Origin: Halorussus ruber
Lineage (GTDB): Archaea > Halobacteriota > Halobacteria > Halobacteriales > Haladaptataceae
NCBI RefSeq assembly: GCF_004765785.1
Contig: NZ_ML219769.1
Location: forward strand, 62,001 to 126,000
Length of the DNA: 64,000 nt
Reading direction: 5' to 3'
This document shows, piece after piece, positions 1 through 64,000 of the stretch. Below the pieces are notes generated by a model. It saw only the letters and a program-made list of their open reading frames with translations, was not told where the DNA came from and ran no database searches. The position numbers and the translations under genes are program-made. Position 1 is the stretch's first letter; every line of letters begins with the position of its first letter.

Positions 1-97
1 TCCCGAGGACGGCGAAGACGAGCGCGAACCAGAGCGTGTCGAGCGGGAGGCCGAACAGCGGGCCGTCGGCCAGCGAGAGCGCGACGGGGTCAGTCAT
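1..97 (-). CDS. cydB: cytochrome bd ubiquinol oxidase subunit II (N-terminal part; runs off window)
   Basis: Only the first 32 codons are inside the window, starting MTDPVALSLADGPLFG and continuing LPLDTLWFALVFAVLG, the start of a first membrane segment. The ATG overlaps the last 8 bases of cydA, so the two are translationally coupled. Subunit II partners CydA in the membrane quinol oxidase that reduces O2 to water. The identification rests mainly on position after cydA and the hydrophobic start; the rest of the gene is outside the window. Confidence 0.8.
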   Translation of the reverse strand, partial: MTDPVALSLADGPLFGLPLDTLWFALVFAVLG

Positions 98-1514
98 CGC
101 TCGGGACCCCCTCCGCGCTTTCGGGCGTCTCGGCGGCGGGTTTCGGCGGGTCGGCCGGTGCCTGTTTCGGCGGGTCGGTCGGTGCCTCCTCGCGGATGAT
201 TCGGAGGACGACGTAGGTGTACAGCACGAGCAGGAGGCTGTAGACCACGACGAAGCCGACGAGAGTGGCGAGGGCCTCGGTCCCGGTCAGGTTCGGCGAG
301 ACGCCCGCGCTGGTCTTCATCACCCCGTCGATGACCCACGGCTGGCGTCCGACCTCGGTGACTATCCAACCGAGTTCGACGGTGAGAATCCCGAGGACCG
401 ACGAGCCGACGAGTGCTTTTGCGAGGAGATCGTCCTCGAAGAGTTTGCCCTGAAGCCAGCGGACGCCGCCCCAGAACGAAAGCAGGATGAACCACATGCC
501 GAGGCCGACCATCGCACGGAAGGACCAGAACACGATGGCGACGGGCGGGTCCTCGGTCGGGATGTCGTTCAACCCGGTGATGGTCGCGCCGGGATTACCG
601 CCGCTGGCGAGGATGGACGCGAGGAAGGGCAACTCGATTACGAATAGCTCCTCGGCGCGCGGGTCCGTGATGTCCGAGACGCTCGTGGGGAAGGCGAGGA
701 GCTTCAGCCCGACCGACGAGTCGGTGTCGTACTGGGCCTCCATCGCGGCGAACTTCTGGGGCTGGGTATCGGCGACATGGCGGCCGTAGGCGTCACCGTG
801 GATGGCCTGAAACGGCGCGGTGACGAGCAGGACCGCCAGACTGATTTTCATCGTCTTGCGCCAGAACTGCGTGTCGCGGTCGGTCCAGACGAAGTACGCC
901 GCGACTCCCGCCATGAACAGCGCGACCGAGAGGACCGCGGCGTTCTGCATGTGGACGAACATCCACGGGAATCGCGGGTTGGCGTAGGCGGCGATGGGGT
1001 CGACCAGCGAGACGATCGGCTGGCCGTTCTTGGTCGCCATCTCGAACCCGCGGGGCGTCTGCATCCACGAGTTGGCGATGAGAATCCAGACCGCCGAGAG
1101 CCACGTGCCGAGGCCGACGAAGATGCTCGACAGCATGTAGAGGCGGTCGGTGACGCGCTCGCGGCCGAAGACGAAGATGCCGAGGAACGTCGCTTCGAGC
1201 ATGAACGCCATCATCCCCTCGACGGCCAGCGGGCCGCCGAAGAGTTCGCCCGCGGCGGTCGAGAACGCCGCGAAGTTGGTGCCGAACTCGAATTCGAGGA
1301 CGATGCCCGTCACGGTTCCGACCACGAACGAGATGGCGAAAATCTGGGTCCAGAACGCTCGGAGTTGTTCGTATACCTGTTCGTCGGTCCGTATCTCTTT
1401 CCACGTGAAATAGATGAGGAAGGGCGCGAGGCCCATGCTCATCACGGGGAAGATGATGTGGACGATGGTCGTCACCGCAAACTGGAGTCTGCTGGCGATG
1501 ACTGGGTCGATCAT
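90..1514 (-). CDS. cydA: cytochrome bd quinol oxidase subunit I
   Basis: This 474-aa polytopic membrane protein is the haem-bearing, quinol-oxidising subunit of a bd-type terminal oxidase. The haem-ligand and proton-path residues known from E. coli sit at matching positions: H19 in TTIVHIIF, E99 and E107 in VEGMMAFMLEATF, H188 in MFVHMQN and M335 in SFRAMVG. The GRQPW motif is near residue 390. The quinol loop is short, as in Bacillus-type CydA. The C-terminus after the last helix is a Pro/Ala-rich tail (KQAPADPPKPAAETP). It is first in a two-gene operon with cydB, overlapping it by 8 bp. An oxidase of this type suits microaerobic or sulfide-containing conditions, which fits the nearby sulfur genes. 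Confidence 0.96.
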   Translation of the reverse strand: MIDPVIASRLQFAVTTIVHIIFPVMSMGLAPFLIYFTWKEIRTDEQVYEQLRAFWTQIFAISFVVGTVTGIVLEFEFGTNFAAFSTAAGELFGGPLAVEGMMAFMLEATFLGIFVFGRERVTDRLYMLSSIFVGLGTWLSAVWILIANSWMQTPRGFEMATKNGQPIVSLVDPIAAYANPRFPWMFVHMQNAAVLSVALFMAGVAAYFVWTDRDTQFWRKTMKISLAVLLVTAPFQAIHGDAYGRHVADTQPQKFAAMEAQYDTDSSVGLKLLAFPTSVSDITDPRAEELFVIELPFLASILASGGNPGATITGLNDIPTEDPPVAIVFWSFRAMVGLGMWFILLSFWGGVRWLQGKLFEDDLLAKALVGSSVLGILTVELGWIVTEVGRQPWVIDGVMKTSAGVSPNLTGTEALATLVGFVVVYSLLLVLYTYVVLRIIREEAPTDPPKQAPADPPKPAAETPESAEGVPSDD

Positions 1515-1631
1515 TTGGTGTGAGGTGGTGTCGGGGTGTCAGTTCGGCGGGCGTCACCGCGGTTCGTGCGGTTCGTACCGCAGTTCATACTAGTGTACGG
1601 CGCGCCCGCGAGGCAGGACTCCGCGGTCAGG

Positions 1632-2315
1632 TCATCGGTCGCTCGTGACGAACCACCAGTCGTAGTACTCGTCGCGGTCGGGGTCCAGTTCGTCCTCGCG
1701 CGCTCGGGCCTCGCTCTCGGTGCTCGGCGGCGACAGCAGAACCTTGTCGCCGAACGTCTCGTTGTCGGGCCAGTCGGCGGGCGCGGCGACGCCGTCGTCG
1801 TCGCTCTTCTGGAGCGCGCGGAGCGACCGCAGAATCTCGTCGATGTTCCGGCCGATCTCCATCGGGTAGGTCAGGACCAACCGGACGATTCCCTCGGGGT
1901 CCACGACGAAGACGCTCCGGACGGTGGCGGTGCCCGCGCCGGGGTGGAGCATCCCGAGTCGCTGAGCGACGCTCCCTTGGTCGTCGGCGACGATGGGGAA
2001 GCCGATGTCTACGTCGAGGTTCTCCCGAATCCACTCGGTCCACTTGATGTGGGAGTGAACGCGGTCCACCGAGAGGCCCAGCAGTTTCGCTCCGAGGTCC
2101 TCGAACTCGTCGCGGCGCTGCTCGAAGGCCACGAACTCGGAGGTGCATACCGGCGTGAAGTCGCCGGGGTGGCTGAACAGGACGAGCCACTCGCCCTCGT
2201 ACTCGTCGGGAAGCGACAGGTCGCCGTGACTCGTCTGGACTTCCAGTTCGGGGAAGCGGTCGCCGATTCCGGGTGTCTCGACCGTCGTCGCGTCGGTCTC
2301 AGTTGAGTCTGACAT
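1632..2315 (-). CDS. peroxiredoxin (PRDX6/AhpC-TSA family, 1-Cys)
   Basis: This 227-aa thiol peroxidase would reduce H2O2 and alkyl hydroperoxides in the cytoplasm. The peroxidatic site is FSHPGDFTPVCTSE with C57. The C-terminal arm ends YYDWWF, typical of archaeal PRDX6-like enzymes. I see no second cysteine anywhere, so unlike the Aeropyrum enzyme it should work as a 1-Cys enzyme with an outside thiol donor. The first ~14 residues are a Thr/Glu-rich extension. It stands alone: upstream (2316-2517) is an AT-rich promoter region and downstream is the cydAB promoter. Pairing of bd oxidase and peroxiredoxin suggests an oxygen-stress neighbourhood (inference). Confidence 0.93.
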   Translation of the reverse strand: MSDSTETDATTVETPGIGDRFPELEVQTSHGDLSLPDEYEGEWLVLFSHPGDFTPVCTSEFVAFEQRRDEFEDLGAKLLGLSVDRVHSHIKWTEWIRENLDVDIGFPIVADDQGSVAQRLGMLHPGAGTATVRSVFVVDPEGIVRLVLTYPMEIGRNIDEILRSLRALQKSDDDGVAAPADWPDNETFGDKVLLSPPSTESEARAREDELDPDRDEYYDWWFVTSDR

Positions 2316-2517
2316 TCTATCTAACGATTGGAGACGCCCACACTAAACGGGCCTTCTACGAACTATTCTTTCGGACTTTCCGGAGACTCGTTGTGAAGTC
2401 CGAAACAATATTTCTGGTTGTTCGAGCTGAGGTACTCGTTGGCACAGGTATATTTCGCAGTTACCGGAATCGAAACGGAAAAAGATAGCCAGCGGGCGAG
2501 GTCGCGTCGGCGCGCCG

Positions 2518-3357
2518 TCAGTCGTCGCCCTCGAAATCCACGCCGCCGAGGCCGCGGGCCGCCGCCAGCAGGCGGCCGAGCGCACGTCGCACGTCGGCGT
2601 CGAACAGCGCCCGGAACAGTCCGAAGAATCCGACGGGTTTCGGGTCCTCTTGGGCGAAGCCGTCGATGGTCGCGTCGAGGGCCGCGGTGACGCTCGGGTC
2701 GCCGAGTTTCTGCATGAACGCCACCATGTTGCCCGCGTTCCGCCCGAGTTCGTACATGTCCACGTCGTTCTCTGCGTGGGCGTCGGCGAACCCGGCGGCG
2801 GCCATCCGGAGGTCCCGAATCGCGTCGCGGTTGTCGGTCGCGGCGTCGGTCAGTTCGGGCGTGAGTTCCGTTGCGAGGTCGTGGGTCGCGTCCAGCAACT
2901 CCAGCATCTCGACGAGCGTGTCGGCGTTCTCGCCGAGTCGCTCGACGAGGACGAGCGTGTCCTCGTTCTCCAAGGTTGGTCGAACGCGTTCGAGGACCTC
3001 GCGGTTCTCTCGCACCGCCACGACGAGTTCGGGCACGAGGTCGTCGGTGAGGTCCTTCGAGACCGCGAGGAGGTCCAGCAGTTCGACCAGCGTCTCGGAC
3101 TGCTCGCCGACCTTCTGGAGGAGGACCATCGTCTCCTCGCGCTCGAAGGCGACCCGGAGGTCTCGAATCGGCTCGCGGTTGTCTCGAACCGTGTCGCGGA
3201 GTTCGGGCACGAGTTCCGCGGCCAACTCCTCGGTCACGGTGAGCAGTTCGAGGAGTTCCGCGAGGTTCGCGTCGTTCTCCTCGATGGCCCGCGCCAGTTC
3301 GTCCGCGTCGAGTTGTGCGGCGGCGTCGGAGCCGACGCTTCGGTCTTGACTAGCCAT
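2518..3357 (-). CDS. DUF1641 family protein
   Basis: This 279-aa acidic helical protein is made of three internal repeats of about 50 residues with the pattern ELLxLLxxxxxLxxELxPEL..VRDNRE (roughly 30-75, 87-125, 142-180). It ends in the conserved DUF1641 segment GNMVAFMQKLGDPSVTAALD near residues 208-230. DUF1641 proteins commonly sit beside sulfide:quinone oxidoreductase-like flavoproteins, and here the ATG lies 1 bp after the stop of one. An accessory or membrane-attachment role for the flavoprotein is inferred; no catalytic motif is visible. Confidence 0.85.
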   Translation of the reverse strand: MASQDRSVGSDAAAQLDADELARAIEENDANLAELLELLTVTEELAAELVPELRDTVRDNREPIRDLRVAFEREETMVLLQKVGEQSETLVELLDLLAVSKDLTDDLVPELVVAVRENREVLERVRPTLENEDTLVLVERLGENADTLVEMLELLDATHDLATELTPELTDAATDNRDAIRDLRMAAAGFADAHAENDVDMYELGRNAGNMVAFMQKLGDPSVTAALDATIDGFAQEDPKPVGFFGLFRALFDADVRRALGRLLAAARGLGGVDFEGDD

Positions 3358-3358
3358 G

Positions 3359-4528
3359 TTAGGGAAGCGGGTCGTAGCCCCGGAGCCAGAGGTTCCAGTA
3401 GACGCTCGGCAGGACGTTGATGTCCATTATCCAGTTGGCGCGGCTCTCGACGGGCGCGGAGATGCTGTTCTCGTAGTCGAACTCCGCGACCATCGCCTTG
3501 CCCTTCTTCGTGAGGAGCGGACAGGCCGCGTAGCCGTCGTAGGCGGCGGTCTGGGGCTTGTCCTCCATGTGGGCGGTGAGGTTGTCGAGGACGACGTGAG
3601 CCTGCTTCCGCGCGGCGGCGGCCGTCTTGGCGTTCGGAGTGTCGCCGGCGTCACCGAGCGCGAACACGTCCGGGTACGTCTCGTGCTGGAGCGTGTGCTT
3701 ATCGACGGTGACGTACTCGCCGCCGTCGGTCAGCGGCGAGCGTTCGGTGAGGGCCTTCTGGCCGTACTGGGGCGAGACGGGTACGTAGAAGTCGTATTCG
3801 AGCGAGTCGCCCTCCTCCGAGCGAATGACGCCGTTCTCGTAATCGACCGACTCGACGGTGAAGTTCAGTTCGGCCTGAATGCCGCGGTCGGCCCAAATCT
3901 CCTCCAGTTTCTCGCGGTAGGGCGAGACGCCGAAGATGGCGTCGCTCGGTTTCGTCATGACGACCTCGACGTCGTCGCGGATGCCGCGCCGCCGGAAGTA
4001 GTCCTCGGCGAGCATCGTCATCTTCAGCGGGGCACCCCCGCACTTGATGGAGGTGTCCGGAACCGAGACGACGAAGCGCCCGCCGTCGAACTCGGGGAGG
4101 GCCTCTCGCATGCTCATCGCGCCCTCGTAGTGGTAGAACGGGTGGACGGAGTCGGTCTCCTTCCAGCCTTCGACCATCCCCGGCGTCGTCTCGGGGGCGA
4201 GTCGGTGACCCAGCGAGGCGACGAGATAGTCGTAGTCGAGGTCGTCCTCGGAGAGCGAGACCGTCTTCTCCTCGGGGTCTACGCCCGTGACCTCGTCGTG
4301 GACGAACTCGACGCCGTCGCGGAGGATGTCCCGAACGTCGCGGAACTGGTCGTCGGGGTCCATGTACCCGAACGGGAGGAGGTAGAACGACGGCTGATAG
4401 GCGTGTTCGGTACTCTTGTCTACGATGGTGATTTTCGCATCGGTGCGGTCGAGCCGGCGCGAGAGCATGTTGGCGGTCATCGTCCCGCCCACCCCCGCAC
4501 CGAGTACCACGATGTGGTCCATAGACAC
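3359..4528 (-). CDS. sulfide:quinone oxidoreductase-like FAD flavoprotein
   Basis: This 389-aa pyridine-nucleotide-disulfide-type flavoprotein begins with the FAD-binding dinucleotide fold VVLGAGVGG (residues 7-15). It has a second FAD motif VFALGDAG near 288-294. Two cysteines sit at SQR-typical places, C163 (IKCGGAPLK) and C336 (AACPLLTKKG), fitting the redox pair that carries the polysulfide bridge in sulfide:quinone reductases. Such enzymes oxidise sulfide to sulfane sulfur and pass electrons to the quinone pool at the membrane face. It leads a two-gene operon with the DUF1641 gene and stands near rhodaneses and a TauE exporter. The alternative is a type II NADH dehydrogenase-like enzyme, less likely given the cysteine pair. 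Confidence 0.88.
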   Translation of the reverse strand: MSMDHIVVLGAGVGGTMTANMLSRRLDRTDAKITIVDKSTEHAYQPSFYLLPFGYMDPDDQFRDVRDILRDGVEFVHDEVTGVDPEEKTVSLSEDDLDYDYLVASLGHRLAPETTPGMVEGWKETDSVHPFYHYEGAMSMREALPEFDGGRFVVSVPDTSIKCGGAPLKMTMLAEDYFRRRGIRDDVEVVMTKPSDAIFGVSPYREKLEEIWADRGIQAELNFTVESVDYENGVIRSEEGDSLEYDFYVPVSPQYGQKALTERSPLTDGGEYVTVDKHTLQHETYPDVFALGDAGDTPNAKTAAAARKQAHVVLDNLTAHMEDKPQTAAYDGYAACPLLTKKGKAMVAEFDYENSISAPVESRANWIMDINVLPSVYWNLWLRGYDPLP

Positions 4529-4872
4529 TCAATCTTTGGCGTGGCGATACCTGACCGTTGAGATACCCGAGAGAATGTTGGTCAGTTAGTCGTCTTCAGA
4601 ATTCCTCCGACAAAAATTTCGGAATGGTCGCGGAGGCGGAGCGGAACTCATGACTGCGGTGGTCGCAGGGACGGGGCGAGACCTGATTGTGACTGGGGCG
4701 GGAGAGGGTGTTGAACAATCGTAGAGCAATATATACAAATATTAAAGAAATATTTATATGCTTAAAGTGAAGAAATAGATGTGTGTAACTTCACGGACGC
4801 GACGACGGCGCGGGTCGGCGCGAGACGACCAAGACGGGCGACGGAAAACCAGCCGACGACTCCGAGCAGTCG
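4529..4872. other. intergenic region with an AT-rich island
   Basis: This is a 344-bp gap upstream of the SQR-like gene and downstream of the HTH-rhodanese gene, both on the minus strand. I see no convincing gene. The SQR promoter should lie in the first ~60 bp. At 4728-4775 there is a strongly AT-rich island (ATATATACAAATATTAAAG) with TATA-like tracts on both strands; what it would drive is unclear. Confidence 0.5.
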
Positions 4873-5976
4873 TTACCGGGACTTCTCGGGGTCGTTCTCG
4901 CAGGTCTCGACCGGCACGTCCAGCAGGTTGCCCCACTCGGTCCACGACCCGTCGTAGTTCGTGACCTCGGGGAACTCCAGCAGTTCCGAGAGGGCGAACC
5001 AGACGAGCGCGGAGCGTTCGCCGATGTTACAGTAGACGATAATCTCGTCGTCCTCCTCGATACCGACCTCGGCGAAGGGTCGTTCGAGGGCGCGGCGGTG
5101 TTCGAAGCGGCCGCACTCCCGGACGAGGCTCGTCCACTCGATGTTGACCGTCCGGGGGATGTGTCCGCTGGCGCGGGCCGGAACGTCCGCGTCGCCGCAG
5201 TACTCCTCGGGCGAGCGAACGTCCACGATGGTCACGTCCTCGGAGAGGGCGTCCTGCACGTCGCGTCGGTAGGCCCTGACGTGGTCGTTCGGGGGCTGGG
5301 CCTCGTACTCGACCGGCGTGACCTCGGGCGTCTCGGTGGTCGTCGGGTAGTCGTTCTCGGTCCAGTAGTGCTTCCCGCCGTTGAGCAGGCGCACGTCGCG
5401 GTGGCGGTAGTACTTCAGCGCCCAGTAGACGAACGCCGCCAACTCGTTGAAGCCGTCGCTGTAGAGGACGACCGTCGAGTCCGGCGTGATACCGCGCTCG
5501 CCCAGTAGCGTTTCCAATCGGTTCGCGTCCGGAATGGTGCGCGTCCCGGCGTCGGAGAAGTCCCGTTTCAGGTCGAGTTCGACGGCACCGGGGATGTGGC
5601 CGGTGTCGTACTCGTCGCCAGTCGAGACCTCCACGAGGCGGAACTCGGGGTCGTCGGTCTCGAACTCCTCCAGTTGCCTGTAGAGGCCGTCGGGGCGCAC
5701 CAGCACGGACTCCGGATACCCAGTCGCGGTGGTCCCGATGGACCGCCTGCTGACGCTGTAACAGGTCTGGCGGCCGTCACGGAGCGCCGGGGCGGCCTCC
5801 ACGAGACCTTCCTCCTCGAGTTGCGTGAGACCGTATCTGGCGGTCCGCGAACAGAGGAGGGTCTCCTCGGTGATCTGCTTGAGCGTCATCGACCCCTCCC
5901 GAGAGAGAACGTGAAAGATGAACTTCGAACTGGGTGGGAGGTCTACGAGGATTTCCTCGACCGATGAGTCTTGCAT
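4873..5976 (-). CDS. winged-helix HTH fused to two rhodanese domains
   Basis: This 367-aa protein has a DNA-binding module at its start (about 10-75: FIFHVLSREGSMTLKQIT.., SRTARYGLTQLEEEGLV), then two rhodanese domains (about 105-215 and 230-360). The second holds the active loop YCNIGERS with the catalytic cysteine near residue 316, and it has a CxxGxRS form. The first domain has serine in the equivalent place (LYSDGFN), so it is probably not catalytic, as is usual in tandem thiosulfate sulfurtransferases. The fusion suggests a regulator that senses sulfane sulfur directly (inference). ATG at 5976 is preferred; a GTG lies 9 bp upstream. It diverges from the rhodanese-TauE operon, with a near-perfect palindrome in between. 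Confidence 0.88.
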   Translation of the reverse strand: MQDSSVEEILVDLPPSSKFIFHVLSREGSMTLKQITEETLLCSRTARYGLTQLEEEGLVEAAPALRDGRQTCYSVSRRSIGTTATGYPESVLVRPDGLYRQLEEFETDDPEFRLVEVSTGDEYDTGHIPGAVELDLKRDFSDAGTRTIPDANRLETLLGERGITPDSTVVLYSDGFNELAAFVYWALKYYRHRDVRLLNGGKHYWTENDYPTTTETPEVTPVEYEAQPPNDHVRAYRRDVQDALSEDVTIVDVRSPEEYCGDADVPARASGHIPRTVNIEWTSLVRECGRFEHRRALERPFAEVGIEEDDEIIVYCNIGERSALVWFALSELLEFPEVTNYDGSWTEWGNLLDVPVETCENDPEKSR

Positions 5977-6061
5977 TATTCCCACAAGACAACCTTAGGG
6001 CCGGTCCGATAAGACGTTATTGGTTCCATCGGCGGTGGCGGTCGGCCTGATAGCGCGAAAA

Positions 6062-6079
6062 CAGGCTTGCAAAAGCCTG
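6062..6079. promoter_or_regulatory. short inverted repeat in the divergent sulfur promoter
   Basis: CAGGCTT-GCAA-AAGCCTG is a perfect 7-bp-arm hairpin, 14 bp away from the larger palindrome at 6093-6115. It lies in the shared upstream region of the HTH-rhodanese gene and the rhodanese/TauE operon. It may be an operator half or a small RNA hairpin. Confidence 0.4.
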
Positions 6080-6092
6080 AAAACGGCGTAAA

Positions 6093-6115
6093 GTACCGGA
6101 AATAATTTCGGGTAC
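6093..6115. promoter_or_regulatory. near-perfect 23-bp palindrome, candidate operator
   Basis: The sequence GTACCGGAAAT / AATTTCGGGTAC reads as its own complement except at two symmetric mismatch positions and the centre base. It is midway between the divergent HTH-rhodanese gene (start 5976) and the rhodanese operon (start 6209). A dyad there is the expected binding site for the adjacent HTH protein, which would then control both directions. Confidence 0.55.
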
Positions 6116-6208
6116 TCCGGGGTTGCGGCGGTCGTAACGGTGGTCTACCACACATTATTCTCCCTGCTCGAATCGTTTTACGTGCAACACCGCTAGGGAC
6201 ACCCAACG

Positions 6209-6553
6209 ATGGTAGAAACGATATCGGCCGAAACCTTGCAAGACATGCGAGACGCCGACGAGGAGTTCGTCCTCATCGACACGCGCTCGCCGGAGGCGTT
6301 CGACGACCGGCACGTCGCCGGGGCGGAAAACGTCGAGTACTCCGGCGACAGGGACGAACTCGTCGGCGAGTTCGACCCGGACCGACTGGACGCCGACGAG
6401 ACGGTCGTCACGATTTGCGCGACCGGCCGGTCGGCCGAAATGTTCTCCGAATGGCTCGAAGCCGAGGGTCACGCCCACGACGTCAAAACCGTCGAGGGCG
6501 GGATGGAGGCGTGGCGTACGGTCTCGGCAGACATCGCCGTCACCGACGACTAA
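6209..6553 (+). CDS. single-domain rhodanese (sulfurtransferase)
   Basis: This 114-aa cytoplasmic rhodanese carries the features LIDTRSPEAFDDRHVAGAENV (substrate-side loop) and an active loop ICATGRS with C70 as the persulfide-forming cysteine. Single-domain enzymes of this length (GlpE/PspE-like) move sulfane sulfur between thiosulfate or polysulfide and acceptor thiols. It is first of a three-gene plus-strand operon with a 49-aa membrane peptide and a TauE/SafE exporter, 19 bp from the former. Control by the divergent HTH-rhodanese protein is inferred. Confidence 0.93.
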   Translation: MVETISAETLQDMRDADEEFVLIDTRSPEAFDDRHVAGAENVEYSGDRDELVGEFDPDRLDADETVVTICATGRSAEMFSEWLEAEGHAHDVKTVEGGMEAWRTVSADIAVTDD

Positions 6554-6572
6554 ACCAACTCTCCCACAACCA

Positions 6573-6722
6573 ATGTTCGGAATCGAAACCCTCTCCGGCA
6601 ACGCGAAAGCGCTCGCCCTCGTCGGACTCGTGTTCGTCCAAGCAATCTCACTGTACGTCGTCTACGGCGCACTCGGACAGGTACTCGGACCTCGAATCCG
6701 GAGCGCCCTGCGGGGTGAATAG
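6573..6722 (+). CDS. 49-aa single-helix membrane peptide
   Basis: This small ORF (MFGIETLSGNAKALALVGLV..., ending LGPRIRSALRGE) has one hydrophobic helix at about residues 12-38 followed by a basic tail. It lies between the rhodanese and the TauE/SafE gene with 19-bp and 2-bp gaps, all on the plus strand. That tight spacing and the codon bias support a real gene. Small proteins of this type (haloarchaeal DUF7512-like) recur before sulfite-exporter genes; I am recalling that family from memory. A role as subunit or stabiliser of the exporter is inferred. Confidence 0.75.
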   Translation: MFGIETLSGNAKALALVGLVFVQAISLYVVYGALGQVLGPRIRSALRGE

Positions 6723-6724
6723 CG

Positions 6725-7726
6725 ATGGAAATACTCGGCATGAGCGCGCTGATGGTCGCCACGTTCACCGGCTTCGGCCTGCTCATCGGCATCCTGTTCG
6801 GGTTCTTCGGGATGGGCGGGTCGTTCCTCGTCACGCCAGCGTTGCTCGTGATGGGATTCCGGTCGGAGGTCGCGGTCGGGAGCGGCCTCGCGTTCGTCTT
6901 CGGGACGAGCGTCATCGGGGCGCTCAAGCACCGCGGTCTCGGACAGGTCGATTACAAACTCGCCGTGTTGATGGTCGTCGGGATGACCAGCGGCATCGAG
7001 GTGGGGAAGTACGTCATCGAGTTCCTCAGCGCGGCCGGGGCGCTTGACCTCTTCATCAGCGTCGCGTACATCGGCCTGCTGGCAATCGTCGGCCTCGTCA
7101 CGCTCCGCGACGCCCGAAGCGACGACGACGGCGACGACGGCAGCCGATTCGCCGAGAAACTCCGGAACGTCCGCATCCCGCCGACCATCTCGCTCAACGG
7201 CGGTTCCAGCGTCTCGCTGTGGATAATCCTCGCGGTCGGCTTCGGCATCGGCATCCTCTCGGGCATCCTCGGGGTCGGCGGGGGCTTCCTGCTGATGCCC
7301 GCGATGATGTACGGCTTCGGCGTGCCCGCGGCGGTCGCGGTCGGCACCGACATCCTCCAAATCACCCTCTCGGGAGCGTTCGGCGCGTTCACCTACGCCC
7401 AGTCGGGCTACCTGAACCTCCCGGTCGTGGCGTCCCTGCTCACCGGGAGCGCGCTCGGTGCCCGAATCGGCGCGGCCGCGACGAGTCTGGCCAACGAGGA
7501 CGACATCAAGGGGTACTTCGCGGCGATGCTGTTGGCTGGCAGTCTGGCAGTTGCGAGCAAGAACCTCGGCAACGCCTTCGACGTGTCGGTGCTACAGACG
7601 GTCAGCATCGTCCTCATCCTCGGGTCCGCACTCGTGGTGAGCGCGGCCGTGCTGTACAGCAGCATCACCGAACTCCGAGCGAACGGCGTGAGCGAGGCGA
7701 CCGACGCCCACGCGAAGGCGGACTGA
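6725..7726 (+). CDS. TauE/SafE family sulfite/sulfur-compound exporter
   Basis: This 333-aa membrane protein has about eight helices in two repeats. Each repeat carries the family glycine motif: GFFGMGGSFLVTPAL near residue 27 and GILGVGGGFLLMPAM near residue 178. A charged cytoplasmic loop (RSDDDGDDGSRFAEKL) separates them. TauE/SafE proteins move sulfite, sulfoacetate or similar anions across the membrane. As the last gene behind a rhodanese it most likely exports a sulfur oxidation product or exchanges sulfane-sulfur compounds. The start at 6725 is 2 bp after the peptide gene. Confidence 0.92.
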   Translation: MEILGMSALMVATFTGFGLLIGILFGFFGMGGSFLVTPALLVMGFRSEVAVGSGLAFVFGTSVIGALKHRGLGQVDYKLAVLMVVGMTSGIEVGKYVIEFLSAAGALDLFISVAYIGLLAIVGLVTLRDARSDDDGDDGSRFAEKLRNVRIPPTISLNGGSSVSLWIILAVGFGIGILSGILGVGGGFLLMPAMMYGFGVPAAVAVGTDILQITLSGAFGAFTYAQSGYLNLPVVASLLTGSALGARIGAAATSLANEDDIKGYFAAMLLAGSLAVASKNLGNAFDVSVLQTVSIVLILGSALVVSAAVLYSSITELRANGVSEATDAHAKAD

Positions 7727-7885
7727 CGCCCCAGCAGTTCGATTTTTCGTCCCGAAACGCAGCGCCTATCATCTCGGTGTCTCCTACTCCGAGACGACTT
7801 TAGCGATGGCTTCGAAATCACCCCCCGAGCCGGTGTTGGCGGGCGTTCGCCAGACGAGGGCGTTCGACCGAGGGGCCACGAGGAC

Positions 7886-10216
7886 ATGACCGCGGACAGC
7901 GACGAGACCGAGGAGACCAGCGACGCGGGCGACGAAGCCCGAGAGGTCGGCGCGCTCACCCAGCGCTGGAACGTCCGAGACGCGACGCTCCTCCGGGGGA
8001 AGGGGAGCCTCGACCGGACGACGCGGTTCGAGCGGAACAACTCGCCAGCGGTGCTGACGGCGGCGCTCGACCGGGCGGCCCGGACCGTCCGCGAGACGCC
8101 GCCGAACCGGGACGGCTACGCCGTGCCGCTCCACGAGGCCGGAAACCCGGTCACGACCGACGAGTACGTCCTCTGGCGGCCCGACTCCGAGCAAATCGGG
8201 TGGTACGACACGAGTTTCGGCATCGACGGGACGGTCCGGTTCGTCTCGGTCGAGGAGGCGGCCGAGACCACCATCGGCGACCGACTCAAGTACTGGCACC
8301 CGGACCTGACGCCAGCGGCCGAGGAGCAACTCGCGGAGTTCGAGCTACCCGACCCGGAGGTGACGCCGAAATCCCAGCTCTCGGATGGAGAGCGCCGCGA
8401 CTTTTTCGAGGAGCTGGTCGAGTTCGTGACCGCCGAGCGCGACGCCGAACAGCGGGCGAACCGGCGACGCCACCGCGAGGCCGGTATCGAGACGCTCGTC
8501 GGGAAGGGAATCGCGGCCGGACCGTTCGTCTCGCTCGGGCGGGTGAGCCACCCCAACACGGTCGGGCGGTTCCAGTTCCAGATTGCGGAGAGCGGTCCGG
8601 GTGGGAGAGATAGCGATGGACGCGACGTGGACCGCTACCGGGACGAGGATATCTACCCGGACAGCGTCTTTCTGGTCGATACGCTGGACGACGACGACCG
8701 CTTCCCGCTCGCGGTGCGGACGACAGCAGTCGAGGGGTCCGTGCTGACGGTGAAACCCGACCGGCGGTGTTCGCTCGACCCCGCCGTCGTCGAGGAACTG
8801 CTCACGAGCGACCGCGAGTTCTGGCTCACCCACCTCCTGAATCCGGTGCCCTTCGAGCGCCGGACCGCGGCCGTCGAGAGCGTGCGGTCGAACGAGTCCA
8901 AGCGAGACCTGCTGACCGGGAATCGCCCCGCCAGATTCGCCGCCGACCGGCTCTCGGTTCCGAGCGTCGAGCTGGAGTTGAACGAGTACCAGAAGCAGGC
9001 GCTGAAGTGGGCCGACGACGCCGAGGACCTGCTGTGCATCCACGGCCCGCCCGGAACGGGGAAAACTCGGACGCTCACGGCCTACGTCCTCCACGCGGTC
9101 TGGCACGGCGACTCGGTGCTGGTGACCGCCCACTCGAATCAGGCCGTGGACAACCTGCTGGTGGGCGACAGCACCGTCGGCGACCCGGAACCGGGCACGC
9201 TCCACGAGGTCGCGTGCCGGGAGCGTGACGACGGTGAGAAAGGAGACGGTCTCAGCATCGCGCGGGTCGGCCACAACTCCACGAACGAGGTCGTCGAGCG
9301 CAACTACGAGGACGCCTCGGTCGCGGAAGCCGACGTGGTGGCGGCGACGACCAGCGGGGCCGCCCAGTTCGACACCGACCAGTTCGACGTCGGCGTCGTG
9401 GACGAGGCCACGCAGGCGAGTCGCCCCGCGACGGCCATCGTCCTCGACTGCTCGCGGAAGCTGATTCTGTCGGGCGACCACAAGCAACTGCCGCCCTACT
9501 GCGCCGACGAGACGATGAAAGAAGAACAGAGCCACTCCTCGCTGTTCGAGTACCTGCTGGAACGCTACGGCGAGGAGATTTCGGTCCTGCTGGGTCGCCA
9601 GTACCGGATGCACGAGGACATCGCCGAGTTCCCGAACGAGGCCTTCTACGGCGGGAGTCTGGAGACCGCCGACCGGAACCGGGACTGGCAGGTCGGGGAC
9701 CTCGACCCCCTCGTCGGCGTGGACGTGGACGGCGAGGAGCGACGGGAGTCCGGCGGCGACTCGCTGTACAACCCCGAGGAGGCCGAAGCGGTCGCCGAGG
9801 AGGTCGAGACGCTGGTCGAGAACGGAGTCGCGCCCGAGGACGTCGGCGTCATCTCGATGTACCGCGGACAGGTCGGGTGCATCCGCTCGCGGCTTCGGCG
9901 GGCCGGAATCGAGGGCGCTGGTCGAGTCACGGTCGATACGGTGGACTCGTTTCAGGGCGGCGAGCGCGAGGCCGTCGTCGTCTCGTTCGTCCGGAGCAAC
10001 GACGAGGGCAACGGCGGGTTCCTCGAACTCCCCGACGAGGGCGCGCGCCGGTTGAACGTGGCGCTGACTCGCGCTCGAAAGCGCCTCGTGTTGGTCGGCG
10101 ACTGGGAGACGCTCTCGGCCGTGGCCCCGCACCGGAGTGAGGAGGAAAGCTGTGCGGACCTGTACGACGAACTTCGAGAGCGTCTAGCGCGTGAGGGATG
10201 GATGCAGAAGAAGTGA
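7886..10216 (+). CDS. superfamily I DNA/RNA helicase (UPF1/IGHMBP2-like)
   Basis: This 776-aa protein has a helicase core in its C-terminal half. Motif I is GPPGTGKT (387-394), motif Ia TAHSNQAVDNLL, motif II VVDEATQA (near 505), motif III LSGDHKQLPP, and motif V/VI VDTVDSFQGGERE with NVALTRARKRLVLVGD near the end. The Q-motif-like NEYQKQALKWAD is just before motif I. The N-terminal ~370 residues are a haloarchaeal-type extension rich in charged residues with no catalytic motif I recognise. The DEAT box and AAA_11/AAA_12 pattern place it with UPF1/Sen1/IGHMBP2-like translocases acting 5'-3' on DNA or RNA. It is alone, not in an operon. Confidence 0.9.
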   Translation: MTADSDETEETSDAGDEAREVGALTQRWNVRDATLLRGKGSLDRTTRFERNNSPAVLTAALDRAARTVRETPPNRDGYAVPLHEAGNPVTTDEYVLWRPDSEQIGWYDTSFGIDGTVRFVSVEEAAETTIGDRLKYWHPDLTPAAEEQLAEFELPDPEVTPKSQLSDGERRDFFEELVEFVTAERDAEQRANRRRHREAGIETLVGKGIAAGPFVSLGRVSHPNTVGRFQFQIAESGPGGRDSDGRDVDRYRDEDIYPDSVFLVDTLDDDDRFPLAVRTTAVEGSVLTVKPDRRCSLDPAVVEELLTSDREFWLTHLLNPVPFERRTAAVESVRSNESKRDLLTGNRPARFAADRLSVPSVELELNEYQKQALKWADDAEDLLCIHGPPGTGKTRTLTAYVLHAVWHGDSVLVTAHSNQAVDNLLVGDSTVGDPEPGTLHEVACRERDDGEKGDGLSIARVGHNSTNEVVERNYEDASVAEADVVAATTSGAAQFDTDQFDVGVVDEATQASRPATAIVLDCSRKLILSGDHKQLPPYCADETMKEEQSHSSLFEYLLERYGEEISVLLGRQYRMHEDIAEFPNEAFYGGSLETADRNRDWQVGDLDPLVGVDVDGEERRESGGDSLYNPEEAEAVAEEVETLVENGVAPEDVGVISMYRGQVGCIRSRLRRAGIEGAGRVTVDTVDSFQGGEREAVVVSFVRSNDEGNGGFLELPDEGARRLNVALTRARKRLVLVGDWETLSAVAPHRSEEESCADLYDELRERLAREGWMQKK

Positions 10217-10295
10217 TTTCAGTTGTCCTTGAGTAATAATAACAATTCCTAAACAAACATCCTAATTGCTTTCACCGTCCGCTCCACCTCACTCT

Positions 10296-11066
10296 CTATT
10301 CCGCCCATCCCCGAGTTTCGCGCACTGGATTCCGCTCGCGGCCCGCTTCGATGCGCTCGGGGTCCACCGCGACGACGGCGTGGCCCGCGCCCGCCTCGAC
10401 TTCCGACAGCACCGTGCCCGTGGGGTCGGCGACGAGGCTCAGGCCCGCGTGGTTTCGGCCGCGCTGGTCGCCAGCGTGGTTCGACCCCGCGACGTAGTAG
10501 GGGCCGTCGAGCGCCCGAGCGCGGAGGAGGAGCCGCCAGTCGTCGGCGAAGTCGGTGCGCCACGCCGCCGAGACCGCCAGCACGTCACAGTCCTCGCGGG
10601 CGTAGTCCAGCGCGACCTCCGGGAAGTTGAGGTCGTAGCAGAGCGCCAGCCCCACGGTCCCGACGCGGGTCTCGACCGCGGTCGGGCCGTCGCCCGTCTC
10701 GAAGACTTCGGCCTCGTCGCCCCAGAGGTACTGTTTCCGGTAGGTGGCGCGCACGCCGTCGCCGTCCACGACGACGAGGCTGTTGTAGAGGTCCTCGCCG
10801 TCGCGCTCGGGGACGCCCGCCACCACCGTCACGCCGTGGTCGTCGGCGACCGAGGAGAGTCGGTCGGTCTCCTCGCCCGGCACGGGAGTCGCTCGCTCGC
10901 GGGCCGCGTCGAGGTCGTACCCCGTCACGCAGAGTTCCGGAAAGACGGCGACCCCCGCGCTCGGCGGGAGTCCGGCGAGGGTTCGCTCGACCGCGTCGAG
11001 GTTCGCGTCCACGTCGCCGATGGTCGGTTCGAACTGGCACGCGGCGACGCGCTGGCTCTCGCTCAT
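10296..11066 (-). CDS. carbon-nitrogen hydrolase (nitrilase superfamily)
   Basis: This 256-aa cytoplasmic amidohydrolase has the Glu-Lys-Cys triad in family context: E44 in FPELCVTGYD, K111 in YRKQYLWGDE and C143 in LALCYDLNFPE. The length and WG motif match the omega-amidase / N-carbamoyl-putrescine amidase-like branch; the substrate cannot be read from sequence. I chose ATG at 11066 (MSESQRVAACQF) because it is where homology should begin; an in-frame ATG (11075) and TTG (11087) lie upstream. It converges with the helicase gene; the 79-bp gap at 10217-10295 contains an AT-rich terminator-like tract. Confidence 0.92.
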   Translation of the reverse strand: MSESQRVAACQFEPTIGDVDANLDAVERTLAGLPPSAGVAVFPELCVTGYDLDAARERATPVPGEETDRLSSVADDHGVTVVAGVPERDGEDLYNSLVVVDGDGVRATYRKQYLWGDEAEVFETGDGPTAVETRVGTVGLALCYDLNFPEVALDYAREDCDVLAVSAAWRTDFADDWRLLLRARALDGPYYVAGSNHAGDQRGRNHAGLSLVADPTGTVLSEVEAGAGHAVVAVDPERIEAGRERNPVRETRGWAE

Positions 11067-11186
11067 GGGTACCATACCACTATCCAACTACTTCAGGCTA
11101 CCCGAGAACATGTCCGCCCCTTTTCGGGAGACGTGGAGGAGCTTCGGGACGGAGGGAAGAAAAGCTACGACTGGGAAACTCCCGTC

Positions 11187-11717
11187 TTATTGAGGTGTTT
11201 TTGGCCCAGCGAGTTTGTTTCCGACACCGGATTCGACATCGACGTGGTACTCCCAGTCCCCCCAGATACTCGGGCGGGTTCCCGTGTAGCGCGGGTCGGT
11301 TTCGTGGACGATGATGTAGTTGTAGTTGCCGTCGTCGTCGTAACCCTTGCAGTTGATGTTGTTTTTCACCCACCCGGAGTCGAGGAAGGGGTCGTTCTCG
11401 AACTTCCCCCGGTACTGAACCTTGTAGTCGCACGTGGTGAGCGTGGATTGGTCGAGCGCGTTCACGCTGTCTACAGTCCCCTGCACGCGACCATCGCCGA
11501 GGTCCCAGTACCAATCGCCGTTGGCGTCGTAGGCGTAGAGTGATTTGTAGGTCCCGGTCACTACTTCACCTTCGTCCGGAATGCCGTTGTCGTCCTCGTC
11601 TTTGAAATTACTCTTCACGGTCTGGCCAAGCGTTGTTCCGACGGGCACAGTAGCGAGGACGGTCGCTCCCGCCAGCCCGCGAAGGGCGTCACGCCGAGTT
11701 AGGTCGTGGTCTTTCAT
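11187..11717 (-). CDS. Tat-exported hypothetical protein with acidic metal-loop motifs
   Basis: The 176-aa product starts MKDHDLTRRDALRGLAGATV, a twin-arginine signal with an Ala-X-Ala-like cut after LGQ/T. The mature part has two Asp-rich loops resembling calcium-binding repeats (KDEDDNGIPDEGE and AYDANGDWYWDLGDG), plus DDDGNYNY, and two cysteines (TTCDYK, INCKGY) that may form a disulfide outside the cell. I do not recognise the family. It stands alone between a nitrilase gene and a divergent dehydrogenase. Confidence 0.75.
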   Translation of the reverse strand: MKDHDLTRRDALRGLAGATVLATVPVGTTLGQTVKSNFKDEDDNGIPDEGEVVTGTYKSLYAYDANGDWYWDLGDGRVQGTVDSVNALDQSTLTTCDYKVQYRGKFENDPFLDSGWVKNNINCKGYDDDGNYNYIIVHETDPRYTGTRPSIWGDWEYHVDVESGVGNKLAGPKTPQ

Positions 11718-11931
11718 GGGTTAGTCCCACTATCCCGACAACCAGCCCGTATTTATAGATTCGTTTAACTCTGCAGACCAGAAACACGAGAACGACAGTA
11801 TCTACGCTTTATATTGCCCACAGAAGGGGAAATTCCACCGGCACGTGGGCGATTTAAGAAGGCTGCTCCTCGTAAAACCCGCGCCATGTTCGACTGAACG
11901 ACCATCCCCTTCGCGGGCGCACGGAGAGGTA

Positions 11932-14841
11932 ATGAGTACAGACGGAGACGCAGGAACGAGAGCCAGCGCGAACCGCGACGAGAGGAGAGGCTCAGTCCCG
12001 CCCGACCTCCGGGGTCTCGACGGCGAGGCCGACTTCGGCGAGACGACCCGGACGCTGTACGCGACCGACGCGAGCATCTACCGGGTCGAACCCGCGGGGG
12101 TCGTCTGGCCCGCCTCGGTTTCTGACGTGCGCCGAACCGTCGAGTTCGCCCGCGAGGAGGGAACCAGCGTGGTCGCCCGCGGCGCGGGGTCGAGCCTCAC
12201 TGGCAACGCGGTCGGCGAGGGCATCGTCCTCGACTGCTCGCGCCACTTCGACGACGTGCTGTCGGTAGACCCCGAGGACCAGACCGTCACCGTCCGGCCC
12301 GGCGTCGTGCTGGACGACTTGAACGACGAACTCGAAGCGCACGGCCTCTACTTCCCGCCGGACCCCAGCACGTCGAGTACCTGCACAATCGGCGGGATGG
12401 TCGCCAACGACGCCGCCGGGCCGCACTCGGTGCGCCACGGGACCACCCGCGACAACGTCGCCAGCGTCGAGTGCGTCCTCTCCGACGGCACCACCGAGAC
12501 GTTCGAGCGAGTCGCGGGCGACGACCTCGACGCCGAACTCGCCCGCGAGGACCGCGTCGGCGACCTCTACCGGACGGTCCGCGACCTCGGGACCGACCTC
12601 GCCGACGAAATCGAGCGCAAATATCCCGACGTGGAGCGCAACTCCAGCGGCTACGACCTCGAAACCAGCGTCGCCGGGGACGGGTCGTGGGCCGACCTCT
12701 CGAACCTGCTCGTGGGAAGCGAGGGCACCCTCGGCGTCGTCACCGAGGTCACGCTCGAACTCACCGAGCGCCCCGAGACCAGCGCCGCCGCCCTCGTCTT
12801 CTACGACGACGTGCGGAGCGCCGCCGACGCCGTGACCGACGCGCTGGCCGCGGACCCGAGCGCGGTCGAACTCGTGGACGACGCGGTGCTGGGCCACGCC
12901 CGCGAGGCGTGGGGCATCGACCTCGTGCCGGAGAACGCCGGGGCCGCGCTCCTCGTGGAAGTCGAGTGCGACGCCAGCGAGCAGGCGCGGCGCTTGGACG
13001 AAGCGGTCGCCGCCAGCACGACCGCCGAGACCGTCGCCGTCGAGCGCGCCGAAACGGGGGAACAACAGGACCGACTCTGGAAGGTCCGGAAGGCGTCGAA
13101 CCCCTTGCTCAACCGCCATCCGGGCGACGAGCAGGCGCTGTCGTTCATCGAGGACGCCGCGATTCCGCCCGCGAGGCTCCCGGCCTACCTCGACCGGGTG
13201 GCCGACGTGCTGGCCGACCACGGCCTCGACGCCAGCGTCTTCGGCCACGCCGGGCAGGGCGTCCTCCACGTCAAGCCCTTCCTGAACCTCCAGACCGAGG
13301 AGGACCGCGAACTCCTCCGGTCGGTCTCCGAGGCGGTCCACGACGTGGTGCTGGACGTGGGCGGGGCGGTCTCGGGCGAACACGGCGACGGTCGCCTGCG
13401 CTCGGAACACCTGCCCGAGATGTACGGCGAGACCCTCTACGAGGCCTTCCAGCGGGTCAAGCGCGCCGCCGACCCCGGGGACGTGTTCAACCCGAGCAAA
13501 GTCGTCCCCGACTCGGAGGGCGAGTTGGCCAGCGTGGACGACGCGCTCCGGTACGACGACTACGACCCCCGAGAAGTCGAGACCGCGCTCGACTTCGGCG
13601 ACGAGCGCGGGTTCGACTCGCTCGTCGAGCAATGTAACGGTTGCTCGAAGTGCCGGACCACCGAGGGCGGCGTGATGTGCCCCTCCTACCGGGCGACCGG
13701 CGAGGAGATAACCAGCACCCGCGGCAGAGCCAACGCCCTCCGAGACGCCATCGACGGCGAACTCGGCGAGGACGCGCTGACGAGCGACTGGTTTCAGGAG
13801 GAGGTCCTCGATTTGTGTCTCTCCTGCAAGGCCTGCGAGACAGAATGTCCGACCGGGGTGGACATGGCGAAGCTCAAGACCGAGGCCAAGCACCAGAAAC
13901 ACGAGGAGGAGGGCGTGCCGCTCCGCGCTCGCCTGTTCGGCAACGTCCGGACGCTGAACGAAGTCGGGAGCGCGCTCGCCCCGATTGCGAACAGACTCGC
14001 CGAGTTCGAGCCGGGCCGCGTCGTCGCCGAGAAGGTCCTCGGAATCGACCGGCGGCGGAGCCTTCCGGAGTTCGCCAGCGAGTCGCTACTGGACAGGATG
14101 GATGCTCACAATTCCGCGCCGACCGCGGGCCAGCGAGGAGCAGTCGTCCTCTATCCCGACTGCTACGCGACGTACAACCACCCCGAAGTCGGGATGGCGA
14201 CGGTCCGGGTCCTCGAAGCCCTCGGCTACGCGGTCGAGGTTCCGGACGTGAACTGCTGTGGCCGCCCGGCGCTCTCGCAGGGGATGGTCGAGAAGGCCAA
14301 GCGCGACGCCGCCGAAAACGTCGAGACGCTCGGGGACGTCGCCGAGGACGCGCCAGTCCTCAGCCTCGAACCCTCCTGCGCCAGCGCGCTGGAGGAGTAC
14401 GACGACCTGCTGGCCAATTCCGGCCCGGTTCCGGACGCCGCAGAGACGGTGGCCGGGTTCCTCTTCGACGAGGTGACGGGCGGGACTCTTTCCGTACCCG
14501 ACGAAGCAGACTCGAACGCCGCCGACCGCTCGGTGGCCTACCACGGTCACTGTCACTCAACGGCGAGGGGCCGCGACCACGCGCCGGTCGGCCTGCTCAG
14601 GCAGGCGGGCTACGACGTGACGCCGGTCGAGGCGACCTGTTGCGGGATGGCGGGGGCGTTCGGCTACGAGACCGACCACTACGACCTCTCGATGGACCTC
14701 GGGACCGACCTCGCGGCGAAACTCGACGCGGCGGACGCCGACGTGGTCGCCGCCAGCGGGGCCTCCTGCGGCCAGCAGCTCGCCGACTGCGACGTGGAGA
14801 CTCGTCACCCGATGGAACTCCTCGCGGAGGTGGTGGCGTGA
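11932..14841 (+). CDS. FAD-binding and Fe-S dehydrogenase (D-lactate/glycolate dehydrogenase type, GlcD-GlcF fusion)
   Basis: This 969-aa enzyme joins a PCMH-type FAD domain (about 45-270, with GAGSSLTGNAVGEG and DPSTSSTCTIGGMVAND) and an FAD-linked oxidase C-terminal domain (about 270-545, VSGEHGDGRLRSEHLPEMYG). A ferredoxin-like module follows with two 4Fe-4S clusters (CNGCSKCRT..CPSYRAT near 567; CLSCKACETECPTG near 628), then two CCG domains (CCGRPALSQG near 774; CCGMAGAFGYE near 902). This layout is that of membrane-associated D-lactate or glycolate dehydrogenases that send electrons to quinone. ATG at 11932 is chosen over an upstream GTG in frame. Its stop overlaps the GTG of the next gene by 4 bp, so the two are co-translated. 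Confidence 0.93.
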   Translation: MSTDGDAGTRASANRDERRGSVPPDLRGLDGEADFGETTRTLYATDASIYRVEPAGVVWPASVSDVRRTVEFAREEGTSVVARGAGSSLTGNAVGEGIVLDCSRHFDDVLSVDPEDQTVTVRPGVVLDDLNDELEAHGLYFPPDPSTSSTCTIGGMVANDAAGPHSVRHGTTRDNVASVECVLSDGTTETFERVAGDDLDAELAREDRVGDLYRTVRDLGTDLADEIERKYPDVERNSSGYDLETSVAGDGSWADLSNLLVGSEGTLGVVTEVTLELTERPETSAAALVFYDDVRSAADAVTDALAADPSAVELVDDAVLGHAREAWGIDLVPENAGAALLVEVECDASEQARRLDEAVAASTTAETVAVERAETGEQQDRLWKVRKASNPLLNRHPGDEQALSFIEDAAIPPARLPAYLDRVADVLADHGLDASVFGHAGQGVLHVKPFLNLQTEEDRELLRSVSEAVHDVVLDVGGAVSGEHGDGRLRSEHLPEMYGETLYEAFQRVKRAADPGDVFNPSKVVPDSEGELASVDDALRYDDYDPREVETALDFGDERGFDSLVEQCNGCSKCRTTEGGVMCPSYRATGEEITSTRGRANALRDAIDGELGEDALTSDWFQEEVLDLCLSCKACETECPTGVDMAKLKTEAKHQKHEEEGVPLRARLFGNVRTLNEVGSALAPIANRLAEFEPGRVVAEKVLGIDRRRSLPEFASESLLDRMDAHNSAPTAGQRGAVVLYPDCYATYNHPEVGMATVRVLEALGYAVEVPDVNCCGRPALSQGMVEKAKRDAAENVETLGDVAEDAPVLSLEPSCASALEEYDDLLANSGPVPDAAETVAGFLFDEVTGGTLSVPDEADSNAADRSVAYHGHCHSTARGRDHAPVGLLRQAGYDVTPVEATCCGMAGAFGYETDHYDLSMDLGTDLAAKLDAADADVVAASGASCGQQLADCDVETRHPMELLAEVVA

Positions 14842-15701
14842 CGGACTCGGACATTTTGGCGGGGGCCATCGACCTCCACGTCCACACCGCGCCGGACCTC
14901 GTGGAGCGATTCGAGAGCGACGTGGAACTCGCCCGAGACGCCCGCGAGGCCGGAATGCGCGGCGTCGTGGTCAAGAGCCACGTGGTCCCGACCGCGGGGC
15001 GCGTGGACCTCGTGAACGAGGCGGTCGGCGACGAACTCCTCTACGGCGGGGTCGCCTGCAACGGCACGGTCGGGGGTCTGAACCGAGACGCGGTCGAGAC
15101 CGCGCTCGAACTCGGCGGACGAGTCGTCTGGCTTCCGACCGCGTGGAGCGCGAACCACGCCTCGCAGGCCCGCGAGGAGGGCGTCGAGCGATTCGTCGGC
15201 CAGCGCGTGCCCGGCCCGGACGAGGAGATTCCGGTTGCTCGGGACGGCGAGGTCACGGACGCGACCCGGACCATCATCGACCTCGCGGAGCGATACGACG
15301 CGACGGTCGGCACGGGCCACGCGACCCCGGACGAAATCGAGGCGGTCGCGGCGGCCTGCGACGACGCGGGCGTGGACTGTCTAGTCAACCACCCCTGTTT
15401 CCGCGTCGTGGACATTTCCCTCGACCAGCAGGAGCGACTCGCCGACGTAGGCGCGGTCATGGAGTACTGCGCGTATTCGGTCGAGAGTACCGAGGGCCAC
15501 ACCGTCGAGCGCGTCGCCGAGGCAGTCGAGCGCGTCGGCCCCGAGAACGCGGTGCTGGCGACCGACTACGGGCAGGCCGAGAACCCGCCGGTGCCGGGAC
15601 TGCGAGAGTTCGCCGAGGCGGTCGCGGACGCGGGTGTTTCTCGGGAGTCGGTTCGGCGGTGCGTGACCGAGACGCCCGCCGGACTGCTCGGACTCGACTG
15701 A
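14838..15701 (+). CDS. DUF6282-type amidohydrolase-fold protein
   Basis: This 287-aa protein begins with a metal-binding HxH on the first strand (AIDLHVHTAPDLVERF, H14 and H16). It has later candidate ligands in VKSHVVPTA, GTGHATPDE, VNHPCFRV and ATDYGQAENP, the spacing of a TIM-barrel metallohydrolase. The reaction is unknown. It uses a GTG start that overlaps the stop of the dehydrogenase gene (GTGA), so both are probably one pathway, for example degradation of a small organic acid derivative. An aspartate replaces nothing obvious; the metal set looks complete. Confidence 0.85.
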   Translation: MTDSDILAGAIDLHVHTAPDLVERFESDVELARDAREAGMRGVVVKSHVVPTAGRVDLVNEAVGDELLYGGVACNGTVGGLNRDAVETALELGGRVVWLPTAWSANHASQAREEGVERFVGQRVPGPDEEIPVARDGEVTDATRTIIDLAERYDATVGTGHATPDEIEAVAAACDDAGVDCLVNHPCFRVVDISLDQQERLADVGAVMEYCAYSVESTEGHTVERVAEAVERVGPENAVLATDYGQAENPPVPGLREFAEAVADAGVSRESVRRCVTETPAGLLGLD

Positions 15702-15977
15702 CGGTGAGGCGAGCGAGTAACCCGGGTTCGGAGCGGCGAGGAGAAATGTATATGTTTCCTTTGACTATAAAAATATTTGTTATATAATCGTGTGAGTGGC
15801 TTAATTCGAAGTAATGGGCGCGCCGGGGCGGTCGTGCCCGGTCCGAGGGACCTCCACCGGTTCGATAGCTGAGTACGACGACTCCGAAATTTCTAAACCG
15901 TTATTTCGCGGTGAGTAGTCTCCAACGGACGAATCTCCCCGAAGCTTGACAACAGGGTGAATCGAATCCCGAACGGA
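15702..15977. other. intergenic, AT-rich terminator/promoter region
   Basis: No gene is seen in these 276 bp. A T/A-rich tract at 15745-15790 (ATAAAAATATTTGTTATATAA) follows the DUF6282 stop and may end its transcript. TTTCTAAACCG near 15890 is a possible TATA-like element for the MgtC/DUF4010 gene. Confidence 0.4.
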
Positions 15978-17234
15978 ATGGTCCAACCGGCTACCGACTC
16001 GTTGTTGATACTCGCCTTCCGCGTTTTCGTCGCGTTTGCTATCGGCGCACTCGTCGGCCTCGAACGGGAGCAGGCCGAATCAGGTGGCACGTTCGCGGGT
16101 AGCCGCACGTTCCCCCTGTTTGCGGTTATCGGTGCGCTCGTCTACGCGTTCTTCCCCGCGCTGTTACCCGTCGCGGTCGGTGCCATCACGCTCGCGCTAA
16201 CTGTCGCGTATGCCGGGAAGATTTGGATAGAACGAGACATCGGGCTGACGACCCTGACGGCCGCGATTCTCACCATCTTCCTCGGGGCGTTGACGACGCA
16301 TTCAGAGCGGGGCGCAGAACTGGCCGTCATCGTAGGCGGAGCGGTCACGGTCCTCCTCTCCGCCAAAGACGCGATTCACGACTTCGTGGACCAAGTCGGC
16401 GAGGAGGAACGCCGCGCGACGAGCAAGTTCATCCTCGTGGCGGTCGTCGTCCTCCCGGTGTTGCCGGACCGCGAACTCGACGTGCTGGCCGGACTCAACC
16501 CCCAGTACGTCTGGCTGATGGTCGTCTTCGTCACGGGACTGAGCTTCGCGGTCTACGTCCTGAGCCAAATCGTCGGCCCGAAGCGGGGAATCGCGCTGAC
16601 CGGAATCGTCGGCGGATTCGTCTCCTCGACGGCGACCACGGTGTCGATGGCCGAGCAGACGGCCGACGCGCCGTCGCTCTATCACGTCTCGGCCTTCTCG
16701 ATAGTCGTCGCTTCGACAGTCATGTTCCCGCGGGCGGTAGTCGAAGTTGCGTTCGTCAACCCGGCGCTTCTGCCGCAGGTGGTAATCCCACTGGGCGCGA
16801 TGACGATTACCGGCGCGCTTGTCGCGGCGGGCCTCTACTGGCGGTCGACGACCGAGAACCCGAACGTCGTCGAGATAGATATCACGAACCCGTTCAGGCT
16901 CCGGACCGGACTGTTCTTCGGGGTAATCTTCGCGCTGGTGTTGCTCGTCTCCGAGTCGGCCGACACGTGGTTCGGCGTGTCGGGCGTCTACGTAACTGCG
17001 TTCGTCTCCGGTCTCGCCGACGTCGATGCGATAACGCTCACGCTGAGTACACTCGCAAGGGAGGGGTCGATTACTCCGACGGTGGCGACGACGGGCATCG
17101 TCATCGGTGCTATCGCAAATACTCTCGTGAAAGCCGGGCTCGTGTGGGTTCTCGGGACGCGCCAACTCGGCAAAGTCGTCACGGGTCTCCTCGGTCTCGT
17201 TTCGGTCGTCGGCATCGCGTTTGCGGTCATCTGA
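15978..17234 (+). CDS. MgtC/SapB N-terminal domain with DUF4010, membrane protein
   Basis: This polytopic protein of 418 aa has about 12 helices. The first ~130 residues are MgtC-like (VFVAFAIGALVGLEREQ, SRTFPLFAVIGAL); the rest matches DUF4010 (GIVGGFVSSTATTVSMAEQ, SGVYVTAFVSGLADVDAITL). MgtC proteins affect ATP synthase and Mg2+ homeostasis in bacteria, while the DUF4010 fusion is of unknown role and may transport ions. ATG at 15978 (MVQPATDS) is preferred; a GTG 21 bp upstream would add seven residues. It is transcribed alone. Confidence 0.88.
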   Translation: MVQPATDSLLILAFRVFVAFAIGALVGLEREQAESGGTFAGSRTFPLFAVIGALVYAFFPALLPVAVGAITLALTVAYAGKIWIERDIGLTTLTAAILTIFLGALTTHSERGAELAVIVGGAVTVLLSAKDAIHDFVDQVGEEERRATSKFILVAVVVLPVLPDRELDVLAGLNPQYVWLMVVFVTGLSFAVYVLSQIVGPKRGIALTGIVGGFVSSTATTVSMAEQTADAPSLYHVSAFSIVVASTVMFPRAVVEVAFVNPALLPQVVIPLGAMTITGALVAAGLYWRSTTENPNVVEIDITNPFRLRTGLFFGVIFALVLLVSESADTWFGVSGVYVTAFVSGLADVDAITLTLSTLAREGSITPTVATTGIVIGAIANTLVKAGLVWVLGTRQLGKVVTGLLGLVSVVGIAFAVI

Positions 17235-17368
17235 ATCGCGCTACCGCTGTACCGACTCCCCCCGTCGTCCCGACCGGACAGCGGAGTTCGATACTCCCGA
17301 CCCCACTTCAAGAGTGTACACGTTGTCGTCAAACCTCATGGGGAGTATTCCCACAACAACTATTCGCA

Positions 17369-18193
17369 ATGGCAGACTACCCGGTCGTCAACGGACACCA
17401 CCACATCGGCAACGAAAACGCCCAGCAGGACCGCACGTTCGAGTGGTCCGAGAGCGTCGAGCAGATTATCGACGCGATGGACGAGAACAAAGTGGACGCA
17501 ACCATCCTCCAGCCGCTCGGAGGAGAGACGGACAAGTCGGTCTCGGAGGTCCACGACCAGATTTACGAGGCGAGCCAAGAGTACCCCGGCCGCATCTTCG
17601 GGACCGCGGCGGTCAACCCGCACCTCGGGACCGACTTCGTCCACGAGGAGATTACCCGGTGCGTCCAGGAACTCGACTTCAAGTTCGTCAAACTCCATAC
17701 CCTCGCGTGGGGCGTGGACCCGACTTCGGACATCGCCTACGACGTGTTCGACGCCTGCGTGGACAACGACGTGCCCGTGATGGTCCACACCGGCCCGCAC
17801 GGGATGCCGTTCTCGGTCCCCGGCATGTACATGGACGTGGCCGACGACTACCCCGACCTCGACATCATCTTCGCTCACATGGGTGGGGCCTACACTCTCA
17901 CGCAGGAGGCCATCCAGATGGCCGACCGCTGGGACAACATCTACCTCGACACCACGCTGGCGATGAACATGTACATCCGCCGGGCGATGGAGCGCGTCGG
18001 CGCGGAGAAGCTCATCATGGCCGCCGAGCACTCCTCGAACATCCCGGTCGCGCTGGAGAAGATAAACTGCATCGGGGCCGACGAGGAGCAGAAGGCCAAG
18101 ATTCTCGGCCAGAACGCAATCGACCTCTACGGTCTCGACGTGGACAAGCAGGACTGGGAGGAGGTCGAGGCCGCGCCCGCAGACGACGACTGA
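17369..18193 (+). CDS. amidohydrolase-family protein (amidohydro-rel 2 type)
   Basis: This 274-aa TIM-barrel hydrolase has metal-binding VNGHHHIGN at residues 8-14, KLHTLAWG near 111, MVHTGPHG near 139, FAHMGG near 171 and the late MAAEHSSN near 213, where family members usually have a catalytic Asp; here it is Glu-His. Related enzymes are 2-pyrone-4,6-dicarboxylate or aminocarboxymuconate-semialdehyde type decarboxylases/hydrolases. The first residue after Met is chosen by the ATG at 17369, preceded by a TATTCGC leader. It is followed 51 bp later by an MmgE/PrpD gene, suggesting a catabolic operon. Confidence 0.87.
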   Translation: MADYPVVNGHHHIGNENAQQDRTFEWSESVEQIIDAMDENKVDATILQPLGGETDKSVSEVHDQIYEASQEYPGRIFGTAAVNPHLGTDFVHEEITRCVQELDFKFVKLHTLAWGVDPTSDIAYDVFDACVDNDVPVMVHTGPHGMPFSVPGMYMDVADDYPDLDIIFAHMGGAYTLTQEAIQMADRWDNIYLDTTLAMNMYIRRAMERVGAEKLIMAAEHSSNIPVALEKINCIGADEEQKAKILGQNAIDLYGLDVDKQDWEEVEAAPADDD

Positions 18194-18244
18194 CGGCGAC
18201 TGGCGACTGAGCGTCCCGACCCAGCGCTGTCCCATTTCTCCCGC

Positions 18245-19648
18245 ATGACCACCGACACCGCCGTCTCGTTCGTCCGCGACGCGACCCGCAGCGACTTCTC
18301 CGAGGAGGCCCGCAATCACCTCCGGAATCGCGTCCTCGACGCGCTCGCGGCGACGACCGCCGGGTTCGCCCTGCCGACCGCCGACGTGGTCCGAGAGTAC
18401 GCGGCCGACCACCACGGCGGGGACGGGAAAGGAGGAGACGCCGCAACTCTGCTCTCGGGGGAGGGCGGTAAGGAAAGCACGCTCTCCGAACAGGGCGCGG
18501 TCCTCGTGAACGCGACGGCAGCGAACGCGCTCGACGTTGACGACGGCCACCGCGAGGTCAAGGGCCATCCGGCCGCCGTGGTCGTCCCGCCCGCGCTCGC
18601 CGCCGCCGAGGCAGTCGGCGCGACGGTCGGCGAACTCCTCGCCGCGGTCGGCGTCGGGTACGAACTCGCAGTCCGGGCGGGCCTCGCCGTCCACGAGACC
18701 GACGGCGTCTACACCGGCACCGGGTCGTGGGGCGCTCTCGGGGCGGCCGCCGCAGTCGCGCGACTCCGGGGCCTCGACTGGGAGACCACCGCCCGCGCCC
18801 TCGGGACCGCCGAGTACCACGCGCCTCGGACGCCCATCATGCGAGGCGTCGAGCGCCCCGGCATGACCAAGGACGGTATCGGCTGGGGTGCCTACGCCGG
18901 GACCGCCGCGGTGGACCTCGCCGAGGCCGGATTCACCGCGGCGGGGACCGTCTTCGACGAGGAGGGCGTCTCCGCGACCGAGGACCTCGGCGACCACTGC
19001 TACCTGACCACGGGGTACCTCAAGCCCTACCCCTGCTGTCGGTGGGCGCAACCCGGCGTCGAGGCCGTCTTGGACCTGCGGAACTCCCGCGAGATTTCGC
19101 CCGAGTCGGTCGAGACGATTCGGGTCCACACCTTCGAGGCGGCGACCCACCTCGGGACGCGCCGCCCCGAGTCGGTCGAGGCCGCCGAGTACTCGTATCC
19201 GTACCCCGTCGCGGCGGCGCTGGCGCGCGGCGAGTTCACCCCTGCCGAACTCGGGACGTCTCGGCGCGAGGAGGAATCGGTCCTCGCGCTCGCCGACCGA
19301 GTCGAGATGGTCGTGGACTCGGACCTCGAAGCCCGGTTCCCCGCCGAGTGTCTCGCGCGGGTCGAACTCGTCCTGAGCGACGGCGAGGGCGAGACTGTCT
19401 CCTCGGACGTGACCCGAGCGAAGGGCGCGAAGGAAAGACCCCTCTCCGACGCCGAGCGCAGGGCGAAAGCGGCCGACCTGTTCGAGGGGCCACTTTCGTC
19501 GGGAACCGTCGAGTGGGTGGAGGAGACCCTCGCTTCTCCGTCGGCGAGCGTCGAGGAGCTACTGGGGCCGTGGCGCGACGCGAACGAATCGAACGACGCC
19601 GCCGAGTCGGGGCGGACGGACGAACTGGCGGACCACGGGGAGGTTTAA
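18245..19648 (+). CDS. MmgE/PrpD family protein
   Basis: This 467-aa protein shows the family marks: VNATAANALDVDDGHREVKGHPAAVVVP near 90-118, a helical domain with GTGSWGALGAAAA near 158-170, and YLKPYPCCRWAQPGVEA near 257. MmgE/PrpD includes 2-methylcitrate dehydratase, cis-aconitate decarboxylase and iminodisuccinate epimerase; the particular reaction cannot be set here. The neighbours are an amidohydrolase upstream and a Bat-type regulator 26 bp downstream on the same strand, which suggests a regulated catabolic set. Confidence 0.9.
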   Translation: MTTDTAVSFVRDATRSDFSEEARNHLRNRVLDALAATTAGFALPTADVVREYAADHHGGDGKGGDAATLLSGEGGKESTLSEQGAVLVNATAANALDVDDGHREVKGHPAAVVVPPALAAAEAVGATVGELLAAVGVGYELAVRAGLAVHETDGVYTGTGSWGALGAAAAVARLRGLDWETTARALGTAEYHAPRTPIMRGVERPGMTKDGIGWGAYAGTAAVDLAEAGFTAAGTVFDEEGVSATEDLGDHCYLTTGYLKPYPCCRWAQPGVEAVLDLRNSREISPESVETIRVHTFEAATHLGTRRPESVEAAEYSYPYPVAAALARGEFTPAELGTSRREEESVLALADRVEMVVDSDLEARFPAECLARVELVLSDGEGETVSSDVTRAKGAKERPLSDAERRAKAADLFEGPLSSGTVEWVEETLASPSASVEELLGPWRDANESNDAAESGRTDELADHGEV

Positions 19649-19674
19649 CCCCTCCCGAGAATGGTGTATCCATA

Positions 19675-20373
19675 ATGCTCACGGCCAAGGTCTGCGTCCG
19701 GTACGAGGAGGACTGGACCGCCGAACTCGCACGCTACGGCGTCTTCGCCGAGTTCCTCGCCTCGACGTTTCGGAACCGGCGCTACATCGGCATCGTGGCG
19801 CTGGAGGCCGACGACTTGGACGCCTCGCTCGCGGTCATCGAGGACCATCAGGCAATCGACGAGGTGGACGTCCTCGAACGATACAAACTCGACCACGCGG
19901 ACCGAGAGTCGGCGACGCTGTTCGTCCGCGGGTCGCTCACCGAGTTCACGCCGCTCCAGACGCTCCTGTACGAGGGCTTTCTCCCGCTCGGGCCGACCAA
20001 ACTCGAAGACGGCCGGGAGTGTTTCGACCTGCTTCTGAACGACCGCGAGGAGCTGTCGAAGGCCACGGAGGTCCTCTCGGAGTTCGGTCCGGTCTCGGTC
20101 GAGCGCATCTCCAACGACTTCAGTCGGAAGGTGACCCCGAGCGCGGCCGAGTGGCAGGAGTTGCTGAGTTCCATCCCGCCCCGCCAGCGCGAACTCATCA
20201 CGCTGGCGCTCGACGAGGGCTACTTCGACATCCCGCGGGAGACCACCTTGGAGGAGTTGGCCGAGAAGATGGACATCACGAAGACCACCGCCTCGAACCA
20301 CCTCCGGAAGGCGGAGCGCTCGCTGATGGAGTTTCTCGTGACCTACGTCAACCTCGCGGCGGAGGACGACTGA
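19675..20373 (+). CDS. Bat-type HTH-10 transcriptional regulator
   Basis: This 232-aa protein has an N-terminal sensory region without a recognised cofactor motif (about 1-150). Its C-terminal bacterio-opsin-activator helix-turn-helix (about 160-225) has the typical LSSIPPRQRELITLALDEGYFDIPRETTLEELAEKMDITKTTASNHLRKAE pattern, spread over two helices plus the recognition helix at KTTASNHL. HTH-10 proteins usually regulate nearby metabolic genes. The gene follows MmgE/PrpD by 26 bp and is probably a local regulator of the amidohydrolase/PrpD genes. Confidence 0.92.
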   Translation: MLTAKVCVRYEEDWTAELARYGVFAEFLASTFRNRRYIGIVALEADDLDASLAVIEDHQAIDEVDVLERYKLDHADRESATLFVRGSLTEFTPLQTLLYEGFLPLGPTKLEDGRECFDLLLNDREELSKATEVLSEFGPVSVERISNDFSRKVTPSAAEWQELLSSIPPRQRELITLALDEGYFDIPRETTLEELAEKMDITKTTASNHLRKAERSLMEFLVTYVNLAAEDD

Positions 20374-20440
20374 CGAATCTGACTTATACGCCTTACATGT
20401 AGTACAGTCGAATGATGGCCCAGTCGGCCAATGAGTCGGT

Positions 20441-20884
20441 ATGGAAAGTACCGTCTTACTGCCGGTGAAGAACCACGCGCCGTGGGCCAGAGACGTGGCG
20501 GAAATCGTCACCGACGTAGAGGACGAGGGCACCGAAGCCGTCGTCCTGCACGTCTTCGACCGCGAGGAGGTCGAATCGACGCGCGAGAACCTCGACGCCG
20601 AGGGGGCGTCGATGGACGACCTCGCCTCGCGGAAGGCCGGGGTCGGCGCGGCCACCGAGGTACTGACCGACGGCGGACTCGACGTGACCCCGCACGGCGT
20701 CCGCGAGGACGACCGGACCGCCGACGCGATTCTCGACGCGGCCGAATCGGTGGACGCGGACCGACTCTACCTCTACGGTCGCAAGCGAAGTCCGGCCGGG
20801 AAGGCCGTCTTCGGGAGCGTCGTCCAGCGAGTCGTCCTCAACGCGAGCGTGCCGGTGACGGTCGTGCCAGCGAGAGCGACGTGA
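20441..20884 (+). CDS. universal stress protein (UspA family)
   Basis: This 147-aa single-domain Usp starts MESTVLLPVKN (usual first strand). It ends with the ATP-binding loop pattern G-2x-G-9x-G-S as GRKRSPAGKAVFGSVVQRVVLNASVPVTVV. A TATA-like CTTATACGCCTTACATG lies about 40 bp upstream, so it has its own promoter. The next genes are a glycine-betaine-type ABC transporter, which may indicate an osmotic-stress neighbourhood. Confidence 0.93.
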   Translation: MESTVLLPVKNHAPWARDVAEIVTDVEDEGTEAVVLHVFDREEVESTRENLDAEGASMDDLASRKAGVGAATEVLTDGGLDVTPHGVREDDRTADAILDAAESVDADRLYLYGRKRSPAGKAVFGSVVQRVVLNASVPVTVVPARAT

Positions 20885-20954
20885 GTCAGGGTACTTAAAG
20901 ACCGATAATAGTTCGTGCCAATGATTAATCGGTATATTCCGGTTACGAGTAGGT

Positions 20955-21914
20955 ATGCGAGACGAGACCACACGGCGAAGCGTCCTCAAGAAAACCGGCG
21001 CGGCGGCCGGGGCGGCCGGGTTGACCTCCATCGCGGGGTGTAGTGCCGTCCTCGGCGGTAGCTCGGGCGGGAGCGGTTCCGTCGCCGTCTCCTCGAAGTC
21101 GTTCACCGAGCAGAAGATTCTGGGCTACCTCGCGGTCGAAGCCCTGAAAGAGAACACCGACGTCGAGGTGAAAGACAAGGTCGGACTGGGCGGTTCGGTC
21201 ACCAACTTCGAGGCGCTCAAGAGCGGCGAGTCGGACCTCTACTGGGAGTACACCGGGACGAGCTGGGCGACGCTCCCGCCGAAACACGACGAGGTCATCA
21301 CCGACCCCGAGGAGATTTACGACAAAGTCGAAAAGGAGTTCGAAGACGAGTACGGCATCACCCTCCTCGACCGCGCGCCGTTCAACAACACCTACGTCCT
21401 CCTCGTCCGGAAGGAGTGGGCCGAGGAGACGGGCGTCTCCTCGATTTCCGGGTTCGCCGAGTGGGTCAAGAACGGCAACACCGACGCGACCGTCGTGATG
21501 AACGCCGAGTTCGAACAGCGCGAGGACGGCTGGCCCGGCGTCACCGAACACTACGGCTTCGCGGACGCCGCCGAGAAGCTCAACACCAAGAACGTCGGAT
21601 CTGCGCTGACCTACAAGGTGGTCGGGAACGGACAGGCCGCCCTCGGGAGCGGATTCAACACGAATCCGAAGATTCTGAAGTTCGATTTGACTTCGCTCGA
21701 GGACGACGAGGGCTTCTTCCCGGTGTACAACCCCGCGCCGATGACCAAACAGAAGGTGGTCGAGGAGAACCCCGCCATCGAGAAACCGCTGAATCAGGTG
21801 GCGAGCAAACTCACGACCGAGACCATCCGGGGCCTGAACGAGAAGGTTTCCATCGAGGGCAAAGATGCGCGAACCGTCGCCAAGAACTTCCTGAAGTCGG
21901 AAGGAATCGTCTAA
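20955..21914 (+). CDS. osmoprotectant ABC transporter substrate-binding lipoprotein (OpuCC/ProX type)
   Basis: This 319-aa protein has a Tat signal (TTRRSVLKKTGAA) and a lipobox ending at C29 (TSIAGC), so it is anchored outside the membrane by lipid. The mature region is an OpuAC-type ligand-binding fold (SSKSFTEQKILGYLAVEAL, WEYTGTSW, NPAPMT). The TEQKI start and EYTGT aromatic segment are usual in glycine betaine/carnitine/choline binders. It is the first of four genes that together form a full importer: binding protein, permease, ATPase, permease. An inverted ACCGAT..ATCGGT and a TATA-like element at about 20890-20935 precede it. Confidence 0.93.
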   Translation: MRDETTRRSVLKKTGAAAGAAGLTSIAGCSAVLGGSSGGSGSVAVSSKSFTEQKILGYLAVEALKENTDVEVKDKVGLGGSVTNFEALKSGESDLYWEYTGTSWATLPPKHDEVITDPEEIYDKVEKEFEDEYGITLLDRAPFNNTYVLLVRKEWAEETGVSSISGFAEWVKNGNTDATVVMNAEFEQREDGWPGVTEHYGFADAAEKLNTKNVGSALTYKVVGNGQAALGSGFNTNPKILKFDLTSLEDDEGFFPVYNPAPMTKQKVVEENPAIEKPLNQVASKLTTETIRGLNEKVSIEGKDARTVAKNFLKSEGIV

Positions 21915-21918
21915 CTCC

Positions 21919-22803
21919 ATGCCCGCCAACGCTGTCGCGCTCGTCGGCGAACTCGCGGCCATCGGCGGCCCCGCGGCCATCGGCGGACCCGCAGTCCTCG
22001 GCGAACTCGCGGCCGTCGGCGAACCCGCCTTCGTCGTGCTGGGAATGATAACCGAGGTGTTTCGGTACTTCGCGGAGAACCAGACCCAACTGCTGGAGTA
22101 CACTCGCCAGCACGCGATTCTCGTCCTGCGGGCGCTGGTCGTCGCGGTGCCGCTGGGGGTCACGCTCGGGACGCTCATCACCTACAACGACAAGTTGGCG
22201 ACGGTGGTGCTGTGGTTGGCGGGCATCATGATGACGATTCCCTCGGTGGCGCTGTTCGCGCTCCTGTTGCCCTCGCTGGGCACGGGGTCGCCGCCGGTCG
22301 TGATGGCGCTCATCCTCTACACCCAACTGCCCGTCATCCGGAACACCTACGTCGGATTGACCGGCGTTGACGAGGCCGCAGTCGAGGCCGGTGAGGGGCT
22401 GGGGATGACGAAGTTCCAGCGCCTGCGCAAGATTCAGATTCCGATGGCCCTGCCCGTGGTCATGTCCGGCGTCCGCAACGCGGTCGTCCTGCTCGTGGGC
22501 ATCGCGGCCATCGGCGAAATCGTCGGCTCGGGCGGCCTCGGCGTCCCCATCTTCGAGGGGTATCGTAGCTCGAACACGGTCGAAATCGTCGGCGCGACCG
22601 TCGCCCTCGCCCTGCTGACGCTCACCATCGACTACGCCTTCGGCGTGGTCGAGCAGGTGTTCCGACTCCGGAACGGCGAGGAGATTCAGCCGAACCTCGG
22701 AACCCGCGCCGTCCGAGGACTGGCCGGGGCCGCGCCGTCGCGGGTTTCGGGGCGCGACGACGACGCAGACGCCACCACCACCACTACCAGCGCAAAACCA
22801 TGA
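21919..22803 (+). CDS. osmoprotectant ABC transporter permease (OpuCB type)
   Basis: The 294-aa permease has about six helices and the EAA loop near VEAGEGLGMTKFQRLRKIQIPMALPVVMSG. The first ~42 residues are an odd low-complexity stretch of repeated ELAAIGGPA/GEPA units. The family usually begins near M43 (MITEVFRYFAENQ, base 22045), giving 252 aa, so the upstream part could be a true extension or a misassigned start. The ORF opens 4 bp after the binding-protein stop, and its own stop overlaps the ATPase ATG (ATGA). Confidence 0.9.
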   Translation: MPANAVALVGELAAIGGPAAIGGPAVLGELAAVGEPAFVVLGMITEVFRYFAENQTQLLEYTRQHAILVLRALVVAVPLGVTLGTLITYNDKLATVVLWLAGIMMTIPSVALFALLLPSLGTGSPPVVMALILYTQLPVIRNTYVGLTGVDEAAVEAGEGLGMTKFQRLRKIQIPMALPVVMSGVRNAVVLLVGIAAIGEIVGSGGLGVPIFEGYRSSNTVEIVGATVALALLTLTIDYAFGVVEQVFRLRNGEEIQPNLGTRAVRGLAGAAPSRVSGRDDDADATTTTTSAKP

Positions 22804-23756
22804 TAGAATTCGACAACGTCACCAAACAGTACGACGACGGCACGGTCGCCATCGAGGACATCAGTTTCGAGGTCGAGGAGGGCACGACGACGGTGCTGGT
22901 CGGCCCCTCCGGGTGCGGGAAGACGACGACGATGAAGCTGGTCAACCGCCTCATCGAACCCACCGAGGGGACCGTCTACTTCGAGGGCACCGACATCGAG
23001 CAGAAGGACGAGATAGAACTCCGGCGCGACGTGGGCTACGTGATTCAGGAAATCGGGCTGTTCGACCACATGACCGTCCGAGAGAACGTCGCCACGGTGC
23101 CGAAACTCAAGGGCTGGGACGACGACCGGATTCGGGAGCGGGTCCGGGAACTCCTCGAGTTGATGGACCTGCCGGTCGAGGAGTACGGCGACCAGCACCC
23201 GACCGAACTCTCGGGCGGCCAGCGCCAGCGCGTCGGGGTCGCTCGGGCCTTGGCGGCCGACCCCGACGTGATGCTGATGGACGAACCGTTCGGGGCGCTC
23301 GACCCCATCACCCGCGCGGAACTCCAAGACGAGTTCCTCGACATTCAGGCCGAACTCGACGTGACGATTCTGTTCGTCACCCACAGCGTCGAGGAGGCGC
23401 TCAAGATGGGCGACCGTATCGCCATCTTCGACGTGGGCGAACTCGTCCAGTACGACACGCCCCAGAACGTGCTGGAGAACCCGAAAAACGACTTCGTGCG
23501 GGACTTCATCGGGCAGGACCGCGAACTCAAGAAGTTGCAGGTCACGCCGGTCAGGAAAGTGATGTACGAGACCAACGGCGAGCGCCTGCCGGACGTGGAC
23601 CCGGTCGCGCCCTCAGACACCGCCCAAATCGCGCTCTCGCGGTTGCTCGAAACCGACGCGGGACGCCTCCCGGTCGCTCGGGACGGCGAGGTCGTCGGCG
23701 TGGTCGAGGAGGCCGACCTCCGGGGGACCAGCGACCCGACGCGGGGGTCGATTTGA
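22800..23756 (+). CDS. osmoprotectant ABC transporter ATPase (OpuCA/ProV type)
   Basis: This 318-aa ATPase has Walker A GPSGCGKTT at 35-43, Q-loop IQEIGLFDHMT, signature LSGGQRQRVG near 139, Walker B VMLMDEPFGALDP near 158 and the H-loop FVTHS. After the core, residues ~245-318 hold a regulatory tail with only one clear CBS-like strand set (RLPVARDGEVVGVVEEADLRG), shorter than the two-CBS tail of OpuCA/OpuAA. It overlaps the upstream permease by 4 bp and precedes the second permease by 1 bp. Confidence 0.94.
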   Translation: MIEFDNVTKQYDDGTVAIEDISFEVEEGTTTVLVGPSGCGKTTTMKLVNRLIEPTEGTVYFEGTDIEQKDEIELRRDVGYVIQEIGLFDHMTVRENVATVPKLKGWDDDRIRERVRELLELMDLPVEEYGDQHPTELSGGQRQRVGVARALAADPDVMLMDEPFGALDPITRAELQDEFLDIQAELDVTILFVTHSVEEALKMGDRIAIFDVGELVQYDTPQNVLENPKNDFVRDFIGQDRELKKLQVTPVRKVMYETNGERLPDVDPVAPSDTAQIALSRLLETDAGRLPVARDGEVVGVVEEADLRGTSDPTRGSI

Positions 23757-23757
23757 G

Positions 23758-24492
23758 ATGGTGTCTGCGCCGCCGGAGTTGGCGCTCGTCCCGCTCCTCG
23801 AAATCGCGCTCGCCCCCCTCGGAATCTTCGAGGAGCTACCGGGAGCCTACGACTTCATCACGAGCAACTGGTCGCAGTTCCTCCACCACCTCTGGACGCA
23901 CATCAAACTCGTGCTGGTCTCGGAACTGCTGGCCATCCTCGTCGCGGTTCCGCTCGGCATCGCGGCGACCCGGTTCCCCAGAGCGAAGCCGACCATCAAG
24001 GGATTCGGTAACACGGCTCAGACCATCCCGACGCTCGCCATCATCTTCCTGATGCTCCCCGTCACGGGCATCGGGTTCGTGACGGCGGTCGCGGGCCTGT
24101 TCGTCTACGCTCTCCTCCCGATTCTGACCAACACCATCGCCGGAATCGAGGACGTGGAGGACGGCGTGGTCGAGGCCGCCCGCGGCATGGGGATGACCGA
24201 CACGGAGGTCCTGCGGAAAATCGAACTCCCGAAGGCGATTCCGGTCATCTTCGCGGGCATCCGGACGAGTTCGGTCATCGGCGTCGGCACCGCCTATCTG
24301 GCGTTCTTCGTCGGCGGCGGCGGCCTCGGGACGTGGGTGCTTCAGGGCATCAAGCTCTACAACATGGAGATGGCGATTGCGGGGGCCGTGCCCGGCGCGC
24401 TGCTGGCCATCACGCTCGACTCCGGATTCGCGCTATTGGAGCGGTATCTCGGCGGCGACGCCCAGCAGTCCGACGACCTCGTGAGCGCGTGA
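23758..24492 (+). CDS. osmoprotectant ABC transporter permease (OpuCD type)
   Basis: This 244-aa permease has about six helices and an EAA loop (VEAARGMGMTDTEVLRKIELPKAIPVIFAGIR). It forms the heterodimeric channel with the first permease. FITSNWSQFLHHLWTHIKLV precedes helix 1 as usual for OpuC permeases. It is the last gene of the four-gene operon; a 227-bp AT-rich gap follows. Confidence 0.93.
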   Translation: MVSAPPELALVPLLEIALAPLGIFEELPGAYDFITSNWSQFLHHLWTHIKLVLVSELLAILVAVPLGIAATRFPRAKPTIKGFGNTAQTIPTLAIIFLMLPVTGIGFVTAVAGLFVYALLPILTNTIAGIEDVEDGVVEAARGMGMTDTEVLRKIELPKAIPVIFAGIRTSSVIGVGTAYLAFFVGGGGLGTWVLQGIKLYNMEMAIAGAVPGALLAITLDSGFALLERYLGGDAQQSDDLVSA

Positions 24493-24719
24493 GCGGCGTT
24501 TCGGACCCGCGAAGTCTCTCCTCCGAGAAATCTCCTTCTATCCTTAAGAAATGTTTTTCATTTCCATAGAAATAATATGTTGTCTCTGAAGCGCGACGTT
24601 CGGAAATTCGAATTTCTCGGCGGATTCTCACCGAACGCGAAAGTAGCGCCGCGACTCTCCCCGATTTCACTAGTCGCAATCACGTTAGGGGAGTATCCCG
24701 TAGAAGGGATAGAACGACC

Positions 24720-25718
24720 ATGAACCTGCTGTACTTCGGTCTCGGCGTCGCTTTCATCGCGGTCGCCATCGGCGACCTCCTGTGGACGACGCTCTGGGTC
24801 GAGGGCGGTGCCGGGCCGCTGACGACTCGCCTCATGAGTTGGACGTGGCGGGCGCTCCGCCGGACCGCGGAACGGCACTCGCGGGTGCTGAGTCTGGTCG
24901 GCCCGCTCGTCCTCGTCCTCACCCTTCTGGGCTGGCTCGTCCTCCTGTGGGCGGGGTGGACGCTCGTGTTCGCCAGCGCCGAGCGGGCGCTCGTCGACAC
25001 CCTGAACAGGGGTCGAATCTCGTGGGCCGACCGCGTCTACTTCACCGGCTACACGCTGTTCACGCTCGGCATCGGCGACTTCGTCCCTCGGACCGGCGTC
25101 TGGCGAATCGCCACCGCGCTGGCGACCGGCGGCGGGATGCTCTTCGTCACGCTGAGCGTCACCTACGTCCTGTCGGTCCTCGACGCCGTCTCCCAGAAGC
25201 GCGCGTTCGCCAGCAACGTGACCGGCCTCGGAATGGGGGGCAAGGAACTCCTCCGGTCGGCGTGGAACGGCGAGGACTTCTCGTCGCTCGACTTACCGCT
25301 CAACACGTTCGTCAGCCAACTGAACACCCTGTCGGCGAACCACAAGGCGTACCCGATTCTCCACTACTTCCACAGCGAGAACCCCCGGCAGGCCGCCCCG
25401 GTGAGCATCGCCATCCTCGAAGACGCGCTGACGGCGCTCCGCTTCGGAGTGCGAGAAGCGGACCGGCCCAACCCCGCAGTCGTGGCGAACGCCCGGTCGA
25501 GCATCGGCGGCTATCTCGACACGCTCGAATCGACCATCCAGAGCGCCGACCACACCCCGCCGCCGCCGGACATCGACGCCCTCGAAGAGACCGGCATCTC
25601 GACCGTCTCGTCGGACGAGTTCAGCGAGTCGCTCGAAGAGTTGGCGGACCGGCGACGGAAACTGCGGGCGGTCGTCGAGGACGACGCCCGACGGTGGCCG
25701 AGTTCGGACGACACCTGA
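24720..25718 (+). CDS. two-helix K+-channel-like membrane protein
   Basis: This 332-aa protein has hydrophobic segments at about 3-25, 57-85 and 122-150. A pore loop FTLGIGDF (residues 114-121) between the last two is a variant of the TVGYGD selectivity filter. The remaining ~180 residues are a soluble, mostly helical domain (HYFHSENPRQAAPVSIAILED) without the RCK/TrkA nucleotide-binding motif. Pore helix and filter suggest an ion channel; K+ selectivity is inferred, since GIGD departs from GYGD. The gene is monocistronic. Confidence 0.83.
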   Translation: MNLLYFGLGVAFIAVAIGDLLWTTLWVEGGAGPLTTRLMSWTWRALRRTAERHSRVLSLVGPLVLVLTLLGWLVLLWAGWTLVFASAERALVDTLNRGRISWADRVYFTGYTLFTLGIGDFVPRTGVWRIATALATGGGMLFVTLSVTYVLSVLDAVSQKRAFASNVTGLGMGGKELLRSAWNGEDFSSLDLPLNTFVSQLNTLSANHKAYPILHYFHSENPRQAAPVSIAILEDALTALRFGVREADRPNPAVVANARSSIGGYLDTLESTIQSADHTPPPPDIDALEETGISTVSSDEFSESLEELADRRRKLRAVVEDDARRWPSSDDT

Positions 25719-26091
25719 CCGGATTTACAGAAGTGCAAGGAGAAAGCCCCGTGTTTTAGCGCGGGGATGAATCCGACAATTCCTCCACCGACCACGTGTG
25801 AACGGATGTTTTAAGTTATCAGCTACTGGAGTAACAGTCAACCGAGGCGGCCTGTCGGCCCTGTCAATCGGACAATATCGGGATTCTCCGATTCCGCGCA
25901 GAAAGAACCCCTTTCTGTATCGGAACACGGGGTGAAGTCAAAAAAAGTATCTCCGAATTCCATGCCGGGATAGGAGTAACGGCTGGTTGGCACAGCCAGT
26001 AGTTGTCGTTCGAGGCGACTACAAACCGTAACCATCCCAACCCAGCGGTGCGGTGCCGTGGGAATCCTCGCCCGTCAGGGCGGGGAGGATG
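25719..26091. mobile_element. intergenic relic with two IS200/IS605-type end hairpins, no transposase gene
   Basis: This 373-bp gap has no intact gene. Near its left edge AAGCCCCGTGTTTTAGCG then CGGGGATGAATCC forms a CCCCG/CGGGG hairpin (25747-25766). At its right edge ATCCTCGCCC-GTCA-GGGC then GAGGAT forms a hairpin (26064-26090), followed directly by the stop of the DUF302 gene. Both resemble, from memory, the 3' ends of haloarchaeal IS200/IS605 or IS1341 (TnpB) elements. The region is most likely one or two decayed copies or a MITE-like derivative. Confidence 0.55.
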
Positions 26092-26475
26092 TCAAAGGGC
26101 GTCGAGAACGCGCTCGAACCGCTCGCCGACTTCTTCAGAAATCGAATCGAGGTCGTCGTTGTCGGTGATACCCACGAGTCGCTCCGGGTCCACGGCGCTC
26201 ACCGTGACGCCGTCGTCGGTCTCGTAGACGATGACGTTGCACGGGAGGAGTGCGCCGAGTTCGATTTCGTCCGCCAGTCCCTCGAAGGCCAGTTGCGGGT
26301 TACAGGCCCCGAGGATGCGGTACTGGCGGAACTCCTCGTCGAGTTTCTCGGCGAAGGTCGCCTGCACGTCGATGTCGCAGAGGACGCCGAAGCCCTCGTC
26401 TTCCAGCGCGTCGATGGTTCGCTCGACGGTCGCGTCGAAATCTGCGTCCACTCGCTTCTGCATCGTATAGTCCAT
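26092..26475 (-). CDS. DUF302 family protein
   Basis: This 127-aa protein carries the DUF302 pattern: MDYTMQKRVDADFDATVERTIDALEDEGFGVLCDIDVQATFAEKL, then ILGACNPQLAFEGL (a cysteine and Asn-Pro loop) and LLPCNVIVYE. DUF302 proteins are small, sometimes linked to heavy-metal or sulfur systems; the function is unknown. I use ATG at 26475; the in-frame TTG 9 bp upstream is less likely. Its stop touches the IS-like hairpin at 26064-26090, so an insertion may have come in exactly at the gene end. Confidence 0.9.
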   Translation of the reverse strand: MDYTMQKRVDADFDATVERTIDALEDEGFGVLCDIDVQATFAEKLDEEFRQYRILGACNPQLAFEGLADEIELGALLPCNVIVYETDDGVTVSAVDPERLVGITDNDDLDSISEEVGERFERVLDAL

Positions 26476-26633
26476 ACCGCACAATTCGGCCCCGAAACTG
26501 ATGACTGTTGTGGACGGTAAATAGGTGGAGATAACGACCAGAGTAACTTCGGGACCTCGGTTAGACTGCTATCCGTATTGTCTCACTTCTACAAGAAAGC
26601 TGCGCAGTCGCGGGCTGAAGCCGACGCCCGGGG

Positions 26634-26996
26634 CTATCTCGTGTCGCCGGTCTGGGAGAGTTTCCGGCGTCGGGTCTCGAACTCCTCCTCGTCGATTTCG
26701 CCGCGGGCGTAGCGCTGTCGGAGGAGCGAGAGCGCCTCCTCGTCGGAGCGTCCGCCACTACCGCGGTTGGCGTAGGCGTAGACGAGGAGGGCCGGAATCC
26801 CGACGAGGGCGAGTCCGCCGAGGAGCATCCAGAGGAAGCCGAACCCGCCCCACGCTCCGTGGGTTCCCATCCAGCCGTTGTGATGGTGGAAGCCGTCGTC
26901 GCCGCCGTGGGCCACCGCAGTCCCGCTGAACGCCGCGACGGCGAGCGCGACCGTCAGCAGGACAGCGCGAGCGTCGTGTCTGTATCGAGGTCTCAT
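26634..26996 (-). CDS. SHOCT-domain membrane protein with His-rich segment
   Basis: This 120-aa protein has a signal-like start (LLTVALAVAAFSGTAVAHG), then a His/Gly-rich stretch (HGGDDGFHHHNGWMGTHG). One transmembrane helix (about 50-76) follows, and a C-terminal SHOCT domain (ALSLLRQRYARGEIDEEEFETRRRKL). SHOCT domains mediate oligomerisation. The histidines may bind metal. It is monocistronic, with 147 bp to the DUF302 gene, which is on the same strand. Confidence 0.88.
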   Translation of the reverse strand: MRPRYRHDARAVLLTVALAVAAFSGTAVAHGGDDGFHHHNGWMGTHGAWGGFGFLWMLLGGLALVGIPALLVYAYANRGSGGRSDEEALSLLRQRYARGEIDEEEFETRRRKLSQTGDTR

Positions 26997-27270
26997 ACCT
27001 GATACTACGTCGGCATCCTTTACCCCGATTGCGACTTATACTGTAGTACTTTGCGCGCGCGAGACGCTAGCAGTCGAAAGAAATCGCGCGTTCGAGAGTC
27101 GGAATGGAAACTTCGCCGACGCAGTCACAGCAATCCGGTACTCCGGGGGTCGCGTAGTCCGACCCTCCGTCGGGCGCGACCGAGACTCCGCGGACTCTTT
27201 CTCCGCGGACTCTTTCTCCGCGGACTCCTTTTCCGCGGACTCTTTACTCGCCGACCACGTTCCCCCACGC
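26997..27270. other. intergenic region with divergent promoters
   Basis: No gene is seen in this 274-bp gap between the SHOCT gene (minus) and the methyltransferase (plus). TTATACTGTAGTAC near 27035 is a TATA-like element for the SHOCT side. The 3' part holds the 15-bp tandem repeats at 27186-27245. Confidence 0.45.
27186..27245 (+). repeat. four tandem 15-bp repeats containing CCGCGG
   Basis: Four back-to-back copies of CTCCGCGGACTCTTT (the third and fourth differ by one base each) end 25 bp before the methyltransferase ATG. Each has the self-complementary core CCGCGG at 15-bp spacing. The position suggests a regulatory or slippage-prone element in the promoter or leader. Confidence 0.85.
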
Positions 27271-27924
27271 ATGGAACCGGAGGACGACGCGAAACCCGAC
27301 GAGGACGTGGCACCCGAGGACAACCACGAGTACTGGGCCAATCGCTCCGAGGAGTTCTCGCCGGGCTACTACGCCGAAATCGGGCAGAACGAGGTCACCG
27401 AGACCCTCGAAGCGGTGTTCGACCACTACGTCGCCAGCGACGCCGAAATCCTCGAAGTCGGGTGTAGCTCCGGTCGCCACCTCGCGCGCCTGTTGGACCG
27501 CGGCTACGAGAACCTGACCGGCATCGACATCAACGCCGACTCCTTCGACGTGATGGCCGACCACTACCCGCGACTCGCCGAGACGGGGACGTTCCACACT
27601 GGGGCAATCGAGGACATCGTTCCCGAGTTCGAGGCCGACCGCTTCGACGTGATTTTCTCGGTCGAGACGCTCCAGCACGTCCACCCCGAGAACAAGTGGG
27701 TGTTCGAGGACCTCGTGCGCGCCACGTCGGACCTGCTGATTACCGCCGAAAACGAGGGCAACAGCCCCCGGCGCGGCCGCGAAGGGTGCGAGGTGAGTAT
27801 CGTCCACGACGACTTCCCGCTCTACCACCGCAACTGGAAGGACGAGTTCTCGGAGTTGGGCGTGGCGCAACTGCTCTGTGAACCCGGCAAGCGCGACACG
27901 GTGCGGGTGTTCCGGACGCTCTGA
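27271..27924 (+). CDS. class I SAM-dependent methyltransferase
   Basis: This 217-aa protein has motif I ILEVGCSSGRHLARLLDRG (about 69-87), motif II LTGIDINADSFDVM and motif IV DVIFSVETLQHV. These are the marks of a Rossmann-fold methyltransferase of the methyltransf-11/25 group. The substrate is unknown. The first ~30 residues are acidic and probably disordered. Tandem 15-bp repeats occupy its upstream region. No operon partner is evident. Confidence 0.9.
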   Translation: MEPEDDAKPDEDVAPEDNHEYWANRSEEFSPGYYAEIGQNEVTETLEAVFDHYVASDAEILEVGCSSGRHLARLLDRGYENLTGIDINADSFDVMADHYPRLAETGTFHTGAIEDIVPEFEADRFDVIFSVETLQHVHPENKWVFEDLVRATSDLLITAENEGNSPRRGREGCEVSIVHDDFPLYHRNWKDEFSELGVAQLLCEPGKRDTVRVFRTL

Positions 27925-28040
27925 GTTTCCGTCGCGCTCGGAGCGAGCGTCTCGAACGCCTTCGACTCGGGGTCGGCACCCTCCGGTGAGAGAACCGCCG
28001 AGAGCCAAACCGTTATTCTGCCCAAACCCCGAGACGGGAC

Positions 28041-29069
28041 ATGGAGCTTTCTGTCGTCGATCTCTCGCCGGTCCCCGACGATGGCACCGCGACCGACGCC
28101 TACGCCAACACCGTCGAAGCCGCGAGACGGGCCGAACGACTCGGCTACTCTCGATTCTGGGTAGCCGAACATCACGGCATGACGAACCGAATTGCCGGGA
28201 CGACTCCGGAAGTCCTGCTCGGGCACCTCGCAGCCGAAACCGACGCGATTCGCCTCGGGTCCGGAGCGGTCCTGCTCAACCACTACAGTCCGTTCAAGGT
28301 CGCCGAGGAGTTCGGCGCGCTGGACGCGCTCGCGCCCGGACGAATCGACGCGGGCCTCGGTCGCGCGAACGGGTCCCCGGCCGCCGACCGCGCGCTCGGC
28401 ACGTCCCGGCGCGTCCAGAACCCCGACGAGGACCACACCGAGAAAATAGAGGCGGTCGTCAACCACCTCTACGACGACTACCCCGACGAACACCCCTACG
28501 GCGACCTCGAAATCCCGCGGTCGGGCGAGGGACCGCCAGTCCCGTGGGTCCTCGGGTCGAGTCCGTCGAGCGCGAAAATCGCGGGCGAACTCGGACTGCG
28601 ATACTGCTTCGCGGCGTTCATCCGCCCGCACCTCGCGGTCCAATCGTTCGAGGCGTACCGCGAGCACTTCCGGCCGTCGCGGTTGGCCGGGAGCATCGAG
28701 AGTCCGGAGGGGATGGTCGCGGTGAACGCGGTCTGTGCGGACACCGACGAGGAGGCGGCCCGACTCCGGGCGGTGGCCGAAGCGTCGTTCGCGCGAATGC
28801 AGCGCGGCGAGGTCGGGACCACGCCGTCCGTGGACGAGGCCATCGAGGAACTCGGCGACGTCCCCGACCCGACGCCAGCCACGCTCGATGCCGACGAGTG
28901 GCCGCGAGCCGTCTCCGGAAGTCCGGAGACGCTCGCCGACCTGTTGGACCAACTCGCCGACCGCGTCGGAGTGGACGAGGTGATGATTCAGCACGTCGTC
29001 GCCGACCACGACGACGCCCTGCGCTCCCACGAACTGCTGGCCGAGGGCGTCGGACTCGCGCCTCGCTGA
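28041..29069 (+). CDS. LLM-class flavin-dependent oxidoreductase (luciferase-like)
   Basis: This 342-aa flavoprotein of the bacterial-luciferase-like monooxygenase family has MELSVVDLSPVPDDGTATDAYANTVEAARRAERLGY at the start, WVAEHHGM near 42, LGSGAVLLNHYSP near 76 and GLGRANGSPAADRALG near 108. Family members of this subgroup (YhbW-like) use FMN or F420. The substrate is unknown. It is preceded by 116 bp without a gene and followed 44 bp later by a hypothetical gene on the same strand. Confidence 0.92.
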   Translation: MELSVVDLSPVPDDGTATDAYANTVEAARRAERLGYSRFWVAEHHGMTNRIAGTTPEVLLGHLAAETDAIRLGSGAVLLNHYSPFKVAEEFGALDALAPGRIDAGLGRANGSPAADRALGTSRRVQNPDEDHTEKIEAVVNHLYDDYPDEHPYGDLEIPRSGEGPPVPWVLGSSPSSAKIAGELGLRYCFAAFIRPHLAVQSFEAYREHFRPSRLAGSIESPEGMVAVNAVCADTDEEAARLRAVAEASFARMQRGEVGTTPSVDEAIEELGDVPDPTPATLDADEWPRAVSGSPETLADLLDQLADRVGVDEVMIQHVVADHDDALRSHELLAEGVGLAPR

Positions 29070-29113
29070 GGCGACTACAGTTATCACCCTGCGCGTTGCG
29101 TAGGTGGGTCGTG

Positions 29114-29647
29114 ATGGACGAACACGACCGGCCCCTCGACCGAGACTCGCCCATCGACCGGAGTGCATCCGGCCTCGTCTCGCGGGACTACAGACCCCGG
29201 ACGCGCGGCCCGGAACTGCTGGCGTCGTGGCCGCTCGGGACCGCGCCGCGCCAGTCCGAACCCGGCGACACCGACTGGGAGATTACCAGCGACGAGTACG
29301 TCACCGTCCAGAAGAACAGGCTGACGCTCCCCTACGCCGGGGACATCGAGCGCACGCCGCTCTACCTCAACCTCCGAGGCCACGCCCGAGTGACGCCGGG
29401 CGCGACGCTCACGCTCCTCCTGCGGACGACCCACCTCAGGGAGGGCAAGCCCTACGACGCGGAAATCGAGTTGACCCACGAGGACGGCGACGACTTCCAG
29501 ACGCCGTTCGTGGAGTTCGCGCCGGAGCGACCCGGCGACTACACCGACCTCGGCGAGGTGTTCGCGGGCTACGAACTCCGGGCGAAGGCGACCGGCGGCA
29601 CCGGCTATCTCGACCAGGGAACCAGCGTCATCCTCTACAGCGAGTGA
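29114..29647 (+). CDS. hypothetical protein, beta-rich, beside a phosphoesterase
   Basis: I do not recognise this 177-aa protein. It has an acidic, Arg/Asp-rich start, then an apparently beta-rich domain (YVTVQKNRLTLPYAGD, LYLNLRGHARVTPGATLTLLLRTTHL, YELRAKATGGTGYL). There is no signal peptide or membrane segment. It is 2 bp upstream of the metallophosphoesterase gene, so the two are almost surely co-transcribed. Codon use is like its neighbours. Confidence 0.75.
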   Translation: MDEHDRPLDRDSPIDRSASGLVSRDYRPRTRGPELLASWPLGTAPRQSEPGDTDWEITSDEYVTVQKNRLTLPYAGDIERTPLYLNLRGHARVTPGATLTLLLRTTHLREGKPYDAEIELTHEDGDDFQTPFVEFAPERPGDYTDLGEVFAGYELRAKATGGTGYLDQGTSVILYSE

Positions 29648-29649
29648 CC

Positions 29650-30522
29650 ATGCGAACGATTGGCCTCATCTTCGACCTGCACCTGATGTCCGACACTCAC
29701 GCCGAGGGCGAGCGCCGGAAGTACGACGGCGTCCCGCGCGCTCGGCGAGCCTGCGAGAAACTCAACGAGGTCGGCGTGGACTGGACCGTGGCGGGCGGCG
29801 ACCTGCGGACGCTGGCGTCTCACTACCCCCACCGAACCGACTGGGGCAGGTGGCACGACGACCCCGACAACAAGTACTACCGCAAGGACTTCCGGCGGGC
29901 GAAGGAACTCCTCGACGACGAACTCGACGGCGAGTACCACCCGATTCGGGGGAACCACGACCGGCCGCTGTCGGTCTGGGAGGAGTTCTTCCCGCCCGAG
30001 GAGTACCCCCAGTGGTTCCACTTCCGCGAGGACGGCGCGCGCTACGTCTTCCTCGATTCGAGTCCCCATCAGGGGTATCACCACCTCACCCAGACCCAGA
30101 ACTTCGTGACGGCCCCGCAGTTGTCGATGCTGGAGCGACTGATGGACGAGGACGGCGAGGTGCCGACGTTCGTGTTCTGCCACGCGCCGCTGGCCAAGCA
30201 CACCGAACTCCACCCCGACTGGGAGACGGGTTACACCGGAGCCTACCGGTTCACGCTCAACTACCCCTCGGTCCAGCACGTCCTCGAACGCGGCAACACC
30301 GTCCTCGTCAACTCGGGCCACTACTCGTCGGACCACGGGCGAGAGACCACCGCGGTCGAGGGCGTGAAGTACGTCATCGCCCGCCACCTCGGCGGGAGCG
30401 ACCCCGACTACGCTGGCGACGTGCGCTGGATGACCGTCGATGCCGACCGGCGCGAGGCGACGGTCCACTACTACGACCTGAGCGCGGACGAGGAGGGTCT
30501 CCTCGCGGAAGCCACGTGGTGA
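29650..30522 (+). CDS. calcineurin-like metallophosphoesterase
   Basis: This 290-aa phosphoesterase has metal-site motifs in order: DLHLMSDTHAEG (near 9-20), VAGGDLR (near 53), RGNHDRP (near 101), CHAPLAKH (near 177) and NSGHYSSDH (near 219). Family enzymes hydrolyse phosphomono- or diesters with two metals. The sequence between GGDLR and GNHD is rich in Tyr/Arg/Asp (WHDDPDNKYYRKDFRRAK), probably substrate side. It is coupled to the hypothetical gene upstream. A perfect 30-bp palindrome 70 bp downstream separates it from a convergent gene. Confidence 0.9.
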   Translation: MRTIGLIFDLHLMSDTHAEGERRKYDGVPRARRACEKLNEVGVDWTVAGGDLRTLASHYPHRTDWGRWHDDPDNKYYRKDFRRAKELLDDELDGEYHPIRGNHDRPLSVWEEFFPPEEYPQWFHFREDGARYVFLDSSPHQGYHHLTQTQNFVTAPQLSMLERLMDEDGEVPTFVFCHAPLAKHTELHPDWETGYTGAYRFTLNYPSVQHVLERGNTVLVNSGHYSSDHGRETTAVEGVKYVIARHLGGSDPDYAGDVRWMTVDADRREATVHYYDLSADEEGLLAEATW

Positions 30523-30592
30523 GTCGGAGGCGGCAGAGAGCAGTAATTTTGATTGTTTAGGAAATGTCTATATATGTTATATGGATATTTGT

Positions 30593-30622
30593 GATGCTCG
30601 CTCGGCGCGCCGAGCGAGCATC
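30593..30622. terminator. perfect 30-bp palindrome between convergent genes
   Basis: Arms GATGCTCGCTCGGCG and CGCCGAGCGAGCATC meet without a spacer, a perfect self-complementary 30-mer. It lies between the convergent phosphoesterase (plus) and ATP-grasp (minus) genes. An AT-rich tract precedes it on the plus side. It may terminate transcription from both sides or be a protein-binding palindrome. Confidence 0.6.
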
Positions 30623-30637
30623 GTCTCTGAGCGAGTC

Positions 30638-31438
30638 TCACTCCCGGGATGGTGACTCCCCAGACCGAGACTCCCGAATCCGCTCTCGGATGCACTCCTC
30701 GTAAATATCGACCGCGTCGCCGACGCCTTCCAGACTCACCACCGGGTTCACGTCGATGACGTAGAGGTTCTTGTGGACCACGATGTCGAGTTCGAAGACC
30801 GAGAGGTCGTAGAGGTCGGCGACTTCGTCGGTCAGTTCGGCGAACCGGCGGCGGGTCTCGACCGCTCTGGGCTTTCCGTCGGGGCGCTCGTGTCGAGTCG
30901 TCCGCACGCGCTCGCCGACCCGGAAAATCTTGTAACTGCGCCGCGGCACGACGTAACGCTGGACGAACCGCTCGCCCTCGAAGTCGATAGGCGCGGAGCG
31001 CACGAGGCGAAACGTGTGGCTCCCCTCCACGATTTCGCGGCGGGGCTTGACCACCACCGGCGGTCGGAGCGTAATCTCCTCGGCTCGACCGAATTGAAAC
31101 GCTGGCACGTGGAACCCGCGGTCTCGGAGCGTCTTGCACCGTTCGAGTCGGTCTTCGAGTCGCGCCGCCCCGCGGTAGGAGTTGAGCGTCGCAATCCCGG
31201 CCTCGCAGGCCCGTTCGAGGTCCGCGAGCCCGCCCCGCCGCCAGCGCGCCATGTGATAGAGGTCCAGGCCTCTGTCGGCGAGGTCCGAGTGTTCGCGCTC
31301 GGGGTCCAGCAGTTCGAGGTCGGCCCACGACCTGAGGCGGTCGAAGAGTTCGAGTTTGAGGGGATTGCCGCGGTCCTCGTAGTACGAAATAGCGATGTTC
31401 GGGCGGCTGTCGTTCATCATCAGGGAGTTGGTTTCCAT
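30638..31438 (-). CDS. ATP-grasp protein (RimK-like)
   Basis: This 266-aa protein is of the ATP-grasp ligase fold as seen in RimK-like haloarchaeal proteins. It has an N-terminal half with NIAISYYEDRGNPLKLELFDRL and NSYRGAARLEDRLERCKTL, then PVVVKPRREIVEGSHTF (ATP-site Lys) and a C-terminal FELDIVVHKNLYVIDVNPVVSLEG with the metal-binding Asp/Asn pair. The substrate is unknown; RimK-type enzymes add amino acids to peptides or cofactors. ATG at 31438 (METNSLMMND) is chosen; longer reading frames upstream run into the promoter. It diverges from DUF2250. Confidence 0.8.
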   Translation of the reverse strand: METNSLMMNDSRPNIAISYYEDRGNPLKLELFDRLRSWADLELLDPEREHSDLADRGLDLYHMARWRRGGLADLERACEAGIATLNSYRGAARLEDRLERCKTLRDRGFHVPAFQFGRAEEITLRPPVVVKPRREIVEGSHTFRLVRSAPIDFEGERFVQRYVVPRRSYKIFRVGERVRTTRHERPDGKPRAVETRRRFAELTDEVADLYDLSVFELDIVVHKNLYVIDVNPVVSLEGVGDAVDIYEECIRERIRESRSGESPSRE

Positions 31439-31606
31439 TGCGGTACGACGGTCGGGTCCGAATAGATTGTCCCCGCTCGGCCGACCCCGGAAATCGGGCG
31501 AGTATCCCGTCGGCGTCAGCGACAATCTCCGTGCGCTGGCCGACGCGACCCGCGAGGAACTCGCGTCCCGGCATCGAGAAGGGCGGTGAGCCGAGCGACA
31601 GGGAGT

Positions 31607-31634
31607 CGATGAGTCGGCGGCTTCGCCGCTCATC
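31607..31634. promoter_or_regulatory. hairpin in the divergent upstream region
   Basis: GATGAG..GCGGC-TTC-GCCGC..CTCATC forms a stem-loop about 37 bp before the DUF2250 start and within the divergent region shared with the ATP-grasp gene. Its role is unknown; operator or leader hairpin are both possible. Confidence 0.35.
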
Positions 31635-31670
31635 ACATACTTACGGGGGCGACGACTACCGACGAACAGC

Positions 31671-32537
31671 ATGGTCTCGGAGGCCGAGGTCGAGCGACTC
31701 CGCCGGGAAGCCAACACCATCTTCACCCGCATTCAGGCGGTCGAGGAGGCGCTGGAAGAGGCGCGCCGCGAGGAGGGCGACCACTGGGACGACCGCGAAC
31801 TCGAACTGACCTTGGAGACGCCTCGGGGCGACCAAATCGACGTCTGTCTGGACCTCGACGCCGACGCGCCCGAGAACGCCCAGCGGCGCTACGAGCGCGC
31901 CGCCGAACTGGAAGCAGACCTCGAACGAAAGCGGTCCATCGTCGGCCAACTGGCACCGCTCCCGGCAGATCCGGTCGCGTACCTCGTCTGCTACCACCTC
32001 GACCGAGTCGGCGGCAACTACCCGCGGTCGATGGCGGGCCACCTCGACGCCGACCGGGGCCACGTCGAAGACCTCTGTAAAGAGATAGAAACCGCGGGAC
32101 TCCTCGAACGCATCGAGTCGGGCACGGTCAAACAGCGCCAAGTCAAGGCCAAGAAGGCCGACGAGGTCCGCCAGCACCACACCTACTACCGGCTCTCACA
32201 GCAGGGCGACCACCTCCTGCGATTCCTCGAAGAGCGCGAGGGCAAGTTGAACGTCCTCCGGCACCTGCCAGACGGCCAGACCATCGCCAAGCGTCTGGCC
32301 CGCGGCGGCCCGGACTACCCCCGGATGACCGCCGAGGAGTTAGACATGGAGTTCGAGTACGTTCGGCACCTCTACCGGGCGCTCCGGCGGGTCGGCCTCG
32401 TCACGACCTACGAGGGGAGCATCATCAAGCAGAACGAGCGAAAGCTGAAGCCCAAGGACGAGACCCACCGTAAGCACACCTACTACGTGACGACCTCGGT
32501 CGCCGAGCAACTGCTTCGGGACCTCGACGAGGAGTGA
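31671..32537 (+). CDS. DUF2250 family winged-helix protein
   Basis: This 288-aa protein has an N-terminal coiled coil (about 3-30, EVERLRREANTIFTRIQAVEEALEEARREEGD) and two winged-helix modules, about 100-185 and 210-285. Each carries the phrase YPRSMAGHLDADRGHVEDLCKEIETAGLLERI or its partner YPRMTAEELDMEFEYVRHLYRALRRVGLV. The repeats, followed each time by a KxxDE..HxTYY motif, suggest an internal duplication. DUF2250 proteins are presumed archaeal DNA-binding regulators; the target is unknown. Confidence 0.86.
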   Translation: MVSEAEVERLRREANTIFTRIQAVEEALEEARREEGDHWDDRELELTLETPRGDQIDVCLDLDADAPENAQRRYERAAELEADLERKRSIVGQLAPLPADPVAYLVCYHLDRVGGNYPRSMAGHLDADRGHVEDLCKEIETAGLLERIESGTVKQRQVKAKKADEVRQHHTYYRLSQQGDHLLRFLEEREGKLNVLRHLPDGQTIAKRLARGGPDYPRMTAEELDMEFEYVRHLYRALRRVGLVTTYEGSIIKQNERKLKPKDETHRKHTYYVTTSVAEQLLRDLDEE

Positions 32538-32610
32538 GGAAATCGAGTCTCCTCCTCGCTCGGAGCGAAATGACGGAGGCTTTCCCGCTGGCTGTCGCTC
32601 GGGGGCAAAC

Positions 32611-33432
32611 TCACGCCCGGACCTTGCGCATCCAGTCGTCGAGCGCCTCCCGGTACCCCGACTTGTCGGGGTCGGGCAGCGAGTCGAGCGCGTTGAACTG
32701 CTCGACGATGGCCGACCGAGCGCGCTCTTCGAGCGAATCGGAGACATGGGGGTCGTCGGCCTCGCGCTTGTGGGCGACGAGGTCGGCCACGAGGTCGGGG
32801 TCGCCGCCATCGACGGCCTCGGCCAGTTCCCGAACGTCGGCCTCGACGTCCTCGCGTTCGAGGACGTACTGCGCCCCGAGGAGGCCCCGGTAGACGTAGA
32901 GGAACTTCTTCGCTCGGGGGTCGTAGCCCTCGGTCTTCTGGGGGTCGAGGTGCTTGTAGTAGTTCGACTTCGCCATGCCGAGGTAGGCGTGAGGGACGTT
33001 CATCGGCAGGTGGTCCCGAATCAGACCCCTCAGCGCGTCCATCTCCAGCGGGAGGCCGTTCATGACGGTGGGGGCCTCGAAGACCAACTCGACGACGTTG
33101 TAGTTGGCCTTCGCCAGCAGCGAGCCGAACTTCTTGAGTTCGTAGCTCCGGAGGTCGATTTCGGCGTACTCCTCGAACCCCTCGGTCGTCCCGTCCATAT
33201 TGACGGTGACCTCCTCGGTCGGGGTCCGGAGGTAGCCGTACTCCTCGGCGGGCGCGACGTGGATGCCGCGAACGTCGATGTCGCTGTCGGCGCTGTCGAA
33301 GCCGTAGACGTGGCTCCCCGTGACGGCGTAGAACCGCGGTCGGTGTCGAGTTCCCTTTCGGGCGACCGCGTCCTCGACGAACTCGCGGATGTCTTCGTCG
33401 CTGTACTGCAGGTCGAGTTTTTCTATCGTCAT
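32611..33432 (-). CDS. nucleotidyltransferase (Pol-beta superfamily)
   Basis: This 273-aa protein has the nucleotidyltransferase signature GSHVYGFDSADSDIDVRG at 39-56, with the two metal-binding aspartates in DSDID (49-53). A third carboxylate follows in AEIDLRSYELKKF. It resembles DNA polymerase beta-like predicted nucleotidyltransferases of prokaryotes. The C-terminal half is helical and ends ALDDWMRKVRA. The substrate is unknown. ATG at 33432 follows the tRNA-Asn gene by 35 bp, so it may be read from the RNA locus upstream. Confidence 0.88.
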   Translation of the reverse strand: MTIEKLDLQYSDEDIREFVEDAVARKGTRHRPRFYAVTGSHVYGFDSADSDIDVRGIHVAPAEEYGYLRTPTEEVTVNMDGTTEGFEEYAEIDLRSYELKKFGSLLAKANYNVVELVFEAPTVMNGLPLEMDALRGLIRDHLPMNVPHAYLGMAKSNYYKHLDPQKTEGYDPRAKKFLYVYRGLLGAQYVLEREDVEADVRELAEAVDGGDPDLVADLVAHKREADDPHVSDSLEERARSAIVEQFNALDSLPDPDKSGYREALDDWMRKVRA

Positions 33433-33466
33433 CGTAGTCTCCTCCGTTCGTTTCGTCGGATTCGAA

Positions 33467-33540
33467 CGCCGGGACGAGGACTCGAACCTCGCGCGGTTCG
33501 GGTAACAGCCGAACTCCCGCACCCGGCGGGACCTCCCGGC
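33467..33540 (-). tRNA. tRNA-Asn (anticodon GTT)
   Basis: Read on the minus strand: acceptor GCCGGGA pairs with TCCCGGC plus discriminator G. The anticodon arm is TTCGG-CTGTTAC-CCGAA with anticodon GTT. The T arm is CGAGG-TTCGAGT-CCTCG. The CCA end is not encoded. Confidence 0.95.
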
Positions 33541-33552
33541 AGGGAATCCGCA

Positions 33553-33625
33553 TGCGCCGACCCGGACTCGAACCGGGGCCTCCAGCGTGGAAGGCTGGCG
33601 TCCTGACCGACTGGACTACCGGCGC
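33553..33625 (-). tRNA. tRNA-Gly (anticodon TCC)
   Basis: Acceptor GCGCCGG pairs with TCGGCGC (one G-U) with discriminator A. The anticodon arm is CCAGC-CTTCCAC-GCTGG, anticodon TCC. The T arm is CCCGG-TTCGAGT-CCGGG. It lies 12 bp from tRNA-Asn. Confidence 0.95.
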
Positions 33626-33684
33626 GCAGGTCGTCGCCCCCGTCGAAGGGGAGCGGTCGGATGCCGCCTCGGATGCGGCGGCGA

Positions 33685-33755
33685 TGGGTGCGGACCGAAT
33701 CGAACGGCCATCTCCCGCTCTGGAGGCAGGCGTCGTGCCGTTGGACCACGCACCC
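33685..33755 (-). tRNA. tRNA with apparent anticodon CCA, no intron (Trp-like; identity uncertain)
   Basis: Acceptor GGGTGCG pairs perfectly with CGCACCC, discriminator A. The anticodon arm is CCTGC-CTCCAGA-GCGGG (one T-G pair), giving anticodon CCA for Trp. The T arm is GGCCG-TTCGATT-CGGTC. The D stem is weak (GTCC/CGAC with one mismatch). The usual haloarchaeal tRNA-Trp carries a large intron after position 37 and U at 39; here there is no intron and G at 39. It may be a second Trp-type tRNA, a tRNA-like pseudogene, or a misread anticodon. Confidence 0.6.
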
Positions 33756-33759
33756 GAGA

Positions 33760-33845
33760 CGGCGGGAGGGCGATTCGAACGCCCGCGTCCTCGCGGACAC
33801 CGCGGTTCCAGCGCGGCCCCTTGGCCCGACTGGGGAAATCCCGCC
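33760..33845 (-). tRNA. tRNA-Ser (anticodon GGA)
   Basis: Acceptor GGCGGGA pairs with TCCCGCC, discriminator G as in serine tRNAs. The anticodon arm is CCGCG-CTGGAAC-CGCGG with anticodon GGA. A long variable arm TGTCC-GCGA-GGAC makes it class II. The T arm is GGGCG-TTCGAAT-CGCCC. Its 3' end is only 4 bp from the CCA-anticodon tRNA, so these are processed from one transcript. Confidence 0.95.
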
Positions 33846-33889
33846 ATCGCGGTCTCTCGCGTCTGGACTGGGTGTGGTGTAGAACCGTT

Positions 33890-34172
33890 GGTGGGTGAAA
33901 GCTAGCAGAAAGCCCGTGTTCCTCCGCCCCGGGCGGGTACTCCGCGAGGAGGCCGAGTTATGCGGGCAAAAGCGTCGGGAGTCCGCCGGAGGGCATCGCA
34001 CCAGCGAACGCCCCGCGACGCCACGCCCGGCGATTGGGTCGCTCCGCACCCCGGGAGGGTCGGACCTCCTCGAGTTTCGGTCCCGCGGCTACGCAGGAAG
34101 GGGCGTGCCGCGAGACGTGGCGAGTGAGTGTCATGGTGCGGAGTTACCTCGTTCGTCGTGGGTCGTGACTTC
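33890..34172 (-). ncRNA. candidate structured RNA upstream of the tRNA cluster (RNase P-like pairing; identity open)
   Basis: This GC-rich block has no credible gene but much pairing on the minus strand. CGAGGAGG-U-CCGA (34073-34085 region) pairs with TCGG-CCTCCTCG (33945-33958) as a 12-bp helix with one bulged U, the feature of helix P4 in RNase P RNA. The flanks resemble its conserved CR I (GAGGA.GUCCG..C.UCC) and CR V (AAC.CGGC). A P3-like hairpin GCGGCACGC..GCGTAGCCGC precedes it. The loop between the P4-like strands is only about 110 nt, much shorter than a type A RNase P, so identity is unproven. A TATA-like element lies at 34194-34202. Confidence 0.45.
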
Positions 34173-34193
34173 GATTTGACGTACAGGGCACGG

Positions 34194-34202
34194 TATATTA
34201 AA
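34194..34202 (-). promoter_or_regulatory. TATA-like box for the RNA locus
   Basis: On the minus strand TTTAATATA stands in otherwise GC-rich DNA, about 22-27 bp before the predicted start of the structured RNA near 34172. The same promoter could serve the four tRNAs downstream, since the region before tRNA-Ser has no strong TATA box. Confidence 0.5.
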
Positions 34203-34484
34203 CTTGTCTGGCGTGTGAGATAGAGAGTCAAGGTGTGACTTCTGGAGTGTGAGACACAGAACCGAGGCGTGACTCCGCCAAAACGCCCGCTCGGAGAAGC
34301 ATCGAGTAACTAATTCTGTCTAAGAGAAACTAAATGAGATTCTTTAAATATATTTAGAATTTCTAAAGACTGTATTACATTGCTCAACTACGCCGAGGCT
34401 CCATCGCCGTTTCCGGAACGTCTCTCACCGACACCAACCGACCGAGGACAAGGGCTTAGGACGCGCCCGCCAAACGACTCACCG
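34203..34484. other. intergenic region with AT-rich island
   Basis: No gene is seen. Direct repeats of the kind GTGTGA(G/C) recur at 34213-34275 (GCGTGTGAGATAG, GGTGTGACTTC, AGTGTGAGACA, GGCGTGACTCC), about 20 bp apart. An AT-rich island at 34320-34375 (TTTAAATATATTTAGAATT) can serve as promoter for the zinc-ribbon regulator at 34485. Confidence 0.45.
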
Positions 34485-35438
34485 ATGGCTGACAGTGCGC
34501 CCGTCTCACCGGAAGCGGCGTTCTCGGCGTTGGGTAGCGAACTGCGAACCGAAATCCTGCGGGTGTTCGCGGAGGCCGAACGCGACGAGCGGGGCGAGGA
34601 GGGCGCGCTCACGTTCAAGGAACTCTACGACGAGGTCCCCATCGACAGCACGTCGCAACTGTCCTACCACTTGGACCTCCTCGACGAAATCTTCCTCTAC
34701 AAGGACGACGACCGCTACCGACTCACCCAAGCGGGCGACAGAATCGTCCGGGCGATACTCTCGGGCACCTACTCCGAGCGCCCGTCGTTCGAGGCCACCG
34801 AGGTCGAGGGGATGTGCCCGTCCTGCGAGTCGGCGGACCTGCGGGCCGAGTACAGCGAGAAGGCCCTCTCGGTCCGGTGTCCCGACTGTGAGATTCCCAT
34901 CGTCACCTACGACCTCTCCCCGGCAGAGGCCAAAGACCGGACGAGCGAGGAGATTCTCCGGTCGTGCGACCGGCGGATTCACCACGAGTACGCGACTGCG
35001 CTCCGGGGGACCTGCCCGGTCTGTGGCGGTCGAACCGCGGTCGAAATCGGCACCGACGAGACGGTCGAGTCGATAACGCACTACTGTATCGCACGGTGTG
35101 AGAGTTGCTACCGGCAGGTCTTCGCGCCGCTGTACGTCCGCCTGCTCTACCACCCCGCGGTCGTCGCGTTCTACTGGGAGCGCGGCGTGGACATCCAGTC
35201 GGTCCCCTTCTGGGAGGTCCAGAAGTACATCCGCGAGTGGGAGACCGAGGTCCACGACGAGGACTCCTTCCGCGCGACGATTACGGTCCGGTATCGGGGA
35301 GCAGAGGGACGCGACGGTGACGAGTCCATCCGAGGAGACGAAGGCGACCGCTCACGAGACGACGAACTGAAACTGCTCCTCGACGGCGCGCTCGACGTGG
35401 AACCAGCGACTCCCGAGAAGCAGAAAATCGACGGCTGA
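34485..35438 (+). CDS. ArsR-like HTH protein with zinc-ribbon pairs (haloarchaeal DUF7351-type)
   Basis: This 317-aa protein has an N-terminal winged helix (about 12-90: SALGSELRTEILRVFAEAE, FKELYDEVPIDSTSQLSYHLDLL). Two cysteine clusters follow, CPSCESADL..VRCPDCE near 105-128 and CPVCGG..CESCYRQ near 175-205, likely two zinc ribbons. The acidic C-tail is probably disordered. It acts presumably as a regulator; the ligand is unknown. ATG at 34485 (MADSAPVSPE) fits the HTH start; the longer frame back to 34380 is unlikely. Confidence 0.87.
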   Translation: MADSAPVSPEAAFSALGSELRTEILRVFAEAERDERGEEGALTFKELYDEVPIDSTSQLSYHLDLLDEIFLYKDDDRYRLTQAGDRIVRAILSGTYSERPSFEATEVEGMCPSCESADLRAEYSEKALSVRCPDCEIPIVTYDLSPAEAKDRTSEEILRSCDRRIHHEYATALRGTCPVCGGRTAVEIGTDETVESITHYCIARCESCYRQVFAPLYVRLLYHPAVVAFYWERGVDIQSVPFWEVQKYIREWETEVHDEDSFRATITVRYRGAEGRDGDESIRGDEGDRSRDDELKLLLDGALDVEPATPEKQKIDG

Positions 35439-35531
35439 CCGCCGCTGACTCTGTCGAAACCCTTCGGCGCTGACAGCAGGGAGCGTGAGCAACTCGTGGT
35501 GCGAAATTATAGAATTTAACTGACCTTTTTC

Positions 35532-35768
35532 TCATACATAGTTGGTTGACATAAGTAGGAGAAGCACCCCGATTCCTATCAAAACCGCGCCCCACAGTCT
35601 TGTAAGTTTCACTTTCCACTCTTTTGGCTCTATTTCCGAGCGCCGTCGCTTACTTCCGATAGCGTCCCATCGCTCGCTGATTTTTGCAACCTTGTACGGC
35701 CAAATTACTGCTCGTACACCGAATCCGAGTGCAATTACTCCCATAATCAGTCCGATCAGGTTAACCAT
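35532..35768 (-). CDS. small two-helix membrane protein, AT-rich gene
   Basis: This 78-aa protein has a helix at its start (MVNLIGLIMGVIALGFGVRAVIW), a basic middle (RWDAIGSKRRRSEIEPKEWKVK) and a second helix (LWGAVLIGIGVLLLLMST). The W..P..A..W pattern is like small DUF6199-type proteins, a weak resemblance. The base composition is clearly lower in GC than the neighbours, including the flanks 35769-36010, so it may be acquired DNA. ATG at 35768 is preferred over the longer frame to 35927. Confidence 0.65.
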   Translation of the reverse strand: MVNLIGLIMGVIALGFGVRAVIWPYKVAKISERWDAIGSKRRRSEIEPKEWKVKLTRLWGAVLIGIGVLLLLMSTNYV

Positions 35769-36013
35769 ATTATAACTAGTATCTATCAGGACATTTATCT
35801 TCGGGAATATCTGACCGACTCGATTAATGCACGCTCGATATTTCGCACGGTCGGGAACGTCTATCAGCAGATGATGTTTTTGGCAAGGCTCCGCTGTTCT
35901 ACTCTCGAATGGTCGGACTCCAGTCACGGTAAGTCAAAATATTTTGAGTAGCAACCCTGACAAAATGTAATCCTATTGATAATACTTTTCACCCCTGACA
36001 GCGAAAGCCCCGT

Positions 36014-36898
36014 ATGAAACTGACCGAACCGATTCGGAAACGACGCCTCACGTCCTTTTTCGTCCTCGCCTACGCGCTGGCGTGGGGCCTCGAAGCGGTA
36101 CCGGACTTGCTGGGAATGACACAGCCGTCGTGGCCGAGTTGGTTCGTCACGGGCTTTCTGGGCGCGCTCTCGCCCTCCGTCGCGGCGGCAATCGTCGTCT
36201 ACGCCAGCGGCGAGAGCGTCCGCGAGTGGCTCGGGAGCATCCTCAAGTTCCGCGTCCACCCCAAGTGGTACGCGCTCGCCATCGGCGTCCCCTTCGCCAT
36301 CACCTACGCGACCGGGGTCGCCTCGTGGGCGCTCGGTGGTCCAATCGACTGGGCGTCCTTCGAACTCGCGCCGACGACCATCGTCATCGGCGTCGTCCTC
36401 GGGACCCTGCTGGGCGGCGGGCAGGAGGAGCTCGGCTGGCGCGGGTTCGCCCAACCGGAGCTACAGGAGCGATACGGGGCGTTTCGCGCCGCGCTCGTCG
36501 TCGGCCTGTTCTGGGGCTTCTGGCACCTCCCGCAGTTCGTCCCCGGCGGCGTCCGCGCCGACTGGCCAGCCTCGATGGTGGCGGCGTACTTCGTCGGCAT
36601 CGTCGGCTTCTCGGTGCTTCTGGCGTGGGTGTTCAACGGCTCCGGCGGGAGCGCGTGGCTCGCCATGCTGATGCACGGCGCGGACAACGCCACGCAGGGG
36701 CGCATCCCCATCGACCTGTCGGTGGTCGCGCCCGAGGGGGAACTCCTCCCCGAGACGCTGGTCACGGTCAACGTGCCCCACGCGATTCTGACGTGGCTGG
36801 TCGCGCTCGCCGTCGTCGGCCTCGTCGGAAGGAGCCTCTACCAGAATCGGGTGCGCGGTCTGACTGTCAGAGCTGGCCGACCGGCAGGAGGAGACTGA
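36014..36898 (+). CDS. CPBP-family intramembrane metalloprotease (CAAX/Abi type)
   Basis: This 294-aa protein has about eight helices and the CPBP motifs: QEELGWRGF (EExxxR, near 137), FWGFWHLP (FxxxH, near 167) and a late histidine in MLMHGADN (near 220). These form the metal site of Rce1-type glutamyl proteases. Prokaryotic roles include self-immunity to bacteriocins and peptide maturation. It begins 3 bp before an ABC exporter pair on the same strand, so it may process or protect from what the exporter moves (inference). Confidence 0.92.
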   Translation: MKLTEPIRKRRLTSFFVLAYALAWGLEAVPDLLGMTQPSWPSWFVTGFLGALSPSVAAAIVVYASGESVREWLGSILKFRVHPKWYALAIGVPFAITYATGVASWALGGPIDWASFELAPTTIVIGVVLGTLLGGGQEELGWRGFAQPELQERYGAFRAALVVGLFWGFWHLPQFVPGGVRADWPASMVAAYFVGIVGFSVLLAWVFNGSGGSAWLAMLMHGADNATQGRIPIDLSVVAPEGELLPETLVTVNVPHAILTWLVALAVVGLVGRSLYQNRVRGLTVRAGRPAGGD

Positions 36899-36900
36899 AC

Positions 36901-37863
36901 GTGCCCGCAATCGAAACCCGCAACCTGACCAAGCGGTACGGAAAGGACGTCTACGCCGTCAACGACCTCTCGCTGACGGTCGAGGAGGGCGAGGTGTTCG
37001 GCTTCCTCGGCCCCAACGGCGCAGGCAAGTCCACGACAATCGACGTGCTGTTGGACTACATCCGACCGACCTCGGGGTCCGCGACCGTGCTGGGCTACGA
37101 CGCCCAGCGCGAGGCCGAGGAGATTCACGACCGAATCGGGATTCTGCCCGACGGCTACAGCCTCTACGACCGGCTCACCGGGCGCGAACACGTCGAGTTC
37201 GCCATCGACATGCAGGGCGTCGAGGACGACCCGGACCGGATTCTCGACCGGGTCGGTCTGGACCCGACCGCCGCGAATCGGCCCGCGGGCGGCTACTCGA
37301 AGGGGATGAGCCAACGCCTCGCCTTGGGGATGGCGCTGGTCGGCGACCCCGACCTACTGATTCTGGACGAACCCTCGTCGGGACTCGACCCCGACGGCAT
37401 CCGCGACATTCGGGAGATTACCAGACAGCACGCCGAGGACGGCGGGACCGTCTTCTTCTCGTCGCACATCCTGAGTCAAGTCGAGGCGGTCTGCGACCGC
37501 GTGGGCATCCTGAACCGCGGGCGGTTGGTCGCCGAGGACTCAATCGAGGGGCTGCGCGAGGCGCTCGGAACCGGCGCGACCATCGCGCTGACCGTGGATT
37601 CGCCGCCCACCGGCCTCACCGTCGAAGGACTCGACGGCGTCTCGGACGCGACCGTCGAGGAGAATCTGGTCCGAGCGACCTGCACCGACCCGACCGCGAA
37701 AATCGCGGTCATCGACAGGGTGCGGGACGCGGGGAGCGCGATACTGGACATCGAAATCAGCGAGTCGTCGCTCGAAGAGCTGTTCGCCGAGTACACCCAT
37801 CCCGACGAGCCAGCGCCGGAGGTAGCTCCGGCCACAGAGGCAAGTCCGGAGGCGAACCGATGA
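36901..37863 (+). CDS. ABC transporter ATP-binding protein
   Basis: This 320-aa ATPase, GTG start at 36901, has Walker A GPNGAGKST near 35-43, the Q-loop ILPDGYSLYDRLT, signature YSKGMSQRLALG (variant of LSGGQ) near 133, Walker B LLILDEPSSGLDP near 155 and switch H in FFSSHIL. The C-terminal ~100 residues resemble the DUF4162 tail of exporter ATPases. Its stop overlaps the permease ATG by 4 bp (ATGA). The lineage is that of CcmA/NosF-like ATPases for ABC-2 exporters. Confidence 0.93.
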   Translation: MPAIETRNLTKRYGKDVYAVNDLSLTVEEGEVFGFLGPNGAGKSTTIDVLLDYIRPTSGSATVLGYDAQREAEEIHDRIGILPDGYSLYDRLTGREHVEFAIDMQGVEDDPDRILDRVGLDPTAANRPAGGYSKGMSQRLALGMALVGDPDLLILDEPSSGLDPDGIRDIREITRQHAEDGGTVFFSSHILSQVEAVCDRVGILNRGRLVAEDSIEGLREALGTGATIALTVDSPPTGLTVEGLDGVSDATVEENLVRATCTDPTAKIAVIDRVRDAGSAILDIEISESSLEELFAEYTHPDEPAPEVAPATEASPEANR

Positions 37864-38696
37864 GCTGGCGCGTCATCGCCCGGCGGGAGTTCGACGACTC
37901 GGTTCGGTCGCGGCTCCTCTGGGGACTCGTCGCCGTCGTCGCGGTCATGATGGCGGTGACCTCCATCGTGCCGCTGGCGATTCCCGCGATGGACGCCTCG
38001 GCGCTGATGGGGCTGGGCGCGGCCAGCGAGTTCGCCGCGATGCTGGTGCCCATCGTCGCGCTCGTGGCCGCCTACCTCGCCATCGCTGGCGAGCGAGAGT
38101 CGGGGAGCCTGCGCCTCCTGCTCGGTCTCGAACCGACCCGGCGAAGGGTCGTCCTCGGGAAGTTCCTCGGCCGAGGAGCGGTCGTCGCGGTCGGTCTCGC
38201 CATCGGGTTCGTCCTCGCCAGCGCCCTCTCGTGGGTCGTCTACGGCGGGCTTCCGGTCGGCGCGTTCCTCGCGGTCCTCGCGCTCACGGTGGGACTGGGC
38301 ATCTCGTTCGTCGGCATCGCGGTCGGCATCTCAGCGGCGACCCCGACGCGAGCGAGGGCCATGACGCTGGGCATCGCCAGCTACCTTGGCCTCGCGCTCC
38401 TCTGGGACCTGCTTCCGCAGGGCGCGCATCTCGTCGTCGAGGGGTCGCCGCCGGGCGGGTCCGTTCCGGCGTGGTTCCTGCTCCTCGAAGGCCTGAGTCC
38501 CTCGGGAGCCTACAGCGCGCTCGTCACGAGGGCGCTGAGCGGGGCCGACCCCGCGCTCCCCGGCCCGGAGGCCCTCCTCGGCGGTCCCGTGCCGGTCTTC
38601 CTCGAATGGTGGGTGTTCGTCCTCGTGCTGGTGGCGTGGACTGTCGTGCCACTCCTCGGAGGCTACTGGGTCTTCGAGCGGGCGGACCTGAACTGA
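37860..38696 (+). CDS. ABC-2 type permease (NosY-like)
   Basis: This 278-aa permease has six predicted helices, starting MSWRVIARREFDDSVRSRLLWG, a typical ABC-2 N-terminus. The segment ESGSLRLLLGLEPTRRRVVLGKFLGRG is the coupling part usual in the NosY/CcmB-like group. It pairs with the preceding ATPase. The substrate is unknown. Confidence 0.92.
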   Translation: MSWRVIARREFDDSVRSRLLWGLVAVVAVMMAVTSIVPLAIPAMDASALMGLGAASEFAAMLVPIVALVAAYLAIAGERESGSLRLLLGLEPTRRRVVLGKFLGRGAVVAVGLAIGFVLASALSWVVYGGLPVGAFLAVLALTVGLGISFVGIAVGISAATPTRARAMTLGIASYLGLALLWDLLPQGAHLVVEGSPPGGSVPAWFLLLEGLSPSGAYSALVTRALSGADPALPGPEALLGGPVPVFLEWWVFVLVLVAWTVVPLLGGYWVFERADLN

Positions 38697-38727
38697 GTAG
38701 AATCGGAGTGCGAAAGCGACGACCGAC

Positions 38728-39738
38728 TCAGAGTCCGGCGTAGGGGCCGCCCTTCGCCTCGGTGAGTCGCCGGACCTGCTCGTCGGAGAGGTCGATTTGG
38801 GCCGCGGCGAGGTTCTCTTCGAGCTGGTCCGTGGTTCGCGCGCCGACGATGGGCGCGGTGACGCCGTCGCGGTGCATGAGCCACGCCAAGGCGGTCTGGG
38901 CGGGCGTGGCGTCGACCTCGTCTGCGACCGCGTCGAGTTCGTCGTGGAGGTCGAAGTTCTCCTCGGTCAGGTAGGCGTCTTGGAAGCGACTCGACTCGGC
39001 CGCGCGGGACTCGCCGCTGAGTCCGTCCTCGCGGGAGTACTTGCCGGTCAGGAAGCCCTGCCCGAGCGGACTCCACGGGCAGACCGCGAGGTCCGACTGG
39101 CGGGCCATCTCCAGATAGTCCCCTTCGATTTCGCGGTCCACGAGGTTGTACCGGGGCTGGAGGACGGTGAACGGCTCCCAGCCCTCGGACTTGGCGATTT
39201 CGTTGGCCTTGGCGACTTTCCAGGCGTTCGGTCGGAGCGTCGACGCGCCGAGGTAGTGGACCTTTCCGGCCTCGACGAGGCCGTTGAGCGTCTTCATCAT
39301 CTCGCGGGCCGGGGTCTGGTCGTCCCAGCGGTGGATGTACAGCACGTCGATGTAGTCGGTGTCGAGCCGGTCGAGAATCGCGTCCACGCGGTGGCGGATG
39401 TTCTTGCGGTTGGTGCCGCGACTGTTCGGGTCGCCGTCTCGAATCTGCCAGTAAATCTTCGAGGCGACGGTGTAGCGCTCTCGGTCGCGCTCGGCGAGCC
39501 AGTTGCCGATCCACTCTTCGGCCTTGCCGCCGCCGTACACGTCGGCCGCGTCGATGTACCGACCGCCAGCGGCCTCGTAGCCGTCGAGGAGTTCGTAGGC
39601 GCGCTCCTCGCCGATTTCGACGTTGCCCTCCTCGGTCTCCTTTCCGAATCGCCACGTGCCGAACTGGAGTTCGCTGGTCTGGATGCCGGTCCGGCCGAGT
39701 TGTACGAAGTCGAGGTCGAGTGAGTCGGCGTCAGTCAT
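38728..39738 (-). CDS. aldo/keto reductase
   Basis: This 336-aa NAD(P)H-dependent oxidoreductase has the catalytic tetrad in family setting: Asp in YIDAADVYGGG (Tyr of the same motif), Lys in VASKIY and His in LYIHRWD. The C-terminal cofactor region reads APIVGARTTDQLEENLAA. ATG at 39738 (MTDADSLDLDFVQLGRTG) is chosen; the frame continues upstream without homology. It converges with the ABC permease and has an AT-rich upstream region. Confidence 0.93.
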   Translation of the reverse strand: MTDADSLDLDFVQLGRTGIQTSELQFGTWRFGKETEEGNVEIGEERAYELLDGYEAAGGRYIDAADVYGGGKAEEWIGNWLAERDRERYTVASKIYWQIRDGDPNSRGTNRKNIRHRVDAILDRLDTDYIDVLYIHRWDDQTPAREMMKTLNGLVEAGKVHYLGASTLRPNAWKVAKANEIAKSEGWEPFTVLQPRYNLVDREIEGDYLEMARQSDLAVCPWSPLGQGFLTGKYSREDGLSGESRAAESSRFQDAYLTEENFDLHDELDAVADEVDATPAQTALAWLMHRDGVTAPIVGARTTDQLEENLAAAQIDLSDEQVRRLTEAKGGPYAGL

Positions 39739-39870
39739 AGCCACTCGGTAGTACGCACAACGGCCTGAAAAGGGTTTAAAAACCGGCAGGCGCGGGGGAA
39801 TATCTCCTCGTGCGTGACTCCCAACGAAACGCACCGCGACGAAGAACGAAAACGTACAGCGACGAGCGAC

Positions 39871-39945
39871 GCTGGAGAATATATTTATTACTTATAAGAA
39901 TAAAATAATTTTTAAATATAATAAAATATTTCTGAACGTGTTTTT
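39871..39945. other. AT-rich block beside the 18-bp array
   Basis: About 75 bp consist almost only of A and T (AATATATTTATTACTTATAA and onward), extreme against the surrounding sequence. It lies between the aldo/keto reductase promoter and repeat block A. It could be a promoter, a region that melts easily, or part of the segregation site. Confidence 0.6.
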
Positions 39946-39971
39946 GGGCGGGAGCGCGCCCACTAACAGCG

Positions 39972-40188
39972 TTTATACATTCTAAACTGTGTGGATATTC
40001 TAAACTCTGTAAATATTCTACACCTTTCAGGCATTCTAGACCTTGTAGATATTCTACACCTTGTAAACATTCTACACCTTGCGAAGATTTTAGATATTGC
40101 GGGTCCTGGAGACGTTGCAGACTGTTTAGAACCTGTGGACCGTCGAAAATTCGCAGACGATCTCAGAACTTGCGGCCCCTCCAGACCC
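39972..40188 (+). repeat. 18-bp degenerate array, block A (downstream of the parA operon)
   Basis: Twelve head-to-tail 18-bp units run without gaps, e.g. TGTGGATATTCTAAACTC, TGTAAATATTCTACACCT, TGTAGATATTCTACACCT and TGTAAACATTCTACACCT. The best unit is a dyad (TGTAGA-TAT-TCTACA) plus 3 bp. Units grow more GC-rich toward the gene and run up to the stop codon of the partner gene. Unlike a CRISPR array there are no spacers. Confidence 0.88.
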
Positions 40189-40203
40189 CGACCCTCGCGG
40201 GAC

Positions 40204-40692
40204 CTACTCGTCGTCCCGGAGTTGGACGACGAGGTCCGCGACCTCCTCGGGTCGCTCGGCCGCGAGGCGAATCATCGCGTCGTGGAGTTCGCGCCCGGCG
40301 AGGTCCCGCACGTCGTGTTCGCGCCGGAGGACGCCCTCGACTTCGAACTCGACGTCGTCCAGCGTGTCGCGGGCGGTTTCGGTCCGCGGGTAGATGCTGG
40401 TCTGGGCCGTCGTCCCGAAGTCGAAGGCGGGGCCGCCCTCGTCTGTCTCCTCGGTTTCGGCGGATTTCTCGACTTCGTTGGATTCCTCGGCCCCGTCAGT
40501 GTTTTTCTCCACTTCGGCTTCCTCCTCGGCGGCGTCTCCGGTTTTCTCCTCGGCGGCGTCTCCGACTTCCCCCTCGGCGACATCTTCGGACTCCGACGTG
40601 AGCGCGTCGGAGTCCGAAGTTTCCGCGTCCTCGTCGTCGCTTCCCTCGCCGAGTTGCTCGCTGATTCCCGCGAAGCGGTTGTCGTCAGCCAT
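40204..40692 (-). CDS. acidic ParA-partner protein, candidate centromere-binding protein
   Basis: I do not recognise this 162-aa protein. Residues ~15-90 are a disordered, Glu/Asp/Ser-rich region with small repeats (GDAAEEKTGDAAEEEAEVEK). Residues ~95-162 form a compact helical domain (SIYPRTETARDTLDDVEFEVEG.., GRELHDAMIRLAAERPEEVADLVVQLRDDE). It starts inside the last codons of parA (8-bp overlap). Small partners in this place (ParG, Omega, AspA-type) bind the centromere, which makes this a candidate binder of the flanking 18-bp units. No HTH or RHH is obvious. Confidence 0.7.
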   Translation of the reverse strand: MADDNRFAGISEQLGEGSDDEDAETSDSDALTSESEDVAEGEVGDAAEEKTGDAAEEEAEVEKNTDGAEESNEVEKSAETEETDEGGPAFDFGTTAQTSIYPRTETARDTLDDVEFEVEGVLRREHDVRDLAGRELHDAMIRLAAERPEEVADLVVQLRDDE

Positions 40693-41545
40693 CGAGGCGC
40701 ACCTCCTCGCGCTGGGCCTCCTCGCTTTCCGAGGCGACCTCGCCGCGTTCCACGATTGCCGCGAGTTCGTCGAGGCGCGGGAGCATGTCGCTCTCGGGGT
40801 CGTACTCGGCCAGCGGGACGCCCTCTCGCCACGCCCGACTGAACGCGATGCGGTCGCGGATGCCCGGGCCGGGCGAGTCAGACTGTTCAAAATGTGTGGA
40901 CCGTGCGAACTGTGGAAGCTGTTTGCTGAACGGCGAGTCTTCGAGGTCCGAGATGATTCGCTTCTCCTCGTTGTTGCCCGACAGCGAGTTCGGGACGATG
41001 GCGAGGATTTCGAGTTCGACCTCGTTCTGAATCGGCTTGATTTGCTGGTCGACCATGCGCTCGAACCCGCTGACGCTCGGTTCGCTCATCAGCAGCGGGA
41101 CGATGACGTTACCGGTGGCTATCATCGCGGCGTCCGAGAGCGGGCCGAGGTTCGGCGGGGCGTCCACGACGATGTAGTCGTACTTCTCGCCCAGCAGCGG
41201 CTCGACCACCTTCCGGCGGAGCCAGAGCATGCCGAACGTGGAGTTGCGGACCTTGTCTTCGAGGTCGTCGAAGTCCTCGTGGGCGGGAATCACGTCGAAG
41301 TTCTGTACCTGCTGGATGACGTCCGCCGGATCCGGGCCGTCGTCCTCGGTGAGGACGTGCCCGAGGTGCGTGTCGGCCTTGTAGAACTCCTCGAGGCCGA
41401 CGCCTTCGGTCGCGTTGCCCTGCTGGTCGAGGTCCACGAGGAGGACCTCGTTGCCGCGGGCCGCGAGTCGCTCGGCGAGGTTGATAGCGATGGTCGTTTT
41501 CCCGACGCCACCCTTCTGGAGACTGACGGTTACTGCGCGTGCCAT
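40685..41545 (-). CDS. ParA/Soj-family partition ATPase
   Basis: This 286-aa ATPase begins MARAVTVSLQKGGVGKTT with the deviant Walker A at 11-18 (K11 and K16). It has VLLVDLDQQGNAT (Walker A') and DYIVVDAPPNLGPLSDAAMIA (Walker B), then LLMSEPSVSGFERM. The C-terminus (REGVPLAEYDPESDMLPRLDELA) is typical of Soj-like proteins. There is no N-terminal DNA-binding domain, so it is the short type that binds DNA nonspecifically and needs a partner. A longer frame upstream exists only because the 18-bp repeats stay open in all frames; ATG at 41545 is the start. Confidence 0.94.
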   Translation of the reverse strand: MARAVTVSLQKGGVGKTTIAINLAERLAARGNEVLLVDLDQQGNATEGVGLEEFYKADTHLGHVLTEDDGPDPADVIQQVQNFDVIPAHEDFDDLEDKVRNSTFGMLWLRRKVVEPLLGEKYDYIVVDAPPNLGPLSDAAMIATGNVIVPLLMSEPSVSGFERMVDQQIKPIQNEVELEILAIVPNSLSGNNEEKRIISDLEDSPFSKQLPQFARSTHFEQSDSPGPGIRDRIAFSRAWREGVPLAEYDPESDMLPRLDELAAIVERGEVASESEEAQREEVRLDG

Positions 41546-41777
41546 AGTGATTTTCTCCCTCCTCACGGTCTGAACAGCCCACAATGTGTGGACATTCCAC
41601 GCTTTCCAGACAGTTCGCAACGTGCGGACAGTCGGAAAACTGCGGACGGTTGACAAACTGCAGACAGTCCGCGAACTGTGAGCAGTCTGCGACGTGTGGA
41701 CTGCCTGCGACGTGTGGATTGTCCGTGACGTGTGGACATCACAGACGGTTCGCACGTCGGCGGAACCCCGAAGCGTC

Positions 41778-41806
41778 TGGAATATCCGGACGGTCCGGAT
41801 ATTCCA
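41778..41806. promoter_or_regulatory. perfect 29-bp palindrome inside block B
   Basis: Arms TGGAATATCCGGAC and GTCCGGATATTCCA flank a single G. It lies where the 18-bp phase changes by 9 bp, near the middle of block B and about 230 bp upstream of parA. It may be the nucleation site for the centromere-binding protein and an operator for parA. Confidence 0.75.
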
Positions 41807-41953
41807 CGGTGTTCAGACACCCCACGAGGTTCGGACATTCCACAACGTTCAGACACTCCACAATGTTCGGACAGCTCACGATTTTCGCACACTCTACGAT
41901 GTTCGAGCGCGGTCGGTCGCCCGAGCGTCGCGGGCTTTCCGGACAGTCCAGAC

Positions 41954-41990
41954 GGTCCGGAGTTCTCGCACGGTTCGAGAACTCCGGACC
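41954..41990. repeat. perfect 15-bp-arm inverted repeat inside block B
   Basis: GGTCCGGAGTTCTCG, then 7 bp, then CGAGAACTCCGGACC. The arms are fully complementary. It shares the TCCGGA core with the 29-bp palindrome 150 bp away, so both may bind one protein. Confidence 0.75.
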
Positions 41991-42261
41991 TCGTGAAATG
42001 TTCAAACATTGTAGACCGTTCAGACTATGTGCGGTGTTTGGAGCGTTTACACAGTCTCAGTACGGCTCTATAATGCTTCCGACGCTCGACCGATTTTCGA
42101 CAGTCCGTAAGGTCCGAAACCTGTACAATTTTCACACATTGTAGAAATTCTAAACTGTCCAGAAACTTTGGAGGGTGGGGTCAAATCAGCGTGGGCGTTC
42201 AGGGCGGAAGGTGCCAACCAGAGGACAAAACTGATACCGGGCGGCTCGGAATCGGCGGACG

Positions 42262-43527
42262 ATGGTCCTCCACACGCGACGCGACGCACTCAAGACCCTC
42301 CCGGCGCTCGCGGTCGGTCTCTCCGGTTGTAGCAGCCTCCGCGGGTTCACGGGCGACGACGACGGCCTTCCGACGCCGACGGCGTGGCGAACCCACCTCA
42401 GAAAGTCAACCCCCGGCGTCGAACCACCAGACAGTCCGCTCGTCTTCGGCTCGCGCAGTCACCACCGCGACGACCCGATGATTGCCGGAATCGACCCCGA
42501 GACGGGCGAACAACGGTGGGGAGTCTCCGCCGAGGAGGGTCGGAGCTCGCCGGTCGGCGCGGACGAGCAGTTCGCCTACGTGTTCTCGAAGGCAGAGAAG
42601 GTCTTCGCTGTCGATTACCGAAAGGGCGAAATCGCTTGGAAGACGGGGATTCGGGCACTCGACCGGGCCGACCCCGGCGCGGTCCAGTTCGCGCCGGTCC
42701 CGGCCGGTGAGAGCGTGGTGGTTCCCGCCTCCGGGACCGAGGACGACGTGCCCGACCGACTCGTCGCGTTCGCCGCGGCCGACGGCGAGCGCCGGTACAG
42801 CCACGACCTCCCGGCCTCGATTGCGGGAGCGCCCGCCGCGGACCACGGCAGCGGGGGAGAAGGAGACGACGGCCGAGAAGTCGGCGTCATCGTGCCGCTC
42901 CTCGACGGGACGCTCCGGCGCGTGGACGCCAGCGGAACGGAGCAATGGAAGGTAGAAGTCGGCGCGCCGATGTCGGGCGTGACGGTGGCTGACGGCACGG
43001 CCTACGTCGGAAGCGCGACCGAGGAGTTGCTGGCGTTCGACGCCGGAACCGGCGACCTGCGCTGGCGCGGGGCGTTGCAGAACGCGGTCTTCACGCCCCC
43101 GCTGGTCGCCGACGGCCGGGTGTTCGTCGGCGGGGCGGACTACTACCTGTATGCGTTCGACGCCCAGACGGGCGAGCGACGCTGGCGGACCGAGACCGCC
43201 AACGCGATAACGTCCGGGCCGACGCTAGTCGGTGGGACGACGATGGCAGACGGGCCAACGACGGACGGTGGGACGACGCTTCCCGACGCGAAGCTGGTGA
43301 CGCTGGTCGGCGGCGACGTGCGACAGCGAGGCACCAGCGGGACGGTTCCCTTCTCGCCGACGGTTCTGTACGTCCACGACACCGACGGGACGCTCGTCAG
43401 CGAGTACCGATTCGAGGGCTACACCGACGGCGGGCAGGTGCGCTGGGCCGCGGCAATCGGCGACGGCGTCTACCTCGGCCAGGCGTATCAGTTGGCGCGA
43501 CTCGGCGAGGAGGTGCTGGAGGCGTGA
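42262..43527 (+). CDS. PQQ-like beta-propeller lipoprotein, Tat-exported
   Basis: This 421-aa protein has a Tat lipoprotein leader (HTRRDALKTLPALAVGLSGC; lipobox cysteine 24). Repeated beta-propeller blades follow with the family phrase DPETGEQRWG, GEIAWKTG, GTGDLRWRG and AQTGERRWRT. It is presumably held outside the membrane as a scaffold or a BamB-like factor; no cofactor site is evident. Its stop overlaps the GTG of the next beta-propeller gene. The pair stands between the parA array and the origin. Confidence 0.9.
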   Translation: MVLHTRRDALKTLPALAVGLSGCSSLRGFTGDDDGLPTPTAWRTHLRKSTPGVEPPDSPLVFGSRSHHRDDPMIAGIDPETGEQRWGVSAEEGRSSPVGADEQFAYVFSKAEKVFAVDYRKGEIAWKTGIRALDRADPGAVQFAPVPAGESVVVPASGTEDDVPDRLVAFAAADGERRYSHDLPASIAGAPAADHGSGGEGDDGREVGVIVPLLDGTLRRVDASGTEQWKVEVGAPMSGVTVADGTAYVGSATEELLAFDAGTGDLRWRGALQNAVFTPPLVADGRVFVGGADYYLYAFDAQTGERRWRTETANAITSGPTLVGGTTMADGPTTDGGTTLPDAKLVTLVGGDVRQRGTSGTVPFSPTVLYVHDTDGTLVSEYRFEGYTDGGQVRWAAAIGDGVYLGQAYQLARLGEEVLEA

Positions 43528-44888
43528 CGGGAGAGCGTTCGGACCGGTCGGACGGTGAAACGTACGCCTCCCGACGCGAGGTGCTGGGAAGCTACGCCTC
43601 CCGACGCGAACTTCTGGGCAGCATCGCCGCCGCCGGGTCCCTGTCGCTCGCGGGGTGCAGTTCGCTCTCCTCGCTCCGCGAATCAGTCGAGAAATCGCTC
43701 GGCGGAAGCGTCGAACCGACGTGGCGATACGACATCCCGAACGCGAGCGCCGCGAGTCCGCCGGTCGTCGCCGACGGGCAGGTCCTCGTCGGCGCGCAGG
43801 ACAAGGCGCTCCACGGCATCCGCGCGAGTGACGGCACGGCCGAGTTCCGGGTCGAGACCGGAGGCCCCATCGAGGCGCGTCCGGCAGTTCCGGAACGGGG
43901 CGGCCCCTACCACGTCCACAGCACCGACGGAGACCTCTATACCGTCAATCCTACAGGAGAACGTCTGTGGCACCGCGAAGGCCTCGACGAGCGCCGGACA
44001 ATCGCCCGCGCCGGGTCGCTCCTCGTGGACCTCGACCCCTACTCTCGAAGCGACGACGAGCGAGTTCGCGGGTTCGACGCCGAGACTGGCGAGAAGCGAT
44101 TCGAGCGGCCCGTCGCCAACTCCTACCGGACTGCGGGCCTGACCGCGGATTTGTTCGCGGTGCAGGTGCCAGCAGACCTCGAAACGCGCGTCGCCGCGCT
44201 GTCGCCGAGCGACGGAAGCGTTCGCTGGCAGACGGAAGCGTGGTCGTCGTACCCGACTGTCGTTGCCGAGGACGAACTCGTCATCGTCGCGCGGAGAGCG
44301 ACGGACGGATACGGGTCGGTGACGGGGTCTGTGGTGGCGGCGTACGAACCAGACGACGGGAGCGTCCTGTGGCGAGCGCGCCTCGACAAGGAAATCGACG
44401 GACTGCCGCGACTCGGCCCGCAGGTGTACGTCGTCGTTCACAACGAGGACTACTCGAACGAGGAGGTAGTCGCGCTGAATCGCCAGACCGGCGAGGTCGT
44501 CTGGCGCGCGAGTGCCGGGTACGACGTCGAGAGCATCGAACCGACCGCCGACGCGGTGTTCGTCGGGAGCGAGGTCAACGACCCGGACGGCGGAAGCCTC
44601 GCGCGGGTGGACTGCTTCGGCCTCGACGGGACCCGGCGCTGGAAGGTCGTCACCGACGCGCCGACCGTGGACGAGTTGGTCGCCGTCGGCGCGGTCGTCG
44701 TGGTCTCCGCCGAACGAGAGTTAGTCGCAGTCGCGCCCGACTCCGGGGAGACCCGGTGGCGCTACGAACCCGAGTCGCACAGTCGGCTCGCCTTGGCGAC
44801 GGCGAATCGGGGGGCGACAGACGAGTCGCTGTACGTTTCGTACGTGGATGCCGGTGCGGTCGCGGAGTTCCCGACGGGCGGTCGGTAG
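43524..44888 (+). CDS. PQQ-like beta-propeller lipoprotein with duplicated Tat motif
   Basis: This 454-aa protein uses a GTG start overlapping the upstream stop (GTGA). The leader contains the twin-arginine motif twice: YASRREVLGS then YASRRELLGS, followed by the hydrophobic stretch and lipobox SLAGC. The mature part has beta-propeller blades (GTAEFRVETG, GEKRFERP, GSVRWQTE, GEVVWRAS, GETRWRYE). The duplication comes from a 30-bp direct repeat at 43563-43622. It is probably exported with its partner to the outer face of the membrane. Confidence 0.9.
   Translation: MTGERSDRSDGETYASRREVLGSYASRRELLGSIAAAGSLSLAGCSSLSSLRESVEKSLGGSVEPTWRYDIPNASAASPPVVADGQVLVGAQDKALHGIRASDGTAEFRVETGGPIEARPAVPERGGPYHVHSTDGDLYTVNPTGERLWHREGLDERRTIARAGSLLVDLDPYSRSDDERVRGFDAETGEKRFERPVANSYRTAGLTADLFAVQVPADLETRVAALSPSDGSVRWQTEAWSSYPTVVAEDELVIVARRATDGYGSVTGSVVAAYEPDDGSVLWRARLDKEIDGLPRLGPQVYVVVHNEDYSNEEVVALNRQTGEVVWRASAGYDVESIEPTADAVFVGSEVNDPDGGSLARVDCFGLDGTRRWKVVTDAPTVDELVAVGAVVVVSAERELVAVAPDSGETRWRYEPESHSRLALATANRGATDESLYVSYVDAGAVAEFPTGGR
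43563..43622 (+). repeat. two tandem 30-bp copies doubling the Tat motif
   Basis: TACGCCTCCCGACGCGA is found at the start of each 30-bp copy (43563-43592 and 43593-43622). The two differ at only a few bases, so the duplication is recent. It gives two SRRE(V/L)LGS Tat boxes in one signal. Confidence 0.9.
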
Positions 44889-44910
44889 TCGCCGGTGTCT
44901 CTTTTCTCCC

Positions 44911-44936
44911 CCACACCGGATTTCAAATGAAATTGG
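44911..44936 (+). promoter_or_regulatory. ORB-like box 1
   Basis: CCACACCGGATTTCAAATG followed by AAATTGG. The left group faces inward. Its core TTTCAAATGAAA is nearly self-complementary, and the ACACCGG end gives it direction. It lies 23 bp after the beta-propeller stop. Confidence 0.75.
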
Positions 44937-45084
44937 TTTGAAGTGAGTGGGTAGGATGTAGTTTGAAGTGGGCGGGTGGGATGGGGTGAGCGGGTGAGAT
45001 GGGGGTGAGCGGGTGGGATGGAGTGAGCGGGAGGAAGTCGAGACGACGAAATCAGACGAGAAGGGGTCGCTCTGAATGAGGGGA

Positions 45085-45110
45085 CCCACACCGGATTTCA
45101 AATGAATTGG
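45085..45110 (+). promoter_or_regulatory. ORB-like box 2
   Basis: CCCACACCGGATTTCAAATG followed by AATTGG. It repeats box 1 almost exactly, 174 bp further on, in the same orientation. Confidence 0.8.
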
Positions 45111-45238
45111 CGGTGAAGAAGGGTCGGGGTTCTGGTGTCGGGGAGGCCAGAGCGAGTTCCATGGCGGTTTTCACTTAAATGGTCGAATTGGAAGGCGTGA
45201 ATATCACGTCGTCTGCTGTGCTGGCTTCTCTACATTCG

Positions 45239-45292
45239 TTTCTCTTACTACTACTTTACCTAAACAGTTAATTATATAATAACGCGAAGTGA
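45239..45292. other. AT-rich unwinding element of the origin
   Basis: A stretch ending TTAATTATATAATAACG lies between the two inverted box groups, the lowest-GC part of the origin. It is the probable site of DNA unwinding; a start point at the single nucleotide level cannot be read from sequence. Confidence 0.6.
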
Positions 45293-45423
45293 GCGATAGC
45301 TCTCCATCTGAAACGAAAACTCGCGTTCCGTAGTCTCAAACTGCTATTTGCCGGTGTTTCGGCCGCTCCCGAGTTCTCGCGCACGCCGACCCGGCCTCCA
45401 CCCCTCCCCGCCGCAAAATCGGA

Positions 45424-45446
45424 TTTCATTTGAAATCTGGTGTGTG
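45424..45446 (-). promoter_or_regulatory. ORB-like box 3 (inverted)
   Basis: TTTCATTTGAAATCTGG then TGTGTG. It is the inverse of boxes 1 and 2 with one change (CTGG for CCGG), first box of the right group. Confidence 0.78.
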
Positions 45447-45596
45447 TGTGTCGGCCGAGTTCCTTCCGCTCGCCCTCAAGTTCACTCCTCACCTTTGACT
45501 TTACTCCTCGCCTCCGATTTCACCCTCGACTTCATCTCACCCTCAACTTCACTTCACCCTCAACGTTACTTCACCCCGACTTCACCTCGCCCTCGA

Positions 45597-45618
45597 CTTC
45601 ATTTGAAACCCGGTGTCG
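45597..45618 (-). promoter_or_regulatory. ORB-like box 4 (inverted)
   Basis: CTTCATTTGAAACCCGGTG then TCG. It lies 173 bp after box 3, the same spacing as between boxes 1 and 2. Confidence 0.78.
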
Positions 45619-45810
45619 AACCTGATGTATTCTATCCATGACCTGTTGCAGAACGCCCACGAAGGACGACCGGGAAAACATCCACGAACGACGACTAAAA
45701 AAGGCGGACACGGAAACAGTTGGTTCTGCGAGCAGACAACCGCTCGAACCTCCTCTCGCGCTGAAAACACCTCGATACCGAGACTTCCCCGACGAGAAAG
45801 AACTAAGGCG

Positions 45811-45832
45811 ATTTCATTTGAAATCCGGTGTA
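45811..45832 (-). promoter_or_regulatory. ORB-like box 5, overlapping the orc1 start
   Basis: ATTTCATTTGAAATCCGGTG then TA of the start codon context TATGG. The box runs into the ATG of orc1/cdc6, so binding of Orc1 there should repress its own gene. Confidence 0.82.
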
Positions 45833-47211
45833 TGGCCGACAGCGTAGACCAACGAACGCTCGGCGAGTACGCCGCCGAACACGGGGCCGTCGCTCACTCG
45901 CGGACCGAACAGCGCGACGACCCCCTCTCAGTCCTCAACGAGGAGGACCCCATCTTCACCGACGAGAGCCTGCTCCGAATCGACCACGTGCCGAATCAGG
46001 ACAAAATCGTCGGCCGAAACCGGCAAATCGAGACCGTCGCGCGCCGCCTCAAATCGACGCTCGACGGCGGGTCCGGCAAGGGCACGCTCCTGCTCGGCAA
46101 ATCCGGGTCCGGAAAGACGCTCGTCACGCGGTACGTCAGTCGGGAAGTCGAACAGCGAGCGCGGGACAACGACGTCCGAGTCGGGCGCGCAATCGTGGAC
46201 TGCGGCCAGCGCCGCTCCGAAACCCAGACCGTCATCAACCTCGCCAAATCGCTCAACCGACCGGACGAGACCGGCGTCTCCATTCCCGCCTCGGGCATCG
46301 CCACCGGGGCGTACTACGACCGCCTCTGGGACATCATCAACCAACTCTACGACGCCGTCATCGTGGTGCTGGACGAAATCGACCGCCTCGCGCCCAACGA
46401 CGAGTTCAACACGGGTATGCCCCCAGAGGAGGCCGACGACAGCAAACTCCTCATGCAACTCTCGCGCGCTGGCGAGGAGAACGACATCGACGCGGGGATG
46501 ACGGTGCTGGGCATCAGCAACGACCTGAAGTACGGCGACCGACTCGACACGCGCGTCGAGAGTTCCTTCTCGCCCGACGAAATCGTCTTCCCCGCCTACG
46601 ACGCCAACCAACTCGGCGAAATCCTCGAACGACGGCGCGACGCCTTCAAGGACGGGGTCCTCTCGGACGACGTGATTCCGCTCTGCTCGGCGTTCTCCGC
46701 GCAGGAACACGGCGACGCCCGGCGCGCGCTCGACCTCTTTCGCCTCTCGGGCGAAATCGCCCGCGACGAGGACGCCGACGAGGTCCGCGAGGAACACGTC
46801 CGCTCGGCGAACGACGACGCCGAGGTCACGCGCATCCGGGACCTGATTCGGGGCTGTCCGACGCAGGCCAAAATCGCCATCGCCTCGCTGGCCGCGATGG
46901 ACGAGTTCACCGACCGGTCGTACTTCAAAGCGACCGAGATGTACCGCGTCTATCGGGCCTTCGCGCAGGCCATCAACGTGGACGAACTCGGCCAGAAGCG
47001 CATCACCGACCAGCTCCGGGAGTACGAGACGCTCAAAATCATCGACATGGACCGCACCAGCGACGGCTACCGCGAGGGCACCTACCTCAAACTCTCGCTA
47101 CTCGACGACTCGAACCTCATCCTCCAGTCGGTCGGCCTCGACAGCAGACTCGCGGACATCCCCATCGGCGGCGACATGCGCCGGGAAATCGTCAAGCTGG
47201 TCGAATCCTGA
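45832..47211 (+). CDS. orc1/cdc6: Orc1/Cdc6 replication initiator
   Basis: This 459-aa initiator is an AAA+ ATPase with Walker A GKSGSGKT (89-96), Walker B VVLDEID (D181, E182), sensor 1 LGISNDLKYGDRLDTRVESSF and the helical lid (HGDARRALDLFRLSGE). A C-terminal winged helix for ORB binding follows (about 350-455, TEMYRVYRAFAQAINVD.., ITDQLREYETLKIIDMD). It binds the ORB boxes upstream and loads the MCM helicase. ATG at 45832 follows box 5 directly. An upstream frame to 45613 is open but runs through box 4-5 DNA and is not coding. Confidence 0.95.
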   Translation: MADSVDQRTLGEYAAEHGAVAHSRTEQRDDPLSVLNEEDPIFTDESLLRIDHVPNQDKIVGRNRQIETVARRLKSTLDGGSGKGTLLLGKSGSGKTLVTRYVSREVEQRARDNDVRVGRAIVDCGQRRSETQTVINLAKSLNRPDETGVSIPASGIATGAYYDRLWDIINQLYDAVIVVLDEIDRLAPNDEFNTGMPPEEADDSKLLMQLSRAGEENDIDAGMTVLGISNDLKYGDRLDTRVESSFSPDEIVFPAYDANQLGEILERRRDAFKDGVLSDDVIPLCSAFSAQEHGDARRALDLFRLSGEIARDEDADEVREEHVRSANDDAEVTRIRDLIRGCPTQAKIAIASLAAMDEFTDRSYFKATEMYRVYRAFAQAINVDELGQKRITDQLREYETLKIIDMDRTSDGYREGTYLKLSLLDDSNLILQSVGLDSRLADIPIGGDMRREIVKLVES

Positions 47212-47484
47212 ATTCGGGGCGCAGTCCTCATTCGGGGCGCAGTCCTCCCGAGAAGGTCCAGTTTGGGTAGTGGTGACGGGATACCAGCCCGGGATGACAG
47301 GCGATAGCTGACTCCCGTTCAGCGCGCCCTCCATTTCGGTATGCTATAACACACCAGAATAATACTTTGCCATCCGGCAATTACACGCGAGCGATAGGGA
47401 TGCTTCTCTCGGTGCATTCCGCACTGAGCGAAAAACTCTGAAAGATAGACTCCGACCGACGTTTCCGCCAACGTCTCCCCCGCG
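47212..47484. other. intergenic region after orc1
   Basis: There is no gene here. Just after the orc1 stop there are two exact tandem 18-bp copies of ATTCGGGGCGCAGTCCTC. An AT-rich tract near 47340-47380 could end transcription from both sides. Confidence 0.5.
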
Positions 47485-47676
47485 CTACGACGTGTCGAAC
47501 GTCAACGCGCCGCCGCACTCCGGACACTTTGGCGGCAAGTCGTCGCCGAGTTCGACCGTGTACGCGCAATCGACGCAGGTGACGCGCTCGCGCCGTCCGC
47601 GTCCCGACGAGGAGTCCTTCGGCTTCTCGACGGTCGGGTGGGAGAGTCCAATCGGCGGTGAGTCGCTCGCGGCCAT
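47485..47676 (-). CDS. small zinc-ribbon protein
   Basis: This 63-aa protein has one CxxC...CxxC set, CVDCAYTVELGDDLPPKC then PECGG, forming a zinc ribbon at about 34-56. The basic stretch SSGRGRRERVT precedes it. Haloarchaea have many such single zinc-finger proteins, often with regulatory or RNA/DNA-binding roles; the function here is unknown. ATG at 47676 (MAASDSPPIG) fits; an AT-rich upstream (47700-47760) holds its promoter. Confidence 0.8.
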   Translation of the reverse strand: MAASDSPPIGLSHPTVEKPKDSSSGRGRRERVTCVDCAYTVELGDDLPPKCPECGGALTFDTS

Positions 47677-48012
47677 AGACGAATGGACGGTCTGGACCCG
47701 TAAATATGTTCCATAGCGGATAGCATATAGTAAAACCATAGCGCATTCGCTAGAGTAATCTTAAATTCGTTAAAACCCGCCGACCCGCGCTCGGGGCGTC
47801 GGTTTCCCGGTTTCACCTGTTCGACGGGTTCGGGCCAGAGGAGGACTGTCGGAGGACTGCCAATCGTGGTTCCGGTGTTCTCCTCGGCTAGACCACAGTC
47901 TGTGGTCTCTTAGCAATGTTATTATGTTCGTAGATTGTCTGTATGCTCTGGAAACAAATGGAATCATTTGCGTGGTGGTCTTTTGCGGATGCGTCAGGAT
48001 ATGTTCCACCGC
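47677..48012. other. intergenic region at the trailer side of the CRISPR array
   Basis: No gene is seen in this 336-bp gap. Two hairpins stand out: GACCACAG-T-CTGTGGTC (47891-47907) and CAAATG-GAAT-CATTTG (47954-47969), the second followed by GGTGGTCTTTTGC. They may end transcription of the array, which is read toward this side. AT-rich DNA at 47700-47760 carries the zinc-ribbon promoter. Confidence 0.5.
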
Positions 48013-51000
48013 GGGTGACTCCTCGGAGAGTTCTGCTGAAACTGGGAGAACCCGCCCGAGTACGCGACCCAGAAGGCTTCAAACCCACAAGGGTTCTCCT
48101 GAAACTTGCACCACGCGCCCGCGCTTCGCCACCCAAACGAGGCTTCAAACCCACAAGGGTTCTGCTGAAACGTGGCCGTACTCGGCGGGCGCGGAGCCTT
48201 CACCCGAGCTTCAAACCCACAAGGGTTCTGCTGAAACGTATGCGTCGTCGGGCCGGAACAGCGGCCGGTCGAGGCTTCAAACCCACAAGGGTTCTGCTGA
48301 AACACGCCTACCAAGACTTCTGGCTGGAGCAACTCACGCTTCAAACCCACAAGGGTTCTGCTGAAACGGTTATCTTTAGCCCCCAGTCTGTAGACTGCGA
48401 CATGAGCTTCAAACCCACAAGGGTTCTGCTGAAACCGTCTGCGTCGCCAATCTCCGGCTTGTCGCCCCGGCCGCTTCAAACCCACAAGGGTTCTGCTGAA
48501 ACACCAAATCCGGTCAGCCGCCGGACGGCGGACAAGTGCTTCAAACCCACAAGGGTTCTGCTGAAACCTCGATTTCTTCGCCAACTGCCGGAGCGCCAAC
48601 GTGCTTCAAACCCACAAGGGTTCTGCTGAAACCACGTCTACCACATGACCGGCGGCGCGGCGAGCCTCGCTTCAAACCCACAAGGGTTCTGCTGAAACAC
48701 GTGCAGGCTGGCGCGCCGACCGACCCGGTCGAGGGCGCTTCAAACCCACAAGGGTTCTGCTGAAACTCGCGCGAGAACATCGAACTCGGGTTGCAGATTG
48801 CGCTTCAAACCCACAAGGGTTCTGCTGAAACCGTCTCCGTGGACGCTATCGGGCAACTCCACGGGCTTCAAACCCACAAGGGTTCTGCTGAAACCCGCGA
48901 GACCGACCGGGAGTGGCCCGACGACCTGCTTCAAACCCACAAGGGTTCTGCTGAAACCGTCTCCGTGGACGCTATCGGGCAACTCCACGGGCTTCAAACC
49001 CACAAGGGTTCTGCTGAAACCGAGACCGACTCGCGGGGCCTCTACAAGGAGGTGCTGCTTCAAACCCACAAGGGTTCTGCTGAAACAGGGGACGCGACCT
49101 CCTCGACGGGGGTATGCGACCCGGCTTCAAACCCACAAGGGTTCTGCTGAAACACCGGCGTGACCGGCGCACAGGGCAACTACGGGGGAGCTTCAAACCC
49201 ACAAGGGTTCTGCTGAAACAGGACTACGTCGTATGAACGCTCGATTCCGGGCCGCTTCAAACCCACAAGGGTTCTGCTGAAACGACGGCCGGGCTTCGCG
49301 TACGGCGCGAGTGCGGCCTGCTTCAAACCCACAAGGGTTCTGCTGAAACATTCGGTCCGTGGCCACGACTATGGGACGCGACATACCGCTTCAAACCCAC
49401 AAGGGTTCTGCTGAAACAGGTGAAGCACGAATGAATTCGACCCAACCGCGTAAGCTTCAAACCCACAAGGGTTCTGCTGAAACCGGCGGGGGTGGTCCCG
49501 GCCTTCTCGACGGTCCCGCGGCTTCAAACCCACAAGGGTTCTGCTGAAACTGGCAGGGGATCGAGGTTGCGAACGTCTGGCCGAAGGCTTCAAACCCACA
49601 AGGGTTCTGCTGAAACGGACCACGCTCCGTGTTCTCGGTCGGTCCGGTCTTGGCTTCAAACCCACAAGGGTTCTGCTGAAACGCTGTATCCCTCTTGTCG
49701 TCTAGTCACCGGCTAGCACGCTTCAAACCCACAAGGGTTCTGCTGAAACACCGTCCCGAGGGTCCGGAACGGGATTGTGTCTCCCGCTTCAAACCCACAA
49801 GGGTTCTGCTGAAACCGCCAACAGCACCGCGAAGTCCTCGTCGTACGCGCTGCTTCAAACCCACAAGGGTTCTGCTGAAACCTGCTGTCGCATACTCGGA
49901 CTGACACCTATCGAGCTTCAAACCCACAAGGGTTCTGCTGAAACAAATTCACCCGAACCCCCCACCGAGATTACCGTTTGCTTCAAACCCACAAGGGTTC
50001 TGCTGAAACTTGTGGTTCGTCGGGACTTGTCCCCCGAGATGGGAGCTTCAAACCCACAAGGGTTCTGCTGAAACCCGTGAACGGGTGGATTGCTGAGCGG
50101 GGCGGATTCAACGCTTCAAACCCACAAGGGTTCTGCTGAAACATCGGGGGCGAAACCGGCGCGGGCAAAAGTGTCCTCGGCTTCAAACCCACAAGGGTTC
50201 TGCTGAAACAGACGTGCGCGACCGGTTGGACTCGGACCCATCGGGGCTTCAAACCCACAAGGGTTCTGCTGAAACCGGTACTGCTGGCGGATCTCGTCGC
50301 GGGGGATGCCGTGGCTTCAAACCCACAAGGGTTCTGCTGAAACGCCGCACGATGACCCGGAAGACCCACACGAGGCCGCTTCAAACCCACAAGGGTTCTG
50401 CTGAAACCTCGTCGTCCCGCTGGTGTTCTCGGCGTCCTCGGTGCTTCAAACCCACAAGGGTTCTGCTGAAACGCGAGTAGCATAACCGTGAATTTCGTGG
50501 AGCAGGGGCTTCAAACCCACAAGGGTTCTGCTGAAACCGGCGTCGCAGGGCTGGCCGGTCGGGCGCTGTCCTCGCTTCAAACCCACAAGGGTTCTGCTGA
50601 AACACGTCGGGTACTGTTGACCTTTCCGCGACCTACACCGCTTCAAACCCACAAGGGTTCTGCTGAAACCGGCCGCCGACGCGAACCCGAGCGCGCGCCA
50701 CCCGTAGCTTCAAACCCACAAGGGTTCTGCTGAAACTAGCGCACGGTGAGATGCTCGGCCGAGTAATTCACCGCTTCAAACCCACAAGGGTTCTGCTGAA
50801 ACCAGTACGGCGCGGAGTACATCATCGAGAACAAACCGCTTCAAACCCACAAGGGTTCTGCTGAAACAACGGCCAGCGACGACGTGCGGATGGTCGAGGT
50901 CGAGCTTCAAACCCACAAGGGTTCTGCTGAAACCCGATTCACGACCGTCTTGTCGGTCGCGGTAGTGTGCTTCAAACCCACAAGGGTTCTGCTGAAACGA

Positions 51001-51133
51001 GACCAACGCCGCCAACGAGAGCGACCGCCCCGACGAGGCTTCAAACCCACAAGGGTTCTGCTGAAACCCCGGTATTCTCACCCGTGCCGGTCGTCGTTTC
51101 CCAGCTTCAAACCCACAAGGGTTCTGCTGAAAC
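48013..51133 (-). CRISPR. CRISPR array, 47 full repeats plus one degenerate, 47 spacers, no cas genes nearby
   Basis: The 30-bp repeat reads on the minus strand GTTTCAGCAGAACCC then TTGTGGGTTTGAAGC, close to the Haloferax type I-B repeat. Full repeats begin at 48076 and end at 51133. The one at 48076-48105 has one change (TCCTG), and the one at 48013-48042 keeps only its last half, marking the trailer. Spacers are 33-39 nt. By analogy with known crRNA 5' tags (TTTGAAGC) transcription is on the minus strand, leader at the high-coordinate end. Spacers 48832-48864 and 48958-48990 are identical. No Cas gene occurs in this window. Confidence 0.98.
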
Positions 51134-51330
51134 CATGCCGGATTTCCCGGCCTATCCGCCTCTCGTGGCCGAACCCATACAAGTGTTTTCGTCGACCGCC
51201 AATACCCCGCTGAACCCCAGGGGGTCGACGAAAATCTGACTCCGCGAACCAAACCGAGACCCAGCCGAGGTCCTCTCCGACCGAGGACCCCCGTTTAAGG
51301 CGCTTCCCGAAGAAGAACAACGGGGTTCAC
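51134..51330 (-). promoter_or_regulatory. candidate CRISPR leader and pps promoter region
   Basis: This is the region next to the leader-side repeat. It has the inverted repeat TTTTCGTCGACC (51182-51193) and GGTCGACGAAAA (51224-51235), possibly a leader motif. Alternatively, GAACCCATACAAGTG and the part near 51210-51235 can be seen as very decayed repeats. The right part (51290-51330) also carries the promoter of the PEP synthase gene. Confidence 0.45.
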
Positions 51331-53742
51331 ATGGGGGACGACCAATTCGTACTGTCACTCGAGGAGCTACGGTCGGACGACATCGACCGGGTGGGTGGAA
51401 AGAGCGCGAATCTCGGCGAACTCGCCAGTACCGACGTGCCGACTCTGCCGGGGTTCACCACGACCGCGGCGGCCTACGACCGCTACGTCTCGGCGGCGGG
51501 CCTCGGCGAGTCGATAGACGAGCTACTGGGCGACCTCGACCTCGACGACGTGGAGGCGCTACAGGACCGAGGAGCCAAACTCCGGCGACTGTTCGAGTCG
51601 GCGGAGATGCCCGCGGACCTCCGAGAGGAGGTCCTCGCGGGCTATCGCCGACTCGCCGACGAGGTCGGGACCGACGAGCCGAAGGTCGCGGTCCGAAGCT
51701 CCGCGACGGCCGAGGACCTCCCGACCGCCTCGTTCGCGGGTCAGCAGGAGACTTTCCTCGACGTCTCGGGCGAGGAGGACCTCATCGAGGCGGTCAAGGG
51801 GTGTTACGCCTCGCTGTTCACCGACCGCGCGATAACCTACCGGGCCGACCGGGAGTTCGACCACCGCGAGGTCAAACTCGCCTGCCCGGTGCAGGTGATG
51901 GGCCGGGCCGACCGCGGGTGTTCTGGCGTGGCGTTCACCATCGACCCCGACACGGGATTCGAGAACGCGGTCGTCATCGAGGCCGCGTACGGCCTCGGGG
52001 AACTCCTCGTGCAGGGTCGGGTCAACCCCGACCGCTACGTCGCGTTCAAGCCCACCGAGGGAATCATCGAGAAGCGCCTCGGCGAGAAGGCCTCGCGGAT
52101 GGTGTGGCGCGAGGACCGCAACGTGGTTGAGGAGGTCCCCCAATCAGAGCGCGAGCAGTACGCGCTGGCCGACGAGCAAATCCGCGCGCTCACGCGCCAC
52201 GCCAAGACCATCGAGGACCACTTCGGGCGACCGATGGACATCGAGTGGCTCTACGACGGCGAGCGCGACCAACTCTACGTCGTGCAGGCCCGCCCCGAGA
52301 CGGTCCACGGGAGCGCGGAGGACCACGCGATTCGCCAGTACCACCTGACCGAGGAGGGCGAGACTCTCCTCGAAGGCGTCGCAATCGGCAACGCCATCGG
52401 CTCCGGCCCGGTGCGAATCATGCGCGACCTCACGGAGATGCGGCGCTTCGAGGCGGGCGACGTGCTGGTCACCGACACGACTGACCCCGACTGGGAGCCG
52501 ATTATGCGCAAGGCCTCGGCCATCGTCACCGAACACGGCGGGAAGACCTCCCACGCCGCCATCGTCTCGCGCGAACTCGGGATTCCGGCCGTCGTCGGGG
52601 CCGAACACGCGACCAAGGTTCTGCGCGACGGCACGCCCGTCACCGTCGATTGCACCGAGGTCACCGGCCGGGTCTACGAGGGCGAACTCGACTACGAGGT
52701 CCGCGAGAATCGCTTGGAGGAGATACCCGACACCGAGACCGACGTGATGTTGATTCTCGGCGAACCCTCCCGCGCGTTCTCGCTCGCCCAGCTTCCGGTG
52801 GACGGCGTCGGTCTCGCGCGCGAAGAATTTATAATAACGTCGGCAATCGGCGACCACCCCCTCTACGCCATCGAGCAGGGCGAGCGCGAGCGCGAGCGAT
52901 TCGTCGAGGGCCTCCGGACCGGCATCGCCAAAATCGCGGCCGCCTTTCACCCCGAGGACGTAGTGGTCCGACTCAGCGACTTCAAGACCGACGAGTACCG
53001 CAACCTCAGGGGCGGAAATCGGTACGAACCCGAGGAGGCCAACCCGATGCTCGGGTGGCGCGGCGCGTCGCGCTACTACGACCCCGAGTTCCGCGAGGCC
53101 TTCTCGCTGGAGTGCGAGGCCCTGCGCCGAGTCCGCGAGGACGCGGGTCTGGACAACCTCGTCGTGCTGGTTCCGTTCTGTCGCACCCCCGACGAGGGGC
53201 GGAAAGTGCTTGACCTAATGGACGAGTTCGGCCTCGATACCGACGAAATCGACGCGTACGTGATGGCCGAACTCCCCTCGAACGTGATTCGGGCCGACGA
53301 GTTCGCCGAGGTGTTCGACGGGTTCTCGGTCGGGTCGAACGACCTCACGCAACTCGTTCTGGGCATCGACCGCAACTCCGCGAAACTGGCCTCGCTGTTC
53401 CGCGAGGACGACGAGGCGGTCACGCGCTCGATTCGCTCGCTGGTCGAGACGGCCCACGACGCCGACCGCCGGGTGGGCATCTGCGGCGACGCGCCCTCGA
53501 CCGTGCCGGGGTACGTCGAGTTCCTGCTGGACGCCGGTATCGACTCGATTTCGGTGACGCCCGACGTGGCGCTCGAAACGATAGTCCGGGTCGCGGAGTT
53601 GGAGGAGGGGACGGACGAGGGCGGGACGGACGAGGGCGGGACGAACGAGAGCGGGACGAACGAGGGCGGGACGGACGGAAGCGGAACGAACGGGAACGGA
53701 ACGGACGAGGGCGGGACGGACGAGAGCGATGCGAGCGACTGA
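51331..53742 (+). CDS. ppsA: phosphoenolpyruvate synthase with repetitive acidic tail
   Basis: This 803-aa enzyme converts pyruvate, ATP and water to PEP, AMP and phosphate in gluconeogenesis. The N-terminal ATP-binding domain has GGKSANLGEL (19-28) and VRSSATAEDLPTASFAGQQET. The central phosphohistidine domain has EHGGKTSHAAIVSRELGIP, with H408 as swivelling histidine. The C-terminal PEP/pyruvate barrel includes FSVGSNDLTQLVLGIDR and the catalytic C718 (GICGDAP). Beyond about residue 758 a low-complexity tail repeats GT(D/N)EG eight times. It stands alone, starting about 200 bp after the CRISPR array. Confidence 0.96.
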   Translation: MGDDQFVLSLEELRSDDIDRVGGKSANLGELASTDVPTLPGFTTTAAAYDRYVSAAGLGESIDELLGDLDLDDVEALQDRGAKLRRLFESAEMPADLREEVLAGYRRLADEVGTDEPKVAVRSSATAEDLPTASFAGQQETFLDVSGEEDLIEAVKGCYASLFTDRAITYRADREFDHREVKLACPVQVMGRADRGCSGVAFTIDPDTGFENAVVIEAAYGLGELLVQGRVNPDRYVAFKPTEGIIEKRLGEKASRMVWREDRNVVEEVPQSEREQYALADEQIRALTRHAKTIEDHFGRPMDIEWLYDGERDQLYVVQARPETVHGSAEDHAIRQYHLTEEGETLLEGVAIGNAIGSGPVRIMRDLTEMRRFEAGDVLVTDTTDPDWEPIMRKASAIVTEHGGKTSHAAIVSRELGIPAVVGAEHATKVLRDGTPVTVDCTEVTGRVYEGELDYEVRENRLEEIPDTETDVMLILGEPSRAFSLAQLPVDGVGLAREEFIITSAIGDHPLYAIEQGERERERFVEGLRTGIAKIAAAFHPEDVVVRLSDFKTDEYRNLRGGNRYEPEEANPMLGWRGASRYYDPEFREAFSLECEALRRVREDAGLDNLVVLVPFCRTPDEGRKVLDLMDEFGLDTDEIDAYVMAELPSNVIRADEFAEVFDGFSVGSNDLTQLVLGIDRNSAKLASLFREDDEAVTRSIRSLVETAHDADRRVGICGDAPSTVPGYVEFLLDAGIDSISVTPDVALETIVRVAELEEGTDEGGTDEGGTNESGTNEGGTDGSGTNGNGTDEGGTDESDASD
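53608..53727 (+). repeat. eight tandem 15-bp units in the ppsA 3' end
   Basis: The unit GGGACGGACGAGGGC and variants are joined head to tail and coded as GTDEG, GTNES, GTNGN and so on. They are in frame and add an acidic, glycine-rich disordered tail after the barrel. The 15-bp length keeps reading frame, so copy number may vary among strains. Confidence 0.9.
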
Positions 53743-53747
53743 AAAGC

Positions 53748-54776
53748 TCACCTCTCTGCGCCCGCCTCCGAGAGCAACTCCTGCACGTCCACCGCCCGAC
53801 CCTCGTCGTTAGCGAGGTACGCCGCCTCGGTCAGCGCCGTGACTTGGACGCCCTCGCTCGCCGGGACCATCGGCTCCGCGCGCCCGGCAATCGCGTCCGC
53901 GAAGTTCCGGACCTTTCGGCGAGTCACCGCGTCGAAGTTCGACAGCAGTCCGTTCTCGATGGGGTATCTGGTCGCGCCCTTGTGTTCGACGTAGAGGTCG
54001 TCGCCCGTGTAGACCAGACTCCCGCGCGTGCCCCAGACGACGTAACCCTCACGGGGGTCCATCGCCACGCCGTCGCCCGTCACCGCCACGCTCGCAGTTA
54101 CTGGCCCCTCCTCGCGCTCGAATCGAACCGTGAGCGCCGCGCTCACGTCGATGCCCGGCGTGGCGTACTCGACAGAGGCGGTCACGCTCCGAGGAGTGCC
54201 GAGCATCCAGACCAGCGCGTCCACGAGGTGCGACCCGGTGTCGTAGAGTTGCCCGCCGCCGGAGATTTCGGGGTCTACCCGCCACGTGCCCCGATGGGGC
54301 GTAATCCAGTCCTGCCCGATGTAGCCGACCACGGTGTGAACGTCGCCGATGCGCCCGCTGTCGATGATGCTCTTCATCGCCCGAAACGCCGGGTGGTAGT
54401 GTCGCTGGTAACCGATTTGGAGGAGGCGATTGCGCTCGCGGGCGGTCGCTTCGAGCGCGACCGCGTCCGCGACGTCCACGACCATCGGTTTCTCCAGCAG
54501 GACGTGCGCGCCCGCTTCGAGGCAGGCGGTCGCCTGTTCGTAGTGGTAGGCGTGGGGCGTTGCGATGAGAACGCCGTCGAGTTGCCCGGCGTGAGCCTCC
54601 AAGAAGTCGAGATAGTCCCCGTAGGCGGGCGCGTCGAACTCGGCTTCGAAGACCTCGCGGGCACCCGGCGAGACGTCCGCCGCGGCGACGATTTCGACGT
54701 TCCCCAGCTCGGTGAGGAAGTTCAGTTCCAAGTGGCCGATTCCCCCGACCCCGATCGCACCGATTCCCACGGCCAT
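53748..54776 (-). CDS. Gfo/Idh/MocA family oxidoreductase
   Basis: This 342-aa NAD(P)-dependent dehydrogenase has Rossmann start GIGAIGVGGIGHLE (4-17) and ATPHAYHYEQATACLEAGAHVLLEKPMVVD with the EKP motif near 95. In the C-terminal domain it has DWITPHRGTWRVDPEISGGGQLYDTGSHLVDALVWMLG, with GGGxxxDxxxH near 190. It acts on a sugar or polyol; the substrate is unknown. It converges with ppsA, leaving 5 bp between the stops. Confidence 0.93.
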   Translation of the reverse strand: MAVGIGAIGVGGIGHLELNFLTELGNVEIVAAADVSPGAREVFEAEFDAPAYGDYLDFLEAHAGQLDGVLIATPHAYHYEQATACLEAGAHVLLEKPMVVDVADAVALEATARERNRLLQIGYQRHYHPAFRAMKSIIDSGRIGDVHTVVGYIGQDWITPHRGTWRVDPEISGGGQLYDTGSHLVDALVWMLGTPRSVTASVEYATPGIDVSAALTVRFEREEGPVTASVAVTGDGVAMDPREGYVVWGTRGSLVYTGDDLYVEHKGATRYPIENGLLSNFDAVTRRKVRNFADAIAGRAEPMVPASEGVQVTALTEAAYLANDEGRAVDVQELLSEAGAER

Positions 54777-54979
54777 ACGCCCGCGACGGTGTCAACGAGT
54801 AAAAGTGTGGGGTGTCGTAGCGCACGGTCCGCACCTCGATTTCGCGCCGCCTCGGGACCTAACGCGGCGGAAAGAAATAGAAACAATCCCAAAAGAAATA
54901 TATATTTATACTAAAACCTACCAGAATTAGTGGGAAACGCTCAATTCGTCTCGGCTCGTATCCGATTGACTGATTCCCC

Positions 54980-56188
54980 ATGGACATCCGAGACATCGTC
55001 TCGACCGAGTTCGAGACCGTCGACTCCGACACCCCGGTTTCGGAACTCCTCGGCGCGTTCGAGGAGCCGTTACGGGCCGTCGTCGTCACTAACGACGGCG
55101 AGTACCGCGGACTGGTTACCCGCCGACAGCTGAGTTCCGGTCGTCACCCGCCCGACGAGAAGGCCCGCAACTTGGTCTGGCACGTCGCCAAGGTCACTCC
55201 CTCGACCAACGTCCGGGAGGTCGCCCGCCTGATGGTCGGCGGGAACGTCCAACTCCTGCCGGTGTTCGAGAACGGCGACCTCAGGGGCGTCGTGACCGCC
55301 GATGCGGTCTTGGAAGCGGTCGCGCCCTTCCTGAACGTGCTGGCGGTCGAGGACGTCTACACCCGCGACCTCGTCACCGCCCACCCGGAGACCACGCTCG
55401 GGGAGGTGCTTCACCTCCTCCGCGAACACAAGATCACCCACCTCCCGGTGGTCGAGGAGGACGAAGCGGTCGGCGTCGCCAGCCTCTTCGACGTGGTGAA
55501 CTTCTCGGGGCGCGAGATTCGCAAAGAGCAGGGCGGGTCGCCGCCCCGGTTCGATTCGGTCGGCGGCCGCTCTCACGGCGGGTTCGGCGAGCGCCGCGGC
55601 GACCTCGACCGGATGTTAGACCTGCCGGTCCGGAACGTGATGTCCGAGCCGGTTCTCACCACGTCGCCCGACGCGGGACTCGACGAGGCGGTCGAGACGA
55701 TGCTGGCCGAGGGCGTCTCCTCGCTGGTGGTCACGACCGGCGGGGAATCGGTCGGCATCGTGACAAAGACCGACGCGCTCGACGTGCTGACGGTGACCGA
55801 CGAGGACCACCTCGACGTTCGAATCATCGGCATCGACCTGATGGACGACATCACCCGCGAGGAGGTCTCCGGGATGATAGAGCGAATCGCGGACAAGTAC
55901 CGGCAGCTGTCCGTCCTCGAAGCCGACGTCTACCTCCACGAACACAAAGAGACCTTCCGGGGGACGCCGCTCATCTTGGCGCGAATCCGGCTGTTCACCG
56001 ACAAGGGCCACTTCGTCGGCACAGGCGAGGGCTACGGGGCCGCTCACGCGCTCCGACTGGCGAGCAACGTCCTCGAACGGCAGGTGCTAGAGGGCAAGGA
56101 GTACGCCCGAAGTAAGAAGCACCCCTCGGCCGAGGAGAAAGAAAAACTCCTCGGCTGGTGGCTGGCCGGGAGCGCCCGACGGCGCTGA
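54980..56188 (+). CDS. four-CBS-domain protein with C-terminal extension
   Basis: This 402-aa protein has four CBS motifs in two Bateman modules (about 1-57, 63-120, 121-180 and 213-270). The C-terminal ~120 residues (MIERIADKYRQLSVLEADVYLHEHKETF..., ILARIRLFTDKGHFVGTGEGYGAAHALRLASNVLERQVLEGK) look like the S30AE/HPF-type fold. CBS pairs bind adenine nucleotides. Linkage to a ribosome-hibernation-like domain would suggest regulation by energy charge (inference). Confidence 0.87.
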   Translation: MDIRDIVSTEFETVDSDTPVSELLGAFEEPLRAVVVTNDGEYRGLVTRRQLSSGRHPPDEKARNLVWHVAKVTPSTNVREVARLMVGGNVQLLPVFENGDLRGVVTADAVLEAVAPFLNVLAVEDVYTRDLVTAHPETTLGEVLHLLREHKITHLPVVEEDEAVGVASLFDVVNFSGREIRKEQGGSPPRFDSVGGRSHGGFGERRGDLDRMLDLPVRNVMSEPVLTTSPDAGLDEAVETMLAEGVSSLVVTTGGESVGIVTKTDALDVLTVTDEDHLDVRIIGIDLMDDITREEVSGMIERIADKYRQLSVLEADVYLHEHKETFRGTPLILARIRLFTDKGHFVGTGEGYGAAHALRLASNVLERQVLEGKEYARSKKHPSAEEKEKLLGWWLAGSARRR

Positions 56189-56387
56189 GCGCTGGTGACT
56201 CCTCGCCCTCGAACTGCCGCAACCGACGTTGAGGACGCCAGCGTACCCCGAGATATGGTGGGGACGAAACCGAATCGACCCGGACGCTTGCACTTCTGTC
56301 CCGACCAACTCAGACACTTGCACTTCTACCCCAATACTACTAGCGTCTGACACAGAGTTATCACGCCGAATCCCGTCTAGGCGCGGT

Positions 56388-57155
56388 ATGCGTGAACTGC
56401 TAGCAAACAGCGTCGCAGTCGTGACCGGCGGGGCCAGCGGCATCGGACGCGCCATCGCGCGGACCTTCGCCGACCACGGCGGCGACGTGGTGGTCGCCGA
56501 CGTTCGGGAGCAACCGCGGGAGGGCGGCACGCCGACCCACGAACTCATCGCCGACGAGACCGACCGCCAGACCGCGTTCGTGGAGTGCGACGTGACCGAC
56601 ACCGACGACCTCGACGCGGCGGTCGAGATGGCCGAGGAACTCGGAAATCTCGACGTCTGGGTGAACAACGCGGGCATCTTCCGCAACGAGGAGTTCTTCG
56701 AGGTCACGCCCGACGAGTACGACCGACTGATGAACGTCAACGTCAAGGGCGCGTACTTCGGCGCGCAGTCGGCCGCCGCCGAGATGATAGCACACGGCGA
56801 GGGGAGCATCGTCAACGTCTCCAGCGTCGCCGGTCTGGTCGGTAACGGCGGGTACGTCACCTACTGCGTCTCGAAGGGCGCGCTCCGCCTGCTGACCTAC
56901 GCGCTCGCCCACCGACTCGGTCCCGAGGGGATTCGTGTCAACGCCATCCACCCCGGCGGCGTCGAGACGGCGATGCTGGACGACGCCGAGATGGGCGAAC
57001 AGGGCCGCGAAGCCTTCGAGCAGTCGATTCCCTCGCGCCGACTGGGCGAACCGAACGACATCGCCGACGCCGCGCTCTTTCTGGCGAGCGACCTCTCGTC
57101 GTACGTCAACGGCGAGTCGCTGGTCGTGGACGGCGGGTACACCTACACCCGATAA
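56388..57155 (+). CDS. short-chain dehydrogenase/reductase
   Basis: This 255-aa NAD(P)H oxidoreductase has the cofactor loop VTGGASGIGRAIA (13-25), NNAG motif WVNNAGIF near 93, the catalytic Ser in NVSSVAG, and Tyr/Lys as YCVSKG near 159 (YxxxK). It keeps the typical tail GGYTY. ATG at 56388 is chosen; the frame upstream (from 56229) contains no fold. The substrate is unknown. Confidence 0.93.
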   Translation: MRELLANSVAVVTGGASGIGRAIARTFADHGGDVVVADVREQPREGGTPTHELIADETDRQTAFVECDVTDTDDLDAAVEMAEELGNLDVWVNNAGIFRNEEFFEVTPDEYDRLMNVNVKGAYFGAQSAAAEMIAHGEGSIVNVSSVAGLVGNGGYVTYCVSKGALRLLTYALAHRLGPEGIRVNAIHPGGVETAMLDDAEMGEQGREAFEQSIPSRRLGEPNDIADAALFLASDLSSYVNGESLVVDGGYTYTR

Positions 57156-57223
57156 TTTTTCCCCCAATCTCTGCTGATTCCGTAGACTGAAGTTCCGATC
57201 CGAACAAGCCGTGACCGTAGATA

Positions 57224-58654
57224 ATGCCCTCCACGCCAGATTCGGGTCGAACCGATACCAATACCGACACCGAAAATCGACAGCCAACTTCCGAAAGCGA
57301 GGCGTCCCCGACCGAGAGCGAGGCCACTTCGACCGAGCAAGCGGAGACGACCGAATCGGCGCTCTCCCGGCGTCGGCTCCTCGCCGCCGCGGGGGGAAGC
57401 CTCCTCGTCGGCGGCACGGGGGGCTACCTCGTCGGTGCGCGACCGTTTGCACCACCCGACTGCGACGCGCTCCCGGTCGCCGTCGAGGACGACGAGTGGT
57501 CGTTCCCGAACCACGACCGGCGACACACCGCCACGGCACCCGCGAGTACCGCCCCGGAATCGCTGACCGAGGAGTGGCGCGTTAGCTGGGGCGTCTCGAA
57601 CCACGGCCCACCGGCCGTGGCGAACGACGTGGCGTTCGTCGCCGCCGTCGAAGGGAACGACCGAGAGTCGCTGTTCGCGTTCGACCTCCGGACCGGCGAG
57701 CGAGCGTGGCGGGTCCCGTTTCCGGGTGACCGCGAGGCTCGTCCCGTCGTCGCGGCGGGCGAGAGCGTCTACTACCACACGAACATCGAAGACCGGGGTC
57801 GGACGGCGCTCGCACTCGGAATGGTCGATGGACGGGAACGCTGGTCTGACTCGATAGGCGACCTCCACGGGTACGCGCCGCCGCTCGGACTCGCCGACGG
57901 CAAGGTTCTGTTAGACGACCCAACCGTCCGCGAAGACGGACAGACTGTGGTCGCGCTCGACAGCGAAACCGGCGAACAGTGTTGGCAGACACAACTCGAT
58001 GTCGATTCTCTCACCCCCTTTCCCGCCGTGAAGGGCGACACCGCCTATTACGTTTCGCGCGGTGGGGGAGAGGACGCTTCGGGGTCGCTCGTCGCGCTGA
58101 ACGCGGCGACGGGTGCGGTGACGTGGGAAACCACGATTCCAAAGATGGCTGACGGCCCGCCGGTCCTCGGTGACGACTTCGCTTACGTGACGATATTCGA
58201 CGGCCCGCTCGTGGCGGTCTCCTTGGAGTCCGGCGAGGAGGTCTGGCGTCACGAACAGGACACTCTGTTCGGTTCGGGGGACCCCGGACACCAGTACGCC
58301 CAACCCTCCTACGAACTCGGGGCGCTGACCTCGTCCGCGCTGGTGGCCCGCCTCGAAGCCTACACCACCGCCAGCGACCGCATCCGGGCGTTCGACCCGG
58401 AAACCGGCGACGTGCTCTGGACGCGCGTCGCCGGGGGAACCGACACGTGGGTCACACCGCCGACCGCGGCGGGAGAAGCGGTGTTCGTCGCCGAGAACCG
58501 CGAGCACGATTCGAACCGCCTGCTCCGCCTTGACGCCCGAACCGGGACTGTCCGCGATAGCACCGCGTTCGAGGGGTGGACTCATCACGGGCCGGTGTGT
58601 ACCGAGGCCGGTGCCCTCTTCGTTACCGGCAACGGCGTCGTATTCTATTCTTGA
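57224..58654 (+). CDS. PQQ-like beta-propeller protein, Tat-exported
   Basis: This 476-aa protein starts with a 45-residue Thr/Ser/Glu-rich stretch, then Tat signal SRRRLLAAAGGSLLVGGTGG. Beta-propeller blades follow (TGERAWRVP, DGRERWSD, TGEQCWQT, TGAVTWET, SGEEVWRHE, TGDVLWTR, TGTVRDS). The signal lies unusually far from the N-terminus. It has no lipobox cysteine right after the helix, so it may stay bound by the helix or be released. Third protein of its kind in the window. Confidence 0.88.
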   Translation: MPSTPDSGRTDTNTDTENRQPTSESEASPTESEATSTEQAETTESALSRRRLLAAAGGSLLVGGTGGYLVGARPFAPPDCDALPVAVEDDEWSFPNHDRRHTATAPASTAPESLTEEWRVSWGVSNHGPPAVANDVAFVAAVEGNDRESLFAFDLRTGERAWRVPFPGDREARPVVAAGESVYYHTNIEDRGRTALALGMVDGRERWSDSIGDLHGYAPPLGLADGKVLLDDPTVREDGQTVVALDSETGEQCWQTQLDVDSLTPFPAVKGDTAYYVSRGGGEDASGSLVALNAATGAVTWETTIPKMADGPPVLGDDFAYVTIFDGPLVAVSLESGEEVWRHEQDTLFGSGDPGHQYAQPSYELGALTSSALVARLEAYTTASDRIRAFDPETGDVLWTRVAGGTDTWVTPPTAAGEAVFVAENREHDSNRLLRLDARTGTVRDSTAFEGWTHHGPVCTEAGALFVTGNGVVFYS

Positions 58655-58752
58655 CGCCAGATCGCCACTCTCCCATCTACAGCTTTCTATCTCCCGTTCT
58701 CTTTGTCTAGTCTCCTCGACGTGTCGGGTCGGAAAAACCCGCTAATAGGTAC

Positions 58753-59226
58753 TCACTCGTCTCGTTTGCCGTACGTTTCTTCGCCCCAGCCGAAATCGGA
58801 CGCTTCGTCGTTCCGTTCGAGGTAGTCCTCTAGTGTCTCCTGTACGGCTCGACCGAGGTCCTGTAACGCAGTGTCGATCATCGAAACCGTACTCGAATCG
58901 AGCGACTCGGTCGCGTCTCGCTCCCGCCAGTCGTCCGGTATCGTCGGGGCGTCGGAGCGAAGCCGGTCTTCGGTGGGGTCCCAGAAGAAGTCGAACGCCT
59001 GAAACAAGCCGAGGTCGCTGACGGTTCGTACGTGCTCCTCGTCGAGGTCCGTGTAGTCCGCCCACTCGTCGAACCCTTCCTTCCACGCGCCCTCTTGGAG
59101 CAGGTCTTCGAGGTCCTCGCGGTAGAAGTCCTCCGACCCGAGCGTCTCGTCCTGCCACTCGAACTCGCGCGGCATCCCTCGGTTCGAGAGGTCTGGTGGT
59201 TCCGGAACCGCTACATCGAGTGCCAT
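58753..59226 (-). CDS. acidic hypothetical protein
   Basis: I do not recognise this 157-aa protein. It is highly acidic, with aromatic-rich motifs (REFEWQDETLGSEDFYREDLEDLLQEG, FQAFDFFWDPTEDRL). It looks all-alpha and cytosolic, with no signal. It lies on the minus strand between two larger genes, followed by a short gap to the beta-propeller gene. Codon use is haloarchaeal. Confidence 0.75.
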   Translation of the reverse strand: MALDVAVPEPPDLSNRGMPREFEWQDETLGSEDFYREDLEDLLQEGAWKEGFDEWADYTDLDEEHVRTVSDLGLFQAFDFFWDPTEDRLRSDAPTIPDDWRERDATESLDSSTVSMIDTALQDLGRAVQETLEDYLERNDEASDFGWGEETYGKRDE

Positions 59227-59342
59227 ACGAAACGTTACACCGGCAGAACAATAAAGTCGGGTAACGATTCGACTCCCCCATCGCCCTCATCGCCGACCTC
59301 CGAATCCGATCTCCGGTGAGTCGCCATCCCGTGGGAACTAGC

Positions 59343-61229
59343 TCATACGCGGACGCCCCAGAAGAACGCGATTCCGAGGACAGTGACGATAGAGAGGAGG
59401 AACTGCAACGGCGCGCCGACCCGAATGAAGTCCGAGAACGTGTACCCGCCGGGGCCGTAGACGAAGAGATTCGTCTGGTAGCCCACCGGCGTCATGAACG
59501 CCGTCGAGGCCGCGAACGTGACAGCCAGGACGAACGCGAAGGCGTTCGCCCCGATCGACTGGGCGGCGTTGGCGGCCACCGGAATCATCAACACGACGCT
59601 CGCGTTGTTGCTGATGACGCTCGTCAACAGCCCGGTCGCTAGATAGAATACCCACAGGACGCCAATCGCTGGCAGGAACGTCGCCGTTGAGGCGACGGCA
59701 TCGCCGAGCAGCGCTGCGGCCCCCGTCTGCTGCAGGGCGATGCCGAGCGGGATGACGCCAGCGAGGAGGAAGATGACGTTCCACTCGACGGACGAATAGA
59801 GTTCGGTCGGCTCGAGGACGCCGGTGAAGACCATCGCCACGACGCCTGCAAGTGCCGAGACGACAATCGGCAGGACGTTCAGTGCTGGCAGTGCGACCAC
59901 GCCAGCGATGATGGCGACCGCGAACGGAATCTTCTCGCTCCGGTAGGTCACCTCGTCGAACTCGTGGGCGACGATGAAGTCCTCGTTATCGACGAGTCGA
60001 GTGAGGCTGTCGGGCGGTGCCTGAACCAAGAGCGTGTCGCCGACGCGAATACGGATGTCCTCGAACCGGTCCCGGACCACGTCTCCACGGGTACGAAAGG
60101 CCAGCACGTTCGCGTCGTAACGCTGTCGGAACGACGAACTCGCCAGCGTTTCGCCGACGAGAAACGACCCCGACGGGATGACGACTTCGACGAGAACGGG
60201 TTCGTCCTCCTCTTCCTCCTCCTCCGATGGATGCAGGTCGTCCTCGGTTCGCGGACCGCCCGATAGTCTGAGGCCTTCCGTATCCATGATGTCCCCGAGT
60301 GTCTCTCGGTTCGTCCTGAGTCGGAGCGTGTCGCTTTCGTGAATCTCCTTTCGAGCGAGCGGCTCGTCGAACCGCTCGCCGTAGCGAATCAGCTGTAACA
60401 CGTCGATATCGAGGTCGTCGTCGCCGAGCGCCTCCTCGACAGTCTGGCCGATAAGCGGTGAGTTCGCCGGGACGACGACGTCAGCGAGGTACTCTTGGAG
60501 AGCGTACTCCTCGACGAGGTCCTCGTCGGCGGGAATCCGCTCGGGGAGCAGTCGAACGCCAACCGTCATGAGATAGAGCGTCCCGACGGCGAAGACGACG
60601 ACACCGAGTTTGGTGAACTCGAACATTCCAAACGCGTGTAGCCCGAGTCCGGGCGACTCCGCACCGAGCTGGGCCGCGATATCGCTGGCGAGGATGTTTG
60701 TCGATGTCCCGATTAGTGTGAGCGTCCCCCCGAGCATCGACGCGAACGACAGCGGCATCAGCAGCTTCGAGGGAGAGGTGTTCCCCTCGTGCGCGAGGTC
60801 GGCGATGACGGGCACGAGAATTGCGACGACCGGCGTGTTGTTGACGAACCCGGAGACCGGACCGGTAACGGTGACCGTTGCGGCGAGTTGCTTGCGCCGG
60901 TCGTCCCCGGCGAACGCGGCCATCTTCCGGCCGATCAACTGGACGATGCCGGTTCGGTTGATGCCCGTACTCAGGATGAGCATCGCCAAGACGGTGATCG
61001 TCGCCGGGTTTGCGAACCCGGAAATCCCCTCCCGCGGAGTGATTTGTGTCCACGGTTCGAGCACCATCAGCAACACCATTATTAGGATGGCGGTGACGTC
61101 GATCGGGAACCGCTCGGTCGCAAAGAGTACGAGAGCGAGGAGAATGAGAGCGAAGACGACGAGCATCTCCGCCGTCACCGGTGTCGAGGCCAATCCCTGA
61201 GTCGCCTGAGAAATCGGAGAGAAGGACAT
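59343..61229 (-). CDS. SLC13/DASS permease with two TrkA-C domains
   Basis: This 628-aa membrane protein has helical halves (about 20-220 and 440-628) around a soluble insert with two TrkA-C (RCK-C) domains (about 240-320 and 345-425; ANSPLIGQTVEEALGDDDL and PSGSFLVGETLASSSFRQRYDANVLAFRT). The transporter core has VNNTPVVAILVPV and SNNASVVLMIPVA, which are the SNNT-like motifs of Na+-coupled anion transporters (here NNTP and NNAS). Possible substrates are dicarboxylates, sulfate or phosphate. RCK-C domains may gate it by nucleotides. Confidence 0.93.
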   Translation of the reverse strand: MSFSPISQATQGLASTPVTAEMLVVFALILLALVLFATERFPIDVTAILIMVLLMVLEPWTQITPREGISGFANPATITVLAMLILSTGINRTGIVQLIGRKMAAFAGDDRRKQLAATVTVTGPVSGFVNNTPVVAILVPVIADLAHEGNTSPSKLLMPLSFASMLGGTLTLIGTSTNILASDIAAQLGAESPGLGLHAFGMFEFTKLGVVVFAVGTLYLMTVGVRLLPERIPADEDLVEEYALQEYLADVVVPANSPLIGQTVEEALGDDDLDIDVLQLIRYGERFDEPLARKEIHESDTLRLRTNRETLGDIMDTEGLRLSGGPRTEDDLHPSEEEEEEDEPVLVEVVIPSGSFLVGETLASSSFRQRYDANVLAFRTRGDVVRDRFEDIRIRVGDTLLVQAPPDSLTRLVDNEDFIVAHEFDEVTYRSEKIPFAVAIIAGVVALPALNVLPIVVSALAGVVAMVFTGVLEPTELYSSVEWNVIFLLAGVIPLGIALQQTGAAALLGDAVASTATFLPAIGVLWVFYLATGLLTSVISNNASVVLMIPVAANAAQSIGANAFAFVLAVTFAASTAFMTPVGYQTNLFVYGPGGYTFSDFIRVGAPLQFLLSIVTVLGIAFFWGVRV

Positions 61230-61531
61230 ACTGTACAGACTCGCTAACGAGGGAAAAGGGCTGGTATCCCTATCGGCTGTGACTCCCCCGCCACAAATTC
61301 CGTATAGCTAAATACGGTTTAAAAATGCATTCTCTCCCGCGATTCAGAAGATTTCGGGCTTTTGCGGCGCTCTCGGTCCATATCTCTCTTCGAACGAATG
61401 CACTTGTGATTAGCGCAGGAATCACGAGTAAATTTTAGTGGGACCGCGCCCTCGGTGGCGCACGAAACCGCCGAATCGTGCAGAACCGGCCTCTCGACAG
61501 CAAAACCCCCGACTCAGCGATTAGAAACACC
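61230..61531. other. intergenic region with promoter hairpin
   Basis: There is no gene here. CCGTAT-AGCTAA-ATACGG (61300-61317) is a perfect 6-bp-arm inverted repeat followed at once by TTTAAAAATG, a TATA-like element. It may be an operator and promoter for the permease (minus) or recombinase (plus). Confidence 0.5.
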
Positions 61532-62680
61532 ATGCCTACGAAGACTGACCAGCCGCTCGACGCACCGCTCTCGGACTTCCTCACCGACAAGAGCAAGCGC
61601 AACGACTCGGGCAACTACCGCCGGAACGCCGAGCGCGTCGTCCGCGAGTGGGTCGCGTGGACCAACGACGAGCGCAGTACCTACACCTTCGCCGCGCTCG
61701 ACGTGACGGACCTCGAAGCCTACGCGCGCCACCTCAAACGCCGCACCGACGACAGCGACGGCCTCGCGGCCTCCTCGGCGCGGAAGTACTACGACTACGT
61801 GCGAGCCTACCTCTCGTGGTGCCAGCGACGGCCCTACCTCGCCGAGAACCCGGCCAAAAGCGCCCGCGCCGACGAACCGCTTCCCGACGCCGACGAGCAG
61901 GCCGACCACGAACAGCAGTTCTGGACGCCGGAGCAACGGAAGGCCATCGTGGCGTACGTCGAGGAGCGCGCCTACGAGGCGATAGACGAGCGGGGGTCAG
62001 ACGCCCTCGCCGAGGCCCGCGACCGGGCGCTCGTCGCCACCGTCGGCTACTCCGGCGTCCGGGGCGGCGAGGTCCTGCGCGACCGGAACGACGACCGCCG
62101 CGACGGCGTGCGCTGGCGGGACGTGGACCTCGACGGCGGAACGATGACCATCCTCGAAAAGGGCAAGCAGGAGTACACCGACACGGGCGTCCCGAAACAG
62201 GCGGTCCGGGCGCTCGACCGCTGGAAGCAGGTCTTTGACCCGCCGAACGACGAGTGGCCGGTCTTCCCGACCCTGCACGCGCCGTCGCTCGCGTCGGCGG
62301 CGACGGCGGGCCTCGAAGCCGAGGGCCACGACGAGAGCGAAATCGAGGAGATTCGGGACGACGCGACGGCGCTGGAAATCTGCTACGAGTACGAAATCGC
62401 CCCGCCCGCGCTGACGACCGCCGGAGCGCGGAACCTGATGCAACGCCTCTCGAAGGCCGCAGACGTGCCCGGCCTCGACACCGAGGACGGCGAGTATCTG
62501 GAACTCCACGGCGGCCGACGCGGTGCCGGTGGGGCGCTCCTTCGGACGAAGGGTCTGGAGTGGGCCCAAAAGCACCTGAAACACGCGAATCCGGACACGA
62601 CGATGAAGGCCTACGAGAACATCACCGCCGAGGAGACGGCGAAGGAGGCCGGAGAGGCGTTCGACGAACTCGACAACTGA
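61532..62680 (+). CDS. tyrosine recombinase / integrase
   Basis: This 382-aa site-specific recombinase has an N-terminal SAM-like core-binding domain (about 15-110) and catalytic residues: R in GYSGVRGGEVL near 176, H-x-x-R in LELHGGRRGAGG near 325-328 and the Tyr in MKAYENI near 361. Lys of the beta-hairpin may be in MTILEKGKQEY. Such XerC/D-like enzymes in haloarchaea are carried by plasmids and chromosomes. No att site or tRNA target is visible beside it. ATG at 61532. Confidence 0.9.
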   Translation: MPTKTDQPLDAPLSDFLTDKSKRNDSGNYRRNAERVVREWVAWTNDERSTYTFAALDVTDLEAYARHLKRRTDDSDGLAASSARKYYDYVRAYLSWCQRRPYLAENPAKSARADEPLPDADEQADHEQQFWTPEQRKAIVAYVEERAYEAIDERGSDALAEARDRALVATVGYSGVRGGEVLRDRNDDRRDGVRWRDVDLDGGTMTILEKGKQEYTDTGVPKQAVRALDRWKQVFDPPNDEWPVFPTLHAPSLASAATAGLEAEGHDESEIEEIRDDATALEICYEYEIAPPALTTAGARNLMQRLSKAADVPGLDTEDGEYLELHGGRRGAGGALLRTKGLEWAQKHLKHANPDTTMKAYENITAEETAKEAGEAFDELDN

Positions 62681-62954
62681 ACAGAGTCGAGTGAATCTGT
62701 ACGCAGGAGGGCGTAATCCGAGGATACAGAAGATAAGCGCAGTCCGAAGAAGCAGACGACTAGCTAATCCTGAAATAAACCGTATTCAGATATATCGTTC
62801 TCTAGGGTGGAAAGGCCTCGAATACCGTCGAGGAGTCTTGCCGGACGGTACGAAATCAGCGCGATAAAGAAATAATTAGATATGGAAAGAATAGAATATA
62901 ATTTCTTAAGACAACAATTATATCCTTCTAACCTCGACTCCTCCGACCGCAGAC

Positions 62955-63509
62955 TCACTCCCCCGCGAAGCGCGTCTGGACGAACAGGCCGACCGGAATT
63001 AGATTCAGCGCGGCAACCCCGAGAACCGGGAGCGTCGGCAGTTGCGGATACGCCGTCGCCGTGAGAAGCAACGCCGCGAGCGTGAGCGCGCTGGTCCAGG
63101 GCGGAATCGCGCCGACGCGGCGCTCGGCGGTCGCGTCGGTCGAGACCCGGCGTATCGTCTCGAAGTTCGGGCCGGTCGAAACCGACCGCGAGTCGGGATG
63201 GTACTCGATGACCCCGCACTCGTCGAGTTTGTCGAGGTGGTGCTGTGACAGCGAGGTGTAGACGCTCTGGCGGAGGTTCTCGGGGGCCGACTCGCCGCCC
63301 GCGATGGCGTCGGCGACCCCGTCGGCGAGGTCCCGCACCGATACCGTCTCCGACTCGTCGCTGGTCCGGCGCGCGAGGTACCGGACGCACTCGCGCCGTC
63401 GCCGGTTGGCGAGCAGTTCGTACGTCTGGTCGTCGTCCCACTCCTCGCGCGACTGGCCGTCGTAACTCCTTCGGTCGCCCGGTCTGGCCTCGTTCGATTT
63501 CAGATTCAT
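62955..63509 (-). CDS. winged-helix membrane protein (DUF7344-type)
   Basis: This 184-aa protein has a winged-helix domain in its first two-thirds (YELLANRRRRECVRYLARRT..., RQSVYTSLSQHHLDKLDECGVIEYHPDSRSV). Two membrane helices come at the end (about 133-180, LTLAALLLTATAYPQLPTLPVLGVAALNLIPVGLFV). This is the usual form of haloarchaeal DUF7344 regulators anchored in the membrane. The target is unknown. ATG at 63509; the AT-rich stretch 62700-62950 downstream contains no gene. Confidence 0.82.
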   Translation of the reverse strand: MNLKSNEARPGDRRSYDGQSREEWDDDQTYELLANRRRRECVRYLARRTSDESETVSVRDLADGVADAIAGGESAPENLRQSVYTSLSQHHLDKLDECGVIEYHPDSRSVSTGPNFETIRRVSTDATAERRVGAIPPWTSALTLAALLLTATAYPQLPTLPVLGVAALNLIPVGLFVQTRFAGE

Positions 63510-63635
63510 CCCCGAGATATCCGAGTAAAGGGACCGTACTCCCTTATCTATCGTGCAGTTAACGCGCTCGCCGATTGCTGCAACGACGTTCGCAACAGTT
63601 GTCAAGAATGGCGCGGCGAGGAGTCCGGGGAGCGA

Positions 63636-63968
63636 TTACCCGCCGCCGAACTCCTCGGCGGTCGAATCCGACGGATAGACCAGTCCGAGTTCCATGTCGA
63701 AGACGAGGTCCGTCTCGGCGTCGAGCGCCTGAAGGTAGTCCCGATACAACGCTTCGTGGAGGTCGCCGTACTCGGTGGCGTCGTCGATGGCGTCGTCAGC
63801 GCCGTGGAGGCGTTCTGCGAGCTTGCTCACGGTAATCGGCGTCCCGGCGTCCTCGACGGCGATGCGGATGCGCCGGGCGAGGTCCTCGTCCCCACCGCCC
63901 GCTCCCGCTGGCCCGAGTTCCGGAGGCCGACCCCATTCCGAGTCTGGTGGTTCCTGCGGCCGACTCAT
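63636..63968 (-). CDS. HTH-like hypothetical protein (HalOD1-type output domain possible)
   Basis: This 110-aa protein has an acidic Gly/Pro-rich start and a likely winged helix (DLARRIRIAVEDAGTPITVSKLAERLHGADDAID, HEALYRDYLQALDAETDLVFDMELGLVYP). I cannot name the family. ATG at 63968; a GTG 18 bp upstream is also in frame. It is 127 bp upstream of the DUF7344-type gene on the same strand. Confidence 0.65.
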   Translation of the reverse strand: MSRPQEPPDSEWGRPPELGPAGAGGGDEDLARRIRIAVEDAGTPITVSKLAERLHGADDAIDDATEYGDLHEALYRDYLQALDAETDLVFDMELGLVYPSDSTAEEFGGG

Positions 63969-64000
63969 TCTGTCCAGTACGTCCACAGGTTCGGACTTAA

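Follow-up and report, generated by a model that had tools for sequence, protein, structure and literature searches.

A parA–partner operon with an upstream array of contiguous 9-bp sites: a putative partition system widespread in haloarchaea

The parA operon and its nonamer arrays in Halorussus ruber

We analysed a 64-kb stretch of Halorussus ruber DNA (hereafter the window; positions are those of this stretch) that carries parA and a small partner gene in one operon. parA (40685–41545, minus strand) translates to a 286-aa deviant Walker A ATPase (Pfam AAA_31, E = 1.8e-36), 68.3% identical over its full length to the ParA of two Haloferax plasmids. The motif KGGVGKTT at residues 11–18, together with the AAA_31 domain, marks the product as a type I ParA ATPase, and K11, G12, G13, G15, K16 and T18 were invariant in an alignment of 14 sequences. 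The partner gene (40204–40692, minus strand), recognised by a family profile and by its place behind parA, encodes a putative centromere-binding protein of 162 aa, in which an acidic tail of ~85 aa is followed by a C-terminal domain of ~75 aa. The two genes overlap by 8 bp, in agreement with a preliminary description of this DNA that had a small acidic partner starting inside parA. Overlaps were 1–11 bp in 18 loci inspected (start codons picked nearest the parA stop), and the acidic tails of the relatives' partners vary in length. A 24-bp repeat lies at 40515–40579, within the acidic-tail part of the partner gene. The partner had no family match in searches of Pfam, NCBIfam, PHROGs and PDB, and neither Pfam nor NCBIfam assigned it to a ParB family of the HTH/CTPase type.

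Dense periodic arrays flank the two genes, with block A (39972–40160) 3′ of the partner and block B (41556–42055) 5′ of parA. Arrays on either side of the cassette had been described before, and comparison with first-order Markov shuffles confirmed both of them (z = 16 for 39881–40206; z = 23 for 41546–42260). The described change in base composition between them was also recovered (GC 0.40 vs 0.55 for the same two stretches), block A being the richer in A+T. When the 64 kb were scanned for self-similarity (180-bp windows, 30-bp steps, lags 8–49), a 15-bp repeat at 53.5–53.6 kb scored highest, with blocks A and B close behind.

We observed that the unit of the arrays is a 9-bp slot, consisting of a 6-bp site (TGTRGA or its complement, in either orientation) and a 3-bp spacer. 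TGTAGA and TGTGGA hexamers and their complements have an identical phase modulo 9 on both strands. The preliminary description had read the unit as 18 bp, with all copies in one orientation; instead, the 18-bp dyad TGTAGATATTCTACACCT is a pair of facing nonamers produced by alternating site orientation. Orientations alternate across much of both blocks, and the sites run head to tail at 40080–40139. Block A holds ~21 slots in one phase (position modulo 9 = 3 over ~39972–40150), and 15 of 24 slots at 39972–40190 match the motif at five or more of six positions (shuffle mean 1.5, maximum 3). The inner part of block B gave 10 of 20 such slots at 41575–41760 (shuffle mean 1.5, maximum 4). Motif matches in its outer parts (4/14 at 41785–41910 and 3/12 at 41935–42045) only equal the shuffle maxima, so the assignment of outer block B rests on its phase, which is unchanged there.

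In block B, phase 7 is maintained between 41556 and ~42055, a single register over ~500 bp and some 55 slots with no slip. Its units have accumulated substitutions but no indels, which suggests a contiguous complex with a register that matters. The end formerly given for this block, 42045, proved too early: the phase runs on to ~42055 and, after a gap of ~40 bp, an outer segment of ~7–8 nonamers follows in phase 2 (42096–42165; mean match 4.88/6 in the 72-bp window from 42096). Degeneracy was said to grow towards the outer edge of both arrays. This fails for block A, where the best sites (39990–40076) lie at the outer edge. A weak isolated nonamer-like run within parA (40876–40925; repeat families D3–D5, mean match 3.50) may be a chance occurrence.

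An orc1/cdc6 frame lies at 45613–47211 on the plus strand. Directly before it are short tandem repeats at 44968–45031 (18 bp) and 45520–45601 (17 bp), which form a candidate replication origin. CRISPR-like arrays with the repeat GCTTCAAACCCACAAGGGTTCTGCTGAAAC occupy 48074–50867, and four predicted tRNA genes (Asn, Gly, Trp and Ser) cluster at 33466–33846 of the same contig. The Halorussus ruber genome holds at least three par loci, and their arrays differ. At one locus in the same genome (L005; C21:2429-6259), the gene of a more distant ParA is followed by that of a different small protein (QLPYYYRRETVKEG...) and preceded by a tandem array with a 13-bp period (z = 14.2), in which a unit of roughly AGTATAGCTATCC can be made out by eye.

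Conservation of the gene pair and of the upstream array

Of 392 sampled genomes of the order, 191 had a match to the partner-family profile (E ≤ 1e-4). The system is widespread and is not confined to this plasmid. We assembled 113 loci: the window, 12 named plasmid loci and 100 whole-genome loci. The plasmid loci came from the best ParA matches (64–71% identical to the window ParA), skipping records that start at parA; the whole-genome loci were hand-picked among the matches listed, leaving out those at the start of a contig and many of the near-identical 169-aa types. In 112 of the 113 loci, ParA and the partner share a strand and the ParA match comes first (ending no more than 900 nt before the partner domain), as expected of the single parA–partner operon of a ParABS locus. 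One locus lacked a ParA match (L156, at the position of L029) and was dropped from the array counts. Among the first 31 partner matches inspected, two (L027 and L029) had no ParA-sized frame upstream; these orphan partner-like genes lie at G078:C5 (L027) and G049:C1 (L029/L156).

To score periodicity, we compared multiples of 9 with other multiples of 3, which cancels codon periodicity. A score of z > 4 was reached by 68 of 112 loci in the 1000-bp stretch before parA, by none inside parA and by one downstream of the partner; 44 of 112 did not reach z > 4 upstream. The mean 9-bp signal of the 112 loci lay within about −900 to 0 of parA and peaked in 200-bp windows starting 200–400 bp upstream. 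There was a small bump at the parA end and partner start, where 10–12% of loci exceeded 0.06 (at +800 and +900). We also applied a local test, which takes the maximum over −600 to −100 and sets the threshold at the 99th percentile of control windows from the same loci. By this test, 103 of 112 family loci have a 9-bp array 100–600 bp upstream of parA, and 97 of 105 do so when near-identical upstream regions are removed. Nine loci failed (L074, L078, L087, L090, L104, L110, L143, L148 and L149), and six further loci passed barely (0.067–0.077). The arrays have a median extent of ~300 bp and reach up to ~1 kb.

We ran the same local test on a control set obtained by a ParA-alignment scan of genome contigs, which consists almost entirely of bacterial ParA and includes one haloarchaeal locus (L160). 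Two of the 78 usable control loci passed (L188 and L213), 2 of the original 80 (L179 and L219) having no upstream DNA. None of the 78 reached z > 4, and none passed an earlier test that used a single window at −300. Iterated sites beside parA, a hallmark of ParABS loci, are present in the family as a DNA pattern (103/112 vs 2/78 in these mostly bacterial controls). At 82 other ParA loci, the partner profile gave no match. Scans of viral contigs gave two distant ParA-like loci (L238 and L240), neither with a partner by the partner HMM.

The preliminary description had named the periodicity beside homologous parA genes as one point on which its reading should be judged; it was kept upstream in the great majority of the family, with the partner behind ParA. 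Flanking arrays on both sides, which it had offered as a feature of the system, did not hold up. The only locus with z > 4 downstream of the partner is the window itself, and 0 of 111 relatives exceed this value there. Because the conserved array is upstream of parA only, the two-sided flanking is a peculiarity of the window locus, and block A is not conserved in relatives. A downstream array scored at one unannotated record (L047) with guessed boundaries (z = 6.2) fell to −1.0 under a codon-aware baseline and was rejected. Overall, the reading as a partition locus stood in its operon, its arrays and their conservation, all by computation, and was given up in its 18-bp register and two-sided layout.

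The upstream position of the array bears on two other readings. The array could be a long autoregulatory operator of the parA operon that has no part in segregation, and it does occupy the parA promoter region throughout the family. Its extent (the median and maximum given above) nevertheless exceeds the needs of an operator, and the second array of the window lies behind the operon, ~500 bp beyond the parA end; we consider a purely regulatory role unlikely. Neutral satellite DNA or chance periodicity is the other reading, as slippage can expand tandem repeats. We regard it as barely credible, since loci that differ in array core between groups share the place and period of the array in 103 of 112 cases, and the window units have diverged by substitution with no indels across ~500 bp.

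The arrays might also be replication iterons, part of an Orc1/Cdc6 origin with parA as a bystander. orc1/cdc6 lies ~4 kb from parA in the window, and orc1 was found in 28 of 111 stretches, where the arrays are stronger (median z 8.2 vs 4.4; z > 4 in 23/28 vs 44/83). Arrays with z > 4 are nevertheless present in those 44 of 83 stretches without orc1, most stretches being ~5.4 kb long, so that an orc1 as far away as that of the window would be missed. Six annotated plasmid loci (L042, L044, L045, L046, L048 and L049), each viewed over 14.8 kb with no orc1 found, gave z of 9–18. Moreover, orc1 is on the downstream side in 19 of the 28 stretches although the array is upstream of parA, and the array motif follows the partner subfamily. 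These data make an origin function of the arrays very improbable.

The gene pair and the array are present on known replicons. On Halobacterium salinarum pNRC100, the pair is accompanied by an array of CTATTC-type nonamers (z = 12.7), and pair and array also occur on Hfx. mediterranei pHME505, Hfx. gibbonsii pHG2 and Htg. turkmenica pHTUR04. Twenty loci lie on contigs longer than 2 Mb, which are probably main chromosomes; 17 of them pass the local test, in some cases by a narrow margin, and z exceeds 4 in 8. Two par loci ~103 kb apart in one genome (L064 and L065; G002:C5) share 99% of 12-mers upstream of parA, possibly through duplication or fusion of replicons. The idea of replicon incompatibility gained no support: where par loci share a genome, they fall into different groups in 10 of 11 cases, but random pairs would be expected to do so at a rate of 0.85.

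Seven more distant haloarchaeal ParA loci (L261–L267) gave a 9-bp z above 4 in four cases. A second partner family, with the strand MYLP or GRTIYIP, has 9-bp arrays at 15 of 33 usable loci, or at 14 of 31 when L264/L268 and L261/L273, each pair judged by coordinates to be one locus seen twice, are counted once. At the Haloglomus irregulare locus (L160), which has a second-family partner, the top period upstream of ParA is 12 bp (z = 6.2), not 9.

Array cores and the partner domain

Array cores vary by partner subfamily while the 9-bp register is kept. Arrays with a AATAGGTA-like motif go with the partner strand Q-R/K-P-L/F-Y-A-R, ACAGTGT-like arrays with K-K-T-V-Y-V-R, GATTCGTA arrays with L-R-R-S-I-Y-A-R and TTGTACA-like arrays with M-Q-M-N-I-Y-A-R. 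For the group of the window (K-S-I-Y-V-R), the pooled de novo motif was weak, and the TGTAGA/TGTRGA core comes from the periodicity and position analyses. Distances between sites on the same strand peaked clearly at 0 modulo 9 in 10 of 14 partner groups; a clear 9-bp preference was absent in the other four (groups 6, 11, 13 and 14; 5 loci).

We assessed covariation of array and partner in 79 loci, each with z > 3 and a partner domain not duplicated in the set. Array similarity followed identity in the partner segment TTAQTSIYPR with a partial correlation of 0.55, corrected for the rest of the domain (permutation maximum 0.12). Among 23 representatives below 70% identity, the correlation was 0.49, above the permutation maximum of 0.34. 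Values for two control DNA regions stayed below the 95th percentile of permutations. By column of the partner domain, positions 9, 11 and 13 scored 0.43–0.46 and positions 10, 12 and 14 scored 0.05–0.07. This every-second-residue pattern fits what is expected of a DNA-reading β-strand, as in a ribbon-helix-helix (RHH) protein. Columns 6 (0.42), 45 (0.39), 55 (0.34) and 16 (0.30) also scored, and part of the covariation may be clade-linked given the scores of columns 6, 45 and 55. Neither of the two large partner clades shows the strand signal internally (−0.19 and 0.04), so the covariation depends on a small number of changes between groups.

Homology searches did not detect an RHH fold in the partner: Pfam and PDB gave no match, and hhalign of the partner family against 19 haloarchaeal RHH_1 sequences (one RHH locus, L242, yielded no sequence) returned a probability of 0.2%. 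The second partner family scored 4% against RHH_1 and 21% against the partner family of the window. Single-sequence AlphaFold2 modelled the window partner domain at pLDDT 81.6 with helices only and no strand, and this model had no match in PDB with E below 6. The L160 partner domain was modelled at pLDDT 59.9, too poor for a structure search. MetJ and other RHH repressors bind tandem 8-bp boxes, short sites that are read by a β-strand; MetJ is a regulator without a ParA, and the MetJ family model had no match in this genome.

A further reading has another binder on the array, ParA itself or a host factor, with the partner as a mere linker; it is favoured by the lack of a recognised DNA-binding domain in the partner. 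The array covaries more strongly with a short segment than with the remainder of the partner domain, a signal carried by few groups, and we therefore give a binder other than the partner little credence.

A putative partition mechanism and its relatives

Taken together, we propose that the locus is a ParABS system in which contiguous nonamers, coated by the putative partner, would form the centromere, much as the 7-bp arrays do in pSM19035. On the computational evidence above, we put the probability of this reading at about 0.78. The partner would bind the 6-bp core of every nonamer, and adjacent partner dimers would line up on neighbouring 9-bp slots and pack against each other, so that the protein-coated array would serve as the centromere (parS). 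This complex of partner and array would capture and discharge nucleoid ParA-ATP, and the replicon copies would thereby be moved apart. If protein packing sets the register and the DNA-reading residues set the core, the core could vary across subfamilies with the register kept. The array reaches the parA start, and for this reason it probably also represses the parA–partner operon.

A close likeness, by description, is to the delta/omega system of pSM19035 (ParA and an RHH ParB), which also has a ParA with a small partner and contiguous short sites, direct or inverted, overlapping promoters including that of parA (PMC9499535). The pSM19035 units are 7-bp WATCACW heptads in six sites of 7–10 repeats (PMC9499535), whereas the window has 9-bp units with other cores and its main array upstream of parA. 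By period and core, the window locus is not an omega/parS heptad system. As described for pSM19035, its small RHH ParB needs at least four contiguous 7-bp sites for ParA activation (PMC9499535).

Two archaeal systems were also compared by description. SegAB of the Sulfolobales likewise pairs a ParA homologue with a small partner that has sites upstream of segA, and its core TCTAGA resembles TCTACA of the window array (PMC12284271). The 13-bp SegB sites are scattered over the chromosome (PMC12284271), whereas the exact 15-bp dyad of the window occurs solely at its par locus: in a genome-wide scan of dyads, TGTRGA-N3-TCYACA had its only exact place there. With up to one mismatch, 18 places were found, 6 of them at the window par locus, compared with 27 places for a backward-read control. 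The pNOB8 system is, like the one proposed here, an archaeal plasmid partition system with a ParA and a centromere-binding protein (PMC9178275); it uses three proteins, ParA, AspA and ParB, whereas two are seen in the window.

ParABS systems with an iterated centromere are already known; what is new is the 9-bp register, the unnamed partner family and the occurrence in haloarchaea. In the open-access literature, covered through titles and the openings of abstracts, we found no description of these arrays or of the partner. The main text of a 2022 review of ParA contains no word beginning with "halo".

In a broader view, towards which we lean on balance, the loci would represent a pan-haloarchaeal partition class. 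Small acidic-tailed partners would form a continuous filament on DNA sites whose register does not change (9 bp in two partner families, 12 or 13 bp elsewhere), and a few β-strand residues would re-specify the core. The class would serve megaplasmids, including pNRC100, and some main chromosomes of polyploid archaea. A 2016 review lists the simultaneous segregation of chromosome and megaplasmids in halophilic archaea as an outstanding question (PMC5120986). Since pNRC100 and pHME505, replicons of laboratory strains, now offer candidates for both the protein and the centromere, this question can be put to a direct test. The constant register, the changing core and the residues that track it offer a natural specificity series for how the partner may read DNA.
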